Source: Gemmatirosa kalamazoonensis
GTDB lineage: Bacteria; Gemmatimonadota; Gemmatimonadetes; Gemmatimonadales; Gemmatimonadaceae
DNA length: 64,000 nucleotides
NCBI RefSeq assembly: GCF_000522985.1
Contig: NZ_CP007128.1
Span: 3,766,220 to 3,830,219 of the forward strand
Reading direction: 5' to 3'
The notes under the pieces are model-generated. The model ran no database searches, was not told the origin of the DNA, and saw only the letters and a list, made by a program, of their open reading frames with translations. The position numbers were made by a program, and so were the translations under genes. This document shows, piece after piece, positions 1-64,000 of this stretch; the stretch's first letter is position 1, and each line of letters begins with the position of its first letter.

Positions 1-64
1 CGAAGAACACGAAATCGTTCCCCGAGCCGCACATCTTGTAGAACTCCCGCCCACGCTCGGCCAC
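1..64 (-). CDS. dapF: Diaminopimelate epimerase, N-terminal fragment (cut by window edge)
   Basis: Only the first 21 codons are in the window. They read from a GTG at 64-62 and include KMCGSGNDFVFF, the conserved opening of DapF (family pattern KMxGSGNDF), which interconverts LL- and meso-diaminopimelate for peptidoglycan and lysine. A GGAG lies 7 nt before the GTG and supports this start; the frame stays open further upstream, so an earlier start is possible. The gene follows the Dpm1-like gene by 37 nt on the same strand and looks like the tail of the envelope operon. The N-terminal motif is distinctive, but the catalytic cysteines are outside the window. Confidence 0.8.
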   Translation of the reverse strand, partial: MAERGREFYKMCGSGNDFVFF

Positions 65-101
65 GGCCAGGCTCCGTTCGGGTATACGCCGTAAACTGTC
101 C

Positions 102-890
102 TCAGACCTTCCCGGTCATCGCCCACCAGCGCAGGCGCCAGACCATCCAGATCGCCTCCCGCACGATGTGGCCGGACATCTTGCTCTCCCCCTCCGACCG
201 GTCGGCAAACACGATCGGGATCTCGACGATGCGGAAGCCGCGCTTCCAGGCCCGGAAGCTCATCTCGATCTGGAACGCGTAGCCGTTCGACCGCACGGCG
301 TCGAGGTCGATCGCCGCCAGCACCTCGCGGCGGAAGCACTTGAACCCGCCCGTGGAGTCGAAGAGCTGCAGCCCCGTCACGATCCGGGCGTAGATGTTCG
401 CCGAGTAGCTCAGGATCAGGCGAGAGATCGGCCAGTTCACGACCGTCACCTTGCCGAACCGGTAGCGGGAGCCGAGCACCAGGTCGGCCGACTCGATCGC
501 CTCGAGGAACTTCGGGAGGTGGGCGGGATCGTGCGAGAAGTCGGCGTCCATCTCGAACACGAACGCGAACCGGGCCCGCTCGAGCGCCCAGCGGAAGCCC
601 GCCAGATAGGCGGTCCCGAGCCCCATCTTTCTGGGCCGGTGCAGCGCGTGGACCCGCGGGTTCGCCGCGGCGATGTCGTCGACGATCTGCCCGGTGCCGT
701 CGGGCGACCCGTCGTCGACGACGAGCACCTCGAACTGCTCGCCCTGGGCGAGGACGAGGTCGATCAAGCGCGCGATGTTCTCGCGCTCGTTGTACGTCGG
801 GACGATGACGATCGCCTTGCCGGTCGTGCCGGCGGCCGCGTCTCCCGCCGCCCGTGATTCGGTCGCCAAGCGGAATGCCTCGTCAGCCAC
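102..890 (-). CDS. Dpm1-like polyprenol-phosphate glycosyltransferase (GT2)
   Basis: This 262-residue protein is a soluble GT2 enzyme of the dolichol/polyprenol monophosphate mannose synthase type, which moves a sugar from a nucleotide donor to a polyprenyl phosphate at the inner face of the membrane. Visible motifs are VPTYNERENI (about 31-40), VVDDGSPDGTG, the metal-binding EMDADFSHDP (DxD), GSRY and the C-terminal SEGESKMS. Unlike the GT2 protein at 5550-6581 it has no C-terminal membrane helices, so it resembles the single-domain Dpm1 class. Its start overlaps the preceding YfhO-like gene by 8 nt. The lipid-linked sugar would suit the multi-spanning glycosyl-transfer-type proteins next to it. 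The sugar cannot be read from sequence. Confidence 0.88.
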   Translation of the reverse strand: MADEAFRLATESRAAGDAAAGTTGKAIVIVPTYNERENIARLIDLVLAQGEQFEVLVVDDGSPDGTGQIVDDIAAANPRVHALHRPRKMGLGTAYLAGFRWALERARFAFVFEMDADFSHDPAHLPKFLEAIESADLVLGSRYRFGKVTVVNWPISRLILSYSANIYARIVTGLQLFDSTGGFKCFRREVLAAIDLDAVRSNGYAFQIEMSFRAWKRGFRIVEIPIVFADRSEGESKMSGHIVREAIWMVWRLRWWAMTGKV

Positions 891-3399
891 GCACCCGACG
901 GCGATCGACCGCCAGACCGGCGAGGGTAAGCAGCCCCGCGACCGCCAGCGCGACGAGCGTGATCGTCTTTCCAGTGTGGTAGACCGGACTGTCGAACGTC
1001 AGCTCGATCTGGCGACTCCCGGTCGGGAGCGGCACGCCGATGAGACTGTAGTCGGCGCGCGCGATGGACGCGTCACGGCCGTCGACGCGCGCCCGCCAGC
1101 CCGGGTAGTAGTTCTCCGACACGACGAGCGACGCGCCGGCCGGCGCCGGGCGATCGAGCTCCAGGCTGATGTGGCCGGGGTCCCAGCGCCTGAACAGCAC
1201 CTTCAGGTCGAGAGCCGCAGGTAGTTGCTGCGGCACGGGTTGCGTGGCCACGGTTGACGCCGAATCGAACAGCGCGACGCGAGCCGCGTCGAACCGTGGG
1301 TCGAGCACCGTGGCGAGGGTGCTGGCGTCCGAGGCCTTCACGCCGAGCGGCGTGACCCAGGCCGCGGGATTGCTCCCCGGCAGGCGGTACAGGAACACCG
1401 TCGATCCGGCCGCGTCCTTCACCGGACCGAGTACCTTGGTCGCGCCCTCGAGCGGCAGCTCGGCCAGGTTCGTGAGCACGAACTGCAGGTTCGTCAGCCG
1501 CCAGAACGCGGGATTCACGATCTGCGGCTGCCCGGTATCGGCGCCGTAGAGCTGCTGATACCGACCGAGCTCGTTGCCGTGGTAGCCCTCGACCTGCCGG
1601 ACGCGGTGCACCATCAGACCGTCGCCGCTGAGGTCGGGGTCGTGCGGCGCGACGGGCAGCCCGTCCTGAAGCGCCAGCGTCGCCACGCGGCCGGGCTCCG
1701 CGAGGTGGCTCAGGTACTCGATCGCGGGATTCGTGGCGTAGAGCTGCGCCGCGGGCGCCGAGAACCGCCAGTAGAGCCGCTCGATCGACCACAGGTCGAG
1801 TGCCACGATGGCAGCGAGCGCCCATCCGGCGACGCTCGCCCGGATCGCGCCCCGCGCGACGCCGAGCAGGACGCCGACCGTGGCGGCGACCGCGAGGAAC
1901 GACCGCCAGCCGCCGAGCATGACGGCGCCCCGGTTCGCCTCCGCGTTCGGCGCGAGTCGCGGATCGGCCACCGAGGCCGCGAGGTTCGTGAGCGCGCCGC
2001 TCGTCGCGAGGAACGCGATCACGAGCCCGGCGACGACCCAGCCGATGGCGTACTTGGTGCCGGCGCGCCCCTCGAGCGCGCGCTCGGTGCCGATCGCGGC
2101 CAGCATGGCGGTCGCGAACTGCACGACGTAGAGCATGGTGCTCGGCGCCCGGAAGTACTTCGTGCCCGGGACGAGCGCGTAGACCAGATGATAGAACGGC
2201 GTGAAGCCCCCGAGCGCCCAGAGCACGGCGACGAGGAGCGTGATCCCCCAGAACAGCGTCAGGCGGCGCCGCGCGGCGCCCGCGCCGAACGCGAGCCCGG
2301 CGAGGACGAGCACCGCTGCGCCGATGTACTCGCTGTGGAAGTGGATGACGTTCCGACCCGTGTACCGCTCCAGGAGCCCCGAGAACTGCGGCAGATAGGT
2401 GTTGATCAGCTCCTCGGGCGGCATCGAGTACGAGATCGCGTGCTCCCACCCCTTCCCGCCCGCGCGCGGCGACCACGGGGCGTACTGGAAGACCGGCGCG
2501 AACTGGATCGCCCCGCCGAGCAGCCCGAGCACCACCGCGCCGAGCGCTCCGCCGAGTCGGATCACGGCGGACCGACGGTCGAGACGGGCGCCGGTCGCGT
2601 CGGCGCTGAACGCGAGGAAGACCGCCCACGCGCCGCAGACGAGCAGCAGGTATTGCAGGAGCTGCGGGTGCGGGGTGAGCACCGCCAGCGTCACCGTGAG
2701 CGCGAGCGCGCCGTAGGCCCAGAATCGCGCGTCGCGCACCGCCCGGTAGGTGAACAGCAGCACCAGCGGCAGTAGCGCGGCGATGTAGAGCTTTCCGTCG
2801 TGCCCCGGCGAGACCAGACCGGCGACGTTGCCGCCGACCATGTACGCGAGCCCGCCGACGAGCGCCGGGAAGAAGCTGAGCCCCACGCGGCGCAGGAAGC
2901 CGTACGTGAAGAGCCCCGCCAGGAAGACGTGGATGATGAACCCCCACGTCATCGCCGCGTCGGTGGGCATCAGCATCCGCAGCACGAACGTCGGATAGAA
3001 GATGTCCCCGTGCATCGCGGCGACGTATGGCATGCCGCCGAACAGGTATGGGTTCCAGAGCGGGAATCCCCCCGTCTGGCGCAGCCAGCTCGCCCCGAAC
3101 TCGCGGAACGCGTACCCGGCGATGTACTGGTCGCTCATCGGGTTCACGAGGAACCCGCCGCCGAGCGCCTGGTAGCCGAGGAGCAGCGTCGCGACCGCGT
3201 ACACGAGCGCCGCGATCCCGAGCGGGAACGGCGGCTCGGCCGCGGCCAGGCGCGCGTCGCCGATGCGGCCGCGGCTGCCCCGCTCGGCCGCGAGCCGTGC
3301 CGCCGCACGTCGGCCGGCGGAGGCGGTCGACTCCGCGGCCTCGGTCGGGTGCGACCCCGTCGTGCGGACGGCGACGGGGGAATCTTCGCGAGAGGACAT
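883..3399 (-). CDS. YfhO-family multi-spanning membrane protein
   Basis: This 838-residue protein has a polar N-terminal tail of about 55 residues, then many hydrophobic segments, then a soluble C-terminal domain and a last helix near the end. The segment after the first helix (DQYIAGYAFREFGA, then FPLWNPYLFGGMPY) and the C-terminal pattern YYPGWRARVDG...GVPLPTGSRQIEL are characteristic of YfhO/DUF6541-type proteins. These are thought to be GT-C-like enzymes that decorate envelope polymers with lipid-linked sugars. It lies between an LPG-synthase-like flippase relative and the Dpm1-like enzyme that could make its donor. Its ATG overlaps the previous stop by one base (TGATG). The substrate is unknown. 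Confidence 0.85.
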   Translation of the reverse strand: MSSREDSPVAVRTTGSHPTEAAESTASAGRRAAARLAAERGSRGRIGDARLAAAEPPFPLGIAALVYAVATLLLGYQALGGGFLVNPMSDQYIAGYAFREFGASWLRQTGGFPLWNPYLFGGMPYVAAMHGDIFYPTFVLRMLMPTDAAMTWGFIIHVFLAGLFTYGFLRRVGLSFFPALVGGLAYMVGGNVAGLVSPGHDGKLYIAALLPLVLLFTYRAVRDARFWAYGALALTVTLAVLTPHPQLLQYLLLVCGAWAVFLAFSADATGARLDRRSAVIRLGGALGAVVLGLLGGAIQFAPVFQYAPWSPRAGGKGWEHAISYSMPPEELINTYLPQFSGLLERYTGRNVIHFHSEYIGAAVLVLAGLAFGAGAARRRLTLFWGITLLVAVLWALGGFTPFYHLVYALVPGTKYFRAPSTMLYVVQFATAMLAAIGTERALEGRAGTKYAIGWVVAGLVIAFLATSGALTNLAASVADPRLAPNAEANRGAVMLGGWRSFLAVAATVGVLLGVARGAIRASVAGWALAAIVALDLWSIERLYWRFSAPAAQLYATNPAIEYLSHLAEPGRVATLALQDGLPVAPHDPDLSGDGLMVHRVRQVEGYHGNELGRYQQLYGADTGQPQIVNPAFWRLTNLQFVLTNLAELPLEGATKVLGPVKDAAGSTVFLYRLPGSNPAAWVTPLGVKASDASTLATVLDPRFDAARVALFDSASTVATQPVPQQLPAALDLKVLFRRWDPGHISLELDRPAPAGASLVVSENYYPGWRARVDGRDASIARADYSLIGVPLPTGSRQIELTFDSPVYHTGKTITLVALAVAGLLTLAGLAVDRRRVRG

Positions 3400-4355
3400 C
3401 AGGAGGTTGAGCGTGGGCGCGCCGGCGACTGCCGCGCGAGGAGAAACAGGGCGCCCGGGAGCGCCTCGAGGACCGTGAGCAGGAGTCGCGATGCCACCAC
3501 CACCACCGCGGCCTCTCCCGCCGTCACCAGCCGCGCGGCGGGAAGGCCCGCCATGAGCGCCGCCTCGCGGATGCCGATGCCGGCAGGGACCGGGACGAAC
3601 AGGAAGCCGGCGAGATAAGCAGCCGTGAAAACTGCCAGGTATGCCAGCAAGTTGCTACCCGACCCGGGAAAGAACGCCAGCGTGAGCCACCGCAGGGCGA
3701 GACCGTACAGAAACCATGCGGCGACGTTCGCCGTCACCGCCACGGCGAGCACCCGCAGCGGAAGCGGCGGCAGCTCGACCGGACGACGGAGCAGCCGCGA
3801 CGCGACCCGCACGAGCGGCGCGATCGACAGCGGCAGGAGGATGAGCGCGAGCCCGCCGGCGACCGCGAGCGCGGGGCCCGCCGCGGGCGGCAACCGTGGC
3901 GCGAGCGCGCCGAGCAGCCCCGCGCCGGTGACCACGACGACGACGAAGCCGGTGCCGAGGTTGAGCACCGTTCCGATGAGTGCCGACCCCGCGGCGACCA
4001 CCGGCGAGACCCCGGCGCGGCTCGCGAGCACGCCCATGGTGCCGGTGGTGAACAGCGGCGACGCGGGCAGGAACCGCGCGAGGTTCGACAGGCACCAGAT
4101 GCGGGCGGCCGTCCAGTACGGAAGACGTGCGTCCCACGCCGAGACGATCACGCGCCAGGCGTGGATCTGGACGGCGTAGAGCGCGAGCACGGCGGCCGCG
4201 GAGCCGAGCAGCGGCATCCACGAGGGCCGCATCGCGCCGGCGGCACCGCGAAACTCGCCCCAGTGCCCCGCGATCTCGCGCCCGGCGAGCCACAGCGCCG
4301 CGCCGACCAGCGCGACCTGTAGGACGCGCAGCAGACCGCGCCGCGCCCCGCTCAC
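3399..4355 (-). CDS. Lysylphosphatidylglycerol synthase TM-region / UPF0104 family protein
   Basis: The protein has 318 residues with about eight hydrophobic segments and the UPF0104/AglD-like arrangement: an early amphipathic region with WRVIVSAW, then LSNLARFLPAS, a long Gly/Ala/Val helix stretch, and the C-terminal FVPVPAGIGIREAALM block typical of the family. Members form the integral-membrane domain of MprF or stand alone beside glycosyltransferases, where they are linked to lipid flipping or lipid-linked sugar use. The catalytic aminoacyltransferase domain of MprF is absent, so lysyl-PG synthesis is not indicated. It overlaps the upstream GT4 gene by ATGA and the downstream gene by one base. 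Family is clear, exact job is not. Confidence 0.82.
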   Translation of the reverse strand: MSGARRGLLRVLQVALVGAALWLAGREIAGHWGEFRGAAGAMRPSWMPLLGSAAAVLALYAVQIHAWRVIVSAWDARLPYWTAARIWCLSNLARFLPASPLFTTGTMGVLASRAGVSPVVAAGSALIGTVLNLGTGFVVVVVTGAGLLGALAPRLPPAAGPALAVAGGLALILLPLSIAPLVRVASRLLRRPVELPPLPLRVLAVAVTANVAAWFLYGLALRWLTLAFFPGSGSNLLAYLAVFTAAYLAGFLFVPVPAGIGIREAALMAGLPAARLVTAGEAAVVVVASRLLLTVLEALPGALFLLARQSPARPRSTS

Positions 4356-5527
4356 GACGCGGCCCGCCGCGACGCCACGGCGCGCTCGTAGACCTCACGG
4401 TACCGGCGCGCCACCGACTCCGCGCCGAACGCCGCGAGCGCGTCGGGCCGACCACGGGTGCCTAACGCCCGAGCCAGCGGGGCGTCGCCGGCGACGCGGT
4501 CCATCGCCGCGGCGAGCGCGTCGAGGTCGCCGGGCTCCACGAGCAGCCCTGTCTCGCCGTCACGCACGACGTCGGTCAGTCCGCCGGACGCGTACGCGAT
4601 GACGGGCGTCTCGCAGAGCATGGCCTCGACGCCGACGAGACCGAGTCCCTCTCCGCGCGACGGGATCACCAGTGCCCGCGCACGCGCGTAGTAGCGCGGC
4701 AGTTCGTCGGGCTTCACCGTCGGCACCCAGCGCATGCGCGACGCCACCCCGAGCGACTCGGCGAGCGCGCGCAGCATGTCGCGCTCCGGCCCGTCGCCGA
4801 TGATCGTCACGGTCTCCTCGACGCGCTGCCGGGCGATCGCGCGCACGAGATCCGCGACGCCCTTCTGCGCGTTCAGCCGACCGACGAACAGAAGCCCTTC
4901 GCGAGGGACGGACGGATCGGGCGGCGAGAACCGCTCCGCCGCGACGGGCATCGGGATCACCTCGGCGTCGGGGATCGGCGCGATCGCGCGCGCCTCGTCG
5001 CGCAGCCAGCGCGAGACGAACGTCCACACCGCCGCGCGGCGCGCGACGCGCGCGACGAGCGGGCGCGCGGGGCGCGTGGATCGGGCGAGCCGCACGTCCG
5101 AGCCGTGGCTGGTGACGACGAGCGGCAGGCCGCCGAGCGCACCGGGCATCGTCGCGGAGAGCCCCGACGGGAACCACCAGTGCGCGTGGACGACGTCCGC
5201 GCGCTCGCGTCGCGATTCGCGTCGCGTGGTGCGCGCGGCGGCGAGCAGCATCCCCACGAGCGCGCCGCGGGCGCCCCACGATGCACCGACGTCGGCGGCC
5301 ATGTTGCCGGTATACGCGAGCGTCTCGAACGTGCGCGGCGCGTAGCGGTAGCGCACGACCTCCACGCCGTCGACGACGTCGCGCGCCGCGAGCCCCTCGG
5401 CGCCCGGTGCGAGCACGCGCACGTGGACGTCCTGATCGCGCAGCGCGTGCGCGAGCCGCAGCAGGAACGAGCCGGCGACGTCGCCCGGGTGACGCGGGAA
5501 GTTGTGCGTGAGGAAGAGGACGCGCAC
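4352..5527 (-). CDS. GT4-family glycosyltransferase
   Basis: This 391-residue retaining GT-B glycosyltransferase starts with the Rossmann segment MRVLFLTHNFPRHPGD and has the acceptor-side motif VVHAHWWFPSGL. In the C-terminal half it has LLFVGRLNAQKGV, a GDGPERDML phosphate loop and the EX7E motif (EGLGLVGVE), followed by ETPVIAYASGGLTDVV. It would add a sugar to an envelope glycan or glycolipid; donor and acceptor cannot be told. The ATG is 22 nt after the GT2 stop, and its stop overlaps the next ATG. It contains one of the window's recurring GCCTAACG octamers, read here as a rare TTA leucine codon (near 4460). Confidence 0.9.
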   Translation of the reverse strand: MRVLFLTHNFPRHPGDVAGSFLLRLAHALRDQDVHVRVLAPGAEGLAARDVVDGVEVVRYRYAPRTFETLAYTGNMAADVGASWGARGALVGMLLAAARTTRRESRRERADVVHAHWWFPSGLSATMPGALGGLPLVVTSHGSDVRLARSTRPARPLVARVARRAAVWTFVSRWLRDEARAIAPIPDAEVIPMPVAAERFSPPDPSVPREGLLFVGRLNAQKGVADLVRAIARQRVEETVTIIGDGPERDMLRALAESLGVASRMRWVPTVKPDELPRYYARARALVIPSRGEGLGLVGVEAMLCETPVIAYASGGLTDVVRDGETGLLVEPGDLDALAAAMDRVAGDAPLARALGTRGRPDALAAFGAESVARRYREVYERAVASRRAAS

Positions 5528-5549
5528 GGACGTGCGGCCTAACGCGTCG

Positions 5550-6581
5550 TCAGCGCGGATCGCGCGGCTGGCGCCCGTCCCGGCGGTCGCGCGCTTCGTC
5601 GAGCTCGCGCCGCAGCTCCGCGATCTCGGCGCGCTGACCGGCGATCATCTCGCCGAGCAGACCCGTCGTGAAGAACAGACCGCCGAGGATCACCGACGTC
5701 TGGATCACCGTCCATACCCACCGCTGCCCCTGCCCGGTGACGAGCAGCCGAAGCAGCGCGCCGACGCCGGCGAGAGAGCCGAGCACGAACAGCGCGAAGC
5801 CGAGCATGCCGAACAGCAGCAGCGGCTTGCGGCCGAAGCGCAGCTCGAACCACACCGCGAGCATGTCGAGCACGCCCACCGGAATGCGTCCGATGCCGAA
5901 CTTCGAGCGGCCCGCGTGACGCGGGTACAGCGGCACCGGCACCTCGGACACCGTGTAGCCCTGCGACGCCGCGAGCACGATCATGTAGCGGTGCCAGTCC
6001 GGGCGAAGCGGCAGCCCGGCCATGATCTCGCGGCGGTATGCCTTCACGCTGTTCAGGTCGCGCACCGGCACGTCGAACAGCGACCGACTCAGCCCGTTGT
6101 AGATCCGCGAGACGAACGCTTTCTCGTAGTGCCCCTGCTTGTAGCCGGTGACCATGTCGCTCTCGCCGGCGAGGATCGGCGTCACGAGACGCGGGATGTC
6201 CTCGGGCTTGAACTGCAGGTCGGCCGGATAGAACACCAGCACGTCGCCGCGCGCGTGCTGGAAGCCGGTGCGCAGCGCGTCGGCGATGCCGCGCCGCGTG
6301 CGATGGCGTGCGACGCGCAGAAAGGGATAGCGCGCGCGCAGCCTGTCCAACACGGCCCACGAATCGTCGCGCGACCCATCGTCGACGACGACGACCTCGA
6401 AGCGGATGTCGGGGTGGCGGCCGAACGTCTCCTCCGCCTGCTCCATGAACAGCGGGAGATTCTCCGACTCGTCCTTCGCGGGCACCAGTACGCTGACGTC
6501 GACCCGGTCTGGGACGGGGTCGACGTCGGAGGCGTAGGGGGGACTCACGGTCGGGCGGGACGGGTCGACCACCGCCGTCAT
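5550..6581 (-). CDS. GT2 glycosyltransferase with two C-terminal membrane helices (ArnC/GtrB-like)
   Basis: The 343-residue protein has a GT2 catalytic domain (VSVLVPAKDESENLP near 30-44; VVVDDGSRDDSW) followed by two hydrophobic helices (about 255-275 and 290-310) and a charged coiled tail. This is the build of undecaprenyl-phosphate sugar transferases such as ArnC, GtrB and PglC-like Dpm enzymes. The usual DADLQ is YPADLQ here, so the first Asp of the DxD is replaced; the second Asp and Gln remain. The ATG at 6581 overlaps the rpoN stop as ATGA, which fixes the start. Like the Dpm1-like gene at the operon end it would charge a lipid carrier, so the operon has two such enzymes. Confidence 0.88.
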   Translation of the reverse strand: MTAVVDPSRPTVSPPYASDVDPVPDRVDVSVLVPAKDESENLPLFMEQAEETFGRHPDIRFEVVVVDDGSRDDSWAVLDRLRARYPFLRVARHRTRRGIADALRTGFQHARGDVLVFYPADLQFKPEDIPRLVTPILAGESDMVTGYKQGHYEKAFVSRIYNGLSRSLFDVPVRDLNSVKAYRREIMAGLPLRPDWHRYMIVLAASQGYTVSEVPVPLYPRHAGRSKFGIGRIPVGVLDMLAVWFELRFGRKPLLLFGMLGFALFVLGSLAGVGALLRLLVTGQGQRWVWTVIQTSVILGGLFFTTGLLGEMIAGQRAEIAELRRELDEARDRRDGRQPRDPR

Positions 6582-8050
6582 ACCCGCTTGCGCATGCGGG
6601 CGGAGAGGACTCCCAGCTGGTCGCGGTACTTCGCGACGGTGCGCCGCGCGATGTTCACCCCGTTCTGCTTCAGGATGTTGACGATCGCCTGGTCGGTGAG
6701 CGGATGCTTGGGATCCTCGTTCTGGACCAGCTTCTGGATCTGGTCCTTGATGCCGCGCGCCGAGACGTCCTCGCCGTCGGTCGTGGAGAGACCGGACGAG
6801 AAGAAGAACTTGAGCGGGAGCACGCCGCGCGGCGTCTGCACGAACTTCTCGTTCGTCACCCGGCTCACCGTGCTCTCGTGCATGTTGATGACTTCCGCGA
6901 CCTCGCGCAGTGTGAGCGGCTTGAGGTACTGCACGCCCTTCTCGAAGAAGTCGCGCTGCCGGTCGACGATGTAGTTCATGACCTTCAGCATCGTCTGCCG
7001 GCGCTGCTCGATCGCCTGGATCATCCAGTTCGCGGAGTTGAGCTTGTTGGAGATGAACTCCTTGCTCTCTCCCTCGAACTTCTTCTTGTCGCGCGCGATC
7101 TCCTGATACGCCTTCGACAGCTTGAGGCGCGGCAGGTTCGCATCGTTCAGGAAGACGTGATACTTGCCGTCGATCTTCTCGACGATGAGATCGGGGATGA
7201 TGTAGTTGTCGCCCGCGGAGCTGTAGAGAAGGCCCGGCTTCGGGTCGAGCTTCGCGATCTCGTCGGCCGCGCGCTGCACGTCGGCGGGGCTGATGCCGAA
7301 GCGCTTGGAGATCTCGCTCCACCGGTGCGCGATGAGCTCCTCGAAGCAGTCGCGCACGAGCCGATACGGCACGCTGTGCTCGAGTCCCGCGTCCTTGAGC
7401 TGCAGCATGAGGCACTCGCGCAGGTCGCGCGCGCCGACGCCCGCGGGGTCGAGGCTCTGCACGACGCGGAGCATCTCCTCCGCTTCCTGCGGCGCGTAGT
7501 ACGGCGCCTCGTCGGGGTCGCGGTCCATCTCCTCCGCCGTCTGGCGGATGACGTCGTTGATCCCGGCGAGGATGTCCTCGAGCGAGCAGTCGAGGTACCC
7601 GTCCTCGTTGATGTTGCCGAGGAACTCGTCGGCGAGCATGAGCTGCCGCGGGTTCAGGTCGAGCAGCTGGATCTGATCGCGCAGGTGGTCGCCGAGGTCG
7701 CGCTCGGCGACGGTGACCGGCTCGTAGTACTCCTTCTCCTCGTGCTCCTCGCGCCGGCCACCGGCGTCGAAGCCATCGAGCAGGATGTTCTCCCAGTCGA
7801 TCTCGTTCTCGTCCTCCTCCTTCTTCTCCTTCTGCTCCTCCGCCGAGGTCTCCGTGGTCTCGGCGCCCTCTTCCTCCTCGTCCTCGTCCGGCTCGACCAT
7901 GTCGAGGAACGGATTGTTGAGGAGCTCCTGCTTGAGGTGCTGCTGGAGGTCGAGCAGGGGCATGTAGAGCAGATCCATCGCCTGATAGAGGCGTGGATTG
8001 ATCTTGAGCTCCTGCTTGAGCTGCGTGCTCTGATTGAGACCGGCCTTCAT
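6578..8050 (-). CDS. rpoN: RNA polymerase sigma-54 factor
   Basis: The 490-residue protein has all three sigma-54 regions. A Gln/Leu-rich region I (LKQELKINPRLYQAMDLL...LLNNPFL, 1-48) is followed by an acidic region II (Glu/Asp runs at about 54-85). The core-binding and DNA-binding domains include a helix-turn-helix (LTLREVAEVINMHESTVSRV), and the RpoN box ARRTVAKYRD is at 468-477 near the C terminus. It directs RNA polymerase to -24/-12 promoters and needs an AAA+ activator; none is in the window. It lies 6 nt after lptB and overlaps the GT2 start. A position beside lptB is also seen in Proteobacteria, so the linkage is an old one. Confidence 0.97.
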   Translation of the reverse strand: MKAGLNQSTQLKQELKINPRLYQAMDLLYMPLLDLQQHLKQELLNNPFLDMVEPDEDEEEEGAETTETSAEEQKEKKEEDENEIDWENILLDGFDAGGRREEHEEKEYYEPVTVAERDLGDHLRDQIQLLDLNPRQLMLADEFLGNINEDGYLDCSLEDILAGINDVIRQTAEEMDRDPDEAPYYAPQEAEEMLRVVQSLDPAGVGARDLRECLMLQLKDAGLEHSVPYRLVRDCFEELIAHRWSEISKRFGISPADVQRAADEIAKLDPKPGLLYSSAGDNYIIPDLIVEKIDGKYHVFLNDANLPRLKLSKAYQEIARDKKKFEGESKEFISNKLNSANWMIQAIEQRRQTMLKVMNYIVDRQRDFFEKGVQYLKPLTLREVAEVINMHESTVSRVTNEKFVQTPRGVLPLKFFFSSGLSTTDGEDVSARGIKDQIQKLVQNEDPKHPLTDQAIVNILKQNGVNIARRTVAKYRDQLGVLSARMRKRV

Positions 8051-8056
8051 CGCACC

Positions 8057-9316
8057 TTATCCCTGCTGTCGTTCGTTCGACGCGAACCGCTCTCGCAGCC
8101 GCGCCGTGAGGGTCGGACCGAGGTAGATCTCGGCCACCGTGTCGTCGTACACGAGATCGCGCACGGGGCCGCTCACCTTCACCTGGCCGTCGAACATAAT
8201 GTACGCGCGGTCCACGATGTCGAGCGTCTGCTCGACGTTGTGGTCGCTGATCAGGACGCCGATGTTGCGGTGCCGCAGGTCGGCCACGATGGTCTGGATG
8301 TCGTGCACCGCGATGGGATCGACGCCGGCGAACGGCTCGTCCAGCATCATGAACTTCGGCCGCGTCACCAGCGCCCGCGTGATCTCCAGCCGCCGCCGCT
8401 CGCCGCCAGAGAGCTGGTAGGCCTTGCTGTCCCGCAGATGCTTGATCTTCAGCTCGTCGAGCAGCGCCTCGAGCCGCTCCTCGCGCTCGCGTCGTGAGAT
8501 CGGCAGCGTCTCGAGGATCGCGAGGATGTTGTCCTCGACCGACAGCTTGCGGAAGATCGACGGCTCCTGTGAAAGGTACCCGACGCCGCGGCGCGCGCGC
8601 CGGTACATCGGCATGGAGGTGACGTCCTCGCCGTCCAACAGGATGCGCCCCGCGTTCGGCGCGATCAGCCCGACGATCATGTAGAAGGTCGTCGTCTTCC
8701 CGGCGCCATTCGGGCCCAGCAGTCCGACGATCTCCCCCTGTTGCAATCGGAGGGCCACGTCCTCGACGACGTGACGCCGCCGATAGATCTTCACGAGCCC
8801 CTGCGCCTCCAGCACGCTCCCGTGCGGGCCGGTGCCGTTGCCGCGATGCGGCTCGGCGGGCGTCGGGCGCGCCGCGTGATGCTCGCCCGTCTGGCGCAGC
8901 GACGCCGCGACGTCGCCGCGCACGGGCCGCACGTCGCGCCAGAGGCCCTCGGTGACGCGCACGCCCTCGACGGTGCCGACGTCGTTCGTCGAGAGCGTCA
9001 CGATCCCGAGGCCCGCGAGGCGCGGCAGCACCGACGTCGCGAGGTGATGGCGCACCTCGTCGAGGCTGAGGCGCCCGGCCTCGTGCTCCGCGTCGCGCCC
9101 CTCGTGGCGGAGCGCGGCGAGGTGGTCGTCGCGATAGCGGCGCGCGACCTCGTCGAGCGGCGCGATCCCCTCGTCGTCGGCCGACGATAGGATGGCGTGC
9201 AGGGCGAGCGCCGCGGAGCGGTCGCTCTCCGCCACCGATGCGAGCAGCTCGCGGACGCGCGCGGGCACGTCGCCCGGCAGCTCGCCGCCCGGTGGTCCTT
9301 CGACCCCGCTCACCAT
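8057..9316 (-). CDS. lptB: LPS export ABC ATPase LptB with an N-terminal extra domain
   Basis: The C-terminal ~250 residues are LptB, the cytoplasmic ATPase that powers lipopolysaccharide extraction: Walker A GPNGAGKT (201-208), the QEPSIFRKLSV Q-loop, the signature LSGGERRRLE, Walker B FMMLDEPFAGVD and the switch His in SDHNVEQTL. The frame continues upstream to an ATG at 9316 that overlaps the lptA stop, giving about 167 extra residues. These look helical and end in RHHLATSVLPRLAGLGIV, a pattern like a winged-helix domain, then a Pro/His/Gly linker. A GTG at 8815 would give a normal-length LptB, but it would leave 500 nt without a gene in a tightly overlapping operon. I favour the fusion; the function of the extra domain is unknown. 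Confidence 0.9.
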   Translation of the reverse strand: MVSGVEGPPGGELPGDVPARVRELLASVAESDRSAALALHAILSSADDEGIAPLDEVARRYRDDHLAALRHEGRDAEHEAGRLSLDEVRHHLATSVLPRLAGLGIVTLSTNDVGTVEGVRVTEGLWRDVRPVRGDVAASLRQTGEHHAARPTPAEPHRGNGTGPHGSVLEAQGLVKIYRRRHVVEDVALRLQQGEIVGLLGPNGAGKTTTFYMIVGLIAPNAGRILLDGEDVTSMPMYRRARRGVGYLSQEPSIFRKLSVEDNILAILETLPISRREREERLEALLDELKIKHLRDSKAYQLSGGERRRLEITRALVTRPKFMMLDEPFAGVDPIAVHDIQTIVADLRHRNIGVLISDHNVEQTLDIVDRAYIMFDGQVKVSGPVRDLVYDDTVAEIYLGPTLTARLRERFASNERQQG

Positions 9317-11067
9317 CCACCTCGCACGATCTCGCGCACCAGGCTCGCTCCTCGATTCCACGGGATCCGGCGAACGACCGCCGGCGCCGCGCTCGACTCC
9401 AGCGGCGCGTCGCCGTTCGGGCGTCCGCCGGGGCGGCGCACCGGCGGCGAGATGCCCCCGCCGCGCCGGACGGCTGGAGGCGTCGTCGTGCCGCGGCGCG
9501 TGCGCGTGCTGTCCGACGTCGAGTCGCCGGGCTCCAGATACACGCCGGTGGCCGAGTCGGTGACCGTGACCGTCTGCACCTGGCTGCTGTCGAAGTCCAC
9601 CGTGATGCGGCGTCCCTTCACGTAGTTGATCCCCGGCGTCGCCGTGCGCCCCTCGCTCGACGCGATCTGGTAGAGCGAGCTGGCGTTCCCCGCGGCGACG
9701 ATCTGCTTCACCGGCGGGTTCTTCGTGGTGTCGCGCGCCGCGGCGAGCGTATCGAAGCGCGCGACGATCGTGTCGCCGGCGAGGAAGTCGCGCTCCTTCG
9801 ACGCGATCTTCGTGGAGTCGGGGATCGAGCGCGCGACCGCGCGCCGCACGGCGTGCAGCTCGCGGATGCGCTGGTCGGGCATGATCGCCTCGATCGAGTC
9901 GGCGACGACGTCGCGGTCGGGCGACGTGGCCGTCGCGCGTGACGGGCCCCACGCGTACGCGCGCTCCACTCTGCTCTCGCGCACTCGCAGGTCGACCGTG
10001 TCCGACTTCAGATCGAGGTCGTCGCTCAGCACGCGCGCCTTGCCGCGCGACACCACGCGCGTCAGCTCGCGCTGCTTCGAGAACAGGTCGATGAGCGTGC
10101 CCGAGAGCGTGAACTGCCGGCCGCGCGTGCCCTTGATCTGCGCGTTGTTCACGAGGTGCGCGAGCTCGGTGCCCTGATCGAACGTGGCCGAGTCGGACGT
10201 CGCGGTGACGTCGGGCCGGATGATCTGCACCTGGCCCGACGCGTATACCAGGCTGTCGCCCTCGTCGAGGATCGTGTTCGCGATGATCGTCGCCGTGTCG
10301 CGCGTCGTCGCCGTCCTCGCGGCGGAGCGGCTCCTCGCGGGGCGTGCGCTGTCGGCGGTCGCGTCGCCGGTCGTCACCACGCGCAGCACCGGTCGGCCGA
10401 TCGCGGTGAGACGCGAGCGGTCGCGCAGCCCCGGCGCCTCGCGCAGGTACTCGGCCTGCGGCCCGGTCATCGTCGTGCCCGTGGGCAGCGTGACGAAGAC
10501 GTTCCCCTCGGCCACCAGCCGCTCCTCGGCCGTGTAGTAGGTGAGACGGTTCGACGTCAGGTGCACGCGACCCGGCTCGTCGTACACGACGTTGTTCACG
10601 AGCAGGAGCATGCCGTTCACGCTGTAGTACTCGGCGCTGTCGGCCTGCAGGCGGTTGTTGATGCCGCGGCAGTGCGCGACGACGCCGGCGCCGACGTACA
10701 CGATCTCGTTGCCGTCGCCGTTGCCGAACTTGTTGAGGCGCGAGTTCGGCGGGCTGTCGGGCGTATCGTTGATGGCGACGAACCGGCAGCGCGACGTCGG
10801 GTCCTCCGCGCGACGGCGCGGTGGTGCGGCAGCGCGTCGCGCCGAGTCCGCGCGCGCGGCGCGTGCGGCGGAATCGCGCGCGGCGCTGTCGGCGCGCGTG
10901 ATCGCCGTCGTGTCGCGGCGCGCTGCCGTGTCGCGCACAGCGACGGCCGACGTATCCGGTCGCGCGGGCGGCGTCGGCGTGGTGCGGGCTCTCGGCCCAC
11001 GCGCGCACGCCGCGACGGACGCGGCGACGAGCACGGCGAGAGCGAGCGCGCGGCGCGGGTGGCTCAT
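9310..11067 (-). CDS. LptA/OstA-like LPS transport protein, large lipoprotein form
   Basis: This 585-residue protein starts MSHPRRALALAVLVAASVAAC, a signal peptide with a lipobox (VAAC), then a low-complexity Asp/Thr/Arg/Ala stretch to about residue 75. The rest repeats OstA-like beta-strand units (NRLQADSAEYYSVNGMLLL; NRLTYYTAEERLVAEGNVFV; TIIANTILDEGDSLVYASGQV). These are expected to build the beta-jellyroll that carries LPS across the periplasm. LptA of E. coli has 185 residues, so this one is about three times longer and closer to the N-terminal half of LptD-type proteins. It lies between lptC and lptB with ATG/stop overlaps on both sides. No LptD-like barrel is present in it. Confidence 0.82.
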   Translation of the reverse strand: MSHPRRALALAVLVAASVAACARGPRARTTPTPPARPDTSAVAVRDTAARRDTTAITRADSAARDSAARAARADSARRAAAPPRRRAEDPTSRCRFVAINDTPDSPPNSRLNKFGNGDGNEIVYVGAGVVAHCRGINNRLQADSAEYYSVNGMLLLVNNVVYDEPGRVHLTSNRLTYYTAEERLVAEGNVFVTLPTGTTMTGPQAEYLREAPGLRDRSRLTAIGRPVLRVVTTGDATADSARPARSRSAARTATTRDTATIIANTILDEGDSLVYASGQVQIIRPDVTATSDSATFDQGTELAHLVNNAQIKGTRGRQFTLSGTLIDLFSKQRELTRVVSRGKARVLSDDLDLKSDTVDLRVRESRVERAYAWGPSRATATSPDRDVVADSIEAIMPDQRIRELHAVRRAVARSIPDSTKIASKERDFLAGDTIVARFDTLAAARDTTKNPPVKQIVAAGNASSLYQIASSEGRTATPGINYVKGRRITVDFDSSQVQTVTVTDSATGVYLEPGDSTSDSTRTRRGTTTPPAVRRGGGISPPVRRPGGRPNGDAPLESSAAPAVVRRIPWNRGASLVREIVRGGW

Positions 11068-11660
11068 GGCTTCGGCTTGCGCGTCAGGCCGCCGGCGGGC
11101 AGCACGGTGCCTCCCTTCGCGCCGCTGAGCACCGTCACGTTCGTCAGCTGCGGATCGGAGCGGAAGCCGATGCCCGAGAAGTTGCGTCCCGGCGACGTGT
11201 ACGTGAACGCGGTGTCGCTCGAGATCTGATTCAGCGTGCGGTCGTACACGAGATGCGGCGACTTCAGCTTCCGCCCGTCCTCGCTCGTCACGACCACGTC
11301 GCCGCGGCCGTCGAGCTTCTGCGTCCGTACGTCGTACGTCCCCTGCTTGGCCGACATCGTCGCGTTCTTCACGCCGTTCCGGTCGAAGAAGATCGTGTTG
11401 ACCTTCCGCAGCTCCATCCGGTTCATGTCGTCGTAGAAGAACGCGGTGTCCGCTTGCAGCTCGCCGCGGCGCACGCCGGCGGTGGTGAGCGCGTGACGGA
11501 GCCCGAACATGACCTGGTCTGCGGAGTCGCCGAGCGCGGAACGCTTCGTGGCGAGCGTGGGGGTGTTCTTGTCCTTGCACGCCGCCGCGGTGGCGAGCAG
11601 CGTGACGAGAAGGATCGTGCGACGTCGTGCGTGCATTGCCTGCATCGGGGAGCGCATCAC
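11064..11660 (-). CDS. lptC: LptC-like LPS export protein
   Basis: The 198-residue protein starts with a hydrophobic segment ending LLATAAAC, a lipobox, so it is probably a lipoprotein rather than having the single anchor helix of E. coli LptC. After it come LptC-family strands: ADTAFFYDDMNRMELRKVNTIFFDRNG, MSAKQGTYDVRTQKLDGRGDVVV, and the C-terminal part LKSPHLVYDRTLNQISSDTAFTYTSPG. LptC receives LPS from the LptBFG transporter and hands it to LptA. LptF and LptG are not in the window. It overlaps kdsD before it and lptA after it by ATGA. Two further in-frame ATGs near the beginning (MQAM, MHARRR) are possible starts. Confidence 0.86.
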   Translation of the reverse strand: MMRSPMQAMHARRRTILLVTLLATAAACKDKNTPTLATKRSALGDSADQVMFGLRHALTTAGVRRGELQADTAFFYDDMNRMELRKVNTIFFDRNGVKNATMSAKQGTYDVRTQKLDGRGDVVVTSEDGRKLKSPHLVYDRTLNQISSDTAFTYTSPGRNFSGIGFRSDPQLTNVTVLSGAKGGTVLPAGGLTRKPKP

Positions 11661-12670
11661 GCGGCGCCGGCCCGCATGAGATCGTGGAGATGGACGACGC
11701 CGACGACCCGGCTCGCGTCGTCGACGACGGGCATCGCGATGATGCCGTGCTGCTCCATGCGGTACACCGCCTGGCTGCCGAGTTCCTCCGGACGGGCGGA
11801 CTTCCCACCTCGCGTCATCACCGCCTCGACGGATTCATCCATCGACGCGTCGTCCCGCTGGAGCAGGCGCGTGAGGTCGCCGGTGGTGAACACGCCGAGC
11901 AGGCGCCGATCCGCGTCGACGACCGCGGCGATCCCGCGTTGCCGGGCGAGCGTCACCACCGCCGCGCGCACCGTGTCCGTCGGCGCGAGCAGCGGGAGCG
12001 GCTGCTCGATCATGACGTCGTCCACGCGGACGAGCAGCTTGCGACCGAGCGACCCACCCGGGTGGAGGCGCGCGAAGTCCTCGCGGCGGAAGCCCTTCAC
12101 CTCGAGCAGTGCGACGGACAGCGCGTCGCCGAGCGCGAGCGCCGCGGTGGTGCTGGTGGTCGGCGCGAGGTCGTGCGGGCATGCTTCCTCACGCACCCAC
12201 GCGTCGAGCACCACGTCGGCGTGTCGGCCGAGCGACGACGCGACGTTGCCGGTGATCGCGATGGTGCGCACGCCGAAGCGCTCGAGCTGCCCGAGCAGCG
12301 GCAGCAGCTCCTCCGTCTCGCCGCTCTTCGAGAGCAGGATCGCGACGTCGGACGGGCCCACGATCCCGAGGTCGCCGTGCACACTCTCCACCGGGTGCAG
12401 GAACGCCGCCGGCGTGCCGGTGGACGTGAGCGTCGCCGCGATCTTGCGCGCGATCAGGCCGGATTTGCCCACGCCCGCGACGATCACGCGGCCCGGCGAC
12501 GTCGCGATGAGCTCCACCGCGCGCGCGAACGCGTGGTCGAGGCGCCGCTCCACGCCGTCGATCGCGTCGCGCTCCATGCGCAGCACGCGGCGTCCGGTCG
12601 CGACCGTGCGCTCGGCGTCGAGCGCGACGTGCGCGCGCAGCTCGGCCAGGTCCGTCGTCGTGTCGCTCAC
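11657..12670 (-). CDS. kdsD: D-arabinose-5-phosphate isomerase KdsD/KpsF
   Basis: This enzyme turns ribulose 5-phosphate into arabinose 5-phosphate, the first step to Kdo. The 337 residues hold an N-terminal SIS sugar-isomerase domain (VIVAGVGKSGLIARKIAATL near 62-82, then FLHPVESVHGDLGIV, LLSKSGETEEL, and the FARLHPGGSLGRKLL end) and two CBS repeats in the C-terminal half, as in E. coli KdsD. The start is a GTG at 12670 whose GTGA overlaps the kdsC stop; the frame is open further upstream but the domain begins right here. All four Kdo genes (kdsB, kdsA, kdsC, kdsD) are in this operon. Confidence 0.95.
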   Translation of the reverse strand: MSDTTTDLAELRAHVALDAERTVATGRRVLRMERDAIDGVERRLDHAFARAVELIATSPGRVIVAGVGKSGLIARKIAATLTSTGTPAAFLHPVESVHGDLGIVGPSDVAILLSKSGETEELLPLLGQLERFGVRTIAITGNVASSLGRHADVVLDAWVREEACPHDLAPTTSTTAALALGDALSVALLEVKGFRREDFARLHPGGSLGRKLLVRVDDVMIEQPLPLLAPTDTVRAAVVTLARQRGIAAVVDADRRLLGVFTTGDLTRLLQRDDASMDESVEAVMTRGGKSARPEELGSQAVYRMEQHGIIAMPVVDDASRVVGVVHLHDLMRAGAA

Positions 12671-13302
12671 GGCACCACGCCCTCGGGCTCGACGTCCATC
12701 GCGCGACTCGATACGTAGCGCTCGACGATGGCGTCCCACTCGCCGCGGGCCTTCAGCAGCAGCTCGGCGAACTCGCGCACCGCGCCGCGCCCACCGCCGC
12801 GTGTGAGCGTGAAGCGACGCGCCTCGCGCCACGCGTCGTCGGTGGCATTCGCGACGACGACGGGCAGACCGACGGCGCGCAGCACGGCGACGTCCGGCAG
12901 GTCGTCACCCAGGTACGCCATCTCGTCGAGGCCGATGCCGTGCTCCTCGCCGATGCGGCGGATGGCGCGCAGCTTCATCGCCCGCGCGTCCTGCACCAGA
13001 TCGTCGACGCCCAGCTCCTCGGCGCGCAGCCTGACGCTCTCCGACACGCGACCGGTGACGATCCCGGTGCGGATGCCGGCCATGCGCAGCATGAGGATGC
13101 CGAGTCCGTCCTGGATGTCGTAGCGCTTGAACTCCAGGCGGCGCCCCACGACGTCGCCGAGGTAGATGCCGCCGTCGGTGAGCACGCCGTCCACGTCGAA
13201 GCCCACCCACCGGATCCGGCGCGCGAGATCCGCGGGGAACACCGGCGCGCGCGCGGACGTCGTCGTGCCGTTGCCACCGAGCAGCGGGGGGAAGGCCGTC
13301 AT
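12667..13302 (-). CDS. kdsC: 3-deoxy-D-manno-octulosonate 8-phosphate phosphatase
   Basis: This HAD-superfamily phosphatase removes phosphate from Kdo-8-P. The 211-residue protein has the nucleophile motif [16 protein letters not shown] (both Asp), [18 protein letters not shown], the conserved [12 protein letters not shown] (family pattern GxxxKxxA) and the metal-binding [12 protein letters not shown], with [31 protein letters not shown] at the end, exactly the KdsC layout without a cap domain. The ATG at 13302 overlaps the expected kdsA stop as ATGA. An upstream in-frame GTG at 13320 is less likely because it would run deep into kdsA. The stop overlaps kdsD. Confidence 0.94.
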
Positions 13303-14152
13303 GCGCGCGCCGCCTCCCACACGCGCAGCGCGCGCGCGTGACGAGCCCCTCGAGCTGGTCGAGCGGGATCATGTTAGGCCCATCGCTCGGGGCCGTGTCG
13401 GGCGTCGGGTGCGTCTCGAGAAAGAGGCCGTCGACGCCGGCGGCACACGCCGCGAGCGTGAGCGGCGGGATGAACTCCCGCGCGCCGCCGCTCGCGCCAC
13501 CCTCGCCGCGGCCGGGCTGCTGCACGCTGTGCGTTCCGTCGAAGATCACCGGCGCGGCGCACGCCTCGCGCATGCGGGAGACCGCGCGGAAGTCGACGAC
13601 GAGATCGCCGTAGCCGAAGAACGTGCCGCGCTCCGTCACGGCGACCATCTCGCCGCCCGGCAGGTCGTGTCGCTCGCAGCCGCGCGCGCCGCGGCGCACC
13701 TTGTCCACCGCGCCGCGCATTCCCTCGGGATGCATCCACTGCCCCTTCTTCACGTTCACCGGCAGCCCCGTCGCGCCGGCCGCCACGAGCAGATCCGTCT
13801 GACGACAGAGGAACGCTGGGATCTGCAGCACGTCCACCACCTCGGCCGCGGTCTCGCACTGCTCGGGCAGGTGGATGTCGGTGAGCACGGGAAGTCCCGT
13901 CTCGCGCTTCACGCGCTCCAGCGCGACGAGCCCGCGCTCGATGCCCAGGCCGCGCATGGCGCCGGGGTTCGAGCGATTCGCCTTGTCGAAGCTCGCCTTG
14001 AAGATCACGCCCCCGGGCACGCGTTCCGCCAGCCGCGCGAGATGCTCGGCGACCCGAAGATTCAGGTCGTCGTCCTCGAGCTGACACGGGCCGGCGATGA
14101 GGAACAAGCGGCCGCGCCGCAGCGGGCTTTCGAGGGAACGTGCGATCGCCAT
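13299..14152 (-). CDS. kdsA: Kdo-8-phosphate synthase, with an apparent frameshift near the 3' end
   Basis: KdsA condenses arabinose 5-phosphate with phosphoenolpyruvate. The ATG at 14152 (5 nt after the pyrG stop) leads into [51 protein letters not shown] and [17 protein letters not shown], all KdsA landmarks. After LEGLVTRA the frame fails to stop and runs on through kdsC in the wrong frame to 12905. Removing one GC dinucleotide from the run at 13328-13338 gives an end [10 protein letters not shown] and a TGA that overlaps the kdsC ATG as ATGA, with 283 residues in all, the normal KdsA length. I therefore read this as a sequencing error or a real dinucleotide frameshift; coordinates are for the repaired gene. 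Confidence 0.85.
13328..13338. repeat. GC dinucleotide run at the kdsA frame break
   Basis: Eleven bases of uninterrupted alternating G and C lie where the kdsA reading frame breaks. One unit fewer restores the expected C terminus and the usual ATGA overlap with kdsC. Such runs are prone both to slippage in the cell and to sequencing error; the sequence alone does not say which applies. Confidence 0.7.
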
Positions 14153-14157
14153 GAGCG

Positions 14158-16705
<2,548 letters not shown>

Positions 16706-16744
16706 CCGACAGCGGCGAGGGCGGACGCAAAATTCACGCCATGT

Positions 16745-16773
16745 AACGTACCACGCGGTCCACCCGAACGCAA
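16745..16773 (-). promoter_or_regulatory. Possible promoter for the kdsB envelope operon
   Basis: On the minus strand TTGCGT (16773-16768) is followed after 17 nt by TACGTT (16750-16745), leaving about 39 nt to the kdsB ATG. The match to a sigma-70 type promoter is modest (TTG and TAnnnT only). It is listed because spacing and position fit and the operon must start in this 129-nt gap. I see no convincing promoter for terC in the same gap. Confidence 0.35.
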
Positions 16774-16834
16774 ACGCGGCGCCGAACGCAGAACGCGTCT
16801 GCGTCGCGGTCCGCCGCGTGCTTACTTCCGCCGC

Positions 16835-17866
16835 ATGTCGCATCCCCTGCTCTGGGCCGTCTTCACTCTCGGTGTGCTGAGCGTGCTCGCGCTCGACCTC
16901 GGCGTCTTCCACCGCCGAGCGCACGTCGTGCGCGCGCGCGAGGCCGCGACGTGGAGCGTCGTGTGGATCACGCTCGCCGCGCTGTTCGGCCTGGGCATCT
17001 ACTACTTCGTCGGGCGGCAGTCGGCGCTGGAGTTCGCGGCCGGCTATCTCGTCGAGGAAGCGCTGTCGGTCGACAACCTGTTCGTGTTCCTCCTGCTCTT
17101 CAGCTACTTCAAGGTGCCGGAGATCCAGCGGCACCGCGTGCTGTTCTGGGGGATCCTCGGGGCGCTGCTCATGCGCGGCGCGATGATCGCGTTAGGCGCG
17201 GCGCTCATCCACCGCTTCCACTGGATCATCTTCGTGTTCGGCGCGTTCCTCGTGTACACGGGCGCGCGGATGGCCGTCTCCGGCGGCGAGCAGGTCGACC
17301 CGGAGCACAACCCGGCGCTCAAGCTCGTGCGCCGCGTCTTCCCCGTCACGCCGACGTTCCGCGGCCAGCACTTCTTCGTGCGCGCGCGGCCCGCCGGCGG
17401 TGGCGCCGAGCGGTGGTTCGCGACGCCGCTGTTCATCGTGCTCGTGCTCGTGGAGACGACGGACCTCGTCTTCGCGGTCGACTCGATCCCCGCCATCTTC
17501 GGCGTCACGAACGACCCGTTCATCGTCTACACGTCGAACGTGTTCGCGATACTCGGGCTGCGGTCGCTGTTCTTCCTCCTCGCCGGGGCGATCACGCGCT
17601 TCCACCTGCTGCGCTACGGGCTCGCCGCGGTGCTCGCGTTCGTCGGCGTGAAGATGCTCGTCTCGTCGAAGTGGCCGATCCCGATCGGCATCTCGCTCGG
17701 CGTCATCGCGGCGCTGCTCGGCGCATCGGTCGTCGCGTCGCTGCTCCGGCCGGCGCCCGAGGGGCCGACGCTCTCGCCGCGCACGGGGACCACCGAGGAG
17801 CAGCCCGTCGCGACCCAGGGCGCGGAGGCGCCGCGCGAGGCGGCGCCGAACGAGCGACCCGTGTGA
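16835..17866 (+). CDS. TerC-family integral membrane protein
   Basis: The 343-residue protein has about seven to nine hydrophobic segments and the TerC hallmarks: EEALSVDNLFVFLLLFSYF, FWGILGALLMRGAMI, VYTGARMA, and later VLVETTDLVFAVDSIPAIFGVTNDPFIVYTSNVFAILGLRSLFF, with the acidic intramembrane residues conserved. Members of this family export Mn2+ (Alx, YceF/YkoY types) or were named for tellurium resistance. In this genome a manganese or metal role is more likely than tellurite, as no other ter genes are near. It is one of only two plus-strand genes and converges on the outer-membrane-like gene with 15 nt between stops. A polar Pro/Glu-rich tail of about 45 residues ends it. No clear ribosome site precedes the ATG. 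Confidence 0.92.
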   Translation: MSHPLLWAVFTLGVLSVLALDLGVFHRRAHVVRAREAATWSVVWITLAALFGLGIYYFVGRQSALEFAAGYLVEEALSVDNLFVFLLLFSYFKVPEIQRHRVLFWGILGALLMRGAMIALGAALIHRFHWIIFVFGAFLVYTGARMAVSGGEQVDPEHNPALKLVRRVFPVTPTFRGQHFFVRARPAGGGAERWFATPLFIVLVLVETTDLVFAVDSIPAIFGVTNDPFIVYTSNVFAILGLRSLFFLLAGAITRFHLLRYGLAAVLAFVGVKMLVSSKWPIPIGISLGVIAALLGASVVASLLRPAPEGPTLSPRTGTTEEQPVATQGAEAPREAAPNERPV

Positions 17867-17881
17867 CGCGGCTGACCGGGC

Positions 17882-19303
17882 TCAGGGCGCGGAGAGGCTG
17901 ACGCCCAGCTCGTGTCGCGAGGGCTTCGCCGGGTCGATCACGAAGTCGACGCGGACGACGGCGAGAATGAGACGCAGCCCGAGGTTCTGCGTGAGCGCCG
18001 GGAGTCGACCGACGCCCGCGCCGCCGACGACGTGGCGCAGCGCGACCTTCGGGCTGCCGACGAACGGCAGCTTCACCGCGTTCACCGGGACCGTGTACCG
18101 GCTCTCGAGCCACACGAGCCGGTCGCCCCCCTGCTCCAGCAGCAGCAGCGTGGGGATCGTCGGTCCGCCGCCGACGTACGCGTAGCGCTGCGACGGCGTG
18201 CTGTCGCCCGCGGTGAGCACGAAGTGTCCGAGCGCGTCGAACGTGTGATCGCGGAACGCCGGGAACGAGACCTGGCCGTCGACGGTGAGCTGCGCGAAGC
18301 GGCGGTCGTCGGGGGTGGCCAGGGGCAGCTCGGCGCGCAGCAGCCCGTGCGCGGTGACCGGGCCGTTCAGCACCTCCGCGCGCACGCCGAGGAGCGCGGA
18401 CGCGATGGAGCCGCCCGTCACCGCGGGATTCGGCCGGAGCATCCCCTCCTCGCGGTCGTGGCGCGCGAGGAAGCTCCGCGGTGCCGACGACGCGAGCGAG
18501 TCGCGCGCGGCCGACCACGAGCGCTCGACGAGCGCGCCGACGAACGGCGCGATCACCGAGGACGTCGTCTCGAAGCGCCGCGTGCCGGTGAGCTCCGCGC
18601 GATCGGCGCGGTAGTAGTTCCGCGCGTCGCTGCCGGCGAACAGCGCCGTCGCCGTGTTCACGAGATCGCTGCGCATCCACGCGTCGTTCGTGAACGTGCC
18701 GCGGCCGGCGCGCGCCTCCAGCGCGGTGCGACGCCCGAGCTCCCACGTCGCCGTCGCCGATGGATCGAGCGTGCCGAGGTGCGAGCGATACGTCAGCGCG
18801 GGATCGATGCGCAGCCGCCCCGTGTCGAGCGCGATCTCCGGCCCGACGCCGGCCGAGAGGCCGTCGATGCGGTCGTAGGTCGGAATCTGCACGCCGAACA
18901 ACCCGGGGAGCGAGAACCTCGGCACCGGGTGGTGCTCGAGAAGCTCGTAGTCCAGCGCGTAGGTCTCGCCGCCCGTCGGCGTGGCGCGGAAGCCGACGTC
19001 GGGAAACGCGAGCCGCTCGCCGGCTACGGTCGCGAGCGTGGAGTTCAGCACGACCCCGCCGAACGCGATCGCCCGTCCATCGATCCTCGCACCGGGACGG
19101 AGCACGACGTCGCCGAGCACGATGAAGTCGCCGCGGACGTGTCCCTCGAGCCGCGCCGGTCCGCCGATGACGAGCAGCGTGGTCGGCACGTCGGTGCCGC
19201 GTCCGAGCACGATGCCGGTGTCGGGCGCGACGACCACCGCGTGTGGCCGCGCGAGCGCGTCGCGGAGCAGGCGCCCCGCCACGCCGGGGCCGAGGTCGCG
19301 CAC
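17882..19303 (-). CDS. Putative outer-membrane barrel protein with a bactofilin-like N-terminal repeat region; start probably frameshifted
   Basis: The frame opens at a GTG (19303) and gives 473 residues. I do not recognise a named family. Residues about 40-95 (TTLLVIGGPARLEGHVRGDFIVLGDVVLRPGARIDGRAIAFGG) have the alternating hydrophobic/glycine rhythm of a short beta-helix, like polymer-forming or hexapeptide-type repeats. The rest has alternating strand patterns with many aromatic, Arg and Gly residues and ends in a hydrophobic strand, as in surface-antigen barrels. Such a protein needs a signal peptide, and one exists just upstream in another frame (19383-19304), starting at an ATG that overlaps the pabA stop. 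One missing base would join the two. Role unknown. Confidence 0.7.
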   Translation of the reverse strand: MRDLGPGVAGRLLRDALARPHAVVVAPDTGIVLGRGTDVPTTLLVIGGPARLEGHVRGDFIVLGDVVLRPGARIDGRAIAFGGVVLNSTLATVAGERLAFPDVGFRATPTGGETYALDYELLEHHPVPRFSLPGLFGVQIPTYDRIDGLSAGVGPEIALDTGRLRIDPALTYRSHLGTLDPSATATWELGRRTALEARAGRGTFTNDAWMRSDLVNTATALFAGSDARNYYRADRAELTGTRRFETTSSVIAPFVGALVERSWSAARDSLASSAPRSFLARHDREEGMLRPNPAVTGGSIASALLGVRAEVLNGPVTAHGLLRAELPLATPDDRRFAQLTVDGQVSFPAFRDHTFDALGHFVLTAGDSTPSQRYAYVGGGPTIPTLLLLEQGGDRLVWLESRYTVPVNAVKLPFVGSPKVALRHVVGGAGVGRLPALTQNLGLRLILAVVRVDFVIDPAKPSRHELGVSLSAP

Positions 19304-19383
19304 GTACGCGCGGGCGCCGGCTGCGCCGCGATGCAGGGCGCGGCGGCGACGATCGCGACGGCGAGCGCGAGCCCGCGGATCAT
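19304..19383 (-). other. Out-of-frame signal-peptide segment belonging to the downstream barrel gene
   Basis: An ATG at 19383 overlaps the pabA stop as ATGA and encodes MIRGLALAVAIVAAAPCIAA followed by QPAPAR, a good signal peptide with cleavage after CIAA. The frame then carries on as low-quality sequence and stops at 19045, while the barrel frame (one base off) begins at 19303. A one-base insertion (or a two-base deletion) between about 19303 and 19325 would fuse the two into one secreted protein of about 500 residues. Confidence 0.65.
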
Positions 19384-19955
19384 CCGGCGAGCGCCAGGAA
19401 GTTCTGGAGGATCTGCTTCCCGCCGGTCGTGAGGATCGACTCGGGGTGGAACTGCACGCCCCACACGGGGTGCTCGCGGTGCCTAACGGCGTGGATCTCC
19501 GACGGATCGTCCGACGCGCGCGAGACGACTTCCAGCGACTCGGGGAGCGACGAGTCCTCGACGATGAGCGAGTGGTAGCGCATCACCTCGAGCGGCGACG
19601 GCAGCCCGGCGAACAGTCCCGTCCCGTCGTGCAGGATGCGCGACGTCTTGCCGTGCATCACGCGCCGCGCGCGCACGACGTGGCCGCCGTACGCCTCCCC
19701 GATCGCCTGGTGGCCGAGGCACACGCCGAGCGTCGGGATCTCGGCGCCCCACCGCCGCACGACGGGCACGGTGACTCCTGCCTCGGCCGGCGTGCACGGC
19801 CCGGGCGAGAGCACGATCGCCTTCGGCCGCAGCGCGCCCACCTCGTCCACGTCGATGGCGTCGTTGCGCCGCACGACCACGTCGGCACCGAGCGCGCCGA
19901 GGTACTGCACGAGGTTGTACGTGAACGAGTCGTAGTTGTCGATGACGAGGATCAT
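19380..19955 (-). CDS. pabA: Anthranilate/aminodeoxychorismate synthase glutamine amidotransferase subunit
   Basis: This class I glutamine amidotransferase supplies ammonia to a TrpE or PabB partner. The 191 residues show LVIDNYDSFTYNLVQYLG at the start, VLSPGPCTPAEAG, the nucleophile Cys in LGVCLGHQAIGEAYGG, VMHGKTS, RYHSLIVE, and the catalytic His-Glu pair in GVQFHPESILTTGG, typical of TrpG/PabA. Whether it serves tryptophan, folate or both cannot be told, since no TrpE or PabB gene is adjacent. Its ATG (19955) overlaps the xerD stop, and its stop overlaps the ATG of the signal-peptide segment. Length matches the family (about 190). Confidence 0.92.
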   Translation of the reverse strand: MILVIDNYDSFTYNLVQYLGALGADVVVRRNDAIDVDEVGALRPKAIVLSPGPCTPAEAGVTVPVVRRWGAEIPTLGVCLGHQAIGEAYGGHVVRARRVMHGKTSRILHDGTGLFAGLPSPLEVMRYHSLIVEDSSLPESLEVVSRASDDPSEIHAVRHREHPVWGVQFHPESILTTGGKQILQNFLALAG

Positions 19956-20878
19956 GAGCGTGGGTGGTACTGCCGGTGAACGCTGCGCAGGTACTCGCGG
20001 TCGACGTGCGTGTAGATCTGCGTGGTGGAGATGTCCGCGTGGCCCAGCATCTCCTGCACGGCGCGCAGGTCCGCGCCCCCTTCCAGCAGATGCGTGGCGA
20101 ACGAGTGCCGGAGCGTGTGCGGCGTGACGGTCTTCTCGATCCCGGCGCGCTCCACGTGCTTCCTGAGCACCTTCCAGGCCCCCATGCGCGTGAGCGGCTC
20201 CCCCCTCGCGTTGAGGAACAGGATGCCGCGCCCGCGCCCCTTCTCCAGCCTCGGCCTCAGCTCTCGAAGATACATGGCCACGGCGCCGACGGCCTTGCCG
20301 CCGATCGGGACGAGGCGTTCCTTGCCGCCCTTGCCGAACACCCGCACGAGCAGGTCCTCGAGCAACAGGTCGCGGACCGCGAGTCCGATCCACTCCGAGA
20401 CGCGGAGCCCCGCCCCGTACGCGAGCTCCAGCATCGCGCGGTCGCGGAAGACGAACGGGTCGTCGAGCGAGGGCGCAGCGAGCAGGCGCTCGACCTCCTC
20501 GACCGTCAGCACCTCGGGGAGCGACCGCCATCCGCGCGGCGTCTCCAGCCGCTCGCTCGGGTCGCGCACGACGTGGCCCTCGGAGAGCAGGAACCGGTAG
20601 TACGTGCGGATGGCGCTGACGCCGCGGCGGATGGACGCCGGCGAGAGCCCGAGGTCCTTCAGGTGGTACACGTAGTTCCGCAGCTGCCGGGCGTCGAGGT
20701 CGGCGGGGCCGCGCGCGCCGACGGTGAGCGCGAAGCTCGCGAAGCGGGCGAGGTCGCGCGCGTACGCCTCGCGCGTGTTGCTCGCCGCGCCCGACTCGAG
20801 CGACAGGAAGTCCTGGAACCGCTCGAGCAGAAACGCGCGCGCGGTCTCGTCGGGGAGCAGCGGAGCACCGGGCGGCAT
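19952..20878 (-). CDS. xerD: XerC/XerD-type tyrosine recombinase
   Basis: This 308-residue recombinase has an N-terminal SAM-like core-binding domain (about 12-105) and a C-terminal catalytic domain with the whole active site: R159 in GLRVSE, Lys in GKGGKER (183-187), H254 and R257 in PHTLRHSFATHLLEGGADL, H280 in LGHADIS and the nucleophile Y289 in TTQIYTHV. Length and motifs match the housekeeping Xer recombinases that resolve chromosome dimers at dif, rather than phage integrases. It sits within a string of metabolic genes with no attachment site or mobile-element genes near it. XerC versus XerD cannot be settled from this gene alone; XerD fits slightly better. Confidence 0.92.
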   Translation of the reverse strand: MPPGAPLLPDETARAFLLERFQDFLSLESGAASNTREAYARDLARFASFALTVGARGPADLDARQLRNYVYHLKDLGLSPASIRRGVSAIRTYYRFLLSEGHVVRDPSERLETPRGWRSLPEVLTVEEVERLLAAPSLDDPFVFRDRAMLELAYGAGLRVSEWIGLAVRDLLLEDLLVRVFGKGGKERLVPIGGKAVGAVAMYLRELRPRLEKGRGRGILFLNARGEPLTRMGAWKVLRKHVERAGIEKTVTPHTLRHSFATHLLEGGADLRAVQEMLGHADISTTQIYTHVDREYLRSVHRQYHPRS

Positions 20879-20896
20879 CGGACGGAAGCTACGCGC

Positions 20897-21499
20897 TCAC
20901 GCGCGCCGGCGACGCCGCACGAGCCACACCGCGACGGCGAGCGCCACCAGCGCCGCCGCGCCCAAGCCGACCCACTTCTGGCCGCTCGCGATCCGCGCCT
21001 GCAGCGCCTCGAAGTTCGCGCCGGCGGTGAACGCGAGGTAGGTGATGCCGCCGTACCAGAGCGCGGACGCGACGCCCATCGCGACCAGCGCGCGGATCGC
21101 GCCGACGCGCAGCGCGCCGGCCACCGGCGGCACGATCGCCCGCAGCCCGGGGAGGAAGCGGCTCACCGCGATGGCGAGCGTGCCGTAGCGCGCGTACATG
21201 TCCTCCAGCCGCCCGCGCCCGCTCCCCGCGGCCCCGAAGCGGCGCAGGACGCGCTCGGCACCGTAGCGCGCGCCGAGCCAGTACATGAACATCGCGCCCG
21301 CGAGGTTGCCGGTGAGCGTCGCGAGATAGGTGAGCACGGGCGACGCGTGCCCCCTCGCGGCGATGAAGCTGCCGAACGCGACGACCGTGTCGGACGGGAG
21401 CGGCGGGAAGACGTTCTCGATGCCCGCGGCGAACGCCAGCGCGAGATACAGCGCGAGCGGCGGCAGTCCGGCGAACCAATCGAGCAGCTCCTGCAGCAC
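20897..21499 (-). CDS. DedA-family membrane protein
   Basis: The 200-residue protein has the DedA/SNARE-associated pattern: an early helix and re-entrant region (AAGIENVFPPLPSDTVVAFGSFIAARG), GNLAGAMFMYWLGARYG, then SRFLPGLRAIVPPVAGALRVG with the conserved Arg residues, and a final helix before a poly-Arg tail. DedA proteins are needed for envelope integrity, and several act as lipid or undecaprenyl-phosphate scramblases or recyclers (UptA, PopT). That role would fit the lipid-linked sugar chemistry in the window. The gene sits 12 nt after ispF and 18 nt before xerD. Confidence 0.9.
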   Translation of the reverse strand: MLQELLDWFAGLPPLALYLALAFAAGIENVFPPLPSDTVVAFGSFIAARGHASPVLTYLATLTGNLAGAMFMYWLGARYGAERVLRRFGAAGSGRGRLEDMYARYGTLAIAVSRFLPGLRAIVPPVAGALRVGAIRALVAMGVASALWYGGITYLAFTAGANFEALQARIASGQKWVGLGAAALVALAVAVWLVRRRRRA

Positions 21500-21511
21500 C
21501 GGGCGATCCGG

Positions 21512-22003
21512 TCAGGCCGCGGGTTCGTCGCGCACGAGCGAGGCGACGGCGACGCAGGCGAGCCCCTCGCCGCGGCCGATCCACCCGAGCCCTTCGTTGG
21601 TCTTCCCCTTCACGAACACCTCGTCCGGCGCGATGCCTAACGCTTCCGCCATCGCCGCGCGCATCGCGTCGCGGTGTGGGCCGATACGCGGGCGCTCCGC
21701 CACGACGGTCACGTCGGCGTTCGACACGCGCCAGCCGCGCTCGCGCACGCGGTCGACGGCGATGCGGAGCATCTCCACCGAGTCGCGCCCGGCATTCGCC
21801 GGGTCGGTGTCGGCGAACAGCTCGCCGATGTCGCCCGCGCCGGCGGCGCCGAGCACCGCGTCGGTGAGCGCGTGCGCGATCGCGTCGCCGTCGGAGTGGC
21901 CGAGCAGGCGGTAGTCGACGTCGAGGCGCACCCCGCCGAGCACCAGCGGTCCGCCCGGGCCGAAGCGGTGCGAGTCGTACCCGACGCCGACCCGTACGGT
22001 CAC
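21512..22003 (-). CDS. ispF: 2-C-methyl-D-erythritol 2,4-cyclodiphosphate synthase
   Basis: IspF makes the cyclodiphosphate intermediate of the non-mevalonate isoprenoid pathway. The 163-residue protein has GVGYDSHRF (Asp and His zinc ligands), GHSDGDAIAHALTDAVLGAAGAGDIGELFADTDP, NADVTVVAERPRIGPH and the C-terminal KGKTNEGLGWIGRGEGLACVAVASL, all diagnostic. It overlaps the mqnC stop as ATGA. Its products feed the menaquinone side chain and polyprenyl carriers. A GCCTAACG octamer provides a TTA codon near 21635. Confidence 0.97.
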   Translation of the reverse strand: MTVRVGVGYDSHRFGPGGPLVLGGVRLDVDYRLLGHSDGDAIAHALTDAVLGAAGAGDIGELFADTDPANAGRDSVEMLRIAVDRVRERGWRVSNADVTVVAERPRIGPHRDAMRAAMAEALGIAPDEVFVKGKTNEGLGWIGRGEGLACVAVASLVRDEPAA

Positions 22004-23049
22004 GCCGCGGCCGACGCCTCCCGCGGCTCGGCGATCACCGAGTAGTCCTGCCGACGGCGCGCCGGCGTGAACCCCGCGTCGGTGATGATGCGCTCGATCT
22101 CCTCGACCGTCGTGCGGTACGTCGTGTTCGCCGCGGACACCACGTTCTCCTCGATCATCAGCGACCCGAAGTCGTTGCAGCCGAAGCGCAGCGACGTCTG
22201 GCCGACCTTGAGGCCCATGGTGACCCAGCTCGCCTGCAGGTTCGGGACGTTGTCGAGCACGAGCCGCGCCAGGGCGACGGTGCGCAGGTACGTCACCGCG
22301 TCCGTCTTCGGCATGTGCTGGAACTCGGGCGTGTTCTCCGGCTGCAGCGGCCAGCAGATGAACGCCGTGAAGCCGCCGGTGCGCGCCTGCACCTCGCGCA
22401 CGCGCTGCAGGTGCTCGAGCCGCTCGGCGAGCGTCTCGCCGAGCCCGTACATCATCGTGACGGAGGTCTTCATCCCCTCCTTGTGCGCGAGCTCCATGAT
22501 CTCGAGCCAGCGATCGGCACCCGCCTTCTTCGGGGCGGCGTAGTCGCGCACGCGCTGCACGAGGATCTCGCCGCCGCCCCCCGGGATGGAGTCGAGTCCC
22601 GCCTTGCGGAGCTCGCGGATCACGTCCACCGCGTCCATGCGGAAGCGCGTGGCGAAGAAGTCCACCTCGCTCGGGCTGAAGCCGTGCACGTGGATCGGGT
22701 GGTACTTCTTGATGTAGCGGAGCAGATCCAGGTACCAGTCGAACGGGATGTACGGGTTGTGGCCGCCCTGGATGAGGATCTGCACGCCGCCCAACGCCTT
22801 CGTCTCCTCGATCTTCGCGCCGATCTGCTCGTACGAGAGCGTGTAGCCCTCACCGTGCTTCGGGCGGCGATAGAATGCGCAGAAGCCGCAGTCGGCGACG
22901 CAGACGTTCGTGTAGTTGATGTTCCGGTCGACGATGAACGTGACGACGTTGTGCGGGTGCTTCTCGCGCCGCACGGCGTCGGCCGCCGCGCCCAGCTCCA
23001 GCAGCGGCGCGTTCGTGTAGAAGTCGAGGAAGTCGCGGGTCTCGCCCAT
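22000..23049 (-). CDS. mqnC: Cyclic dehypoxanthine futalosine synthase (radical SAM)
   Basis: MqnC cyclises dehypoxanthine futalosine in the futalosine pathway to menaquinone. The 349-residue protein has the radical-SAM cluster motif CVADCGFCAFYRRPK (CxxxCxxC), the family block GGVQILIQGGHNPYIPFDWYLDLL, HVHGFSPSEVDFFATR, LDSIPGGGGEIL and LRFGCNDFGSLMIEENVVSAA. The ATG at 23049 is used here; a GTG three codons upstream (23058) overlaps the mqnA stop as GTGA and is an equally good candidate start. Together with mqnA and mqnE this gives three steps of the pathway. MqnB and MqnD are not in the window. Confidence 0.95.
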   Translation of the reverse strand: MGETRDFLDFYTNAPLLELGAAADAVRREKHPHNVVTFIVDRNINYTNVCVADCGFCAFYRRPKHGEGYTLSYEQIGAKIEETKALGGVQILIQGGHNPYIPFDWYLDLLRYIKKYHPIHVHGFSPSEVDFFATRFRMDAVDVIRELRKAGLDSIPGGGGEILVQRVRDYAAPKKAGADRWLEIMELAHKEGMKTSVTMMYGLGETLAERLEHLQRVREVQARTGGFTAFICWPLQPENTPEFQHMPKTDAVTYLRTVALARLVLDNVPNLQASWVTMGLKVGQTSLRFGCNDFGSLMIEENVVSAANTTYRTTVEEIERIITDAGFTPARRRQDYSVIAEPREASAAA

Positions 23050-23054
23050 GGCGC

Positions 23055-23909
23055 TCACGCGGCGGGGAGGAAGGCGAGCGTGCCGTTGGGCACGCGCCCC
23101 GCGCTCACGAGCCGGCGGAAGAACTCCGTCAGCCCCGCGAGGTGCGGGTAGGAGAGGCCGTAGTCGAGGCCGGAGAGGTACTCGTCGCACGCGGCGAGCG
23201 ACACGCCGGTGGCGTCGTGCGCCTGGCGGGCGAGCAGCGCGCGATGCGCCAGCCCCCAGTCGCGCGACTCGATGAGCGACGCGTGCACGCCGAGCGCTTC
23301 CGCGACGGGCGTGGTGCGGCTCGCGATCCACACCGCGAACACGAACGGCAGCCCGGTCCAGCGCTTCCACTCGGCGCCGAGGTCGTAGACGTGCGCGTAC
23401 GGTTCGGGGCCGAGGTCGCCGCGCGCGTCGCCGGAGCCGAGCAGCAGCGCGGCGTCGCCGATGACGAGGCGCGCCGGGCGGGTGCCGCCGCGCTCGAACG
23501 CGTGCAGGTCGGACATCTCCGCGTCGCCGGGAACGAACTCCGGCCGGCACTTCCACACGTTCTCGAACAGCAGCTCGAGCAGGGCGACGCTCGTCATGGA
23601 GCTCTTGCTCACCACGACGCGGCGACCGCCCAACGATTCCGCGGGCACGTCGGAGAACATCAACACGCTGCGCACCGGCCCGTCGCACGAGATCGACACG
23701 TCGGGGAGCAGCAGGTAGCGGTGCGCGTCGCGCGCGTACTCCACCGCGGAGACGACGCTGACGTCGAGCGCGCCCTCGGCCATCGCGCGATTCAGCACCG
23801 ACGGCACGCCGGTCACGAGCTCCCCGTCGAGCTTCACGACGCCGCGGTCGATGGCGCCGTAGACCGGGTAGCAGTTGACGTACGGGATGCGGCCGACGCG
23901 GGTGGTCAC
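23055..23909 (-). CDS. mqnA: Chorismate dehydratase
   Basis: MqnA removes water from chorismate to give 3-enolpyruvylbenzoate, the first committed step of the futalosine route to menaquinone. The 284-residue protein starts RVGRIPYVNCYPVYGAI and has the family features GVPSVLNRAMAEGALDVSVVSAVEYA, SISCDGPVRSVLMFS, SKSSMTSVALLELL, LVIGDAALLL and GLPFVFAVWIASR. It resembles periplasmic-binding-protein folds but has no signal peptide, as expected for a cytoplasmic enzyme. It lies between mqnE (1-nt gap) and mqnC (short overlap). Confidence 0.94.
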   Translation of the reverse strand: MTTRVGRIPYVNCYPVYGAIDRGVVKLDGELVTGVPSVLNRAMAEGALDVSVVSAVEYARDAHRYLLLPDVSISCDGPVRSVLMFSDVPAESLGGRRVVVSKSSMTSVALLELLFENVWKCRPEFVPGDAEMSDLHAFERGGTRPARLVIGDAALLLGSGDARGDLGPEPYAHVYDLGAEWKRWTGLPFVFAVWIASRTTPVAEALGVHASLIESRDWGLAHRALLARQAHDATGVSLAACDEYLSGLDYGLSYPHLAGLTEFFRRLVSAGRVPNGTLAFLPAA

Positions 23910-23910
23910 G

Positions 23911-25122
23911 TCAGGCCACCGCCGCGGCGGCCACGGGCGCGTCGGGCGCGTCGGGCGCGTCGTCGAACGTGCGCAGCACGTTGTAGAACGAGTCGCGCTC
24001 GGCCGGCACCTTCCCCGCCCCGCGAATGAGCCGCAGCAGCTCCTCGAGCGTGAGGCCCTGCGGCGTGTGCGCGCCGACGGCGTGGTAGATCTTCTCGCGC
24101 ACCACGGTCCCCTCGATGTCGTTCACGCCGAAGTGCAGGCTGACCTGCGTCACGGCCGGCGTGACCATGATCCAGTGCGACTTCACGTGCGCGAAGTTGT
24201 CGAGGAACAGGCGGCCGACGGCGACCATCTTGAGATCGTCGAATCCCGTGCTCGCGACGCCCTGCCGCCCGAGCTGCTCGCCGAGTCGGTTGCCGTCCGG
24301 ATGGTAGGCGAGCGGGATGTAGGCGAGGAAGCCGGCCGTCTCGTCCTGCAGGTCGCGGAGCATCTGCAGGTGCTCGACGCGATCCTCCATCGTCTCCACG
24401 TGGCCATAGAGCATCGTGCAGTTCGACCGGATGCCTAACGCATGCGCGGCGCGGTGCACGCCGATGTAGTCGGCGCCGCCGAGCTTCCGTTCCGCGATCT
24501 GGTCGCGCACCGCGGAGCTGAACGTCTCCGCGCCGCCGCCGGGGAGCGTGTCGAGGCCCGCCTCGCGCAGCGCCGACAGCACCTCCGCCCAGGAGAGCTT
24601 CTCCATGCGCGCGATGTGCGCGATCTCCACCGCGGTGAGCGCCTTGATGTGCACGTGCGGGAAGTTCGCCTTCAGCGCGCGGAACATCTCCTGGTAGTAC
24701 GCGAGCCCCGTCTTCACGTCGAGGCCACCGACGATGTGGAACTCGCGCGTCAGCCCGTCAGCCGCGTGCGCCGCCTCGGCCAGCACCTGCTCGATCGAGT
24801 AGCGGTACGCCCCCTCCTCTCGCGGCGTGCGCGCGTAGCCGCAGAAGTGGCAGGTGTTCCGCAGGATGCAGATGTTCGTCGGGTTGATGTGCTGGTTCGC
24901 CGCGAACGTCACGCGGTCGCCGTGGCGGGCACGGTTCACGGCGTCGGCCATCGTGCCGACGCCCAGCAGATCGGGCGAGCGATACAGCGCGAGCGCGTCG
25001 GCGCCGTCGAGTCGCACGCCGGCGAGCACCTTCTCGGCGACGGGATGTAGCGCGCGGTCCTCGATGCGCGCGAGGTCGAACGAGACCGGCTGCGGCATGA
25101 CGTCGGGCGCGACGCGCCTCAC
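23911..25122 (-). CDS. mqnE: Aminofutalosine synthase (radical SAM)
   Basis: MqnE joins enolpyruvylbenzoate to adenosine by radical SAM chemistry. The 403-residue protein has the cluster motif CILRNTCHFCGYARTP (CxxxxxCxxC in print; the productive set is C-x3-C-x2-C), FHIVGGLDVKTGLAYYQEMFRALK, VHIKALTAVEIAHIAR, LDTLPGGGAETFSSAVRDQI, CTMLYGHVETMEDRVEHL and the C-terminal LHFGVNDIEGTVVREKIYHAVGA. It overlaps fabF by ATGA and precedes mqnA by one base, so quinone and fatty-acid genes share a transcript. The C terminus has a DAPDAPDAP repeat. A TTA leucine codon near 24433 is inside a GCCTAACG octamer. Confidence 0.95.
   Translation of the reverse strand: MRRVAPDVMPQPVSFDLARIEDRALHPVAEKVLAGVRLDGADALALYRSPDLLGVGTMADAVNRARHGDRVTFAANQHINPTNICILRNTCHFCGYARTPREEGAYRYSIEQVLAEAAHAADGLTREFHIVGGLDVKTGLAYYQEMFRALKANFPHVHIKALTAVEIAHIARMEKLSWAEVLSALREAGLDTLPGGGAETFSSAVRDQIAERKLGGADYIGVHRAAHALGIRSNCTMLYGHVETMEDRVEHLQMLRDLQDETAGFLAYIPLAYHPDGNRLGEQLGRQGVASTGFDDLKMVAVGRLFLDNFAHVKSHWIMVTPAVTQVSLHFGVNDIEGTVVREKIYHAVGAHTPQGLTLEELLRLIRGAGKVPAERDSFYNVLRTFDDAPDAPDAPVAAAAVA
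23935..23961. repeat. Three tandem 9-nt copies inside the mqnE 3' end
   Basis: The unit GGGCGCGTC occurs three times head to tail and encodes Asp-Ala-Pro three times on the minus strand. It lies in the non-conserved C-terminal tail of MqnE, so changes in copy number would be tolerated without a frameshift. Confidence 0.8.
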
Positions 25123-26363
25123 TCGGTGAACCGACGGACGGCGAGCGTGGTGTTGTGGCCGCCGAAGCCGGAGCTGTTGCTCAGCGCCGCGTCGATGTCG
25201 CGCTCGCGCGGCACGTTAGGCGTGATGTCCAGGTCGCACTCCGGGTCCGGAGTGCTGTGGTTGATCGTCGGCGGCACCTTCCGATCGCGGATGGCGAGCG
25301 TGCACGCGATGAACTCGATGGCGCCCGCCGCGCCGAGCATGTGCCCCGTCGCCGACTTCGTCGAGCTGACGCTCAGCAGGTCGGTGTGCTCGCGGAACAC
25401 GTTGCGGATCGCCTTCGCCTCGTTCGGGTCGTTCAGCGGCGTGCTGGTGCCGTGCGCGTTCACGTACTGCACGTCGGCGACCGTGAGCCCCGCGTCGGCG
25501 AGCGCGCGGCGCATGGAGCGCTGCAGCCCCTCGTGCTCCGGCGGCTGCCCGGTGAGGTGATACGCGTCGCCCGTGGCGGCGTAGCCCGCGACCTCGCCGT
25601 AGATGTGCGCGCCGCGGCGCCGCGCGTGCTCGAGCTCCTCGAGGACCACCACGCCGGCGCCCTCGCCCATCACGAAGCCGTCGCGCGTCGCGTCGAACGG
25701 GCGCGACGCGGTGGACGGGCTGTCGTTGCGCGTCGAGAGCGCGCCCATGTTCGCGAACCCGCCGATCGACATCGGTGTGACGGCGGCCTCGGAGCCGCCG
25801 GCGATCATGACCTCCGCGTCGCCGTACTGGATCGCGCGGAACGCCTCGCCGATCGCGTGCGCGCTCGTGGCGCACGCCGAGACGATGCCGAAGTTCGGCC
25901 CCTTCGCGCCGAAGCGCATGGACACGACGCCGGCCGCGATGTCGGAGATGAACATCGGGATGAAGAACGGCGAGATGCGCTTCGGCCCGCTCTCCATGAA
26001 CGTGCGATGCTGATCCTCGAACGTGTTCAGCCCACCGATGCCGCTGCCGATGATGACACCCAGCTCGTTCGGATCGAACCCGCCCTCGGCGAGCCCCGCG
26101 TCGGCCATCGCCTGGACGGCGCCGGCCATCGCGTACTGCGTGTACAGGTCGGAGCGCTTGGCCTCCTTGCGATCCATGTACAGCAGCGCGTCGAACGCCT
26201 TCACCTCACAGGCGAAGCGGACCGCGAAGTTCGACGCGTCGAACTTCGTGATGGGTGCTCCGCCCGACTTCCCCTCGAGCAGCGAACGCCAGGTCGTCGC
26301 CACGTCGTTCCCGACCGGCGACACCGCCCCCAACCCGGTGACGACGACCCTTCGTCGCATCAA
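25119..26363 (-). CDS. fabF: 3-oxoacyl-ACP synthase II (KAS II)
   Basis: FabF elongates acyl-ACP with malonyl-ACP. The 414-residue thiolase-fold protein has the active Cys164 in [13 protein letters not shown], the first catalytic His in [11 protein letters not shown], the Lys and second His in [12 protein letters not shown], and the C-terminal glycine loop NSSGFGGHN. It overlaps acpP and mqnE by ATGA on either side. KAS II rather than KAS I is suggested by the FabF-type start [18 protein letters not shown] and the overall similarity. One GCCTAAC heptamer is read here as Pro-Asn (near 25215). Confidence 0.97.
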
Positions 26364-26599
26364 CCGCCGACCTTCGAGTTGAGGTAGCCGATCGCGTCCC
26401 CGACGGTGCGCAGCTTCTCCGCGTCCTCGTCCGGGATGTCGATGTTGAACTCCTTCTCGAACTCCATGACCAGCTCCACGATGTCGAGCGAGTCCGCCCC
26501 GAGGTCGTCGATGAAGCTGGCCTCGTCCGTCAGCTTCTCGCGCTCGACGCCGAGCTCCTTTTCGATGATGTCCTTCACCTTCGCGCTGTTGTCGGCCAT
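26360..26599 (-). CDS. acpP: Acyl carrier protein
   Basis: The 79-residue acidic protein carries the phosphopantetheine site Ser37 in [15 protein letters not shown], with the flanking helices [15 protein letters not shown] and [18 protein letters not shown] typical of bacterial ACP. It is the carrier for FabD, FabH, FabG and FabF encoded around it. The order fabG-acpP-fabF is the common one. A 92-nt gap separates it from fabG and holds two hairpins, unlike the tight junctions elsewhere in this run, so its expression may be set separately. Confidence 0.98.
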
Positions 26600-26622
26600 G
26601 GGTCGTCCCGAGAGAGTGGAGT

Positions 26623-26672
26623 GGGCTCCGTGCGATCGTCCGGAGCCCGGAAAATACTGACCCCGAAGGGTC
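26623..26672 (-). other. Two RNA hairpins in the fabG-acpP gap
   Basis: Read on the minus strand, the first is a 5-bp stem closed by a TTCG tetraloop (26672-26659) followed by AGTATTTT, which resembles a weak intrinsic terminator or attenuator after fabG. The second has 8-bp arms (26648-26641 and 26630-26623) with a 10-nt loop, and ends 23 nt before the acpP ATG. Partial termination or processing here would let acpP, which is needed in excess, be expressed at a different level. That role is inference. Confidence 0.5.
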
Positions 26673-26691
26673 TATGGAACGGCGGGGGGTC

Positions 26692-27429
26692 TCACATGAC
26701 CATCCCGCCGTCGACCACCAGCACCTGGCCAGTGACGTACGCGGCGAGGTCGGAGGCCAGGAAGAGCACCGCGTTCGCGATGTCCTCCGGCTTTCCCACG
26801 CGCTCCAGCGGGATCGCGCTCGCCATCTGCGCGCGGGCCTCGTCGGGCATCGCGGCCGTCATGTCGGTCTCGATGAGCCCCGGCGCGACCACGTTCGCCA
26901 GGATGTTGCGGCTCGCCAGCTCCTTCGCCACGCTCTTCGTGAGGCCGATGAGCCCCGCCTTGCTCGCCGCGTAGTTCGCCTGGCCCTTGTTGCCGGTGAT
27001 GCCGACCACGCTCGCGATGTTGATCATCCGCCCCCAGCGGCGCTTCATCATGCCGCGCGAGGCGGCGCGCATGGTGGCGAACGCGCCGCGCAGGTTCGCG
27101 TCGATCACCGCGTTCCAGTCGTCGTCCTTGAGCCGCAGCAGCAGGTTGTCGCGCGTGAGCCCCGCGTTGTTCACGAGGATGTCGCACGAGCCGAGCGTCT
27201 GCTCCACGCTCGACACGAGCGCCGCGGCCTGCGCGACGTCGGACACGTCGCACGCGAAGCCCCGCGCCGAGCCGCCGATCTGCGCCGCGGCCTCCTCGGC
27301 GCGCCCCTGATCGCGGCCGACGACGGCCACCGTCGCCCCCGCGCCGGCGAGCCGCTCGGCGATCGCGCGGCCGATACCCCGCGTGCTGCCCGTGACGAGC
27401 GCGACGCGCCCGGAGAGATCGATCTGCAT
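26692..27429 (-). CDS. fabG: 3-oxoacyl-ACP reductase
   Basis: FabG reduces 3-oxoacyl-ACP with NADPH. This 245-residue short-chain dehydrogenase has the nucleotide-binding TGSTRGIGRAIAERLA (13-28), NNAG (87-90), and the catalytic set Ser140, Tyr153 and Lys157 (NIAS, NYAASKAG), with the C-terminal ITGQ-type end VTGQVLVVDGGMVM. The ATG at 27429 begins right at the fold (MQIDLSGRVALVTG); the frame is open upstream but overlaps fabD. It starts 7 nt after the fabD stop. Confidence 0.97.
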   Translation of the reverse strand: MQIDLSGRVALVTGSTRGIGRAIAERLAGAGATVAVVGRDQGRAEEAAAQIGGSARGFACDVSDVAQAAALVSSVEQTLGSCDILVNNAGLTRDNLLLRLKDDDWNAVIDANLRGAFATMRAASRGMMKRRWGRMINIASVVGITGNKGQANYAASKAGLIGLTKSVAKELASRNILANVVAPGLIETDMTAAMPDEARAQMASAIPLERVGKPEDIANAVLFLASDLAAYVTGQVLVVDGGMVM

Positions 27430-27436
27430 GGGGTGG

Positions 27437-28384
27437 CTATGCGGGTGCGCCGACGCGCTCGAGAAGGGCGTCGACTTCGGCGGCGGTGCCGCACGTCGCG
27501 GTCTGAATGCCGGGAACGATCTTCTTCGCGAGCCCCGAGAGCACCGCGCCCGGGCCCATCTCGACGAACAAGGCGTCCGGATGCCGCTCGGCGAGCGCGC
27601 GGACGACGTCGATCCACCGCACGGGCGAGACGAGCTGCTGGGCGAGCAGATCGCGCGCACGTGCCGCGCTCGTAACGGGTTCGGCGTTCACGTTCGCGTA
27701 GACCGGGACGTCGGCGTCGCGCATGTCCGTCGCGTCGAGCGCCTCGCGGAGGCCGGCCTGCGCCGGCGCCATGAGCGGCGAGTGGAACGCCCCGCTCACG
27801 TTCAGCCGCATCGCGCGCCGCACGCCGGCGGCCTTCGCGAGCTCCATCGCCCGCTCGACGCCGGCCACCTCGCCGGAGATGACGAGCTGGCCCGGGGAGT
27901 TGTAGTTCGCCGGCACGACGAGCCCCGCGTCGCGCGACGCCTCGTCGCAGATCTCCTCGACGGGCCGCGTGGGGTCGCCGAGCAGCGCGGCCATGGCGCC
28001 GGGGCGCTCCTCGCCGGAGCGGAACATCAGCTCTCCGCGGCGGCGGACTAGGCGCGCGGCGTCACCGAGGTCCAGCGCGCCGGCGGCGTGATACGCGGTG
28101 AACTCGCCGAGCGAGTGGCCCGCGGCGGCGCGCACGTGCGGGCCGAGCGCGTCGCGCACCGTGGCCCACACGGCGGCGCCGTGGGTGAGCAGCGCCGGCT
28201 GGGCGTTGTGCGTGAGCGTCAGCTCCTCGGCCGGTCCCTCGAAGCATAGCCCGGAGAGCGGCGCCCCGAGCGCGTCGTCGACGGCGGCGAAGACCTCTCG
28301 CGCGGCGGCGTGCGCCTCGGCCAGGTCGCGCCCCATGCCGGGGGTCTGCGACCCCTGACCGGGAAAGAGCAGGACGATGTCCAT
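27437..28384 (-). CDS. fabD: Malonyl-CoA:ACP transacylase
   Basis: FabD moves malonyl from CoA to ACP. The 315-residue protein has the entry motif LLFPGQGSQTPGMG, the nucleophile Ser91 in GHSLGEFTA, the malonyl-binding Arg in VRRRGELM and the catalytic His in SGAFHSPLM, ending with VEMGPGAVLSGLAKKI and the conserved Gly/Pro block. Spacing to fabH (39 nt) and to fabG (7 nt) suggests a shared transcript. Confidence 0.97.
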   Translation of the reverse strand: MDIVLLFPGQGSQTPGMGRDLAEAHAAAREVFAAVDDALGAPLSGLCFEGPAEELTLTHNAQPALLTHGAAVWATVRDALGPHVRAAAGHSLGEFTAYHAAGALDLGDAARLVRRRGELMFRSGEERPGAMAALLGDPTRPVEEICDEASRDAGLVVPANYNSPGQLVISGEVAGVERAMELAKAAGVRRAMRLNVSGAFHSPLMAPAQAGLREALDATDMRDADVPVYANVNAEPVTSAARARDLLAQQLVSPVRWIDVVRALAERHPDALFVEMGPGAVLSGLAKKIVPGIQTATCGTAAEVDALLERVGAPA

Positions 28385-28423
28385 ACAGGCCGGGATGGAG
28401 ACGTCAGCCGCGCCCGCGGCGCG

Positions 28424-29413
28424 TCAGAAGCGGACGATCATGGAGCCCCAGGTGAAGCCGGCGCCGAACGCGACGAGCAGCACGGTGGAGCCCTCGTGCA
28501 CGCGTCCACTCTCGATGGCTTCGTTCAGCGCGATGCCGATCGAGGCGGACGACGTGTTGCCGTAGCGGTCCACGTTCACGTAGACCTTGTCCATCGGGAT
28601 GTTCGCGTGCTTCGCCGTCGCCTCGATGATCCGCACGTTCGCCTGGTGCGGGATCATGACGTCGATGTCGGTCCCGGTGAGGCGCGCCTGGTCGAGCGCG
28701 CGGTCGGCGGCCTCGCTCATGGAGCGAACGGCGTGCTTGAACACCTCGCGCCCGGCCATCTGCACGAAGTGCGACCGGTCGGTGAGCACGGCCTCGGTGA
28801 ACGGCACCGTCGCGCCGCCGCTCGGGCGCCACAGCAGCTCGGCCAGCGTGCCGTCGCTGCGGATGAAGCTCGACAGGATCCCCTTGTGGTGCTTGGAGCG
28901 CTTCAGCACCGTCGCACCCGCGCCGTCGCCGAACAGGACGCAGGTGGACCGGTCCTGCCAGTCGACGATGGAGCTCATCTTCTCCGATCCGACGACGAGC
29001 ACGGTCTCGGCGCTGCCGGAGGCGATGAGCCCCTCACCGGCGGCGAGGGCGTAGATCCACCCGGTGCAGGCGGCGCCCACGTCCATCGCCGCCGCACGGG
29101 TAGCGCCGAGCAGCGCCTGAACGTCGACGGCGGTGGACGGCAGCAGCCGGTCCGGGGTCGCCGTGGAGAGCATGATCGTGTCGAGCTCCCCGGCGGTGAC
29201 GCCGGCGCGGGCCATCGCGACGCGGGCCGCTTCGGCGGCGAGGTGCGCGGTGGACTCGGTCTCCGTCGCGATGTGGCGCTGATGGATCCCGGTGCGCTCC
29301 ACGATCCACTCGTGCGAGGTCTCGATGCCCCGCGACGCGAAGTCGTGGTTGGTGAGGATGCCCGGCGGCACGTAGTGGCCGGTGCCGGCGAAGTAGGCGA
29401 CGGGGCGCTTCAC
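28424..29413 (-). CDS. fabH: 3-oxoacyl-ACP synthase III (KAS III)
   Basis: FabH starts fatty-acid synthesis by condensing an acyl-CoA with malonyl-ACP. The 329-residue protein has the active Cys116 in DVGAACTGWIYAL, the His in MIPHQANVRIIEATAKH, and the Asn in YGNTSSASIGIAL, plus the FabH-type WIVERTGIHQRHIA block that lines the CoA site. The ATG overlaps the plsX stop as ATGA. Primer preference (straight or branched chain) cannot be read from these motifs. Confidence 0.97.
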   Translation of the reverse strand: MKRPVAYFAGTGHYVPPGILTNHDFASRGIETSHEWIVERTGIHQRHIATETESTAHLAAEAARVAMARAGVTAGELDTIMLSTATPDRLLPSTAVDVQALLGATRAAAMDVGAACTGWIYALAAGEGLIASGSAETVLVVGSEKMSSIVDWQDRSTCVLFGDGAGATVLKRSKHHKGILSSFIRSDGTLAELLWRPSGGATVPFTEAVLTDRSHFVQMAGREVFKHAVRSMSEAADRALDQARLTGTDIDVMIPHQANVRIIEATAKHANIPMDKVYVNVDRYGNTSSASIGIALNEAIESGRVHEGSTVLLVAFGAGFTWGSMIVRF

Positions 29414-30468
29414 GCGACCGAGGAGGAGGTGGACTCGGCTTCCGCACGCTCGGCGGCCGCGGCGGCGTCCTCCAGGCGGCGGCCGATGTGCTCGCTCATG
29501 CGTGACTCCACCGCCCGGAGGCCGACGCCGATCGCGTTCTTGATCGCGCGGGGGGAGCTGGAGCCGTGGGAGATGATGCTGACGCCCTTCACCCCAAGGA
29601 GCGGCGCACCACCGTGCTCCGCGTGATCGAGCTCCTTGAACGCCGACCGCAGCGTCTCGCGCTCGGCGCCGAGCGCCTTCGCGAACACCGCCATGAGCGT
29701 GGGCGCGAGCGCCTCGTAGAACTTCAGCAGCACGTTGCCGACGAATCCGTCGCAGACGACGACGTCGAGCGGCTCGTCGTCGCGGCGCCCGAGCGGGATG
29801 TCGCGCCCCTCGACGTTGCCGACGAAGTGGATCCCGGGCTCGGCACGGAGCCGCTGGTGCGCCTCCTTCACGGCGGCGTTCCCCTTCTCCGGCTCCTCGC
29901 CGATGCTGAGCAGGCCGACCGCGGGATTCCGCCGGCCGAGCATGTCCTGGGCGTAGACGGTCCCGAGGCGGGCGAACTGCACCAGCTCCTCGGGCGAGCA
30001 GTCGACGTTCGCACCGGAATCGAGCACGACGACCGGCTCCTGCGCCGTCGGGAACAGCGTGCCGATGGCGGGCCGCTTCAGGCCCGCGTGGGACTTGAGA
30101 ACGAGAAGGGACGCGGCCATCTGCGCGCCGGTGTTGCCGGCCGAGACGAACGCGTCCGATTTTCCGTCCGCCTGGAGGCGGAGCCCGACCATCATGGAGC
30201 TGCCCGGGCGGCTTCGTACGACCGTCGGCTTGTCGGACATCTCGATGACGTCCGGGGCGTCGACGACCTCGAGCCGGTCGCGGAGCGCGCGGTGCGCGGC
30301 GAACTCTCCGGCGAACAGCACGTCCAGCGTCTCGTCGACGACCGCGGTGCGGCCGACCAGCTGGATGGTGTGCTCGACCGGCAGGTCGACCAGGGCGAGC
30401 AGCGCGCCGGCGACGGTGGCTCGGGGGGCGAAGTCACCCCCCATCGCGTCCAACGCGACGCGCGCCAA
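29410..30468 (-). CDS. plsX: Phosphate acyltransferase PlsX
   Basis: PlsX makes acyl-phosphate from acyl-ACP for phospholipid synthesis. The protein begins VALDAMGGDFAP, the invariant PlsX start, and continues with RPGSSMMVGLRL, FVSAGNTGAQMA, LDSGANVDCSPEEL, GLLSIGEEPEKGN, FVGNVEGRDIP and VVCDGFVGNVLLKFYEAL. No ATG is available before this block. A TTG at 30468, two nt after the rpmF stop and preceded at 7 nt by GGAAG, gives LARVALDAMGG and is taken as the start (352 residues). The rpmF-plsX-fabH order is a classic bacterial arrangement. Confidence 0.95.
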   Translation of the reverse strand: MARVALDAMGGDFAPRATVAGALLALVDLPVEHTIQLVGRTAVVDETLDVLFAGEFAAHRALRDRLEVVDAPDVIEMSDKPTVVRSRPGSSMMVGLRLQADGKSDAFVSAGNTGAQMAASLLVLKSHAGLKRPAIGTLFPTAQEPVVVLDSGANVDCSPEELVQFARLGTVYAQDMLGRRNPAVGLLSIGEEPEKGNAAVKEAHQRLRAEPGIHFVGNVEGRDIPLGRRDDEPLDVVVCDGFVGNVLLKFYEALAPTLMAVFAKALGAERETLRSAFKELDHAEHGGAPLLGVKGVSIISHGSSSPRAIKNAIGVGLRAVESRMSEHIGRRLEDAAAAAERAEAESTSSSVA

Positions 30469-30470
30469 GG

Positions 30471-30653
30471 TCAGGCTTCCTGCGCCTCGATGCGCGCTTC
30501 GCCCGCGTAGTACCCGCACTCCGGACAGACGTGATGCGGGCGCTTCATGCTCCGGCACTGCGGGCACGCCTGCACCGCGATGGCCGGGGCGGCCTTGTGG
30601 GTGTTGCGAGCGCGCTTCTTACGCTTGGAGGTGCGTCGCTTCGGGACGGCCAT
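30471..30653 (-). CDS. rpmF: 50S ribosomal protein L32
   Basis: The 60-residue basic protein starts MAVPKRRTSKRKKRARNTHK, the usual L32 opening, and keeps a four-cysteine zinc ribbon (CPQC ... CPEC). Length and motif leave no real alternative. It is 44 nt after yceD and 2 nt before plsX, the conserved yceD-rpmF-plsX order. Confidence 0.98.
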   Translation of the reverse strand: MAVPKRRTSKRKKRARNTHKAAPAIAVQACPQCRSMKRPHHVCPECGYYAGEARIEAQEA

Positions 30654-30697
30654 GGGAGAATCCTAACAGGTCGGTGTGGGAGGGGACGGGCGGAGCG

Positions 30698-31219
30698 TCA
30701 GTCGGTGTCGGAGCGCGCGGCTTTCGCCGCGTTCAGCGCATCCCACCGGCTGTCGGTCGTCGGCGGACAGTCGCACGGCCCCTCGTTCAGGTCCGCGCCG
30801 CACCGGGGGCAGAGCCCCTTGCAGTCCTCGCGGCACAGGCTGAACGCGGGCACGGCAAGCAGCCATTCCTCGCGCACCGCCGGCCGGAGGTCGAGCGACC
30901 GCGCGCCGGGAGCGAGCACGAAGACGTCGGACGCGTCGTCCGGGTCATCGAGCTCGCTCTCGGCGAAGATCATGTGGCTGTCCGCGGCGATGTGCTCCGA
31001 GACGTCGGCCAGGCAGCGCCGGCACTCGGTGGCGACGTCGCCCTCGACGCGGCCGCTGAAGTAGTAGCGCCCCGGGCCGGCCGCGGAGAGACGACCGACG
31101 ACGTGAATCGGGCGGACCGGGCGTCGATCGCCCTCCTGCCAGATCTCGTCGTCGGGCGTCAACTCCCCGTCCACCGCCGCGGCGTGCGACTGCAGCGCAC
31201 CGATGTCGAAGGACAGCAT
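30698..31219 (-). CDS. DUF177/YceD-family protein
   Basis: YceD (DUF177) is encoded before rpmF in most bacteria and is linked to 23S rRNA maturation or accumulation in E. coli and plants. The 173-residue protein shows the family pattern: VVGRLSAAGPGRYYFSGRVEGDVATECRRCLADVSEHI with a CxxC pair, and the C-terminal CREDCKGLCPRCGADLNEGPCDC with further Cys pairs that may bind zinc. The promoter just upstream places the transcript start at about the ATG itself, so the mRNA may be leaderless. Confidence 0.9.
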   Translation of the reverse strand: MLSFDIGALQSHAAAVDGELTPDDEIWQEGDRRPVRPIHVVGRLSAAGPGRYYFSGRVEGDVATECRRCLADVSEHIAADSHMIFAESELDDPDDASDVFVLAPGARSLDLRPAVREEWLLAVPAFSLCREDCKGLCPRCGADLNEGPCDCPPTTDSRWDALNAAKAARSDTD

Positions 31220-31227
31220 AGCCGAGT

Positions 31228-31256
31228 AAGCTACCGAGTGCCGGGACTCAATTCAA
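31228..31256 (-). promoter_or_regulatory. Promoter for yceD-rpmF-plsX-fab, probably giving a leaderless mRNA
   Basis: On the minus strand TTGAAT (31256-31251), exactly 17 nt, then TAGCTT (31233-31228). The -10 box ends only 8 nt before the ATG at 31219, so transcription should start within a few bases of the start codon, leaving no room for a Shine-Dalgarno site. Box sequence and spacing match those found before nuoA and sucC. Confidence 0.65.
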
Positions 31257-31275
31257 GTGACGATGCGGGGCCGAC

Positions 31276-31701
31276 TTACGCCCCTCCGAGCCCCTGCCCC
31301 GGGAAGAAGAACTCGATCTCGGTGGCCGCGTTCTCGTCGGAGTCGGACGCGTGGATGGCGTTCCGCCCCTTGGATTCCGCGTAGAGCTTCCGCACCGTCC
31401 CGTCGGCGGCCTCGGCCGGATCGGTCGCGCCGATCGCCTCGCGCAGCGCGGCGACGGCGCTCTCCTTCTCGAGCACGAGCGGCATGCACGGGCCCGACGT
31501 CATGAACTCGACGAGCGACGCGTAGAACGGCCGCTCGCGGTGCACCGCGTAGAACTGCCCGGCGCGGTCCGACGTGAGGTGCTCCACCTTCGCGCCGCGG
31601 AGCGTGAAGCCCTTCTCCTCGAGAAGGGCGATGATCTTGCCGGCCTTCCGCGCGCCGAACGCGTCGGGCTTGATGATGGCCAGGGTACGATTCGAGGGCA
31701 T
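31276..31701 (-). CDS. ndk: Nucleoside diphosphate kinase
   Basis: Ndk transfers the gamma phosphate of ATP to nucleoside diphosphates through a phosphohistidine. The 141-residue protein has the start [35 protein letters not shown] and the active-site His117 in [12 protein letters not shown], ending EIEFFFPG. Length matches the family. Its ATG follows the stop of the PTS/CBS gene with no gap; 56 nt then separate it from yceD. Confidence 0.97.
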
Positions 31702-32586
31702 TTAGGATCCGATGAGCTTTCTGACGATGTCGCCCCGCGTGAGGAAGCCGACGAGTCTTCCCTCGCGCACGACCGGGACGCGGTCGACGTCCTTGTTGGT
31801 CATCATCGACGCGACCTCGGCGAGCGGCTGCTCGGGCGAGACGCACAGGACCTGCCGCGTCATGACGTCGCGCACGGTGCGCACCCGCGCGTCGGGGCCA
31901 GGGGGCGTGGGCCCGCCGCGCTGAAGATAGCTGGACAGCATGTGCTGCAGCAGTTCGCGCTGGCCGAGCATCCCGATCACGCGCCCGTCGGCGTCGACGA
32001 CGGGAAGACCCGCGACGCCGGCGCGCACCATGTCGAGCGCCGCGTCGCGCAGCGGCGTGTCGGGCGACACGGAGCGCGGCCGCGATGTCATGAGATCGCG
32101 CACGGCCAGCTGGTCGCGCACCTCGATCTCGGCGAACATGGGAAGCGCCGCGAGCCCGTCGGCCGTCGGCTGCGCGAGCACCGCGTCGACGACCTGCGGC
32201 TTCGAGAGCAGCCGCGCGAACGCGCCGACCGTGGCGAGGTAGAGCGACGCCTGCCGCGGCGGCGCGGCGACGAGCAGGATGATGCGCGCCGACTGCGTCT
32301 CCTCGCTCTCGCCGAGCTCGCGCTCGATCGGCGACGGCGCGGTGCCGAGCGCCACGACGAGCTCGCGCACCGCGTCGCTCCGGTAGTGGAGGAGAAACGC
32401 CTTGTTCCCCATCCCCACGAGATCCTCGGGCCGCTCTTCCTCGACGCGCTCGCGCAGCCGCTCGGGCTGCGACACCGCGCCCGACGCGACCAGCCGCGCG
32501 AGCAGCTCGCGCGCCGCGCCCGGCAGGTCGTCGGCCTGCAACGGAACGACGATCCGTTCCGCGACGATGAGATCCGAGAGCCTCAT
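31702..32586 (-). CDS. PTS EIIA-like domain fused to tandem CBS domains
   Basis: The 294-residue protein has an N-terminal EIIA type-2 (fructose/nitrogen PTS-like) domain (about 1-150; the phospho-His site region is GNKAFLLHYRSDAVRELVVALG) and two CBS repeats (about 160-290: VRDLMTSRPRSVSPDTPLRDAALDM and VRDVMTRQVLCVSPEQPLAEVASMM). EIIA domains receive phosphate from HPr and CBS pairs bind adenine nucleotides, so this is probably a sensor or regulator rather than a sugar transporter part; no EIIB or EIIC gene is near. The ATG at 32586 begins at the fold. An upstream in-frame start would read through the palindrome and is not accepted. Confidence 0.82.
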   Translation of the reverse strand: MRLSDLIVAERIVVPLQADDLPGAARELLARLVASGAVSQPERLRERVEEERPEDLVGMGNKAFLLHYRSDAVRELVVALGTAPSPIERELGESEETQSARIILLVAAPPRQASLYLATVGAFARLLSKPQVVDAVLAQPTADGLAALPMFAEIEVRDQLAVRDLMTSRPRSVSPDTPLRDAALDMVRAGVAGLPVVDADGRVIGMLGQRELLQHMLSSYLQRGGPTPPGPDARVRTVRDVMTRQVLCVSPEQPLAEVASMMTNKDVDRVPVVREGRLVGFLTRGDIVRKLIGS

Positions 32587-32597
32587 GGGGAGCGTGG

Positions 32598-32656
32598 AGC
32601 GTCGAGCGTGGAGCGTGGAGCGTCGAGAACGCGCTCCACGCTCCACGCTCGACGCT
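32598..32656. repeat. Perfect palindrome, 25-bp arms with 9-nt loop, between sucD and the EIIA/CBS gene
   Basis: The arms at 32598-32622 and 32632-32656 are exact inverted copies and are built of repeated AGCGTGGAGCG/AGCGTCGAGCG units. The right arm ends 6 nt from the sucD stop codon, so the hairpin forms at the 3' end of the sucCD message. It could terminate or protect that transcript, or be a copy of a dispersed palindromic element. There is no U-tract after the stem on either strand. Confidence 0.85.
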
Positions 32657-32662
32657 GACTCG

Positions 32663-33535
32663 TCAGGCGAGTCGTTCGCGCACGAGCGAGACGAAATCGA
32701 TGGGCCGTTGAGCCACGCCCATGCCGGCGGCCCGGAACGCCTCGATCTTCTCGGCGGCCGTGCCCGACGAGCCGGAGATGATGGCGCCCGCGTGTCCCAT
32801 GCGACGGCCTGGCGGCGCGGTCTGGCCGGCGATGAAGCCGACGACGGGCTTCGTCATGCGCGTGCGCACGAACTCGGCCGCGTCCTGCTCGTCGGTGCCG
32901 CCGATCTCGCCCATCATGGCGACGACCTTCGTCTGCGGGTCGTTCTCGAACGCCTGCAGCACGTCGATGAAGCCCGTGCCGTTGATCGGGTCGCCGCCGA
33001 TGCCGACGCACGTGCTCTGACCGAGCCCGGCGCGCGTGAGGTGATAGACCACCTCGTACGTGAGCGTGCCCGAGCGGCTGACGACGCCGACGTTGCCCGG
33101 CGTGCAGATGCGGCCGGGGATGATGCCGACCTTCGCCTGTCCCGGCGTGATGAGCCCCGGACAGTTCGGGCCGACCAGTCGCGCGCCCTTCGCGATCACG
33201 TACGGGCGCACCTTCAGCATGTCGATGACCGGCACGCCCTCGGTGATGCAGACGACGAGCTGCACGCCCGCGGCCGCGGCCTCCATCATCGCGTCGGCGG
33301 CGAACGGCGGCGGCACGTAGATCACCGACGTGTTCGCGCCGGTCTCCTTCACCGCCTGCTCCACGGTGTTGAAGATCGGCACCGTGCCCTCGAACCTCTG
33401 CCCCCCCTTCCCGGGCGTGACGCCGGCCACGACGTTCGTGCCGTACTCGATCATCTGCTTGGCGTGGAACGAGCCGTCGCGGCCCGTGATCCCCTGCACC
33501 AGCAGGCGCGTGTTGCTGTCGACGAAGACGCTCAC
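32663..33535 (-). CDS. sucD: Succinyl-CoA synthetase alpha subunit
   Basis: SucD carries the phosphohistidine of succinyl-CoA synthetase and the CoA-binding fold. The 290-residue protein has [49 protein letters not shown] and the active His248 in RRMGHAGAI, just as in E. coli SucD. Its ATG overlaps the sucC stop as ATGA, fitting equal expression of the two subunits. The stop is followed at once by the 25-bp-arm palindrome. Confidence 0.98.
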
Positions 33536-34686
33536 TTGGCCGCCTCCCCGCTGTTCGCGGTCGCGAGCTGCACGGCCTTCTTCACCGCCTCGTCCATGTC
33601 GGTCATCGCGGCGAACCCGTTCTCCTCGAGAATCTTCACCGCAATCTCCTCGTTCGTGCCCGTTAGGCGGATCACGATGGGCACCTGCAGCGGGTTCTGC
33701 TTCGTGGCGGTCACGATGCCGTTCGCCACGTCGTCCGTGCGCGTGATGCCGCCGAAGATGTTGAACAGGATCGCCTTCACGCTCGGATCCGACGTGATGA
33801 TGCGCAGCGCGTTGACGACCTTCTCGGGGTTCGACGAGCCGCCGATGTCGAGGAAGTTCGCGGGCTCGCCGCCGTAGTACTTCACGAGGTCCATCGTCGC
33901 CATCGCGAGGCCGGCGCCGTTCACCACGCAGCCGACGTTGCCATCGAGCTTGATGAACGTGAGGTTCGCCTTGCGCGCGTCCACCTCGCTCGGCGCCTCG
34001 GAGCTCTCGTCCCGCAGCTCCTCGAGGTCGTGGCGGCGCTCCAGCTCGTTGTCGTCGATCACCATCTTCGCGTCGACGGCGATCACCTCGCCGTTAGGCG
34101 TCACGACGAGCGGGTTGATCTCGGCGAGCGAGCAGCCGTTCTCCACGAACGCCTTGTACAGCTGCTGCATGATCTTCGCGGCCGCGCGCGCCTGCTTCGC
34201 GTCGCCGTACAGGAAGAACCCGAGCTGCTGCGCCTCGAACGGCTGCAGGCCGAACACGGGATCGACCGCGTAGTACTTGATCTTCTCCGGCGTCGACGCG
34301 GCGACTTCCTCGATGTCGATGCCGCCCGCCGCGCTGACCATGAACACCGGCTTCTTCGTCGCGCGGTCGACGATGATGCCGACGTACGCCTCGGTTCCGA
34401 TGTCGGCGGCCTCGGCGACGAGCACCTTCTCCACCGTGAGCCCCTTGATGTCCATGCCGAGGATCGCCTGCGCCTTCTCGCGCGCGACCTCGGGCGTCGG
34501 GCAGTACTTCACGCCGCCCGCCTTACCGCGCCCGCCGGCGTGCACCTGGGCCTTCACCATCACCGGCTTTCCGATGCGGCGCGCGATCGCCTCGGCCTCG
34601 TCGGGCGTGGTGGCGACCTCGCCCGGCGGGATCGGCACACCGTAACGACGAAGGATCTCCTTCGCCTGGTACTCGTGAATGTTCAC
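33532..34686 (-). CDS. sucC: Succinyl-CoA synthetase beta subunit
   Basis: SucC binds the nucleotide and succinate. The protein begins [21 protein letters not shown], which matches the SucC start, from a GTG at 34686 (no ATG fits), giving 384 residues. The ATP-grasp part is seen in [16 protein letters not shown] and AEINPLVV...AVDAKM, and the C-terminal part in [29 protein letters not shown] and [20 protein letters not shown] versus GTP preference cannot be read. It has its own promoter upstream, separate from the UPF0182 gene. Confidence 0.97.
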
Positions 34687-34711
34687 TGGTGACTCCGAGA
34701 GTGTTAGGCGC

Positions 34712-34724
34712 TGCCATGATGGCA
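34712..34724. promoter_or_regulatory. Operator-like palindrome in the sucC leader
   Basis: TGCCAT-G-ATGGCA is a perfect 6-bp palindrome with a one-base centre. It lies between the -10 box and the sucC start codon, where a bound regulator would block or modulate transcription. The regulator is unknown, and a site this short could occur by chance. Confidence 0.4.
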
Positions 34725-34734
34725 GAAGACGGGG

Positions 34735-34763
34735 AAGGTACCCGCGCAAATGGTGTGATTCAA
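34735..34763 (-). promoter_or_regulatory. Promoter for sucC-sucD
   Basis: TTGAAT (34763-34758) and TACCTT (34740-34735) are spaced by exactly 17 nt on the minus strand, leaving an untranslated leader of about 40 nt before the GTG at 34686. Same -35 box and spacing as the nuoA and yceD promoters. Confidence 0.6.
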
Positions 34764-34778
34764 GCGGATGGCTCGGCC

Positions 34779-37310
34779 TCAGCGCAGCGGTCTGCCGAGC
34801 GCGGCGCCGAGCGAGTCGAATGCTGCACCGAACGCGGCCCAGTCGCCCCGGCGCAGCGCGGCGCGCATCGCGTCGTACAGCGTGCGCACGCGCTCCGCGC
34901 TCGTCGCCGCGGCGGCGCGCGGCGTGGTCGGCGCGATGGCGGCGCGAGGCGCATCCCCGCCGAGTGCCTCACCGATGGACGGTGCGGCGCGCGCGGTGTC
35001 GCGCACGAGAGCCGCCACGCCGGCCGCCGCGGCCTGACCGCCGCCGTGCACGACGTACAGCGGCTGGACGTAGGCCAGCCCGTCGCCGATGGGCAGCGCG
35101 CGGATGCGCGCGCGCGCGACGTCGCGTCCGGCCCCCTCGCTGGCGTCCGCCGTCGGCGGGCCGACGGCGCGCAGCCGCTCCACCACCTCGCCCCATCGCG
35201 GGCCGGCTCTGCCGTTGGGCACCCATAGCGTCGCCGGCGACGGCCCCCCAAGCGCGACGAGCACGCCGGAGACACGATCGCCGGCGTCGAGCAGCGGCAG
35301 CGTCCAGCCGAGCGCGCGCTCGCCCGCGGTCGTCGTCGGCAGCAGCGCCAGCGCGCGCGGCGCGAGGCCGAGCGTGCTGTCGACGCCGTCGCCGCCGGGA
35401 AGATGGACCGGCGTCGGGATCATGTCGCCGCGAGTCCCGTACTGCGACATCGCCGACGCTTGCAGCAGCACACCGTCCGTCGGCGGCGGCAGCGCCGCAA
35501 CGAGGCTCGGCGGCAGCGCCGACGGCGCGGAGAACAGCAGCGGGAAGCGCCGGACCCACGTCTCCGTCAGCCGATCGGGGGATGGATCGGCGACGATGGT
35601 GACCGCCCCGCTCTCACCGTTCACGACGGCGATGGCGGCGTGCTGGAAGTAGCTCCACGCTGCGCGACCGACCGCGTAGCGCTGGCTCAGCGGGAACGAC
35701 GGCGACGCGGCGTACAGGTGGCACAGCCAGTACACGGTGTCGCGCGCGAACGCGGGCGTGAGCGCGTGCCCCTGCGAGAAGAACGGCGCGATCTCCGTCA
35801 GCCGCTCACGCACGTCACGATGCCGCACGATGACGGGGCTCTCGAGTCGGTCGAGCGCGTCGGTGAACAGCAGCCGGAAGTCGCGCTCGTCCCACGCGTG
35901 CGCGAGGCGCGCGCCGAACGACGCGATGGGGTCGGCGAGGACGCGGCCAGTGGTGTCGTTGATGATGAGGTGCCCCGTCGCCTGCGGGCGCACGACGAGC
36001 CTCCGCTCGCGTCCCGATCCTTCGCCGAGCACGCCATTGGGTGTCGCGCGGCCGAGCGAGTCGAGAAGGATGGGATCCCCGGCGGCGTCGGCGAGCGACG
36101 CGGAGGCGAGCGCCACGTCCCACGACAGCGGCTCGCCGTCGGGCGGCGCGGCCGGGCGCGTGACCGCGACCGCGGCGAGGTGGCCACCGATCGGCTGCCA
36201 GCCGATGTCGTCGGAGACCATCTCGCCGCGACGCGCGCGCTCGATGCCACGCGCCAGCACCGCCGGATCCCAGAGTGGAATGGCGAGCCCCGCGCTGTCG
36301 GCCGATGCGAGCCCGTAGCCCGTCGCGCGTTGAATGCGATTCACGCCGTACGCGGTCTGCGTGACCACGGCGCGATTGCGCAGGTAGGGCACGTCACGCC
36401 GCGCGATCTCCGCGCCGCCGACGAGCCGCGCGCCGACGACCGGGACGATGCCGCGCAGGACGACCGTGAGCCCGAGCACCGCGGTGATGACCCACAGCGT
36501 GAGGCGTCCCTGTCCCTGCCACGCCGCGTGGAGGACGAGCAGCGCGCCGATCGCGGTGAGCGCCGCGAGCACGAAGCGGCTCCGCATCGCAATGCGGTGG
36601 TCGACGTACACGAACGCGTCGTTCTGGCCGCTGCCCGCGGAGAGCAGCGCGTATGCGTCGAGCCGATGGCCCCACGCGAGCACGAGCAGCAGGCACGCCG
36701 CGAGCACGGTGAGGTGGCGCCGCACGTGCCGCGTCGTACGCAGTCGTCCGGCATCCCACCGCAGGTCCGCGGTGAGCGCGTACAGCAGCACCACGATCGC
36801 CGCCGCGGCGAGCAGCAGCCACACGCCCCACAGGTAGAGCGCGTTCTCGAACGGCAGCCAGTGGACGAAGAACGCGAGATCGGCGCCCGTGTACGGCTCC
36901 GGCACGCCGAACGCGCGCCCGAACTGCACCATGTCGAACGCCATCCAGTCGTCGACGAACAGCGACAGCCCGAGCCCCGCGACGAGAGCGACGGCGCCCG
37001 CGAACCAGAGCAGCTGTCGCCCCGGCACCTTCTCGCGGATCTCGAGGTCGCCGAGGCGGCGCGGCATCTCCAGCGACTCCACCGACGTGCTGACGCCGTA
37101 CAGGTTCGCGAACAGGAACGCGCTGCCGGCGAGCGTCAGCACGAGCCGCAGCGCCGCGAGGTCGGTCACGCGCGCGCGCCAGACGGAGAGCGGCCCGTCG
37201 CCGAGCGCGGCGAACCAGCGATAGTCGACGTAGACGGACGCGACGAGCCGGCCGCCGAACAGGATGGCGGCGACGAGCGCGGCGAGGGCGAGCAAGCGCC
37301 GCGCGTTCAT
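34779..37310 (-). CDS. UPF0182-family membrane protein
   Basis: This 843-residue protein has about seven hydrophobic helices in the first 300 residues, followed by a large soluble domain. UPF0182/COG1615 landmarks are YVDYRWFAALG near the start, FVDDWMAFDMVQFGRAFGVPEPYTGADLAFFVHWLPF, and later the region around IWD/PLWDPAVL, SPVIVRHRDVRERLTEIAPFF and RYAVGRAAWSYFQHA. The family is widespread but has no assigned function. It lies between a phosphohexomutase (16 nt) and sucC (92 nt). An Ala/Thr-rich linker precedes the C-terminal charged helix. Confidence 0.85.
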   Translation of the reverse strand: MNARRLLALAALVAAILFGGRLVASVYVDYRWFAALGDGPLSVWRARVTDLAALRLVLTLAGSAFLFANLYGVSTSVESLEMPRRLGDLEIREKVPGRQLLWFAGAVALVAGLGLSLFVDDWMAFDMVQFGRAFGVPEPYTGADLAFFVHWLPFENALYLWGVWLLLAAAAIVVLLYALTADLRWDAGRLRTTRHVRRHLTVLAACLLLVLAWGHRLDAYALLSAGSGQNDAFVYVDHRIAMRSRFVLAALTAIGALLVLHAAWQGQGRLTLWVITAVLGLTVVLRGIVPVVGARLVGGAEIARRDVPYLRNRAVVTQTAYGVNRIQRATGYGLASADSAGLAIPLWDPAVLARGIERARRGEMVSDDIGWQPIGGHLAAVAVTRPAAPPDGEPLSWDVALASASLADAAGDPILLDSLGRATPNGVLGEGSGRERRLVVRPQATGHLIINDTTGRVLADPIASFGARLAHAWDERDFRLLFTDALDRLESPVIVRHRDVRERLTEIAPFFSQGHALTPAFARDTVYWLCHLYAASPSFPLSQRYAVGRAAWSYFQHAAIAVVNGESGAVTIVADPSPDRLTETWVRRFPLLFSAPSALPPSLVAALPPPTDGVLLQASAMSQYGTRGDMIPTPVHLPGGDGVDSTLGLAPRALALLPTTTAGERALGWTLPLLDAGDRVSGVLVALGGPSPATLWVPNGRAGPRWGEVVERLRAVGPPTADASEGAGRDVARARIRALPIGDGLAYVQPLYVVHGGGQAAAAGVAALVRDTARAAPSIGEALGGDAPRAAIAPTTPRAAAATSAERVRTLYDAMRAALRRGDWAAFGAAFDSLGAALGRPLR

Positions 37311-37326
37311 CGGCGGCGCGGCGAGC

Positions 37327-38724
37327 TCAATGCCCGACGCCGGGCGTCGGGTCCACGCCCTGCCCTCGCAGCCAGTCCTCCATCTCCGCGCGGATGGCGT
37401 CGCGGCGCTCCGGCGTGAGCGCCTCGTAGCGGGTGACGAGAATCGGCTGCGTGTTGGACGCGCGGATCAGCCCCCATCCGTCGCCGAACAGGACGCGTGC
37501 GCCGTCGACCTCCACGACGTCGTGCGTCCGCTTGAAGTGCCGCACCGCCTCGGCGACGAGCTCGAACTTGCGCTCGTCGGGGACGTCGACGCGCAGCTCC
37601 GGTGTGGAGACGAACTTCGGCACGTCGGCGAGCAGCTCCGAGACCGAGCGGCCGGAGTCGGCGACGATGCGCAGCAGGCGCGCGGCGCCGTAGAGGGCGT
37701 CGTCGTGTCCGTAGAAGCCCTCGGTGAAGAACATGTGCCCGCTCATCTCGCCGGCGATGGGCGCGCCGAGCTCCTTCATCTTGTCCTTGATGAGCGAGTG
37801 CCCGGTCTTCCACATCACCGGCGTGCCCCCCGCCGCGTCGACCGCGTGCGGCAGCGCCTGCGAGCACTTCACGTCGAAGATGATCGGCTGCCCGCGGCCC
37901 GTTCGCGCCAGCACGTCGCGCGCGTACAGGATCAGCAGGTGATCGCCCCACACGATCTCGCCCTGGTCGTCGATCAGGCCGATGCGGTCGGCGTCGCCGT
38001 CGAACGCCACGCCGAGGTCCGCGCCCTCGCGCCTAACGGCGCTCACCACGTCGTGGAGGTTCTCCACCACCGTGGGGTCCGGGTGGTGGTTCGGGAACGT
38101 GCCGTCGCTCTCGGCGAACAGGTGCGTCACGCGCGCGCCGAGCCGGTCGAGGAGCTGCGGGCCGACCAGCGCGCCGGCGCCGTTGCCGTAGTCCGCGACG
38201 ACGCGCAGTGGCCGCGAGAGCCGTCCGGTGCGAGCGACGATGTCGTCGACGTAGCGGTCGACGACGTCGATCTCGCGCACGACACCGTGCGCGCGCTCCG
38301 AAGGCTCGGCGACGGCGAGTCGGTACAGCCGCTGGATGTCGTCGCCGTGGATCGTGCCCTTCCCGACGCTCAGCTTGAAGCCATTGTACTGCGGCGGGTT
38401 GTGCGACCCCGTGATCTGGATGCCGCCGACGACGTCCTCGTTGTGCAGCGTCCAGTACAGCACCGGCGTCGGCACCACGCCGATGTCCAGGACGTCAAAG
38501 CCGCCCGAGGTGATGCCGTCGACGAGCGCGTCGCGCAGCGCGCTGCCGCTCGGACGGTTGTCGCGCCCGACGGCGACGGCGCCGCGCTCCGTGCCCTCCT
38601 CGCGCAGCAGCGCCGCGTAGCCGCGCCCGAGCGCGAGCGCCACGTCGGGTGTGAGGTCGCGGCCGACGACGCCGCGAACGTCGTACTGCCGGAAGATGTG
38701 CTGCGGGAGCGCGGCGACTGGCAT
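37327..38724 (-). CDS. Phosphomannomutase/phosphoglucomutase
   Basis: The enzyme shifts phosphate between C1 and C6 of hexoses, giving precursors for GDP-mannose or UDP-glucose. The 465-residue protein has all four domain motifs of the alpha-phosphohexomutase family: the phosphoserine S107 in TGSHNPP, metal-binding DGDADR (242-247), the sugar-binding GEMSGH, and the phosphate-binding RASNTQP near the end. AlgC-type dual specificity is likely from the overall pattern (IFRQYDVRG at the start). It follows nuoN by 37 nt and precedes the UPF0182 gene by 16 nt. It could feed the sugar-transfer genes at the left of the window. Confidence 0.93.
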   Translation of the reverse strand: MPVAALPQHIFRQYDVRGVVGRDLTPDVALALGRGYAALLREEGTERGAVAVGRDNRPSGSALRDALVDGITSGGFDVLDIGVVPTPVLYWTLHNEDVVGGIQITGSHNPPQYNGFKLSVGKGTIHGDDIQRLYRLAVAEPSERAHGVVREIDVVDRYVDDIVARTGRLSRPLRVVADYGNGAGALVGPQLLDRLGARVTHLFAESDGTFPNHHPDPTVVENLHDVVSAVRREGADLGVAFDGDADRIGLIDDQGEIVWGDHLLILYARDVLARTGRGQPIIFDVKCSQALPHAVDAAGGTPVMWKTGHSLIKDKMKELGAPIAGEMSGHMFFTEGFYGHDDALYGAARLLRIVADSGRSVSELLADVPKFVSTPELRVDVPDERKFELVAEAVRHFKRTHDVVEVDGARVLFGDGWGLIRASNTQPILVTRYEALTPERRDAIRAEMEDWLRGQGVDPTPGVGH

Positions 38725-38761
38725 GCGATCGGGGCGAGAATCGAGGTGCGGGCGTCGCAGG

Positions 38762-40318
38762 TCAGCGAGCGTCGGCGCTCACCGCGGTGGCGCCCGCGAC
38801 GGGGCGCGCGCCGGGCGGGCGGATGGTGCTCTGGCTCGCGCCACGGAGCAGCTGCGTCGGCGCGAAGCCGAGCACGAAGATCAGCACCACGGTCGCGCCG
38901 ATCACCGCCTGCGTGAGACGCCCGACGGGCGGCGGCTCGGGTGCGTCGTCCGGACGGGGGCGCATGAACATTACGGTGATCACGTACAGGTAGTACGCGG
39001 CCGAGATCACGCTCGTCGTCACGAGCGCGACGACGAGCAGCGTCTGCGGCGCGCCGCCACCGCGCAGCGCCGCCTGGATCATGTACCACTTCGCCCAGAA
39101 CCCGACGCCGCCGAACACCGGGAAGCCGAGCAGCGCGAGCAGGCACGCCGACATCGCGAGCGTGAGCCCGGGGCGCACGAAGAACAGGCCGTTGTACTCG
39201 TCGAAGCTGAGCGCGGGCTCGCCGCGCCGGCTGAGCGCCGCGACGACCGCGAACACGCCCATCGTCGAGAGCGTGTACGCGAAGAGATAGAACAGGAACG
39301 CCGCGGGGCCCGTGACGACGTTCTGGCTCGCGCCGACGCTCGGCCCCACCACGACGGCGACGAGCACGTAGCCGGCGTGCGCGATGCTCGAGTAGGCGAG
39401 CATGCGCTTGATGTTGCGCTGCGCGATGGCGGTGACGTTGCCGACAATCATGGTGACGACGGCGAGCCACCATATCACCGCGTGCCACATCGCGTAGGCG
39501 GGCGAGAGCGCCTCGACGAACACGCGCAGGAATGCCGCGAACGCCGCCGCCTTCACGGACGCGGCCATGAACGCGGTGTACGGCGTCGGGGCGCCGTCGT
39601 ACGCGTCGGGCGCCCACATGTGGAAGGGCGCCGCCGCGACCTTGAAGCCGAAGCCGACGACGAGCAGCCCGATGCCGATCTTCAGCATCGGCGAGTTCAG
39701 CGTCGCAGGATTCGCGAGCGCCGCCGAGATGGCGTCGAAGCGCGTCGCGCCGGACGCCCCGTAGACGAGCGCCATGCCGTACAGCAGGAACGCGGAGGAG
39801 AACGCGCCGAGCAGGAAGTACTTCAGCGCGGCCTCCGCCGACCGCGCGCTCCGCCGGTTGATCGCCGCGAGCGCGTACACGGCGATCGACATCACCTCGA
39901 TTCCGAGGAAGACCAGGATCAGGTCGCGCGCCGCGGCCAGCAGCATCATCCCCTGGGTCGCGAACAGCACGAGCACGTGGGTCTCGGGCGACGTGATCGC
40001 GGCGCGCCGCTGGGCCTCGATGGCGAGCGGGATGGTGAAGATCGCGCCGACGAGGAGGATCGCGTCGACCGCCCACCGGAAGTTGTCGGTCGCGATGATC
40101 CCCTGATCGATGCTCGGCGTCGCCCACGCCGACCAGCCGACGACGGCGAGCGTGATCGCGAGCAGCGCGACGCTCAACGCGCCAACGCGGTACTGGTGCT
40201 CGTCGCTCTGTCGCCGCCATCCCGCGAGCAGGACGATGAGCAGCGTGCCGGCGCCGAGCACCAGGTCCGGGATCAGCGCGCTCGCGAGCGACCGCGGATC
40301 GAGTAGCGTGGCGCCCAC
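38762..40318 (-). CDS. nuoN: NADH-quinone oxidoreductase subunit N
   Basis: NuoN is one of three antiporter-like proton-pumping membrane subunits of complex I. The 518-residue protein has about fourteen helices and the key VAAAPFHMWAPDAYDGAPTP block with the broken-helix Lys nearby, plus the VFLGIEVMSIAVYALA Glu helix and KRMLAYSSIAHAGY. It starts at a GTG (40318), one base after the nuoM stop. The C terminus has a Pro/Ala-rich tail. It is the last of the 14 nuo genes. Confidence 0.96.
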   Translation of the reverse strand: MGATLLDPRSLASALIPDLVLGAGTLLIVLLAGWRRQSDEHQYRVGALSVALLAITLAVVGWSAWATPSIDQGIIATDNFRWAVDAILLVGAIFTIPLAIEAQRRAAITSPETHVLVLFATQGMMLLAAARDLILVFLGIEVMSIAVYALAAINRRSARSAEAALKYFLLGAFSSAFLLYGMALVYGASGATRFDAISAALANPATLNSPMLKIGIGLLVVGFGFKVAAAPFHMWAPDAYDGAPTPYTAFMAASVKAAAFAAFLRVFVEALSPAYAMWHAVIWWLAVVTMIVGNVTAIAQRNIKRMLAYSSIAHAGYVLVAVVVGPSVGASQNVVTGPAAFLFYLFAYTLSTMGVFAVVAALSRRGEPALSFDEYNGLFFVRPGLTLAMSACLLALLGFPVFGGVGFWAKWYMIQAALRGGGAPQTLLVVALVTTSVISAAYYLYVITVMFMRPRPDDAPEPPPVGRLTQAVIGATVVLIFVLGFAPTQLLRGASQSTIRPPGARPVAGATAVSADAR

Positions 40319-40319
40319 G

Positions 40320-41987
40320 TCAGCGCCCTCCGTCCGTCGCGCCCGACGTCCGCGCGACGGCCTGGACTTTCACCGGAGCCGTGCCGAGCGCCTGCTCGGC
40401 CGCGCGCGACTCGACCTGATGCACCAGGCGCGCGAGCGTCGGCTCCATTCGCCGGAGGAACGGCGCCGGGAACACGCCCATCACCACGATGAACCCGCAG
40501 AGCGGGATCAGCATGATCGCCTCGCGGAAGTTCAGATCCGGCAGCCCGCGGTTGCGCGCGTTGTTCAGCGGATTGAACAGCACCCGCTGCACGCACCAGA
40601 GCATGTAGCACGCGGAGAGGATCACGCCGAGCGACGCGACGAGCGCGAGCACCGGGTAGCGGGCGAACGAGCCGAGGAGGACGAGGAACTCGCCGACGAA
40701 CCCGAACGTCCCCGGCACCGCGATGCTGCTCAGCGTCGCCGCCATCAGGCAGGCGCCGTAGAGCGGCATGACGCGGGCGATGCCGCCGAACTGCGACAGG
40801 TCGCGCGTGTGGCGCCGGTCGTAGAGCATGCCGACCATGAGGAACAGCCCCGCCGACGACAACCCGTGCGCGAGCTGCACCATCATCGCGCCCTGCAGGC
40901 TCTCCGTGGTGAGCGCGAAGATGCCGAGCGTGACGAACCCCATGTGACTGACCGAGGAGTACGCCACCAATCGCTTGAAGTCGGTCTGCACGAGCGCCAC
41001 GAGCGCGCCGACGATGATGCTGATGATGCCGAGCGCGAGGACGATGTTGCGGACCGTCGAGTTGAGCACGACCCCCGGGAACAGCGGGAGGATGATCCGC
41101 ATGAAGCCGTACGATCCCATCTTCAGCAGGATGGCCGCGAGGTCCACGGATCCCTCGGTCGGCGCCTGCACGTGCGCGTCGGGGAGCCACGTGTGGAACG
41201 GCCACATCGGGATCTTCACGGCGAAGGCGGCGAAGAAGCCGAGGAACAGCCAGAACGACTCGCGCGCCGTCGGGCGGAAGTACTGGAGCGCGTTCTCGAA
41301 CAGGAAGCTCGGCCGATCGACCGACTGGGCGCCGGCCGCGAGCATCGCGTCGCCGGTCTTGAAGCCGATGTAGAGGATCGCCACGAGCATGAACAGCGAT
41401 CCGATGAACGTGTAGAGGAAGAACTTCAGTCCCGCGTACACGCGCCGTTCCCCGCCCCACACCCCGATGATGATGAACATCGGGATGAGCACCAGCTCCC
41501 AGAAGAAGTAGAACATCACGAAGTCGCGCGCCATGAACACGCCGAGCATCCCGGTGGTCAGCACCAGGAACAGGGCGTGGTAGCTGTGCACGGCGCGGTC
41601 AATGTTCGTCCAGCTCGCGAACGCGGCGATCGGGAGCAGGAACGTCACGAGCAGCACGAGGAACAGCGAGATGCCGTCGATGCCGAGCGACATCGACACG
41701 CCCCACTCCGGGATCCACGCCCACGTGCTCGTGAACTGGAACGCGGCGCCGTTCGGCTCGTAGGTGAACCACATCCCGAGCGAGAGCAGGAACTCGAGCT
41801 CGAAGATGACGAACGGCAGCCACCGCGCGAACGCCTCGAACTGTCGCCCGAAGTGCCGCGTGCGGTACTCGTAGATGCCGTGCAGCCACGTCAGGATCGC
41901 GCCGATCGCCGGGAGGAACAGCAGCGTCGGCAGGATCCACTTGTCGTAGCCGATGGACAGCAGGAAGTCGCGGATCGCGTTGAACAT
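40320..41987 (-). CDS. nuoM: NADH-quinone oxidoreductase subunit M
   Basis: NuoM is an antiporter-like proton-pumping subunit. The 555-residue protein shows the essential Glu in FYFFWELVLIPMF, the Lys in FAVKIPMWPFHTWLPDAHVQAPTEGS, and VAYSSVSHMGFV with HGLSSAGLFL later. The C-terminal ~50 residues are a soluble tail not needed for the pump. It starts 16 nt after nuoL. Confidence 0.97.
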   Translation of the reverse strand: MFNAIRDFLLSIGYDKWILPTLLFLPAIGAILTWLHGIYEYRTRHFGRQFEAFARWLPFVIFELEFLLSLGMWFTYEPNGAAFQFTSTWAWIPEWGVSMSLGIDGISLFLVLLVTFLLPIAAFASWTNIDRAVHSYHALFLVLTTGMLGVFMARDFVMFYFFWELVLIPMFIIIGVWGGERRVYAGLKFFLYTFIGSLFMLVAILYIGFKTGDAMLAAGAQSVDRPSFLFENALQYFRPTARESFWLFLGFFAAFAVKIPMWPFHTWLPDAHVQAPTEGSVDLAAILLKMGSYGFMRIILPLFPGVVLNSTVRNIVLALGIISIIVGALVALVQTDFKRLVAYSSVSHMGFVTLGIFALTTESLQGAMMVQLAHGLSSAGLFLMVGMLYDRRHTRDLSQFGGIARVMPLYGACLMAATLSSIAVPGTFGFVGEFLVLLGSFARYPVLALVASLGVILSACYMLWCVQRVLFNPLNNARNRGLPDLNFREAIMLIPLCGFIVVMGVFPAPFLRRMEPTLARLVHQVESRAAEQALGTAPVKVQAVARTSGATDGGR

Positions 41988-42003
41988 CAGGGTGTCGATC
42001 GCG

Positions 42004-44316
42004 TTACCGGAGGGTGAAGGCGCCGAGCACCACGATGACGCCGATCAGCAGAACCCACGCGTAGTTGCCCACCTGCCCCGACTGGAACCGCGAGCCCATG
42101 AACGCGAGGAGCTGCGGCAGCTTCGCGCCGATGCCGTTCACGAACAGGCGATCGATGATCCCCATGTCGAGCCCCTGATACAGCACCTTGCTCGACGTCT
42201 CGAGCGTGGGGCGGACGATGGCACGGTCGTACAGCTCGTCGACGTAGAACTTGTCGCGGAGCACGCGCTCCACGCCCTGCTCCTCGGGCGCCTCGTCCTT
42301 CGGCACGAGCCGCTGCGGCTTCAGCACGACCGCGGCGATCGCGATGCCGACGAGCGCGATGAGGACCGCGAACCCGACGAGCGCGTACTCGGTGCCGTGC
42401 GGGATCTCCGGCGAGTCCGCCGCGATGCGCCGCGTCGCCGCGCCGACGACGGGCTCCAGCCAGTGCTCGAGCCCCTCGACCGGTCCGAGCGGCAGCAGCG
42501 CCGGGAGGTTGAGCCACCCGCCCACGACGCTCGCCACCGCGAGCACCACGAGCGGCAGCGTCATCGTCCATCCCGACTCGTGCAGGTGGTGGCGTACGAG
42601 ATCCCCGCCGGTGCGGTTCGGCCCGAAGAACGTGTAGATCATCATCCGCGACATGTAGATCGCGGTGAGCAGCGCCGTGACGATCCCGAACGCATAGACC
42701 AGGTACAGCCACGCCGAGCCCGAGACGCCGAGCAGCGACGCCTGCGCGAGCAGCGACCCGTCCGCGCGCGCGAACGCGCTGGAGAGGATCTCGTCCTTCG
42801 AGAAGAACCCCGCGAACGGCGGCACGCCGGCGATGGCGAGCGTCGCGATCCCCATGGTCGCGAACGTGATGGGCATGTAGCGCCGCAGCCCGCCCATGTT
42901 GCGCATGTCCTGCGCGTCCTCGTCGACGCCCTCCTCGTGGAAGGCGTGGTGCACCGCGTGGATCACCGAGCCCGCCCCGAGGAACAGGAGCGCCTTGAAG
43001 AACGCGTGCGTCACAAGGTGGAAGATGCCCGCGGTGTACGCGCCCACGCCGACGGCGACGAACATGTAGCCGAGCTGCGAGACGGTGGAGTACGCGAGCA
43101 CCTTCTTGATGTCCCACTGCTTCAGCCCGATGAGCGCCGCGAACAGCGCCGTCAGCGCCCCGACGAGCGCGACGACGAGGCTCGCGACGGGGGCCGCCGC
43201 GAAGATGGCCGAGCTGCGCGCGACGAGGTACACACCGGCCGTCACCATCGTCGCCGCGTGGATCAGCGCGGACACGGGCGTCGGGCCGGCCATGGCGTCC
43301 GGCAGCCACACGTAGAGCGGGATCTGCGCGCTCTTGCCGGTGCAGCCGAGGAACAGGAACAGCGCGATCGCGGTGACGACCGCCGTCCCGACCGGCTGTG
43401 CCGCGACCGCCGCCGAGACCGTGCCGAAGTCGAGCGCCCGGAAGTTCCAGAACATCATGAACATCGCGATCAGGAACCCGAAGTCGCCGATGCGGTTCAC
43501 GACGAACGCTTTCTTGCCCGCGTCCGCGTTCGCCTTTTCGGTGAACCAGAACCCGATGAGGAAGTACGAGCAGAGCCCGACGCCCTCCCACCCCACGAAC
43601 ATCAGTGGGTAGTTCGCGCCGAGCACCAGCACGAGCATGAAGAAGACGAACAGGTTGAGGTACGCGAAGTATCTCGCGTACGCCCCGTCGTCGCGCATGT
43701 AGCCGACGCTGAACAGGTGAATGAGCGTCCCGACGCCGGTGATGACGAGCGTCATCACCATCGACAGCTGATCGAGCTGCAGCGTCACGCCGACGTCGAG
43801 CGTCCCGGCCGACATCCAGTCCCAGTAGCGCGCGAGGAACGGCGTCTCCGGGTGCGTGCGCAGCATGGCGAAGAAGATCGCGAGCGCGATCGCGAACGCC
43901 GCGCCGAGCACCGCCACGCCGACGATGCTCACGAGCCCGAGGAACGGGTGCCGCACGGGCGGCGCGTGCGCGCCCGCCTCGTGCCCGTCCTCGTGGTGGT
44001 CGCCATGGTCGCTCGGCTTCACCACGGGATGCGAGCCGGTCGTGCGCGTGCGCACGTCCTGTCCCTCAACCGCCGACATCAGGCGCGGCGCCCTCGTCTC
44101 GGCGCGCTCGACGAGCGTGGGGGCGACCGGGATCGCATGCTCCCCCGTGTGAATCGGGTCGGGGTCGAACGGGCCGGGGTGCCACTCGGTCAGGATGCCG
44201 ATCGCGCCGTTCACGAACGCGCCGAGCAGCGGGAGCAGGACCACGAGCCAGATCCACTCGGCGGCGGTCCCGGAGAGTGGGTGCGCGCCGGCCGCAGCCG
44301 CCTGGAGAAGGAACAT
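42004..44316 (-). CDS. nuoL: NADH-quinone oxidoreductase subunit L, with a His-rich insertion
   Basis: NuoL is the distal proton pump, with the long lateral helix that braces the membrane arm. The 770-residue protein has LMFVGWEGVGLCSYFLIGFW, SAQIPLYVWLPDAMAGPTPVSALIHAATMV and KVLAYSTVSQLGYMF. Between the first helix (about 22-42) and the next (about 124-148) there is an ~80-residue polar insertion rich in His (ten His between 46 and 123, including DHGDHHEDGHEAGAH) that usual NuoL lacks. The ATG at 44316 lies 8 nt after the nuoK stop. The insertion could bind metal or simply be a linker; this is unknown. Confidence 0.96.
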   Translation of the reverse strand: MFLLQAAAAGAHPLSGTAAEWIWLVVLLPLLGAFVNGAIGILTEWHPGPFDPDPIHTGEHAIPVAPTLVERAETRAPRLMSAVEGQDVRTRTTGSHPVVKPSDHGDHHEDGHEAGAHAPPVRHPFLGLVSIVGVAVLGAAFAIALAIFFAMLRTHPETPFLARYWDWMSAGTLDVGVTLQLDQLSMVMTLVITGVGTLIHLFSVGYMRDDGAYARYFAYLNLFVFFMLVLVLGANYPLMFVGWEGVGLCSYFLIGFWFTEKANADAGKKAFVVNRIGDFGFLIAMFMMFWNFRALDFGTVSAAVAAQPVGTAVVTAIALFLFLGCTGKSAQIPLYVWLPDAMAGPTPVSALIHAATMVTAGVYLVARSSAIFAAAPVASLVVALVGALTALFAALIGLKQWDIKKVLAYSTVSQLGYMFVAVGVGAYTAGIFHLVTHAFFKALLFLGAGSVIHAVHHAFHEEGVDEDAQDMRNMGGLRRYMPITFATMGIATLAIAGVPPFAGFFSKDEILSSAFARADGSLLAQASLLGVSGSAWLYLVYAFGIVTALLTAIYMSRMMIYTFFGPNRTGGDLVRHHLHESGWTMTLPLVVLAVASVVGGWLNLPALLPLGPVEGLEHWLEPVVGAATRRIAADSPEIPHGTEYALVGFAVLIALVGIAIAAVVLKPQRLVPKDEAPEEQGVERVLRDKFYVDELYDRAIVRPTLETSSKVLYQGLDMGIIDRLFVNGIGAKLPQLLAFMGSRFQSGQVGNYAWVLLIGVIVVLGAFTLR

Positions 44317-44324
44317 GAGCCGGG

Positions 44325-44621
44325 TCAGCCCTTGAGCAGATTGATGTTCGCGAGATCCACCGACCGGAAGTGCCGGAAGACCGCGATCACGATCGCGAGC
44401 CCGACGGCCGCCTCCGCGGCGGCCACCGTCATGACGAAGATGACGAACACCTGCCCCGACGCGCTGCCGTGCATGCGCGCGAGCGCCACGAAGCTGAGGT
44501 TGACTGCATTCAGCATCAGCTCCACGCACATGAACACGATCAGCGCGTTGCGGCGCGTGATGACGCCCATCGCGCCGATCGCGAACAGCAGCGCCGAGAA
44601 GAACAGCGCCTCCTCGATCAT
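44325..44621 (-). CDS. nuoK: NADH-quinone oxidoreductase subunit K
   Basis: The 98-residue, three-helix subunit has the conserved intramembrane Glu residues in [17 protein letters not shown] and [14 protein letters not shown], both part of the proton path of complex I. The ATG at 44621 overlaps the nuoJ stop as ATGA. Length matches the family (about 100). Confidence 0.97.
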
Positions 44622-45142
44622 TCGCCCACCTCCGTGCGCCGAGCGAGGACCACCGCGCCCACCACCGCGGCGAGCAGCAGGATGCTCGTCACCTCGAAGG
44701 CGAGGAGCTGGTCGGTGAACAGCACCTGCGCGAGCGGCGCGATCACCTGGCGCGTCGGCTCGGTCTCCGGGGCGACCTGCGGGATGCGGCCGCGCGTGAG
44801 CGCGACGAGCTGCACGGCGAGCACGATGCCGAGCGCGAGACCGGCGAGCCGCCCCCACTTCCCGCGGAAGTCGCCGAGCCCCTCGGCGTGCCCGAGGTTC
44901 AGCAGCATGACGACGAACAGGAACACGACCATGATCGCGCCCGCGTAGACCAGCACCTGCACGGCGCCGACGAACTGCGCGTCGAGCATCACGTACATGG
45001 CGGCGAGCGAGAACATCGCGTTCACCAGCCACAGCGCGGCCGCGACGGGGCTCTTGCGGGTCACGAACAGCAGCGCCGACGCGACCGCGATCAGCCCGAA
45101 GAGATCGAAGTTGACCTGATAGAACAGGCTCAATGCGTGCAC
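44618..45142 (-). CDS. nuoJ: NADH-quinone oxidoreductase subunit J
   Basis: The 174-residue protein has five hydrophobic helices and the NuoJ pattern [54 protein letters not shown], which carries the pi-bulge helix that transmits the redox signal to the proton channels. Only 7 nt separate it from nuoI. Confidence 0.96.
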
Positions 45143-45149
45143 GTCGCCC

Positions 45150-45653
45150 TCACTCGCCGAGTGGGTCGGCCGGATCCCACATCTCGCATACCGGGTGCGT
45201 CTGGGCCGTGAGCCGCTCGAGGTCGTACACGAACCCCTCGCGGCTGTACTCCGCGTTCTCGTAGTGCCGGCCGACGTGGATCGCCTCCTCCGGGCACACC
45301 TCCTGACAGTAGCCGCAGAAGATGCAGCGGAACTCGTCGATCTCGAACACGAGCGGGTAGCGGTTCCCGTCCTCGTCCTCGCCGGGCACGAGCTTGATGC
45401 AGTTCGCCGGGCAGACGGTGGGACAGAGGCCGCACGCGACGCACTTCGCCTTCCCGGTCTCGGTCGTGAGCATGCGGTGCGTGCCGCGCCACCGGCGCGA
45501 GATCGCTTCCTTCTCCTCCGGGTACTGCGTCGTCACCTCGTGACGCCGCCCGGACACGAAGTGGCGGAACGTGTTCGCCATCCCGCTCAGTGTCGCCCGG
45601 ATGTAGCTCACCTGCTCCACCGGGCGGTTCATCACCTTGACGTTGATCGGCAT
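45150..45653 (-). CDS. nuoI: NADH-quinone oxidoreductase subunit I (2 x 4Fe-4S)
   Basis: NuoI holds clusters N6a and N6b in the peripheral arm. The 167-residue protein has two full CxxCxxCxxxC(P) motifs, CVACGLCPTVCPANC and CIFCGYCQEVCPEEA. The ATG at 45653 overlaps the nuoH stop by one base (TGATG), and the frame above it belongs to nuoH. Confidence 0.97.
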   Translation of the reverse strand: MPINVKVMNRPVEQVSYIRATLSGMANTFRHFVSGRRHEVTTQYPEEKEAISRRWRGTHRMLTTETGKAKCVACGLCPTVCPANCIKLVPGEDEDGNRYPLVFEIDEFRCIFCGYCQEVCPEEAIHVGRHYENAEYSREGFVYDLERLTAQTHPVCEMWDPADPLGE

Positions 45654-46954
45654 CAGTCCGCCCCCCCCGCTGCCTCGGCCAGATCGCGCCGGCGCGTCGC
45701 GCTCATGTTGCGCAGCTCCCTGAGCTGCCGCTCGGACATGGGGCCGTACGCGGGGCTGACGAGTCGGCCGCGGTCCAGCCCCACGAACAGCAGCAGCACC
45801 AGCACGAGATTCAGCGCGATGAGCGCGCCCGAGAACACCCATCCGCGGTAGTAGCCGAGCGCGTTCAGCGCCAGCATCGCCCCCGCGATGATCATCACGT
45901 ACGCGAGCGCCAGCGGGAGCATGAACTTCCAGCCGAGCGACATGAGCTGGTCGTAGCGGAAGCGCGGCAGCGTCCACCGCACCCACATGAACGTGAAGAC
46001 GAAGAACAGCGTCTTCGCGCCGAACATGAGGAGCGTCGCGAGCCACTTGAACACGCTGTACGGCGCCACGTTGTCCCACGTCGTGAACGGGATGTCGTAG
46101 CCGCCGAAGAACAGCGTCGTCATCAGCGCGCTCGCCGTCACCACGTTCGAGTACTCGGCGATGAAGAACATCGAGAACTTCATCCCGCTGTACTCGGTGT
46201 GGTAGCCCGCCACCAGCTCGCTCTCCGCCTCCGGCAGGTCGAACGGCAGCCGGTTCGTCTCCGCGAACGCGGCGACGAGAAAGATGAAGAACGAGACGGT
46301 GACCAGCAGCACGTTCCATCCCTGGCTCACCTGCTGCGCGATGATGTCCTTCAGCGCCACGTTGCCGGCGAGCAGCAGCACGGGGATCGTCGACATGCCC
46401 ATCGCGATCTCGTACGACACCATCTGTGCGCTCGAGCGGAGGCCGCCGAGCAGCGAGTACTTGCTGTTCGACGCCCACCCGGCGAGCACGATGCCGTACA
46501 CGCCGAGCGACGCGATGGCGAGGATGTAGAGGAAGCCGACCGGCAGGTCGGCGACGACCATGTCGACGAGGCCCCACGGCGTCGGCAGCGGCGCCGCGAA
46601 CGGGATGACGGCGAACGTCAGCAGCGCCGGGATGAACGCCATCGCCGGCGCGAGCGTGAACAGCGGCTTGTACGCGAAGTCCGGGTTCGTCTCTTCCTTC
46701 ATGAAGTTCTTCAGACCGTCCGCCGCCGGCTGCAGCAGCCCGCCCGGCCCCACGCGGTTCGGGCCCGGCCGGTCCTGGATGAACGCCGCGACCTTCCGCT
46801 CCATGAGCGTGAGCAGCGCCACCGTCACCATGAGGACGGTGAAGACGACGACGATCTTGAACAGCGACCAGAAGAAGAACGACGTGTTCCCCGGCGGCAC
46901 CACCTGCGGGTCGAACGCCTGCAGGAGCGCGAGCACGTGCACCGCGGCGCTCAT
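45653..46954 (-). CDS. nuoH: NADH-quinone oxidoreductase subunit H
   Basis: NuoH forms the quinone chamber at the junction of the two arms. The 433-residue protein has about eight to nine helices and the family motifs ERKVAAFIQDRPGPNRVGPGGLLQPAADGLK, the E-channel region FAETNRLPFDLPEAESELVAGYHTEYSGMKF, and the C-terminal RFRYDQLMSLGWKFMLP. The last ~45 residues are a charged tail. ATG at 46954 overlaps the nuoG stop as ATGA. Confidence 0.98.
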   Translation of the reverse strand: MSAAVHVLALLQAFDPQVVPPGNTSFFFWSLFKIVVVFTVLMVTVALLTLMERKVAAFIQDRPGPNRVGPGGLLQPAADGLKNFMKEETNPDFAYKPLFTLAPAMAFIPALLTFAVIPFAAPLPTPWGLVDMVVADLPVGFLYILAIASLGVYGIVLAGWASNSKYSLLGGLRSSAQMVSYEIAMGMSTIPVLLLAGNVALKDIIAQQVSQGWNVLLVTVSFFIFLVAAFAETNRLPFDLPEAESELVAGYHTEYSGMKFSMFFIAEYSNVVTASALMTTLFFGGYDIPFTTWDNVAPYSVFKWLATLLMFGAKTLFFVFTFMWVRWTLPRFRYDQLMSLGWKFMLPLALAYVMIIAGAMLALNALGYYRGWVFSGALIALNLVLVLLLFVGLDRGRLVSPAYGPMSERQLRELRNMSATRRRDLAEAAGGAD

Positions 46955-48531
46955 GCGACCCCCGCCAGCTCGGCCGGTGCGAACCGCTCGGCATCGGCCA
47001 CGGGGCGACCCTTGAGGCCTAACGACTCGTAGGACATGTCGGCGAAGCTCGGGTGTCCCGCGGCGAGCGCGGCGAACGCGTCGCGCGCGGTGAAGTAGCC
47101 GCTGCCCTCGCCCATCGCGGCGAGCAGGTCGCCGAGCACGTACCACGCGGGACGCGCCAGCCCGGGGCCGGGCTTCGCCTGCGTGTAGCGCTGCACGCGG
47201 CCGCGCAGGTTCGTGAACGTGCCCTCCTCCTCGGCCATGTTCGTGATCGGCAGCACCACGTCGGCCGATGCCGCCCACGTCGGATGCGTCGTGCCGACGA
47301 CGATCACCGAGACGCCGGCGGGGACCGACGGGGGCTCGTGCGCGAGCTCCTCGTCGGCGACCACCAGCACGTCGCCTGCTCCGAGACCGGCGAGCGGATC
47401 GTCGCTCCGCTCGAAGCCGAGGATCTCGGCGCCGGTCACGTTCGCGGCGCGCTCGGGGCGGAGCGCGAGGTCCGGCACGCCGGGCAGCGGTACCTCGTCG
47501 CCGACGCGCACCGTGAAGCGGCCCACGCCGCTCGTGCGATCGATCACGCGCTTCAGCAGGTAGAGCGCCTCGTTGCTCAGCATCGGCGACGCGAGCACCA
47601 CCGCCCGCTTGCCGGCGAGCAGCGCCGCCGCGGCGCGGAGCGCGTGCTCCCATTCCACCGGCACCAGCGTCCCGCCGGCGCGCGCGTACGGCAGCTCCAC
47701 GCGATCGCGGCGCTCGAGCCAGCGGTAGCCGAGCCGCCCCTCGTCGCAGAGGAAGAACTTGTTCACGTCGTCGTTCGACCGCGGACGCTGCCTGACGACC
47801 GTGCCCTCGCGCGTCTCGAGGATGCTGTTGCACCCCTGCGTGCAGTTCGGGCACACCGACGCCGCGCGGTCGAGCTCCCACGCGCGGGCCTTGTTCAGGA
47901 AGTCCTTCGACAGGAGCGCGCCGACGGGGCACAGCTCGATGACGTTGCCCGCCCACGGATTGGTCAGGTCGGCCTCGGCGTGCTTGCCGATCACCGCGCG
48001 GTCGCCGCGCTCGCTGACGTTCAGCACCGGCTCCTGCACCACGTTGTCCATGAAGCGAACGCACCGCGTGCAGAGGATGCAGCGGTTCGTGACGTACAGG
48101 ACGTCGCCGCCGAAGTCCTCCACCGGGTTGAAGCGCTTCGGCTCCAGGTAGCGCGAGTCCTTGCGCCCCTCCTGGAACGTGTAGTCCTGCAGCTCGCACT
48201 CGCCCGCCTGGTCGCAGATCGGGCAGTCGAGCGGGTGGTTGATGAGCAGGAACTCGAGCACGCCCTTGCGCGCGTCGAGCGCCTTCGGCGAGTGCACGTG
48301 CACGATCTGCCCCTCGCCCACCGCCGTCGCGCACGACGGGGCGAGCTTCGGCATCTTCTCCACTTCCACGAGGCACATCCGGCACACGCCGGCCACCGGC
48401 AGCCCCGGGTGGTAGCAGTAGTGCGGGATGAGGATGCCGGCGGTCTTCGCCGCCTCGAGGATGCTCGTGCCTTCGGGGACCGTGACCGGGCGGCCCTCGA
48501 TGGTGAGGTTGATCAGCTTCGGCTCGGCCAT
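46951..48531 (-). CDS. nuoG: NADH-quinone oxidoreductase subunit G (short form)
   Basis: NuoG carries a 2Fe-2S and 4Fe-4S clusters in the peripheral arm. The 526-residue protein has the ferredoxin-like start with HYCYHPGLPVAGVCRMCLVEV and its later Cys, the His-ligated HPLDCPICDQAGECELQDY, CILCTRC...ELCPVGAL, and the molybdopterin-like CPNCTQGCNS segment. Its C-terminal molybdopterin-fold domain is shortened: E. coli NuoG has about 900 residues. Similar short forms occur in other phyla. The 51-nt gap to nuoF contains a CGTTAGGC octamer. A TTA codon near 47017 is in another. Confidence 0.95.
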   Translation of the reverse strand: MAEPKLINLTIEGRPVTVPEGTSILEAAKTAGILIPHYCYHPGLPVAGVCRMCLVEVEKMPKLAPSCATAVGEGQIVHVHSPKALDARKGVLEFLLINHPLDCPICDQAGECELQDYTFQEGRKDSRYLEPKRFNPVEDFGGDVLYVTNRCILCTRCVRFMDNVVQEPVLNVSERGDRAVIGKHAEADLTNPWAGNVIELCPVGALLSKDFLNKARAWELDRAASVCPNCTQGCNSILETREGTVVRQRPRSNDDVNKFFLCDEGRLGYRWLERRDRVELPYARAGGTLVPVEWEHALRAAAALLAGKRAVVLASPMLSNEALYLLKRVIDRTSGVGRFTVRVGDEVPLPGVPDLALRPERAANVTGAEILGFERSDDPLAGLGAGDVLVVADEELAHEPPSVPAGVSVIVVGTTHPTWAASADVVLPITNMAEEEGTFTNLRGRVQRYTQAKPGPGLARPAWYVLGDLLAAMGEGSGYFTARDAFAALAAGHPSFADMSYESLGLKGRPVADAERFAPAELAGVA

Positions 48532-48582
48532 GTCGTTAGGCCATCAGGAAGGAGGGCGGTCGCACGCGCGTCGTCGCTCGAC

Positions 48583-49935
<1,353 letters not shown>

Positions 49936-49942
49936 GCCGCTC

Positions 49943-50512
49943 CTACTGGTGCGAGTCGAGGATCGCCGGGATCGTCTCCGGCGTCACGGACTCGAGGAAC
50001 TCCTCGTTGATCATCACCGGCGTCGCGAAGCCGCACGCGCCGAGGCACTCCACCTCGATCACCGTGTACTTGCCGTCGGGCGACATGACGCCGAGCTCCT
50101 TGCAGCCGGTCTTCTCGAGGAACGCGTTCACCACGTCCTCCGCGCCGCAGACGTTGCACGGCGTCGTCGTGCACACCTGCACGAAGTATTTCCCGACCGG
50201 GTGCTGGTGGTACATGGTGTAGAACGTCACCACGCCCTTCACGTACGCCGCCGTGAGGTCGAGCGCGTGGGCCACCTCGGCCATCGCCTCGTCGCTCACC
50301 CAGCCGCGCTCGCGCTGCACGATCCACAGCGCCGGCAGCAGCGCCGCCATCTTCGTCGGATAGCGCGTGAGCAGCTCGTCGAGCTCCGTGCGGGCGGCCG
50401 TGCCCTCCGTGAACACCGCGATGTACGGCGCGTGATCGAGGTGGCCGCCGGCCGAGTGGTCCGGCGACGCGAGGTCGCCGGTGATCCGTGGCGCGCTTGG
50501 TCCGTGGCTCAT
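49943..50512 (-). CDS. nuoE: NADH-quinone oxidoreductase subunit E
   Basis: NuoE carries the thioredoxin-like 2Fe-2S cluster N1a. The 189-residue protein has the ligand pairs CTTTPCNVCG and CLGACGFATPVMIN and the helical PTKMAALLPALWIVQRERGWVSDEAM front part. An N-terminal stretch of about 35 residues, His- and Gly-rich, precedes the usual start. It overlaps nuoD by ATGA. Confidence 0.96.
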   Translation of the reverse strand: MSHGPSAPRITGDLASPDHSAGGHLDHAPYIAVFTEGTAARTELDELLTRYPTKMAALLPALWIVQRERGWVSDEAMAEVAHALDLTAAYVKGVVTFYTMYHQHPVGKYFVQVCTTTPCNVCGAEDVVNAFLEKTGCKELGVMSPDGKYTVIEVECLGACGFATPVMINEEFLESVTPETIPAILDSHQ

Positions 50513-51819
50513 CGATCGATCTCACCCATCACGATGTCGATGCTCGCGTTGATCGCGATGACGTCGCTCAGCAGATGGCCCTCCACCATGCGCGGGATGG
50601 CCGAGAGGTTCACGAACGCCGGCGGCCGGATGCGCCACCGCACCGGCTTCGACGTCCCGTCCGACACGAGATAGTAGCCCTTCTCTCCCTTCGGGCTCTC
50701 CACCGCGACGTAGCACTCGCCGACCGGCGGGCGCGGTCCCTCCATCACGACCTTGAAGTGATGGATCATGCTCTCCATCTCGCTCGTCGCCTTGTGCTTC
50801 GGCGGCAGGATCACGCGCGGGTCGTCGACGTTCACCGGGCCCTCGGGCAGTCGGTCGAGCGCCTGGCGCAGGATGCGCACGCTCTGCCGCATCTCCTCGA
50901 GCCGCACGAGGTAGCGGTCGTACACGTCGCCGTGCGTGCCCACCGGGACGTCGAAGTCGTACGTCTCGTAGTCGAGGTACGGGAAGTCCTTGCGCACGTC
51001 GTAGGCGACGCCGGATGCGCGCACCATCGGGCCGGAGAGCCCGTAGTTGATCGCCTCCTCCGCCGTCAACGCGCCGAGTCCCACCGTGCGGCCGACCCAG
51101 ATCGCGTTCTTCGTGAACATGCGGTCGGCCTCGTCGAGCGTCTTCGGGAACGTGCGCACGAACTCGTCGCACTGCTCCCACCAGCCGTTCGGGATGTCGG
51201 CGCCCATGCCGCCGACGCGCGTGAGCGTGGTCGTGAGCCGCGCGCCGATCCACGCCTCCATGAGGTTGTAGATCCGCTCGCGCTCCTGGAACAGCCACAG
51301 GAACGGCGAGAACGCGCCGATGTCGATGCCCGTGGTGCCCATCCACACGAGGTGTGACATGATGCGCGACAGCTCCATCGCGATCACGCGAAGCACCTTG
51401 CACCGCTCGGTGATCTCGATGCCGAACAGCCGCTCCGCGCCCAACGCGAACGCGCAGTTGTTCCCCGGCGAGTTGAGATAGTCCTCGCGGTCGGTCCAGG
51501 GGATGATCTGATTGTACTGGCGGTACTCGCCGATCTTCTCGAAGCCGCAGTGCAGGTAGCCGATGTGCGGGATGCACCGCACCACCGTCTCGCCGTCGAG
51601 CTCCAGCACGAGCCGCAGCACGCCGTGGGTCGCCGGGTGCTGCGGGCCGATGTTGATCAGCATGTGCTCGGACGCCATGTCCGGGTCCTCGTCGGCGCGC
51701 GGCGGCAGCGTGAGCACGTTGCCGCCGTCGTCCGCCGTGAGCGGGCTGCGCTGCGGCCGCCCGTCCCGGCCCACGCCGCTCGTCCCGAGCGCGACCTCCA
51801 CCGTTCGCTTGGTAGCCAT
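50509..51819 (-). CDS. nuoD: NADH-quinone oxidoreductase subunit D
   Basis: NuoD is the 49-kDa subunit at the quinone-reduction site, related to hydrogenase large subunits. The 436-residue protein has NIGPQHPATHGVLRLVLELDGE with the quinone-contacting His, GYLHCGFEKIGE, DREDYLNSPGNN and SVNVDDPR-type VNVDDPRVILPPK, ending CYVAVESPKGEKGYYLVSDG...SDVIAINASIDIVMGEIDR. About 45 extra residues precede the family start. It follows nuoC by 7 nt as a separate gene (no C-D fusion). Confidence 0.97.
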   Translation of the reverse strand: MATKRTVEVALGTSGVGRDGRPQRSPLTADDGGNVLTLPPRADEDPDMASEHMLINIGPQHPATHGVLRLVLELDGETVVRCIPHIGYLHCGFEKIGEYRQYNQIIPWTDREDYLNSPGNNCAFALGAERLFGIEITERCKVLRVIAMELSRIMSHLVWMGTTGIDIGAFSPFLWLFQERERIYNLMEAWIGARLTTTLTRVGGMGADIPNGWWEQCDEFVRTFPKTLDEADRMFTKNAIWVGRTVGLGALTAEEAINYGLSGPMVRASGVAYDVRKDFPYLDYETYDFDVPVGTHGDVYDRYLVRLEEMRQSVRILRQALDRLPEGPVNVDDPRVILPPKHKATSEMESMIHHFKVVMEGPRPPVGECYVAVESPKGEKGYYLVSDGTSKPVRWRIRPPAFVNLSAIPRMVEGHLLSDVIAINASIDIVMGEIDR

Positions 51820-51826
51820 GCGCGTC

Positions 51827-52519
51827 TTATTCGCCCGTGCGCTCGCCGCTGCCCAGCCGGCGCCGCATGTCCTCGGGGAGCTCGCTGAACGCCTCGGCGA
51901 TGGAGATCTCCTCCATCGAGTACCGCGCCTCCGGGTTCTGTGCGAGCGTCTGCCGGAGCTGCTCGGCCCGACTGAAGCGGCCGCGCAGCGGGAAGTCCTT
52001 TCGCAGCGGGAAGCCCTCGCGGTAGTTCTCCCACATGAGGATCCGCCGCAGGTCGGGATGCCCGTCGAACGTGATGCCGAACATGTCGAAGCACTCGCGC
52101 TCGAGCCAGTCGGCGCTCTTGTAGATCGGCCACACGCTCGGCACCTGCAGCGGCGCGGTCTTCGACAGCAGCGCCTTGAGCCGCAGGAAGCGGCGATACG
52201 GCAGCGAGCGGAGGTGCCACACCACCTCGATCGGCTGCTCCGTGTCGCGGAACTCCACCGCGGTCACGTCCGAGAGATAGTCGTAGCGCTGCGACGCGTC
52301 GTCGTGGAGCCAGCGCACGATCTCCTGCACGCGCGCGGTCTCGACGACCACGGTCGTCTCGCCCCAGATCACGTCGACGCGCTGCACGGCACCGGGGAAC
52401 TGGGCCTGCAGCGCGGCGGCGCTGGGATTCGGCTCGCCCCCCCGATGGGGGACGGCTCGCGGCGTTCGCGGCGTCTCGGCGGGCGCCGCGCTGCCGGCGA
52501 AGTAGACGTTCGCGCTCAC
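51827..52519 (-). CDS. nuoC: NADH-quinone oxidoreductase subunit C
   Basis: NuoC is the 30-kDa peripheral-arm subunit. The 230-residue protein has the C-terminal signature [43 protein letters not shown], which is diagnostic, after a [12 protein letters not shown] region. The start is a GTG (52519) that overlaps the nuoB stop as GTGA. The first ~30 residues are an Ala/Pro-rich tail. Confidence 0.96.
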
Positions 52520-53163
52520 AGCCCCGACCGCGTCTGGTGCACCGAGTTGCCGAACGGCTCCGACAGCTCGTCGATCGCCGACGGTGGGATGTAGAGATGG
52601 CTCGACGGATCGGGCACGATCTCGTGCCGCAGCGATTTGTCGGCCATGCGCTCGTTCATGACCTTCTTCTGCAGCATGAGAATCCCGTACAGCAGCCCCT
52701 CGGGGCGCGGCGGGCAGCCGGGCACGTACACGTCGACGGGGATGATGTTGTCGATCCCCTGCACCACCGCGTAGTTGTCGAACATGCCGCCGGTCGACGC
52801 GCAGGCGCCCATCGAGATCACCCACTTCGGCTGCGGCATCTGCATGTAGATGCGGCGGATCACCGGCGCGAGCTTGAGCGGGACGCGCCCCGCGCACAGC
52901 AGCACGTCGGCCTGGCGCGGGCTCACGGCGAGCCGCTCCATGCCGAAGCGCGCGAGATCGAAGCGGCTCGCCGCGGTGGCCATGAACTCGATGGCGCAGC
53001 ACGCGGTGCCGAACGGCATCGGCCACAGCGAGTTCGCGCGGCCCCAGTTCACGAGCAGGTCGAGCCGCGACGTGACCCAGCTTTCGCCGCCGCCCTCACC
53101 ACCGGCGGGGTACGGGCGCGCGACCGGCAGCTCGGCGCCGTCAGGGCGCGAGATCAATCCCAT
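52516..53163 (-). CDS. nuoB: NADH-quinone oxidoreductase subunit B
   Basis: NuoB holds cluster N2, which gives electrons to quinone. The 215-residue protein has the tandem cysteines in [13 protein letters not shown], then [19 protein letters not shown] and [23 protein letters not shown], all four cluster ligands. Its ATG (53163) lies inside the end of nuoA (10-nt overlap), as often seen. Confidence 0.98.
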
Positions 53164-53558
53164 TGCAGTGCGCCTCGCTTCCACACGTAGACGAAGCCGA
53201 CGACGAGAATCACCATGAACACGAGCATCTCGCCGAACCCGAACAGCGACACCTGCCCCGCCGGACAGCCCGCCGCGCCGAGCGGCACGGCGCACGAGAG
53301 CTGCCGGAACGCGACGCCCCACGGGATCATGAACACGGTCTCGATGTCGAAGATGATGAACAACATCGCGACCAGATAGAACTTCACCGAGAAGCGCTCG
53401 CGGGCGTCGCCGACGGGGGGCATGCCCGACTCGTACGGCTGCTGCTTCACGGGGTTGGGGCGCGCGCGGACGGTCAGCGCGGAGAGCCCGATGATGATCA
53501 CCGCGTTGAACGTGACGAACCCGAGGAGGAGGAGGACCGGCAGGTAGGTCCGTGCCAT
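53154..53558 (-). CDS. nuoA: NADH-quinone oxidoreductase subunit A
   Basis: NuoA is a three-helix subunit near the quinone site. The 134-residue protein has [49 protein letters not shown] with the conserved Glu/Asp residues. The loop after the second helix carries a small insertion with two Cys ([15 protein letters not shown]) not seen in most NuoA. It is the first gene of the nuo operon, with promoter and palindromes upstream. Confidence 0.97.
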
Positions 53559-53595
53559 GTCAGCGGTTAGCGCCAGGGGGTCGGGCCGGCGGACT

Positions 53596-53613
53596 TCGTG
53601 AATTTTTTCACGA
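53596..53613. promoter_or_regulatory. Palindrome between the nuoA promoter and nuoA start
   Basis: TCGTGAA-TTTT-TTCACGA has perfect 7-bp arms around a four-T centre and lies between the -10 box and the nuoA ATG. It is AT-rich against a very GC-rich background, so it could be an operator for a dimeric regulator or a hairpin in the nuo leader. Which one cannot be told from the sequence. Confidence 0.5.
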
Positions 53614-53627
53614 GCGCCGACCGGGGA

Positions 53628-53656
53628 ACGTTAAACAACGGTCGGGTCGGATTCAA
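53628..53656 (-). promoter_or_regulatory. Promoter for the nuo operon
   Basis: On the minus strand TTGAAT (53656-53651) is followed after 17 nt by TAACGT (53633-53628). A second palindrome, GTCGGGT/ACCCGAC at 53641-53662, has arms on either side of the -35 box, so a regulator bound there would cover it. The 213-nt gap also holds whatever drives dcd; I see no good dcd promoter. Confidence 0.55.
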
Positions 53657-53771
53657 CCCGACACGGCCGAGCGCGACACGTGCGACGTGCGGTGCGAGCC
53701 CCGCATGAACGTTCGCATGCGCGTACATTCCGCGCCGTCCGTCTCACCGCTCCCCACCCCTCAAGGCTTCC

Positions 53772-54326
53772 ATGGCGATTCTCTCGGACCGCTGGATCAA
53801 GCGCATGGCCCTCGACCACGGCATGATCGAGCCGTTCGAGGACCGGCAGGTGCGTCACGGCGTCATCTCCTACGGCGTGAGCTCCTACGGCTACGACATG
53901 CGCGTCGCGCGCGAATTCCGGATCTTCACGAACGTCCTCAGCTCCATCGTCGACCCCAAGGCGTTCGACCCGAAGTCGTTCGTCGAGTTCGAGGGCGACG
54001 TCTGCATCGTGCCGCCGAACTCGTTCGCGCTCGCCCGGTCCGTGGAGTACTTCCGCATCCCGCGCAACGTCCTCACGGTCTGCGTCGGCAAGTCGACGTA
54101 CGCGCGCTGCGGCATCATCACGAACGTGACCCCGTTCGAGCCGGAGTGGGAGGGCTACGTCACGCTCGAGATCTCCAACACCACGCCGCTCCCGGCGAAG
54201 ATCTACGCGAACGAGGGGATCGCGCAGGTGCTGTTCTTCGAGGGGAACGAGCCGCCGGAGGTCTCGTACAAGGACAAGGCCGGCAAGTATCAGGGCCAGG
54301 TCGGCGTCACGTTGCCGAAGATCTGA
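53772..54326 (+). CDS. dcd: dCTP deaminase
   Basis: Dcd turns dCTP into dUTP for dTTP synthesis. The 184-residue protein starts [14 protein letters not shown] and has [15 protein letters not shown], the catalytic core [33 protein letters not shown] with the key Glu in the E-G-Y block, and the C-terminal [21 protein letters not shown]. Whether it is mono-functional or also a dUTPase cannot be stated. It is on the plus strand, divergent from nuoA and convergent with the small gene after sdhB, with a long palindrome between them. Confidence 0.95.
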
Positions 54327-54344
54327 GGCGTCGCAGGCGGGAGA

Positions 54345-54426
54345 CGAGAACAAAATGGGGATCCGACGGCGATCGACAGGATCCCAGGATCCACGCGATC
54401 GCCGTCGGATCCCCATTTTGTTCTCG
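54345..54426. repeat. Perfect palindrome, 31-bp arms with 20-nt spacer, between dcd and the sdh side
   Basis: The arms at 54345-54375 and 54396-54426 are exact inverted copies, and similarity continues imperfectly for about 12 nt outside them. The spacer has two copies of CAGGATCC. It lies between convergent genes (dcd ends at 54326, the unknown gene at 54442), and each arm ends in an A/T-rich CAAAAT/ATTTTG stretch, so it can act as a two-way terminator. Its length and perfection also suggest a mobile palindromic repeat (REP/MITE-like) rather than a plain terminator. Confidence 0.9.
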
Positions 54427-54441
54427 CCTCCGATCTGCCCT

Positions 54442-54669
54442 CTAGTCGCTCCCCGTCCCGCGCCGCGGCGGCGGATCGTAGTCCGTGCGGTCGCGGTCGA
54501 CGAAGGGATCGGCGGCGGCCGGCGACCGCTCCGCCCGGTCGTCGGTTCCCTTGCCCACGGTGTACGTCGTGCCCTCGACGTCGTCCGCGTCTCCAACCGT
54601 CGGCGTGCCGTTGGGTGTGTCCGGCACCTCGTCGAAGCTCTCGCCCGGGCTGGTCGACTTCCGCAGCAT
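54442..54669 (-). CDS. Small acidic protein of unknown function
   Basis: I do not recognise this 75-residue protein. It is rich in Asp, Pro, Thr, Gly and Arg, with no hydrophobic stretch, so it is likely disordered. A GAGGGA three to eight nt before the ATG is a good ribosome site. It lies 57 nt after sdhB on the same strand and just before the long palindrome, so it may be the last gene of the sdh transcript. Its reality rests on the ribosome site and on amino-acid use; no family supports it. Confidence 0.5.
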   Translation of the reverse strand: MLRKSTSPGESFDEVPDTPNGTPTVGDADDVEGTTYTVGKGTDDRAERSPAAADPFVDRDRTDYDPPPRRGTGSD

Positions 54670-54726
54670 GGTTCCCTCGCTCGGATGGTGTGCGCCGAGG
54701 GAGGGTGCACCAAGCGGGCCAGTCGG

Positions 54727-55502
54727 TCAGCCCGCCCCGCCCGCGGTCGTCGCTTCTTCGCGCGCCATCACCGAGGCCTTGAGGTAGTCGCGGTTCATCC
54801 GCGAGATGACGTCGATGCTGATCGCCTTCGGGCACGCGTCCTGGCACTCGCCGAACAGCGTGCAGTGGCCGAAGCCCTCGATGTCCATCTGCTCCACCAT
54901 CGACAGCACGCGGCGGTAGCGCTCCGGCTGTCCCTGCGGCAGCATGCCGAGGTGCGCGATCTTGGCGCCGGTGAACAGCGACGCCGACGCGTTCGGGCAC
55001 GCGGCCACGCACGCCCCGCAGCCGATGCACGCCGCGGCGTCCATCGCGCGGTCCGACGCCTCCTTGCCGACCAGCACCGCGTTGCCGTCCGGCGCGCCGC
55101 CGGTGTAGGCCGAGATGTAGCCGCCGGACGCGATGATGCGGTCGAGGGCGCCCCGGTTCACGCAGAGATCCTTGATCACGGGGAACCCGCGCGCGCGCCA
55201 CGGCTCGATCCACAGCTCGTCGCCGTCTTTGAACGCGCGCATGTGGAGCTGACACGTCGCCGTCGCCTGCCACGGCCCGTGCGCCTGCCCGTTGATCATC
55301 ATGCCGCACGAGCCGCAGATCCCCTCGCGGCAGTCGTGGTCGAACGCGATCGGCTGCTCGCCGCGCGCGATGAGATCCTCGTTGACGACGTCCAGCATCT
55401 CCAGGAAGCTCATGTCCGGGCTCACGTTCGGCGCCTGGTACGTGACGAACTTCCCGTCGGTCTGCGCGCTGGCCTGACGCCAGACGTGGAGAGTCAGTTT
55501 CA

Positions 55503-55503
<1 letters not shown>
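54727..55503 (-). CDS. sdhB: Succinate dehydrogenase/fumarate reductase iron-sulfur subunit
   Basis: SdhB passes electrons from flavin to quinone through three clusters. The 258-residue protein has the 2Fe-2S ligands [33 protein letters not shown], then [15 protein letters not shown] and [16 protein letters not shown] for the 4Fe-4S and 3Fe-4S clusters. The start overlaps the sdhA stop (TAATG). The larger spacing and the C-terminal part are of the non-classical type that goes with a single cytochrome b558 subunit. Followed by a small unknown gene. Confidence 0.95.
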
Positions 55504-57419
<1,916 letters not shown>

Positions 57420-57423
57420 GAGG

Positions 57424-58191
57424 TCACCGCGGTGCGGCAGGCGCCGCGGAAGTTGGGGCATCGGCGGGCGCCTGCGCTGCCGGCGCGAGCACCGTCATCG
57501 CGCCGCCCGGGGCCGTGTCGCGCACGGCGCCGAAGAACACCGCGAGCGGCACGATCGTGAACCCGGCCCACACGATGAGCGCGACGACGAGCGCCGCCGT
57601 GCGGTGCAGCGGCACGCGCGACGGCTTCGCGGCGCCGAGCGTGCGGAACGAGCTCCAGAAGCCGTGATACAGGTGCAGCCCGAGGAACACCATCGACACC
57701 ACGTAGAACAGCGTCCACAGCGGGTTGCGGAAGGCCAGCAGCAGGTTGCGGTACACGTCCACGCCGCCTAACGGGTCGGTCTGGTCGTAGCCCGGGAACG
57801 CGCGGACGGTGAAGTGCAGGATGTGCAGGATGATGAACGCGAGGAGCAGGAACCCGCCCACCCGCATGGTGCGCGACGCGAGCGTCGAGACCTGCGGCTC
57901 GCGTCGGTGATACGCCTGCGGCCGAGAGGCGCGCGCCTGGGCCGTGAGCTGGGTCGCCGCCACGACGTGCAGCACGACCGCGGCGAGCAGTCCCGCCCGC
58001 ACCAGCCACAGCTCGGTGCCCACGGTGTGGTGCAGGAAGCGGCCGTACGCGTTGATCTTCTCCGCTCCCTCGAACACCTGCAGGTTGCCGATCATGTGGC
58101 CGAGGACGAAGGCCACGCCGATCAGCCCCGTCACCGCCATCACGATCTTCTTGCCGATCTGCGACCGCCAGAATCTGCCGACGATGTTCAT
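57424..58191 (-). CDS. sdhC: Succinate dehydrogenase cytochrome b558 subunit
   Basis: The 255-residue protein has five hydrophobic helices and the histidines expected to bind two hemes: GHMIGN (helix I), LHVVAA (helix II), HILHF (helix III) and [12 protein letters not shown] (helix IV). This is the type B membrane anchor that replaces the SdhC/SdhD pair and usually reacts with menaquinone. That matches the futalosine genes in the window. A 40-residue Ala/Pro tail ends it. It is the first sdh gene; a hairpin lies between it and mdh. Confidence 0.95.
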
Positions 58192-58243
58192 GTCGCGTGT
58201 CTGATTGCCCGTTCTTCTTTCGTGAGACGAGCCACGAACGAGA

Positions 58244-58275
58244 CGCCGCCGGTGAGCCTGTCGCTCCCGGCGGCG
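58244..58275. other. Hairpin in the mdh-sdhC gap
   Basis: Arms CGCCGCCGG and CCGGCGGCG (58244-58252, 58267-58275) form a 9-bp stem, extended by a 4-bp inner stem (GAGC/GCTC) past a one-base bulge. It lies just past the mdh stop on the minus strand. No U-tract follows, so it may slow decay or attenuate rather than fully terminate. Confidence 0.6.
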
Positions 58276-58287
58276 CTCCGTCGCGGC

Positions 58288-59217
58288 TCAGAGGCTGATC
58301 GCGGCCATCGGCTCGCGAACCGCCTGCGCGCTCTTCTCGAGCGCTGCCCGCTCCGCGTCGGTGAGCTCCACCTCGATCACCTGCTGCAGCCCGCCCTTCC
58401 CGAGCTTGCACGGCACGCCGAGGTAGAGGTCCGACATCCCGTACTCGCCCTGCAGCCACGCCGCGCACGGCAGGATGCGGCGCTGGTCGAGCACGATCGC
58501 CTCCACCATCTGCACGGCGCCCGCCGACGGCGCGTAGTACGCGGAGCCGGTCTTCAGGTGCTTCACGATCTCCGCGCCGCCGTTGCGCGTGCGGTCGACG
58601 ATCGCGTCGAGCTTGTCCTTCGCGAGCAGCTGCGTGACCGGGATGCCGCTCACCGTCGTGTAGCTGATGAGCGGAACCATCGTGTCGCCGTGGCCGCCTA
58701 ACACCATCGCCTGGATGTCGCGCACCGACACGTCCATCGCCTCGGCCAGGAACGCGCGGTAGCGCGCGGTGTCCAGCACGCCGGCCATGCCGAGCACGCG
58801 CTCGCGCGGGAAGCCCGTCACCTGCTTCGCGACGTAACACATCACGTCGAGCGGGTTCGACACGACGATCACGATCGCGTTCGGCGACGAGCGCGCGATC
58901 TGCTCGCTCACCTGCTTCACGATGCCCGCGTTCGTGTTCAGCAGATCGTCGCGCGACATGCCCGGCTTGCGCGCGATGCCGGCCGTGATGACGACGACGT
59001 CGGAGCCGGCCGTCTCCTCGTAGCCGTTGGAGCCGATCACGCGCGCGTCGAAGCCCTCGATCGGCGCCGACTGCCACTGGTCGAGCCCCTTCCCCTGGGG
59101 AATGCCCTCGGCCACGTCGACCATCACGACGGTGCCGGCGAGCTCCTTCTCCGCGATACGCTGCGCGGTAGTCGCGCCGACGTTGCCGGCGCCGACCACC
59201 GTGATCTTGTTGACCAT
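58288..59217 (-). CDS. mdh: Malate dehydrogenase (LDH-like type)
   Basis: Mdh oxidises malate to oxaloacetate with NAD. The 309-residue protein has the nucleotide motif [18 protein letters not shown], the Asp that selects NAD in VMVDVAEG, the substrate Arg set in [32 protein letters not shown] with the catalytic Asp-His pair completed by [10 protein letters not shown]. The MSRDDLL loop (instead of the Gln-loop of lactate dehydrogenases) supports malate. It precedes sdhC, so consecutive TCA-cycle enzymes are neighbours. A TTA codon near 58696 is within a GCCTAAC heptamer. Confidence 0.96.
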
Positions 59218-59235
59218 GTGGTCCGCTTGGTGGAG

Positions 59236-59284
59236 TGAAGTGGGGACAGCCCCGTCAAGGTATTTTGACGGGGAGGTCACTTCA
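59236..59284. other. Nested hairpin between moaA and mdh
   Basis: An inner stem of 9 bp (CCCCGTCAA 59250-59258 with TTGACGGGG 59265-59273, 6-nt loop) sits inside an outer 7-bp pair (TGAAGTG 59236-59242 with CACTTCA 59278-59284) that includes the moaA stop codon. It can end the moa transcript or fold in the mdh leader. No U-run follows on the minus strand. Confidence 0.6.
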
Positions 59285-60337
59285 ACCGCCCACCTGCGAC
59301 AGCGCGCGGAGTCCGCCGACGCGGCGCGAGAGCAGCGCGTGCTCGAGCGGCTTCGCGGCCAGCGCCGCGCGCACGAGCGGCGCGAGCGGCGCCCCCGCGC
59401 GCAGCGCCTCGCGCAGCGGCACCTCGTGATCGCCGTACAGACAGGTGCGGAGCCGGCCATCGGCGGTGAGGCGCACGCGGTTGCAGCTCCCGCAGTACGT
59501 GTGCGTCATCGGCGTGATCACCCCGACACTGCCCGGCGCGCCGTCGAACCGGTGATACGCCGCGGGCCCGTTGCCGCGCCCCGGCCCCGCGTCGGCGTAC
59601 AGCGGCCGGCCAAGCGCCGCGCCGAGCCGCGCGAGCCGCGCGAGGATCTCGTCGGACGGCACCACGAGCTCGAGCGGCGAGCGATCGGACGCCAGCGACT
59701 CTGCGAGCTCGCCCACCGGCATCAGCTCGATGAAGCGCACGTGCCACGCGCGGTCGAGCGTCAGTCGCGCGAACGCCTCGAGCTCGTCGTCGTTGCGGCC
59801 GCGGATCACGACGACGTTCAGCTTCACCGGCGCGAGCCCCGCCTCCTCCGCGACGGCGGCCGCCGCGATCGCGTCGAACCCGAGGTCGCGGCGCGCGATC
59901 TCGGCCACGCGCTCGGGCCGCAGCGAGTCCGCGCTCACGTTCACACGATCGAGCCCCGCGTCTCGCAGCCGGCGCGCGAGCGTCGCGTCCTGGCAGAAGC
60001 GCACGCCGTTCGTCGACAGCGAGAGGTCCTCGACTTCCGGGATCTCGCGCAGCAGTCCCACGATGCGCTCGAGATCGGGACGCAGCGTCGGCTCGCCGCC
60101 GGTGAGTCGCACGCGGCGCAGACCGAGCGGCGCGACCTCGCGCACCACGCGCGCGATCTCGTCGGCCGACAGCGTGTGCTCGCGCGGGATCCACGGCAGC
60201 CCCGCCGCAGGCATGCAGTACACGCAGCGGAAGTTGCATCGATCGGTGATCGAGATCCGCAGATACTCGATCGACCGACCGAACTGGTCCCGCAGCGCCG
60301 GCTCCGGCAGCGCGGGCGCCACGCCGGGCGCGATCAT
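59282..60337 (-). CDS. moaA: GTP 3',8-cyclase MoaA (radical SAM)
   Basis: MoaA performs the first step of molybdopterin synthesis. The 351-residue protein has the radical-SAM motif [14 protein letters not shown] (CxxxCxxC), [18 protein letters not shown], the C-terminal cluster set [24 protein letters not shown], and the double-Gly end QVGG that the enzyme needs for cyclisation. The ATG at 60337 overlaps the moaE stop as ATGA. Order is moaD-moaE-moaA; MoaC, needed for the next step, is not in the window. Confidence 0.96.
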
Positions 60338-60813
60338 CGGGCCGAGCCCGCGGTGGCCGCGGTGGGATCCACCCACTCGACGGTCCCGTCGGCGAAGTGC
60401 TCGCGCTTCCAGATCGGCACGCGCTGCTTCAGCACGTCGATCGCCTCGGCGCACGCGGCGAGCGCCGGGCCCCGGTGCGCATGGCTGGTCGCGATCGCGA
60501 CGCTCGCCTCGCCCACCTCGAGCGCGCCGAGTCGGTGCGCGATGGCGACGCGCGTGCCGTCGTGCCGCTCGGCCACCTCGAGCGCGACGGCGCGCATCTC
60601 GGCGAGCGCCATCGGCTCGTAGGCCTCGTAGTCGATGCGCACCACCGCGCGGCCCTGGTGCACGGCGCGCACGGTTCCGACGAACAGCGCCGTTCCGCCG
60701 GCGCCGTCGTGCGCGACGCGCGCCACGATGGACGCGACGTCGAGCGGCGCGCGCTCGAGCCTCGCGTCGGCCGTCGGCGGCGTCGTCCCGCGCACGGGGC
60801 CGTCGAGAATCAC
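60334..60813 (-). CDS. moaE: Molybdopterin synthase catalytic subunit
   Basis: MoaE inserts sulfur into precursor Z using the MoaD thiocarboxylate. The 159-residue protein has GGTALFVGTVRAVHQGRAVVRIDYEAYEPMA, IAHRLGALEVGEASVAIATSHAHRGPA and the active-site Lys in VPIWKREHFADGTVEWVD. The start is a GTG (60813), one base after the moaD stop. A Thr/Ala-rich N-terminal tail of about 20 residues comes first. Confidence 0.95.
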   Translation of the reverse strand: MILDGPVRGTTPPTADARLERAPLDVASIVARVAHDGAGGTALFVGTVRAVHQGRAVVRIDYEAYEPMALAEMRAVALEVAERHDGTRVAIAHRLGALEVGEASVAIATSHAHRGPALAACAEAIDVLKQRVPIWKREHFADGTVEWVDPTAATAGSAR

Positions 60814-60814
60814 G

Positions 60815-61051
60815 TCAGCCGCCGGCGACGGGAGGGATGAGCGCGACCTCGTCGCTCGCGTCGAGGACGCGGTCGCCGCGCGCGTACGCCAGGTTCACCG
60901 CGACCAGCGGCTGCGGTGGGAGCTTCGTCGCGCCCGGCAGCGCGCGCACGGCGTGCACCAGGTCGCGCACGGTCGCGCCCGCGGGCAGCGGAACGTCGAT
61001 CGACCCAGCGCCGAACGCGTCGGCGTACGAGGCGAAGAGGAGTACGCGCAT
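60815..61051 (-). CDS. moaD: Molybdopterin synthase sulfur carrier subunit
   Basis: This 78-residue ubiquitin-like protein starts MRVLLFASYADAFG, has VRDLVHAVRALPG and ends VALIPPVAGG, the Gly-Gly tail that becomes a thiocarboxylate. It is the small partner of MoaE just downstream. The ATG at 61051 is the natural start; the open frame upstream runs through the hup terminator and is not coding. Confidence 0.95.
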   Translation of the reverse strand: MRVLLFASYADAFGAGSIDVPLPAGATVRDLVHAVRALPGATKLPPQPLVAVNLAYARGDRVLDASDEVALIPPVAGG

Positions 61052-61098
61052 GCGAGCAATGTAACGCGGATGACGCGAGCCGGGCACAACGAAACACG

Positions 61099-61130
61099 AC
61101 GGCCCCGGCGCGGTGAGGCGCCGGGGCCGT
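61099..61130 (-). terminator. Intrinsic-type terminator after hup
   Basis: A perfect 13-bp GC-rich stem (arms 61130-61118 and 61111-61099, 6-nt loop) begins 16 nt after the hup stop codon and is followed on the minus strand by CGTGTTTCGTTG, a loose T-rich tail. It insulates hup from moaD, whose ATG is 48 nt further on. Confidence 0.8.
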
Positions 61131-61146
61131 GGATGCATCGCGGAGC

Positions 61147-61479
61147 TCAGTCGGCCAGTTCGGCCTCGGTGATCTCGCTCACGTCGACTCCGGCGACGAG
61201 AGCGCGTAACTCCTTGGAGGGCTTGAACACCGGTACGGGGCGGGCGGAGACCTCGACGGGCGATCCGGTGCGGGGGTTGCGCGCCATGCGCGTCTTGCGC
61301 TGGCGGATCTTGAACGTCCCGAAGCCTCGCACCTCGATGTTGCGCTGCTCGTGCAGCGCGTCCTTGATCGCGTCGAGGAAGGAATCGACCACTCTCGCGC
61401 AGTCCTTCTTCGAGATGGTCGGTCCCGCGGTGCGGGCAATCGTGGCAGTGACGCGTTCGACCAGATCGGCTTTGGTCAT
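61147..61479 (-). CDS. hup: HU/IHF-family DNA-binding protein
   Basis: HU bends and packs DNA. The 110-residue basic protein has MTKADLVERVTATIA, the dimer helix VVDSFLDAIKDALHEQRNIEVRGFGTFKIRQRKTRMARNPRTGSPVEVSARPVPVFKPSKELR, with the minor-groove arm tip RNPRTG and its Pro. It is about 18 residues longer than most HU, with an acidic C-terminal tail (VSEITEAELAD). HU and IHF subunits cannot be told apart here. It stands alone, with promoter before and terminator after. Confidence 0.95.
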   Translation of the reverse strand: MTKADLVERVTATIARTAGPTISKKDCARVVDSFLDAIKDALHEQRNIEVRGFGTFKIRQRKTRMARNPRTGSPVEVSARPVPVFKPSKELRALVAGVDVSEITEAELAD

Positions 61480-61537
61480 CGGAAACTCTCGCAGCAGGCG
61501 CTCGCAACCGAGCGGGACAACCCCGCACCCATGCGCG

Positions 61538-61566
61538 AAATTAGGGCGTTAGTTGTTGTGAGTCAA
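61538..61566 (-). promoter_or_regulatory. Strong promoter for hup
   Basis: TTGACT (61566-61561), 17 nt, TAATTT (61543-61538) on the minus strand is the best sigma-70-type match in the window, in an unusually AT-rich patch. The start would lie about 50 nt before the hup ATG. This fits an abundant nucleoid protein. Confidence 0.75.
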
Positions 61567-61599
61567 CCGCTTGGCTCACATCAGCCCGCCGTCGGACGA

Positions 61600-62715
61600 C
61601 TACCGACGGCGGCCGCGCACGCTCTCCAGGAAGCGGTCGAACAGGGGGACCGCGTCGTGCGGGCCGGGGGCCGCCTCGGGGTGGTACTGGACGCCGAACA
61701 CCGGGAGCTCACGGTGCGCGACGCCCTCGATGCTGCCGTCGTTCAGGTTCACGTGCGTGACCTCGAGCGCCGGGGCGTCGGTCACCCCCTCCCGGCCGCC
61801 GGCCACGGCGAACCCGTGGTTCTGCGACGTGATGAGCACGTGCCCCGACTCCACGTCCAGCACGGGATGATTCCCGCCCCGGTGGCCGTACGGCATCTTC
61901 GTCGTCGAGCCGCCGAACGTGAGGCCGATGAGCTGGTGGCCGAGGCAGATGCCGAACGTCGGCACGCCCGACTCGGCGATCTTGCGGATAATGGCCGGGG
62001 CGTACTCCACGGCCGCGGGGTCGCCGGGGCCGTTCGACAGGAACACGCCGTCCGGCGCCTGTTCCAGCACCTCTTCGGCGGGCGTGTCCGACGGGACCAC
62101 GGTGATCGCACAGTCGTGCGCCTCGAACAGGCGCAGGATGTTGCGCTTGATCCCGTAGTCGTAGGCGATGATGCGGTGCTTCGCGCCCGGGTCGCCCCAC
62201 GTGTAGCTCTTGCGCGTGGAGACGCGGCTGGCGAGGTCGAGCCCCTCCATCGACGGGCACGCCTCGAGCGCGGCCACCGCGTCCGCCGTCGGCTCCTCGC
62301 CCGCACCGACGACACCGCGCATCACGCCCGCGGTGCGCAGGTACTTCGTGAGCCGCCGGGTGTCGACCTCGGTGAGCACGGGGATCGACGCCTCGCCGAG
62401 CCAGCCCGGGAGATCGCCGCTCGCCCGCCAGTTCGAGTACGTCGGCGACAGCTCGCGGACGATGACGCCGGCGACGTGCGGCGCCGGCGACTCGGGGTCC
62501 TCGGCGTTGACGCCGTAGTTGCCGATCATCGGCGCGGTCATCACCACGATCTGCCCCTCGTAGGACGGATCGGTGAAGACCTCCTGGTACCCGGTCATGT
62601 TCGTCGTGAACACGACCTCCGCGACGGTCGGCGTGGCGGGGCCGACCAGCTCCCCAGCGAAACGGGTTCCGTCCTCGAGGAGGAGGAACCCGGGAGCGCT
62701 CGTCAGAGTCGTCAC
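61600..62715 (-). CDS. carA: Carbamoyl-phosphate synthase small subunit
   Basis: CarA releases ammonia from glutamine for carbamoyl phosphate. The 371-residue protein has the N-terminal CarA domain (LLEDGTRFAGELVG; FTTNMTGYQEVFTDPSYEGQIVVMTAPMIGNYGVN) and a class I amidotransferase domain with the nucleophile Cys in FGICLGHQLIG, then GHRGGNHPV and the His-Glu pair in YHPEAAPGPHDA. Standard length for the family. It follows secG by 10 nt. carB is not next to it in the window. Confidence 0.97.
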   Translation of the reverse strand: MTTLTSAPGFLLLEDGTRFAGELVGPATPTVAEVVFTTNMTGYQEVFTDPSYEGQIVVMTAPMIGNYGVNAEDPESPAPHVAGVIVRELSPTYSNWRASGDLPGWLGEASIPVLTEVDTRRLTKYLRTAGVMRGVVGAGEEPTADAVAALEACPSMEGLDLASRVSTRKSYTWGDPGAKHRIIAYDYGIKRNILRLFEAHDCAITVVPSDTPAEEVLEQAPDGVFLSNGPGDPAAVEYAPAIIRKIAESGVPTFGICLGHQLIGLTFGGSTTKMPYGHRGGNHPVLDVESGHVLITSQNHGFAVAGGREGVTDAPALEVTHVNLNDGSIEGVAHRELPVFGVQYHPEAAPGPHDAVPLFDRFLESVRGRRR

Positions 62716-62725
62716 CGGCGCGCCG

Positions 62726-63166
62726 TCAGCGCTGCGGCTTCGGCGCGGTGCCGCCGGCGGGCGGCGTCGTGGCCGGCGGCGTCGTCGGCGCGGCGGGCGC
62801 CGTGGCGCCCGGGGCCGGCGTGGCGGGGCCGAGCGGCACCGCCGGGGCGGCGTTGCCCGTGCCGGTCGCCGGCGAGGCCTGCTGCGCCGGCGGCTGCACG
62901 GCCTGGTCGAGCACCGAGCGCGGCGTCCGCGTGCGGGCGCCCGCGAGCGCGAGGATCAGCGACAGGCCGATGAAGATGCCGCCCGACCACCAGCTCGCCT
63001 TCGTGAGCAGGTTCCCGGCCTGCCGGCTGCCGATCAGCGCCTCCGCCGTCGACGACGCGCCGCCGAAGTTCGCGGCGAGGCCGCTGCCCTTGCCGGACTG
63101 GAGCAGGACCGCGGCGACCAGGACGAAGCAGTCGAGGACGAGGATGATGAGCAGGAAGGTGTACAT
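62726..63166 (-). CDS. secG: Preprotein translocase subunit SecG
   Basis: SecG is the small accessory subunit of the SecYEG channel. The first ~80 residues show the family shape: a helix, the LLQSGKGSGLAANFGGASSTAEALIGSRQAGNLLTKASWW loop, and a second helix. After that comes a Pro/Ala/Thr-rich tail to residue 146, longer than most. The tpiA-secG order is common in bacteria. Confidence 0.94.
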   Translation of the reverse strand: MYTFLLIILVLDCFVLVAAVLLQSGKGSGLAANFGGASSTAEALIGSRQAGNLLTKASWWSGGIFIGLSLILALAGARTRTPRSVLDQAVQPPAQQASPATGTGNAAPAVPLGPATPAPGATAPAAPTTPPATTPPAGGTAPKPQR

Positions 63167-63218
63167 CGGCGGTGGGGGCGGTTAGCGGCGCGCGCTCGGT
63201 GAATGCGCGCAAGCTACG

Positions 63219-63248
63219 AATATCGCGAGACTTAGCCGCCCTGGTCAA
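63219..63248 (-). promoter_or_regulatory. Possible promoter for secG-carA
   Basis: TTGACC (63248-63243), 18 nt, GATATT (63224-63219) on the minus strand leaves about 45 nt to the secG ATG. The -10 box matches four of six consensus positions. It starts inside the 100-nt tpiA-secG gap and would let secG and carA be transcribed apart from tpiA. Confidence 0.5.
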
Positions 63249-63266
63249 CCCTCGCCCCGCACCCCG

Positions 63267-64000
63267 TCACTCCTGGCAGATCGCCGCCCAGTTCCCCGCG
63301 TCCAGGCTCGCGCCGCCGACGAGCAGACCGTCCACGTCGGGCGCGGCGAGGAGCAGCCGCGCGTTGCCCCGGTTCACACTGCCGCCGTACAGGATCGGCA
63401 GCACCGCCGCGCGCTCGCCGATCCGCTCGCGCAGGTGACGCCGGATCGCCGCGTGCACCGCCGACGCGTCCTGCGGCGTCGCGGTGCGCCCGGTACCGAT
63501 CGCCCACACCGGCTCGTAGGCGATGAGCATCGTGGCCACGTTCGTCGGCTCGAGGCGCGAGATCCCCGCGTCGAGCTGGCGAAGCACGACCTGCTCGGTC
63601 TGCCCGGCCTCGCGCTCCTCCAGCTTCTCGCCGACGCACAGCATCGGGACGAGACCGGCCTTGCAGACTAGCTCGCACTTCAGCGCGGTCTGCTCGTCCG
63701 TCTCGCCGAAGACGTGGCGCCGCTCGGAGTGGCCGACGAGCACGAGCCGCGCGCCCGCGTCGCGCGCCATCCCCGCCGAGATCTCGCCCGTGAACGCGCC
63801 CGACGCCTCGTGGTGGATGTTCTGCACGCCGAGCACGAACTCGTGGCGGTCGGCCAGGGCCTGCTGCACCGCGGCGAGCGTGATCGACGGCGGGAAGAAC
63901 GCGACGGTGCGGTCGTTGTCGCGCCGGTAGTGCGCGAGGAAGTTGCGCATGAACGCGCGGGCGTCGGTCGGCCCGTGGTTCATCTTCCAGTTCGCGGCGA
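63267..64000 (-). CDS. tpiA: Triosephosphate isomerase (5' end beyond the window)
   Basis: TpiA interconverts dihydroxyacetone phosphate and glyceraldehyde 3-phosphate. The frame runs off the right edge; the first codons seen are AANWKMNHG, with the catalytic Lys, so only a few N-terminal residues are missing. The electrophile His is in LVGHSERRHVFGE, the base Glu in AYEPVWAIGTGRTATPQ, and the phosphate-binding loop in YGGSVNRGNARLL and GLLVGGASLDAGNW. The M at 63983 is the Met of NWKMN, not the start. Downstream it is followed by secG after 100 nt. Confidence 0.97.
   Translation of the reverse strand, partial: AANWKMNHGPTDARAFMRNFLAHYRRDNDRTVAFFPPSITLAAVQQALADRHEFVLGVQNIHHEASGAFTGEISAGMARDAGARLVLVGHSERRHVFGETDEQTALKCELVCKAGLVPMLCVGEKLEEREAGQTEQVVLRQLDAGISRLEPTNVATMLIAYEPVWAIGTGRTATPQDASAVHAAIRRHLRERIGERAAVLPILYGGSVNRGNARLLLAAPDVDGLLVGGASLDAGNWAAICQE

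Follow-up and report, generated by a model that had tools for sequence, protein, structure and literature searches.

Palindromic DNA between bacterial genes has been described in several forms. REP/BIME elements of the GTAG and CGTC families are palindromes dispersed between genes (PMC3733652, PMC2817692). REPs are 20–40 bp long, with stems of 5–13 bp and a GTAG or CGTC tag, and their ends frequently abut or provide stop codons; the CGTC families do not have a dedicated transposase (PMC3733652). MITEs and the enterobacterial RU/ERIC-type units are ~100–150 bp, non-coding, palindromic, and intergenic (PMC2759123, PMC2229807). In intrinsic terminators, the stem is preceded by an A-tract and followed by a T-tract, and stem-loop hairpins concentrate 3′ of coding regions (PMC1590033, PMC13155455).

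The palindrome studied here lies 3′ of dcd in a 64,000-nucleotide stretch of Gemmatirosa kalamazoonensis DNA (the window). It belongs to a family of non-coding palindromic repeats dispersed through the genome, and the family is a new lineage-specific member of an already known class, the dispersed intergenic palindromic repeats. Like the REP/BIME palindromes, its copies are scattered between genes (~64 copies, 60 of them intergenic) and many of them adjoin or include a stop codon, and, as in the CGTC families, no dedicated transposase was identified for it. Unlike REPs, the family members are ~100–150 bp long, the stem of the dcd copy is 31 bp, no Y1 transposase was found, and the copies, read by eye, are not short tagged palindromes (77–155 bp, without the GTAG or CGTC tag). 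Of the REP/RAYT features tested, the family displays only the many dispersed intergenic copies. It resembles MITEs and RU/ERIC-type units in size, structure, and location, but neither a Y1 transposase partner nor a target duplication was found, and plasmid, phage, Rfam, and pattern searches showed no sequence relationship to those units. The dcd copy shares the A-tract and T-tract with intrinsic terminators. In contrast to them, its stem is far longer than needed and it belongs to a sequence family, the other copies of which have no T-tract.

The palindrome 3′ of dcd

The dcd gene (53772–54326, plus strand), encoding dCTP deaminase (Pfam DCD, E 9.7e-37), ends with a stop codon at 54324–54326. 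It is faced by a predicted small gene of 75 amino acids (54442–54669, minus strand; a gene call without Pfam match) with its stop at 54442–54444, and then by a gene at 54727–55503 (minus strand), which we take to encode an sdhB-like iron-sulphur protein and which faces dcd in many relatives. The whole imperfect palindrome (54333–54438) begins 6 bases past the dcd stop codon and ends 3 bases short of the stop of the predicted small gene, filling the convergent gap between the two facing stop codons.

The perfect arms at 54345–54375 and 54396–54426 are exact reverse complements (31/31). They enclose a 20-nt spacer (54376–54395) in which GGATCC occurs twice (54379–54384 and 54387–54392), and these two sites are able to pair together. 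The mismatch-free 31-bp arms and internally repeated spacer described in an earlier note on this DNA were thus confirmed, and the weaker symmetry that it had mentioned outside the arms extends across 54333–54438, with 52-nt arms that are 87% complementary and 2 nt apart. The covariance model R1 (see below) matched positions 54334–54437 with 90.4 bits. GGATCC, an RGATCY site, is also present in the left arm (54359–54364), where it forms a conserved block of the family, and in the right arm (54407–54412). On both strands, ATTTTGTTCT stands 3′ of the G+C-rich stem, with an A-tract before the stem; the T-tract TTTTGTTCT occupies 54416–54424 on the plus strand, facing dcd transcription, and 54347–54355 in the minus-strand reading.

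The hairpin had fold z-scores of -14.5 as RNA and -12.5 as DNA, and none of 200 dinucleotide-preserving shuffles reached its stability in either form. No palindrome of screening strength occurred when 656 kb of genome sequence was simulated twice with a first-order Markov model. The GC content of the palindrome is 61%, compared to 68% in 1000 flanking bases. Its perfect arm run of 31 is the longest among the 64 copies (next 28 and 21).

Among 39 family genomes, own included, dcd was detected in 32, and 30 loci were retrieved. Of the 29 loci from relatives, 19 have an sdhB match opposite dcd, which is within ~160 bp in 9 of these. The best arm score in the 200 bp after dcd did not exceed 15 in 28 relatives, compared to 32 in the own genome; the remaining locus (L124) was left out because its contig ends there. 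The sites after dcd are therefore empty in these 28 relatives, as the comparison proposed in the earlier note had envisaged.

A dispersed family, lineage-specific among the genomes searched

The genome comprises 4 contigs and 7,479,215 bases, with contigs of 5,311,527, 1,106,233, and 1,040,503 bases; replicons of 5,312, 1,106, 1,041, and 21 kb have been reported for strain KBS708 (PMC3974934). A BLASTN search of the own genome with the element as query gave 68 matches at E ≤ 10. The nearest non-self match of the dcd copy was 77% identical over ~90 bases, and shorter core pieces matched at up to 100% over ~20 bases. The 19-bp arm core with up to 3 mismatches occurred 55 times on one strand and 52 times on the other, compared to 0 and 0 for the reversed pattern. 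The model R1, built from 10 copies, gave at least 128 strand matches among the best 150 of 12,488 first-look candidates that were scored, and these condensed to ~64 places (42 on C2, 19 on C4, and 3 on C3), a number that may be too low because 150 of the 12,488 candidates were scored. A rescan of the fetched stretches returned the same 64 places and one core-less place (L058:7771), which was left out of the 65, as were 5 rows of 23–26 bits. Since R1 also scored an unrelated palindrome (L187) at 44 bits, weak matches were inspected by eye for the core. The earlier note had named a single copy with a hairpin conserved at dcd as the case that would favour a plain terminator; its proposed search for further copies instead revealed ~64 places, and the relatives are without the hairpin. 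Copy density is uneven between the replicons, with 19 copies in the 1.04 Mb of C4, 42 in the 5.31 Mb of C2, and 3 in the 1.11 Mb of C3.

The short form of the copies spans ~58 bp from the GGGG block to the CCCC block, longer forms have an additional inner hairpin, and the model matches measure 77–155 bp with conserved ends AGG..GAGGCGAG. Sorting by flank homology and by hand, with a few borderline cases, yielded 35 stand-alone copies and 29 copies that lie within a larger composite palindromic repeat or have flanks in common with it. For stand-alone copies, homology ceases at the palindrome ends. Identity among the nested composite copies reaches 95%, which indicates that the composite form spread recently. 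In the composite repeats (L060, L062, L065, L100, and others), the dcd-type and ACCACAGAGGGCACGGAGG-type palindromes both sit inside a GAACCGCAGAGGACGCAGAGG-type palindrome, in the manner of nested dolls.

A first search of 40 genomes (own and 39 relatives) gave matches at E ≤ 0.01 in two, the own genome and G017 (E 0.002). The order-wide search, run with strict filters and 14 candidates scored per genome, gave matches at E ≤ 0.001 in 3 of 288 genomes (own, G230, and G257). Inspection by eye showed that the matches in G017 (L056), G230 (L142 and L143), and G257 (L141) represent different repeats or palindromes in which the GGGGATCC core does not occur in both arms, and no convincing family copy was found in the 287 other genomes of the order. 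The plasmid and phage collections, from which records of the own genome may be excluded, gave no match, and Rfam gave none at the gathering score, the sub-threshold matches being mostly microRNA hairpins. A pattern scan of genome contigs returned 15 stretches that were read by eye and taken as coincidence: 12 from Methylobacterium are one identical coding-like sequence, presumably a transposase, and the other 3 are without a palindrome. No description of the family was found in the literature searched. Within the genomes searched, the family is restricted to the G. kalamazoonensis genome.

Placement at gene ends and similarity of the arms

Genes were called with a simple codon-usage caller made for this analysis, which assigned 91% of the sequence as coding. 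With an overlap of up to 15 bp allowed, 60 of the 64 copies are intergenic, and 4 overlap a gene call by more. The intergenic copies occupy 32 same-strand, 20 convergent, and 8 divergent gaps; relative to copy-free gaps, convergent were favoured over divergent gaps with an odds ratio of 4.1 (p 0.0015). All but one of the same-strand copies (31/32) are closer to the upstream stop than to the downstream start, at a median distance to that stop of 7.5 bp (a count that is one too high for plus-strand genes). For the 21 stand-alone copies in same-strand gaps, uniform placement in the gap would put 4.4 within 8 bp of the upstream stop, and 16 were observed there. Twenty of the 35 stand-alone copies lie no more than 10 bp from the nearest facing stop, in either direction, and in 8 of the 35 a stop codon is inside the matched element. 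A Pfam match was obtained for 17 of 19 scanned proteins (hand-chosen flanking genes, dcd and the small gene included), and several matches reach the last few residues. Such a distribution could arise if promoters and genes are avoided. The family members, often located just after stop codons, probably act as a gene-end (terminator-like) structure.

The arms were compared in the same copies. In the stand-alone copies, the columns of GGGGATCC, the inner GATC, and GGATCCCC are 0.80–1.00 conserved (mostly >0.9), and spacer columns fall to 0.34–0.5. Across these 35 copies, the arms are more alike within one copy than between copies: when arms were shuffled, with subtype relatedness ignored, none of 2000 shuffles was as good in three segments and 31 of 2000 in the fourth. 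The same test showed no such similarity in the 29 nested copies. Mismatches on the sense strand were nearly balanced between G-U and A-C, both in same-strand stand-alone copies (38 vs 34) and in other palindromes (35 vs 39), so the G-U excess by which RNA-level selection would be seen was not found in either set, and the RNAalifold covariation term was slightly unfavourable. Together with the missing arm similarity of the nested copies, these results reveal no trace of selection for an RNA hairpin and count against the terminator reading. In a near-palindrome, hairpin-templated correction can copy one arm onto the other. Because the dcd copy combines the longest perfect arms with a nearest sister that is only 77% identical, arm-to-arm homogenisation explains its perfection better than youth, and the comparison suggests a copy that is old, yet alike within itself.

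A reading in which palindromes simply arise and are tolerated between genes, as selfish or neutral debris with no function, is unlikely. The occurrence of several unrelated families of long palindromes in gaps of the same types and the lack of RNA-sense bias in the mismatches are consistent with it, but column conservation is uneven (blocks of ~0.9–1.0 vs spacers of 0.34–0.5) and the crowding at stop codons exceeds what mere exclusion from genes would give, although an insertion preference could also cause crowding.

Long palindromes in general were surveyed with a uniform inverted repeat scan (arm score ≥19, spacer ≤60). The 656 kb around the copies contained 74, of which 12 belong to the dcd family and 62 do not. 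Twenty stretches of 20 kb, hand-picked at round coordinates outside the fetched regions, contained 40 in 400 kb of the own chromosome (GC 0.731), i.e., 10 per 100 kb, which extrapolates to ~500 on the chromosome in several sequence families. Two relatives contained 2 in 200 kb (G021, GC 0.646) and 6 in 200 kb (G046, GC 0.724), and the 29 dcd loci of relatives (102 kb) contained none. When gaps of at least 60 bp were considered, sampled palindromes were present in 11 of the 21 convergent gaps, in 22 of the 99 between same-strand genes, and in 1 of the 38 divergent ones; 5 of the 40 overlap a gene call. Other palindromes in same-strand gaps lie within 8 bp of a stop in 10 of 22 cases in the chromosome sample (6.8 expected) and in 11 of 19 cases around the copies (6.0 expected; 13 of 59 overlap a gene call there). 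Their crowding at stop codons is weaker than that of the stand-alone dcd-family copies.

Several unrelated long palindrome families (L057–L110 and L179–L198) are mostly intergenic, and many of their arms consist of direct repeats, 7–12 bp by eye. A second perfect palindrome in the window, at 32598–32656, has 25-bp arms made of AGCGTGG-type repeats. It sits in a 76-bp gap, at a distance of 6 bp from the stop codon of a predicted gene (32663–33535, minus strand). Other palindromes with short-repeat arms occur in relatives, GGGGATC-rich in G230 (L142) and GGAAGAC-rich in G257 (L141:600–720), so the palindrome habit may be wider than this genome. The own genome encodes homologues of the palindrome-cutting nuclease SbcCD, which score below curated cut-offs as they do in most relatives, so loss of this nuclease was rejected as the cause of the many palindromes. 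That a large and fast-renewing set of long palindromes serves as the main gene-end punctuation, kept perfect by arm copying and with the dcd family marked by methylation at RGATCY, is a tentative reading that we rate about as low as functionless debris.

Mobility, methylation, and termination

Recent insertion of a REP- or MITE-type element, through a transposase that recognizes its ends, would leave several of the traces seen here: copies dispersed over the chromosome and two plasmids, stand-alone homology that stops at the palindrome ends, dcd sites that are empty in relatives, and nested composite copies up to 95% identical, which points to recent spread of that form. However, the nearest sister of the dcd copy is only 77% identical over ~90 bases, and the Y1 (TnpA-REP) transposase that the earlier note proposed to look for was not found, PF01797 giving no match in the own genome at E ≤ 1 (the control matched in 10 of 14 genomes). 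Nor was a target-site duplication detected, the best flanking direct repeat of the 35 stand-alone copies averaging 4.37 vs 4.47 in shuffled pairs. No transposase-like gene was seen by eye between neighbouring copies at 4 loci. Such an element is doubtful, somewhat more so than the readings above. The mobile palindrome of the earlier note stands as a dispersed, lineage-specific palindrome family with empty sites in relatives; its recent arrival, contradicted by the distant sister and the better account from homogenisation, does not, and neither does the Y1/REP transposase.

RGATCY is a methylated motif according to the species paper (PMC3974934). The 64 copies contain 219 such sites (31.7 per kb), compared to 1.09 per kb in the remaining fetched sequence and 0 in 40 other palindromes, and the GATC blocks are among the best-conserved columns. 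Avoidance of the motif elsewhere in the genome was rejected (observed/expected 0.70–1.10), and no BglII/BstYI-type nuclease was found with a control that itself matched in just 2 of 14 genomes, never above the cut-off. We know of no protein that binds the dcd-family palindrome. An element acting at the DNA level, through methylated RGATCY sites that affect protein binding or mark gene ends, is the least probable reading, since the copies share descent, so that the enrichment is suggestive and by itself proves nothing, and the motif is neither avoided nor favoured elsewhere.

Features of the site itself suggest termination. The palindrome stands just after the dcd stop and near the facing predicted stop, a position typical of intrinsic terminators. 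TTTT within 10 nt after the stem CCCC was found only in the dcd copy, where both strands have it; the pattern was applicable to 54 copies on both strands, to 8 on one, and to 2 on neither. A simple terminator scan, which covers loops of 3–8 only, does not list the palindrome. Judged from its sequence, the dcd copy most likely works as a bidirectional terminator of transcription, or as an mRNA 3′-end structure. The facing stops and the T-tracts on both strands are terminator-like, so the mobile-palindrome and terminator readings, opposed in the earlier note, need not exclude each other.

We therefore lean, with modest confidence, toward an old, lineage-specific, non-autonomous palindromic repeat that here forms a bidirectional terminator or 3′-end hairpin and owes its perfect arms to arm copying. 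In this scheme, a dispersed palindromic DNA repeat unable to move by itself would have been spread through the genome by an enzyme or by recombination. Copies persist between genes, often straight after stop codons and more commonly in convergent than in divergent gaps. The copy at dcd may then end the transcripts of both dcd and the facing small gene, and hairpin-templated correction would have copied one of its arms onto the other.

The family stands out as a long palindromic repeat at gene ends without a REP-type transposase, in a genome that is richer in palindromes than the two relatives sampled. It offers a usable case for studying by what routes long palindromes originate, remain perfect, and turn into transcription terminators in G+C-rich bacteria.
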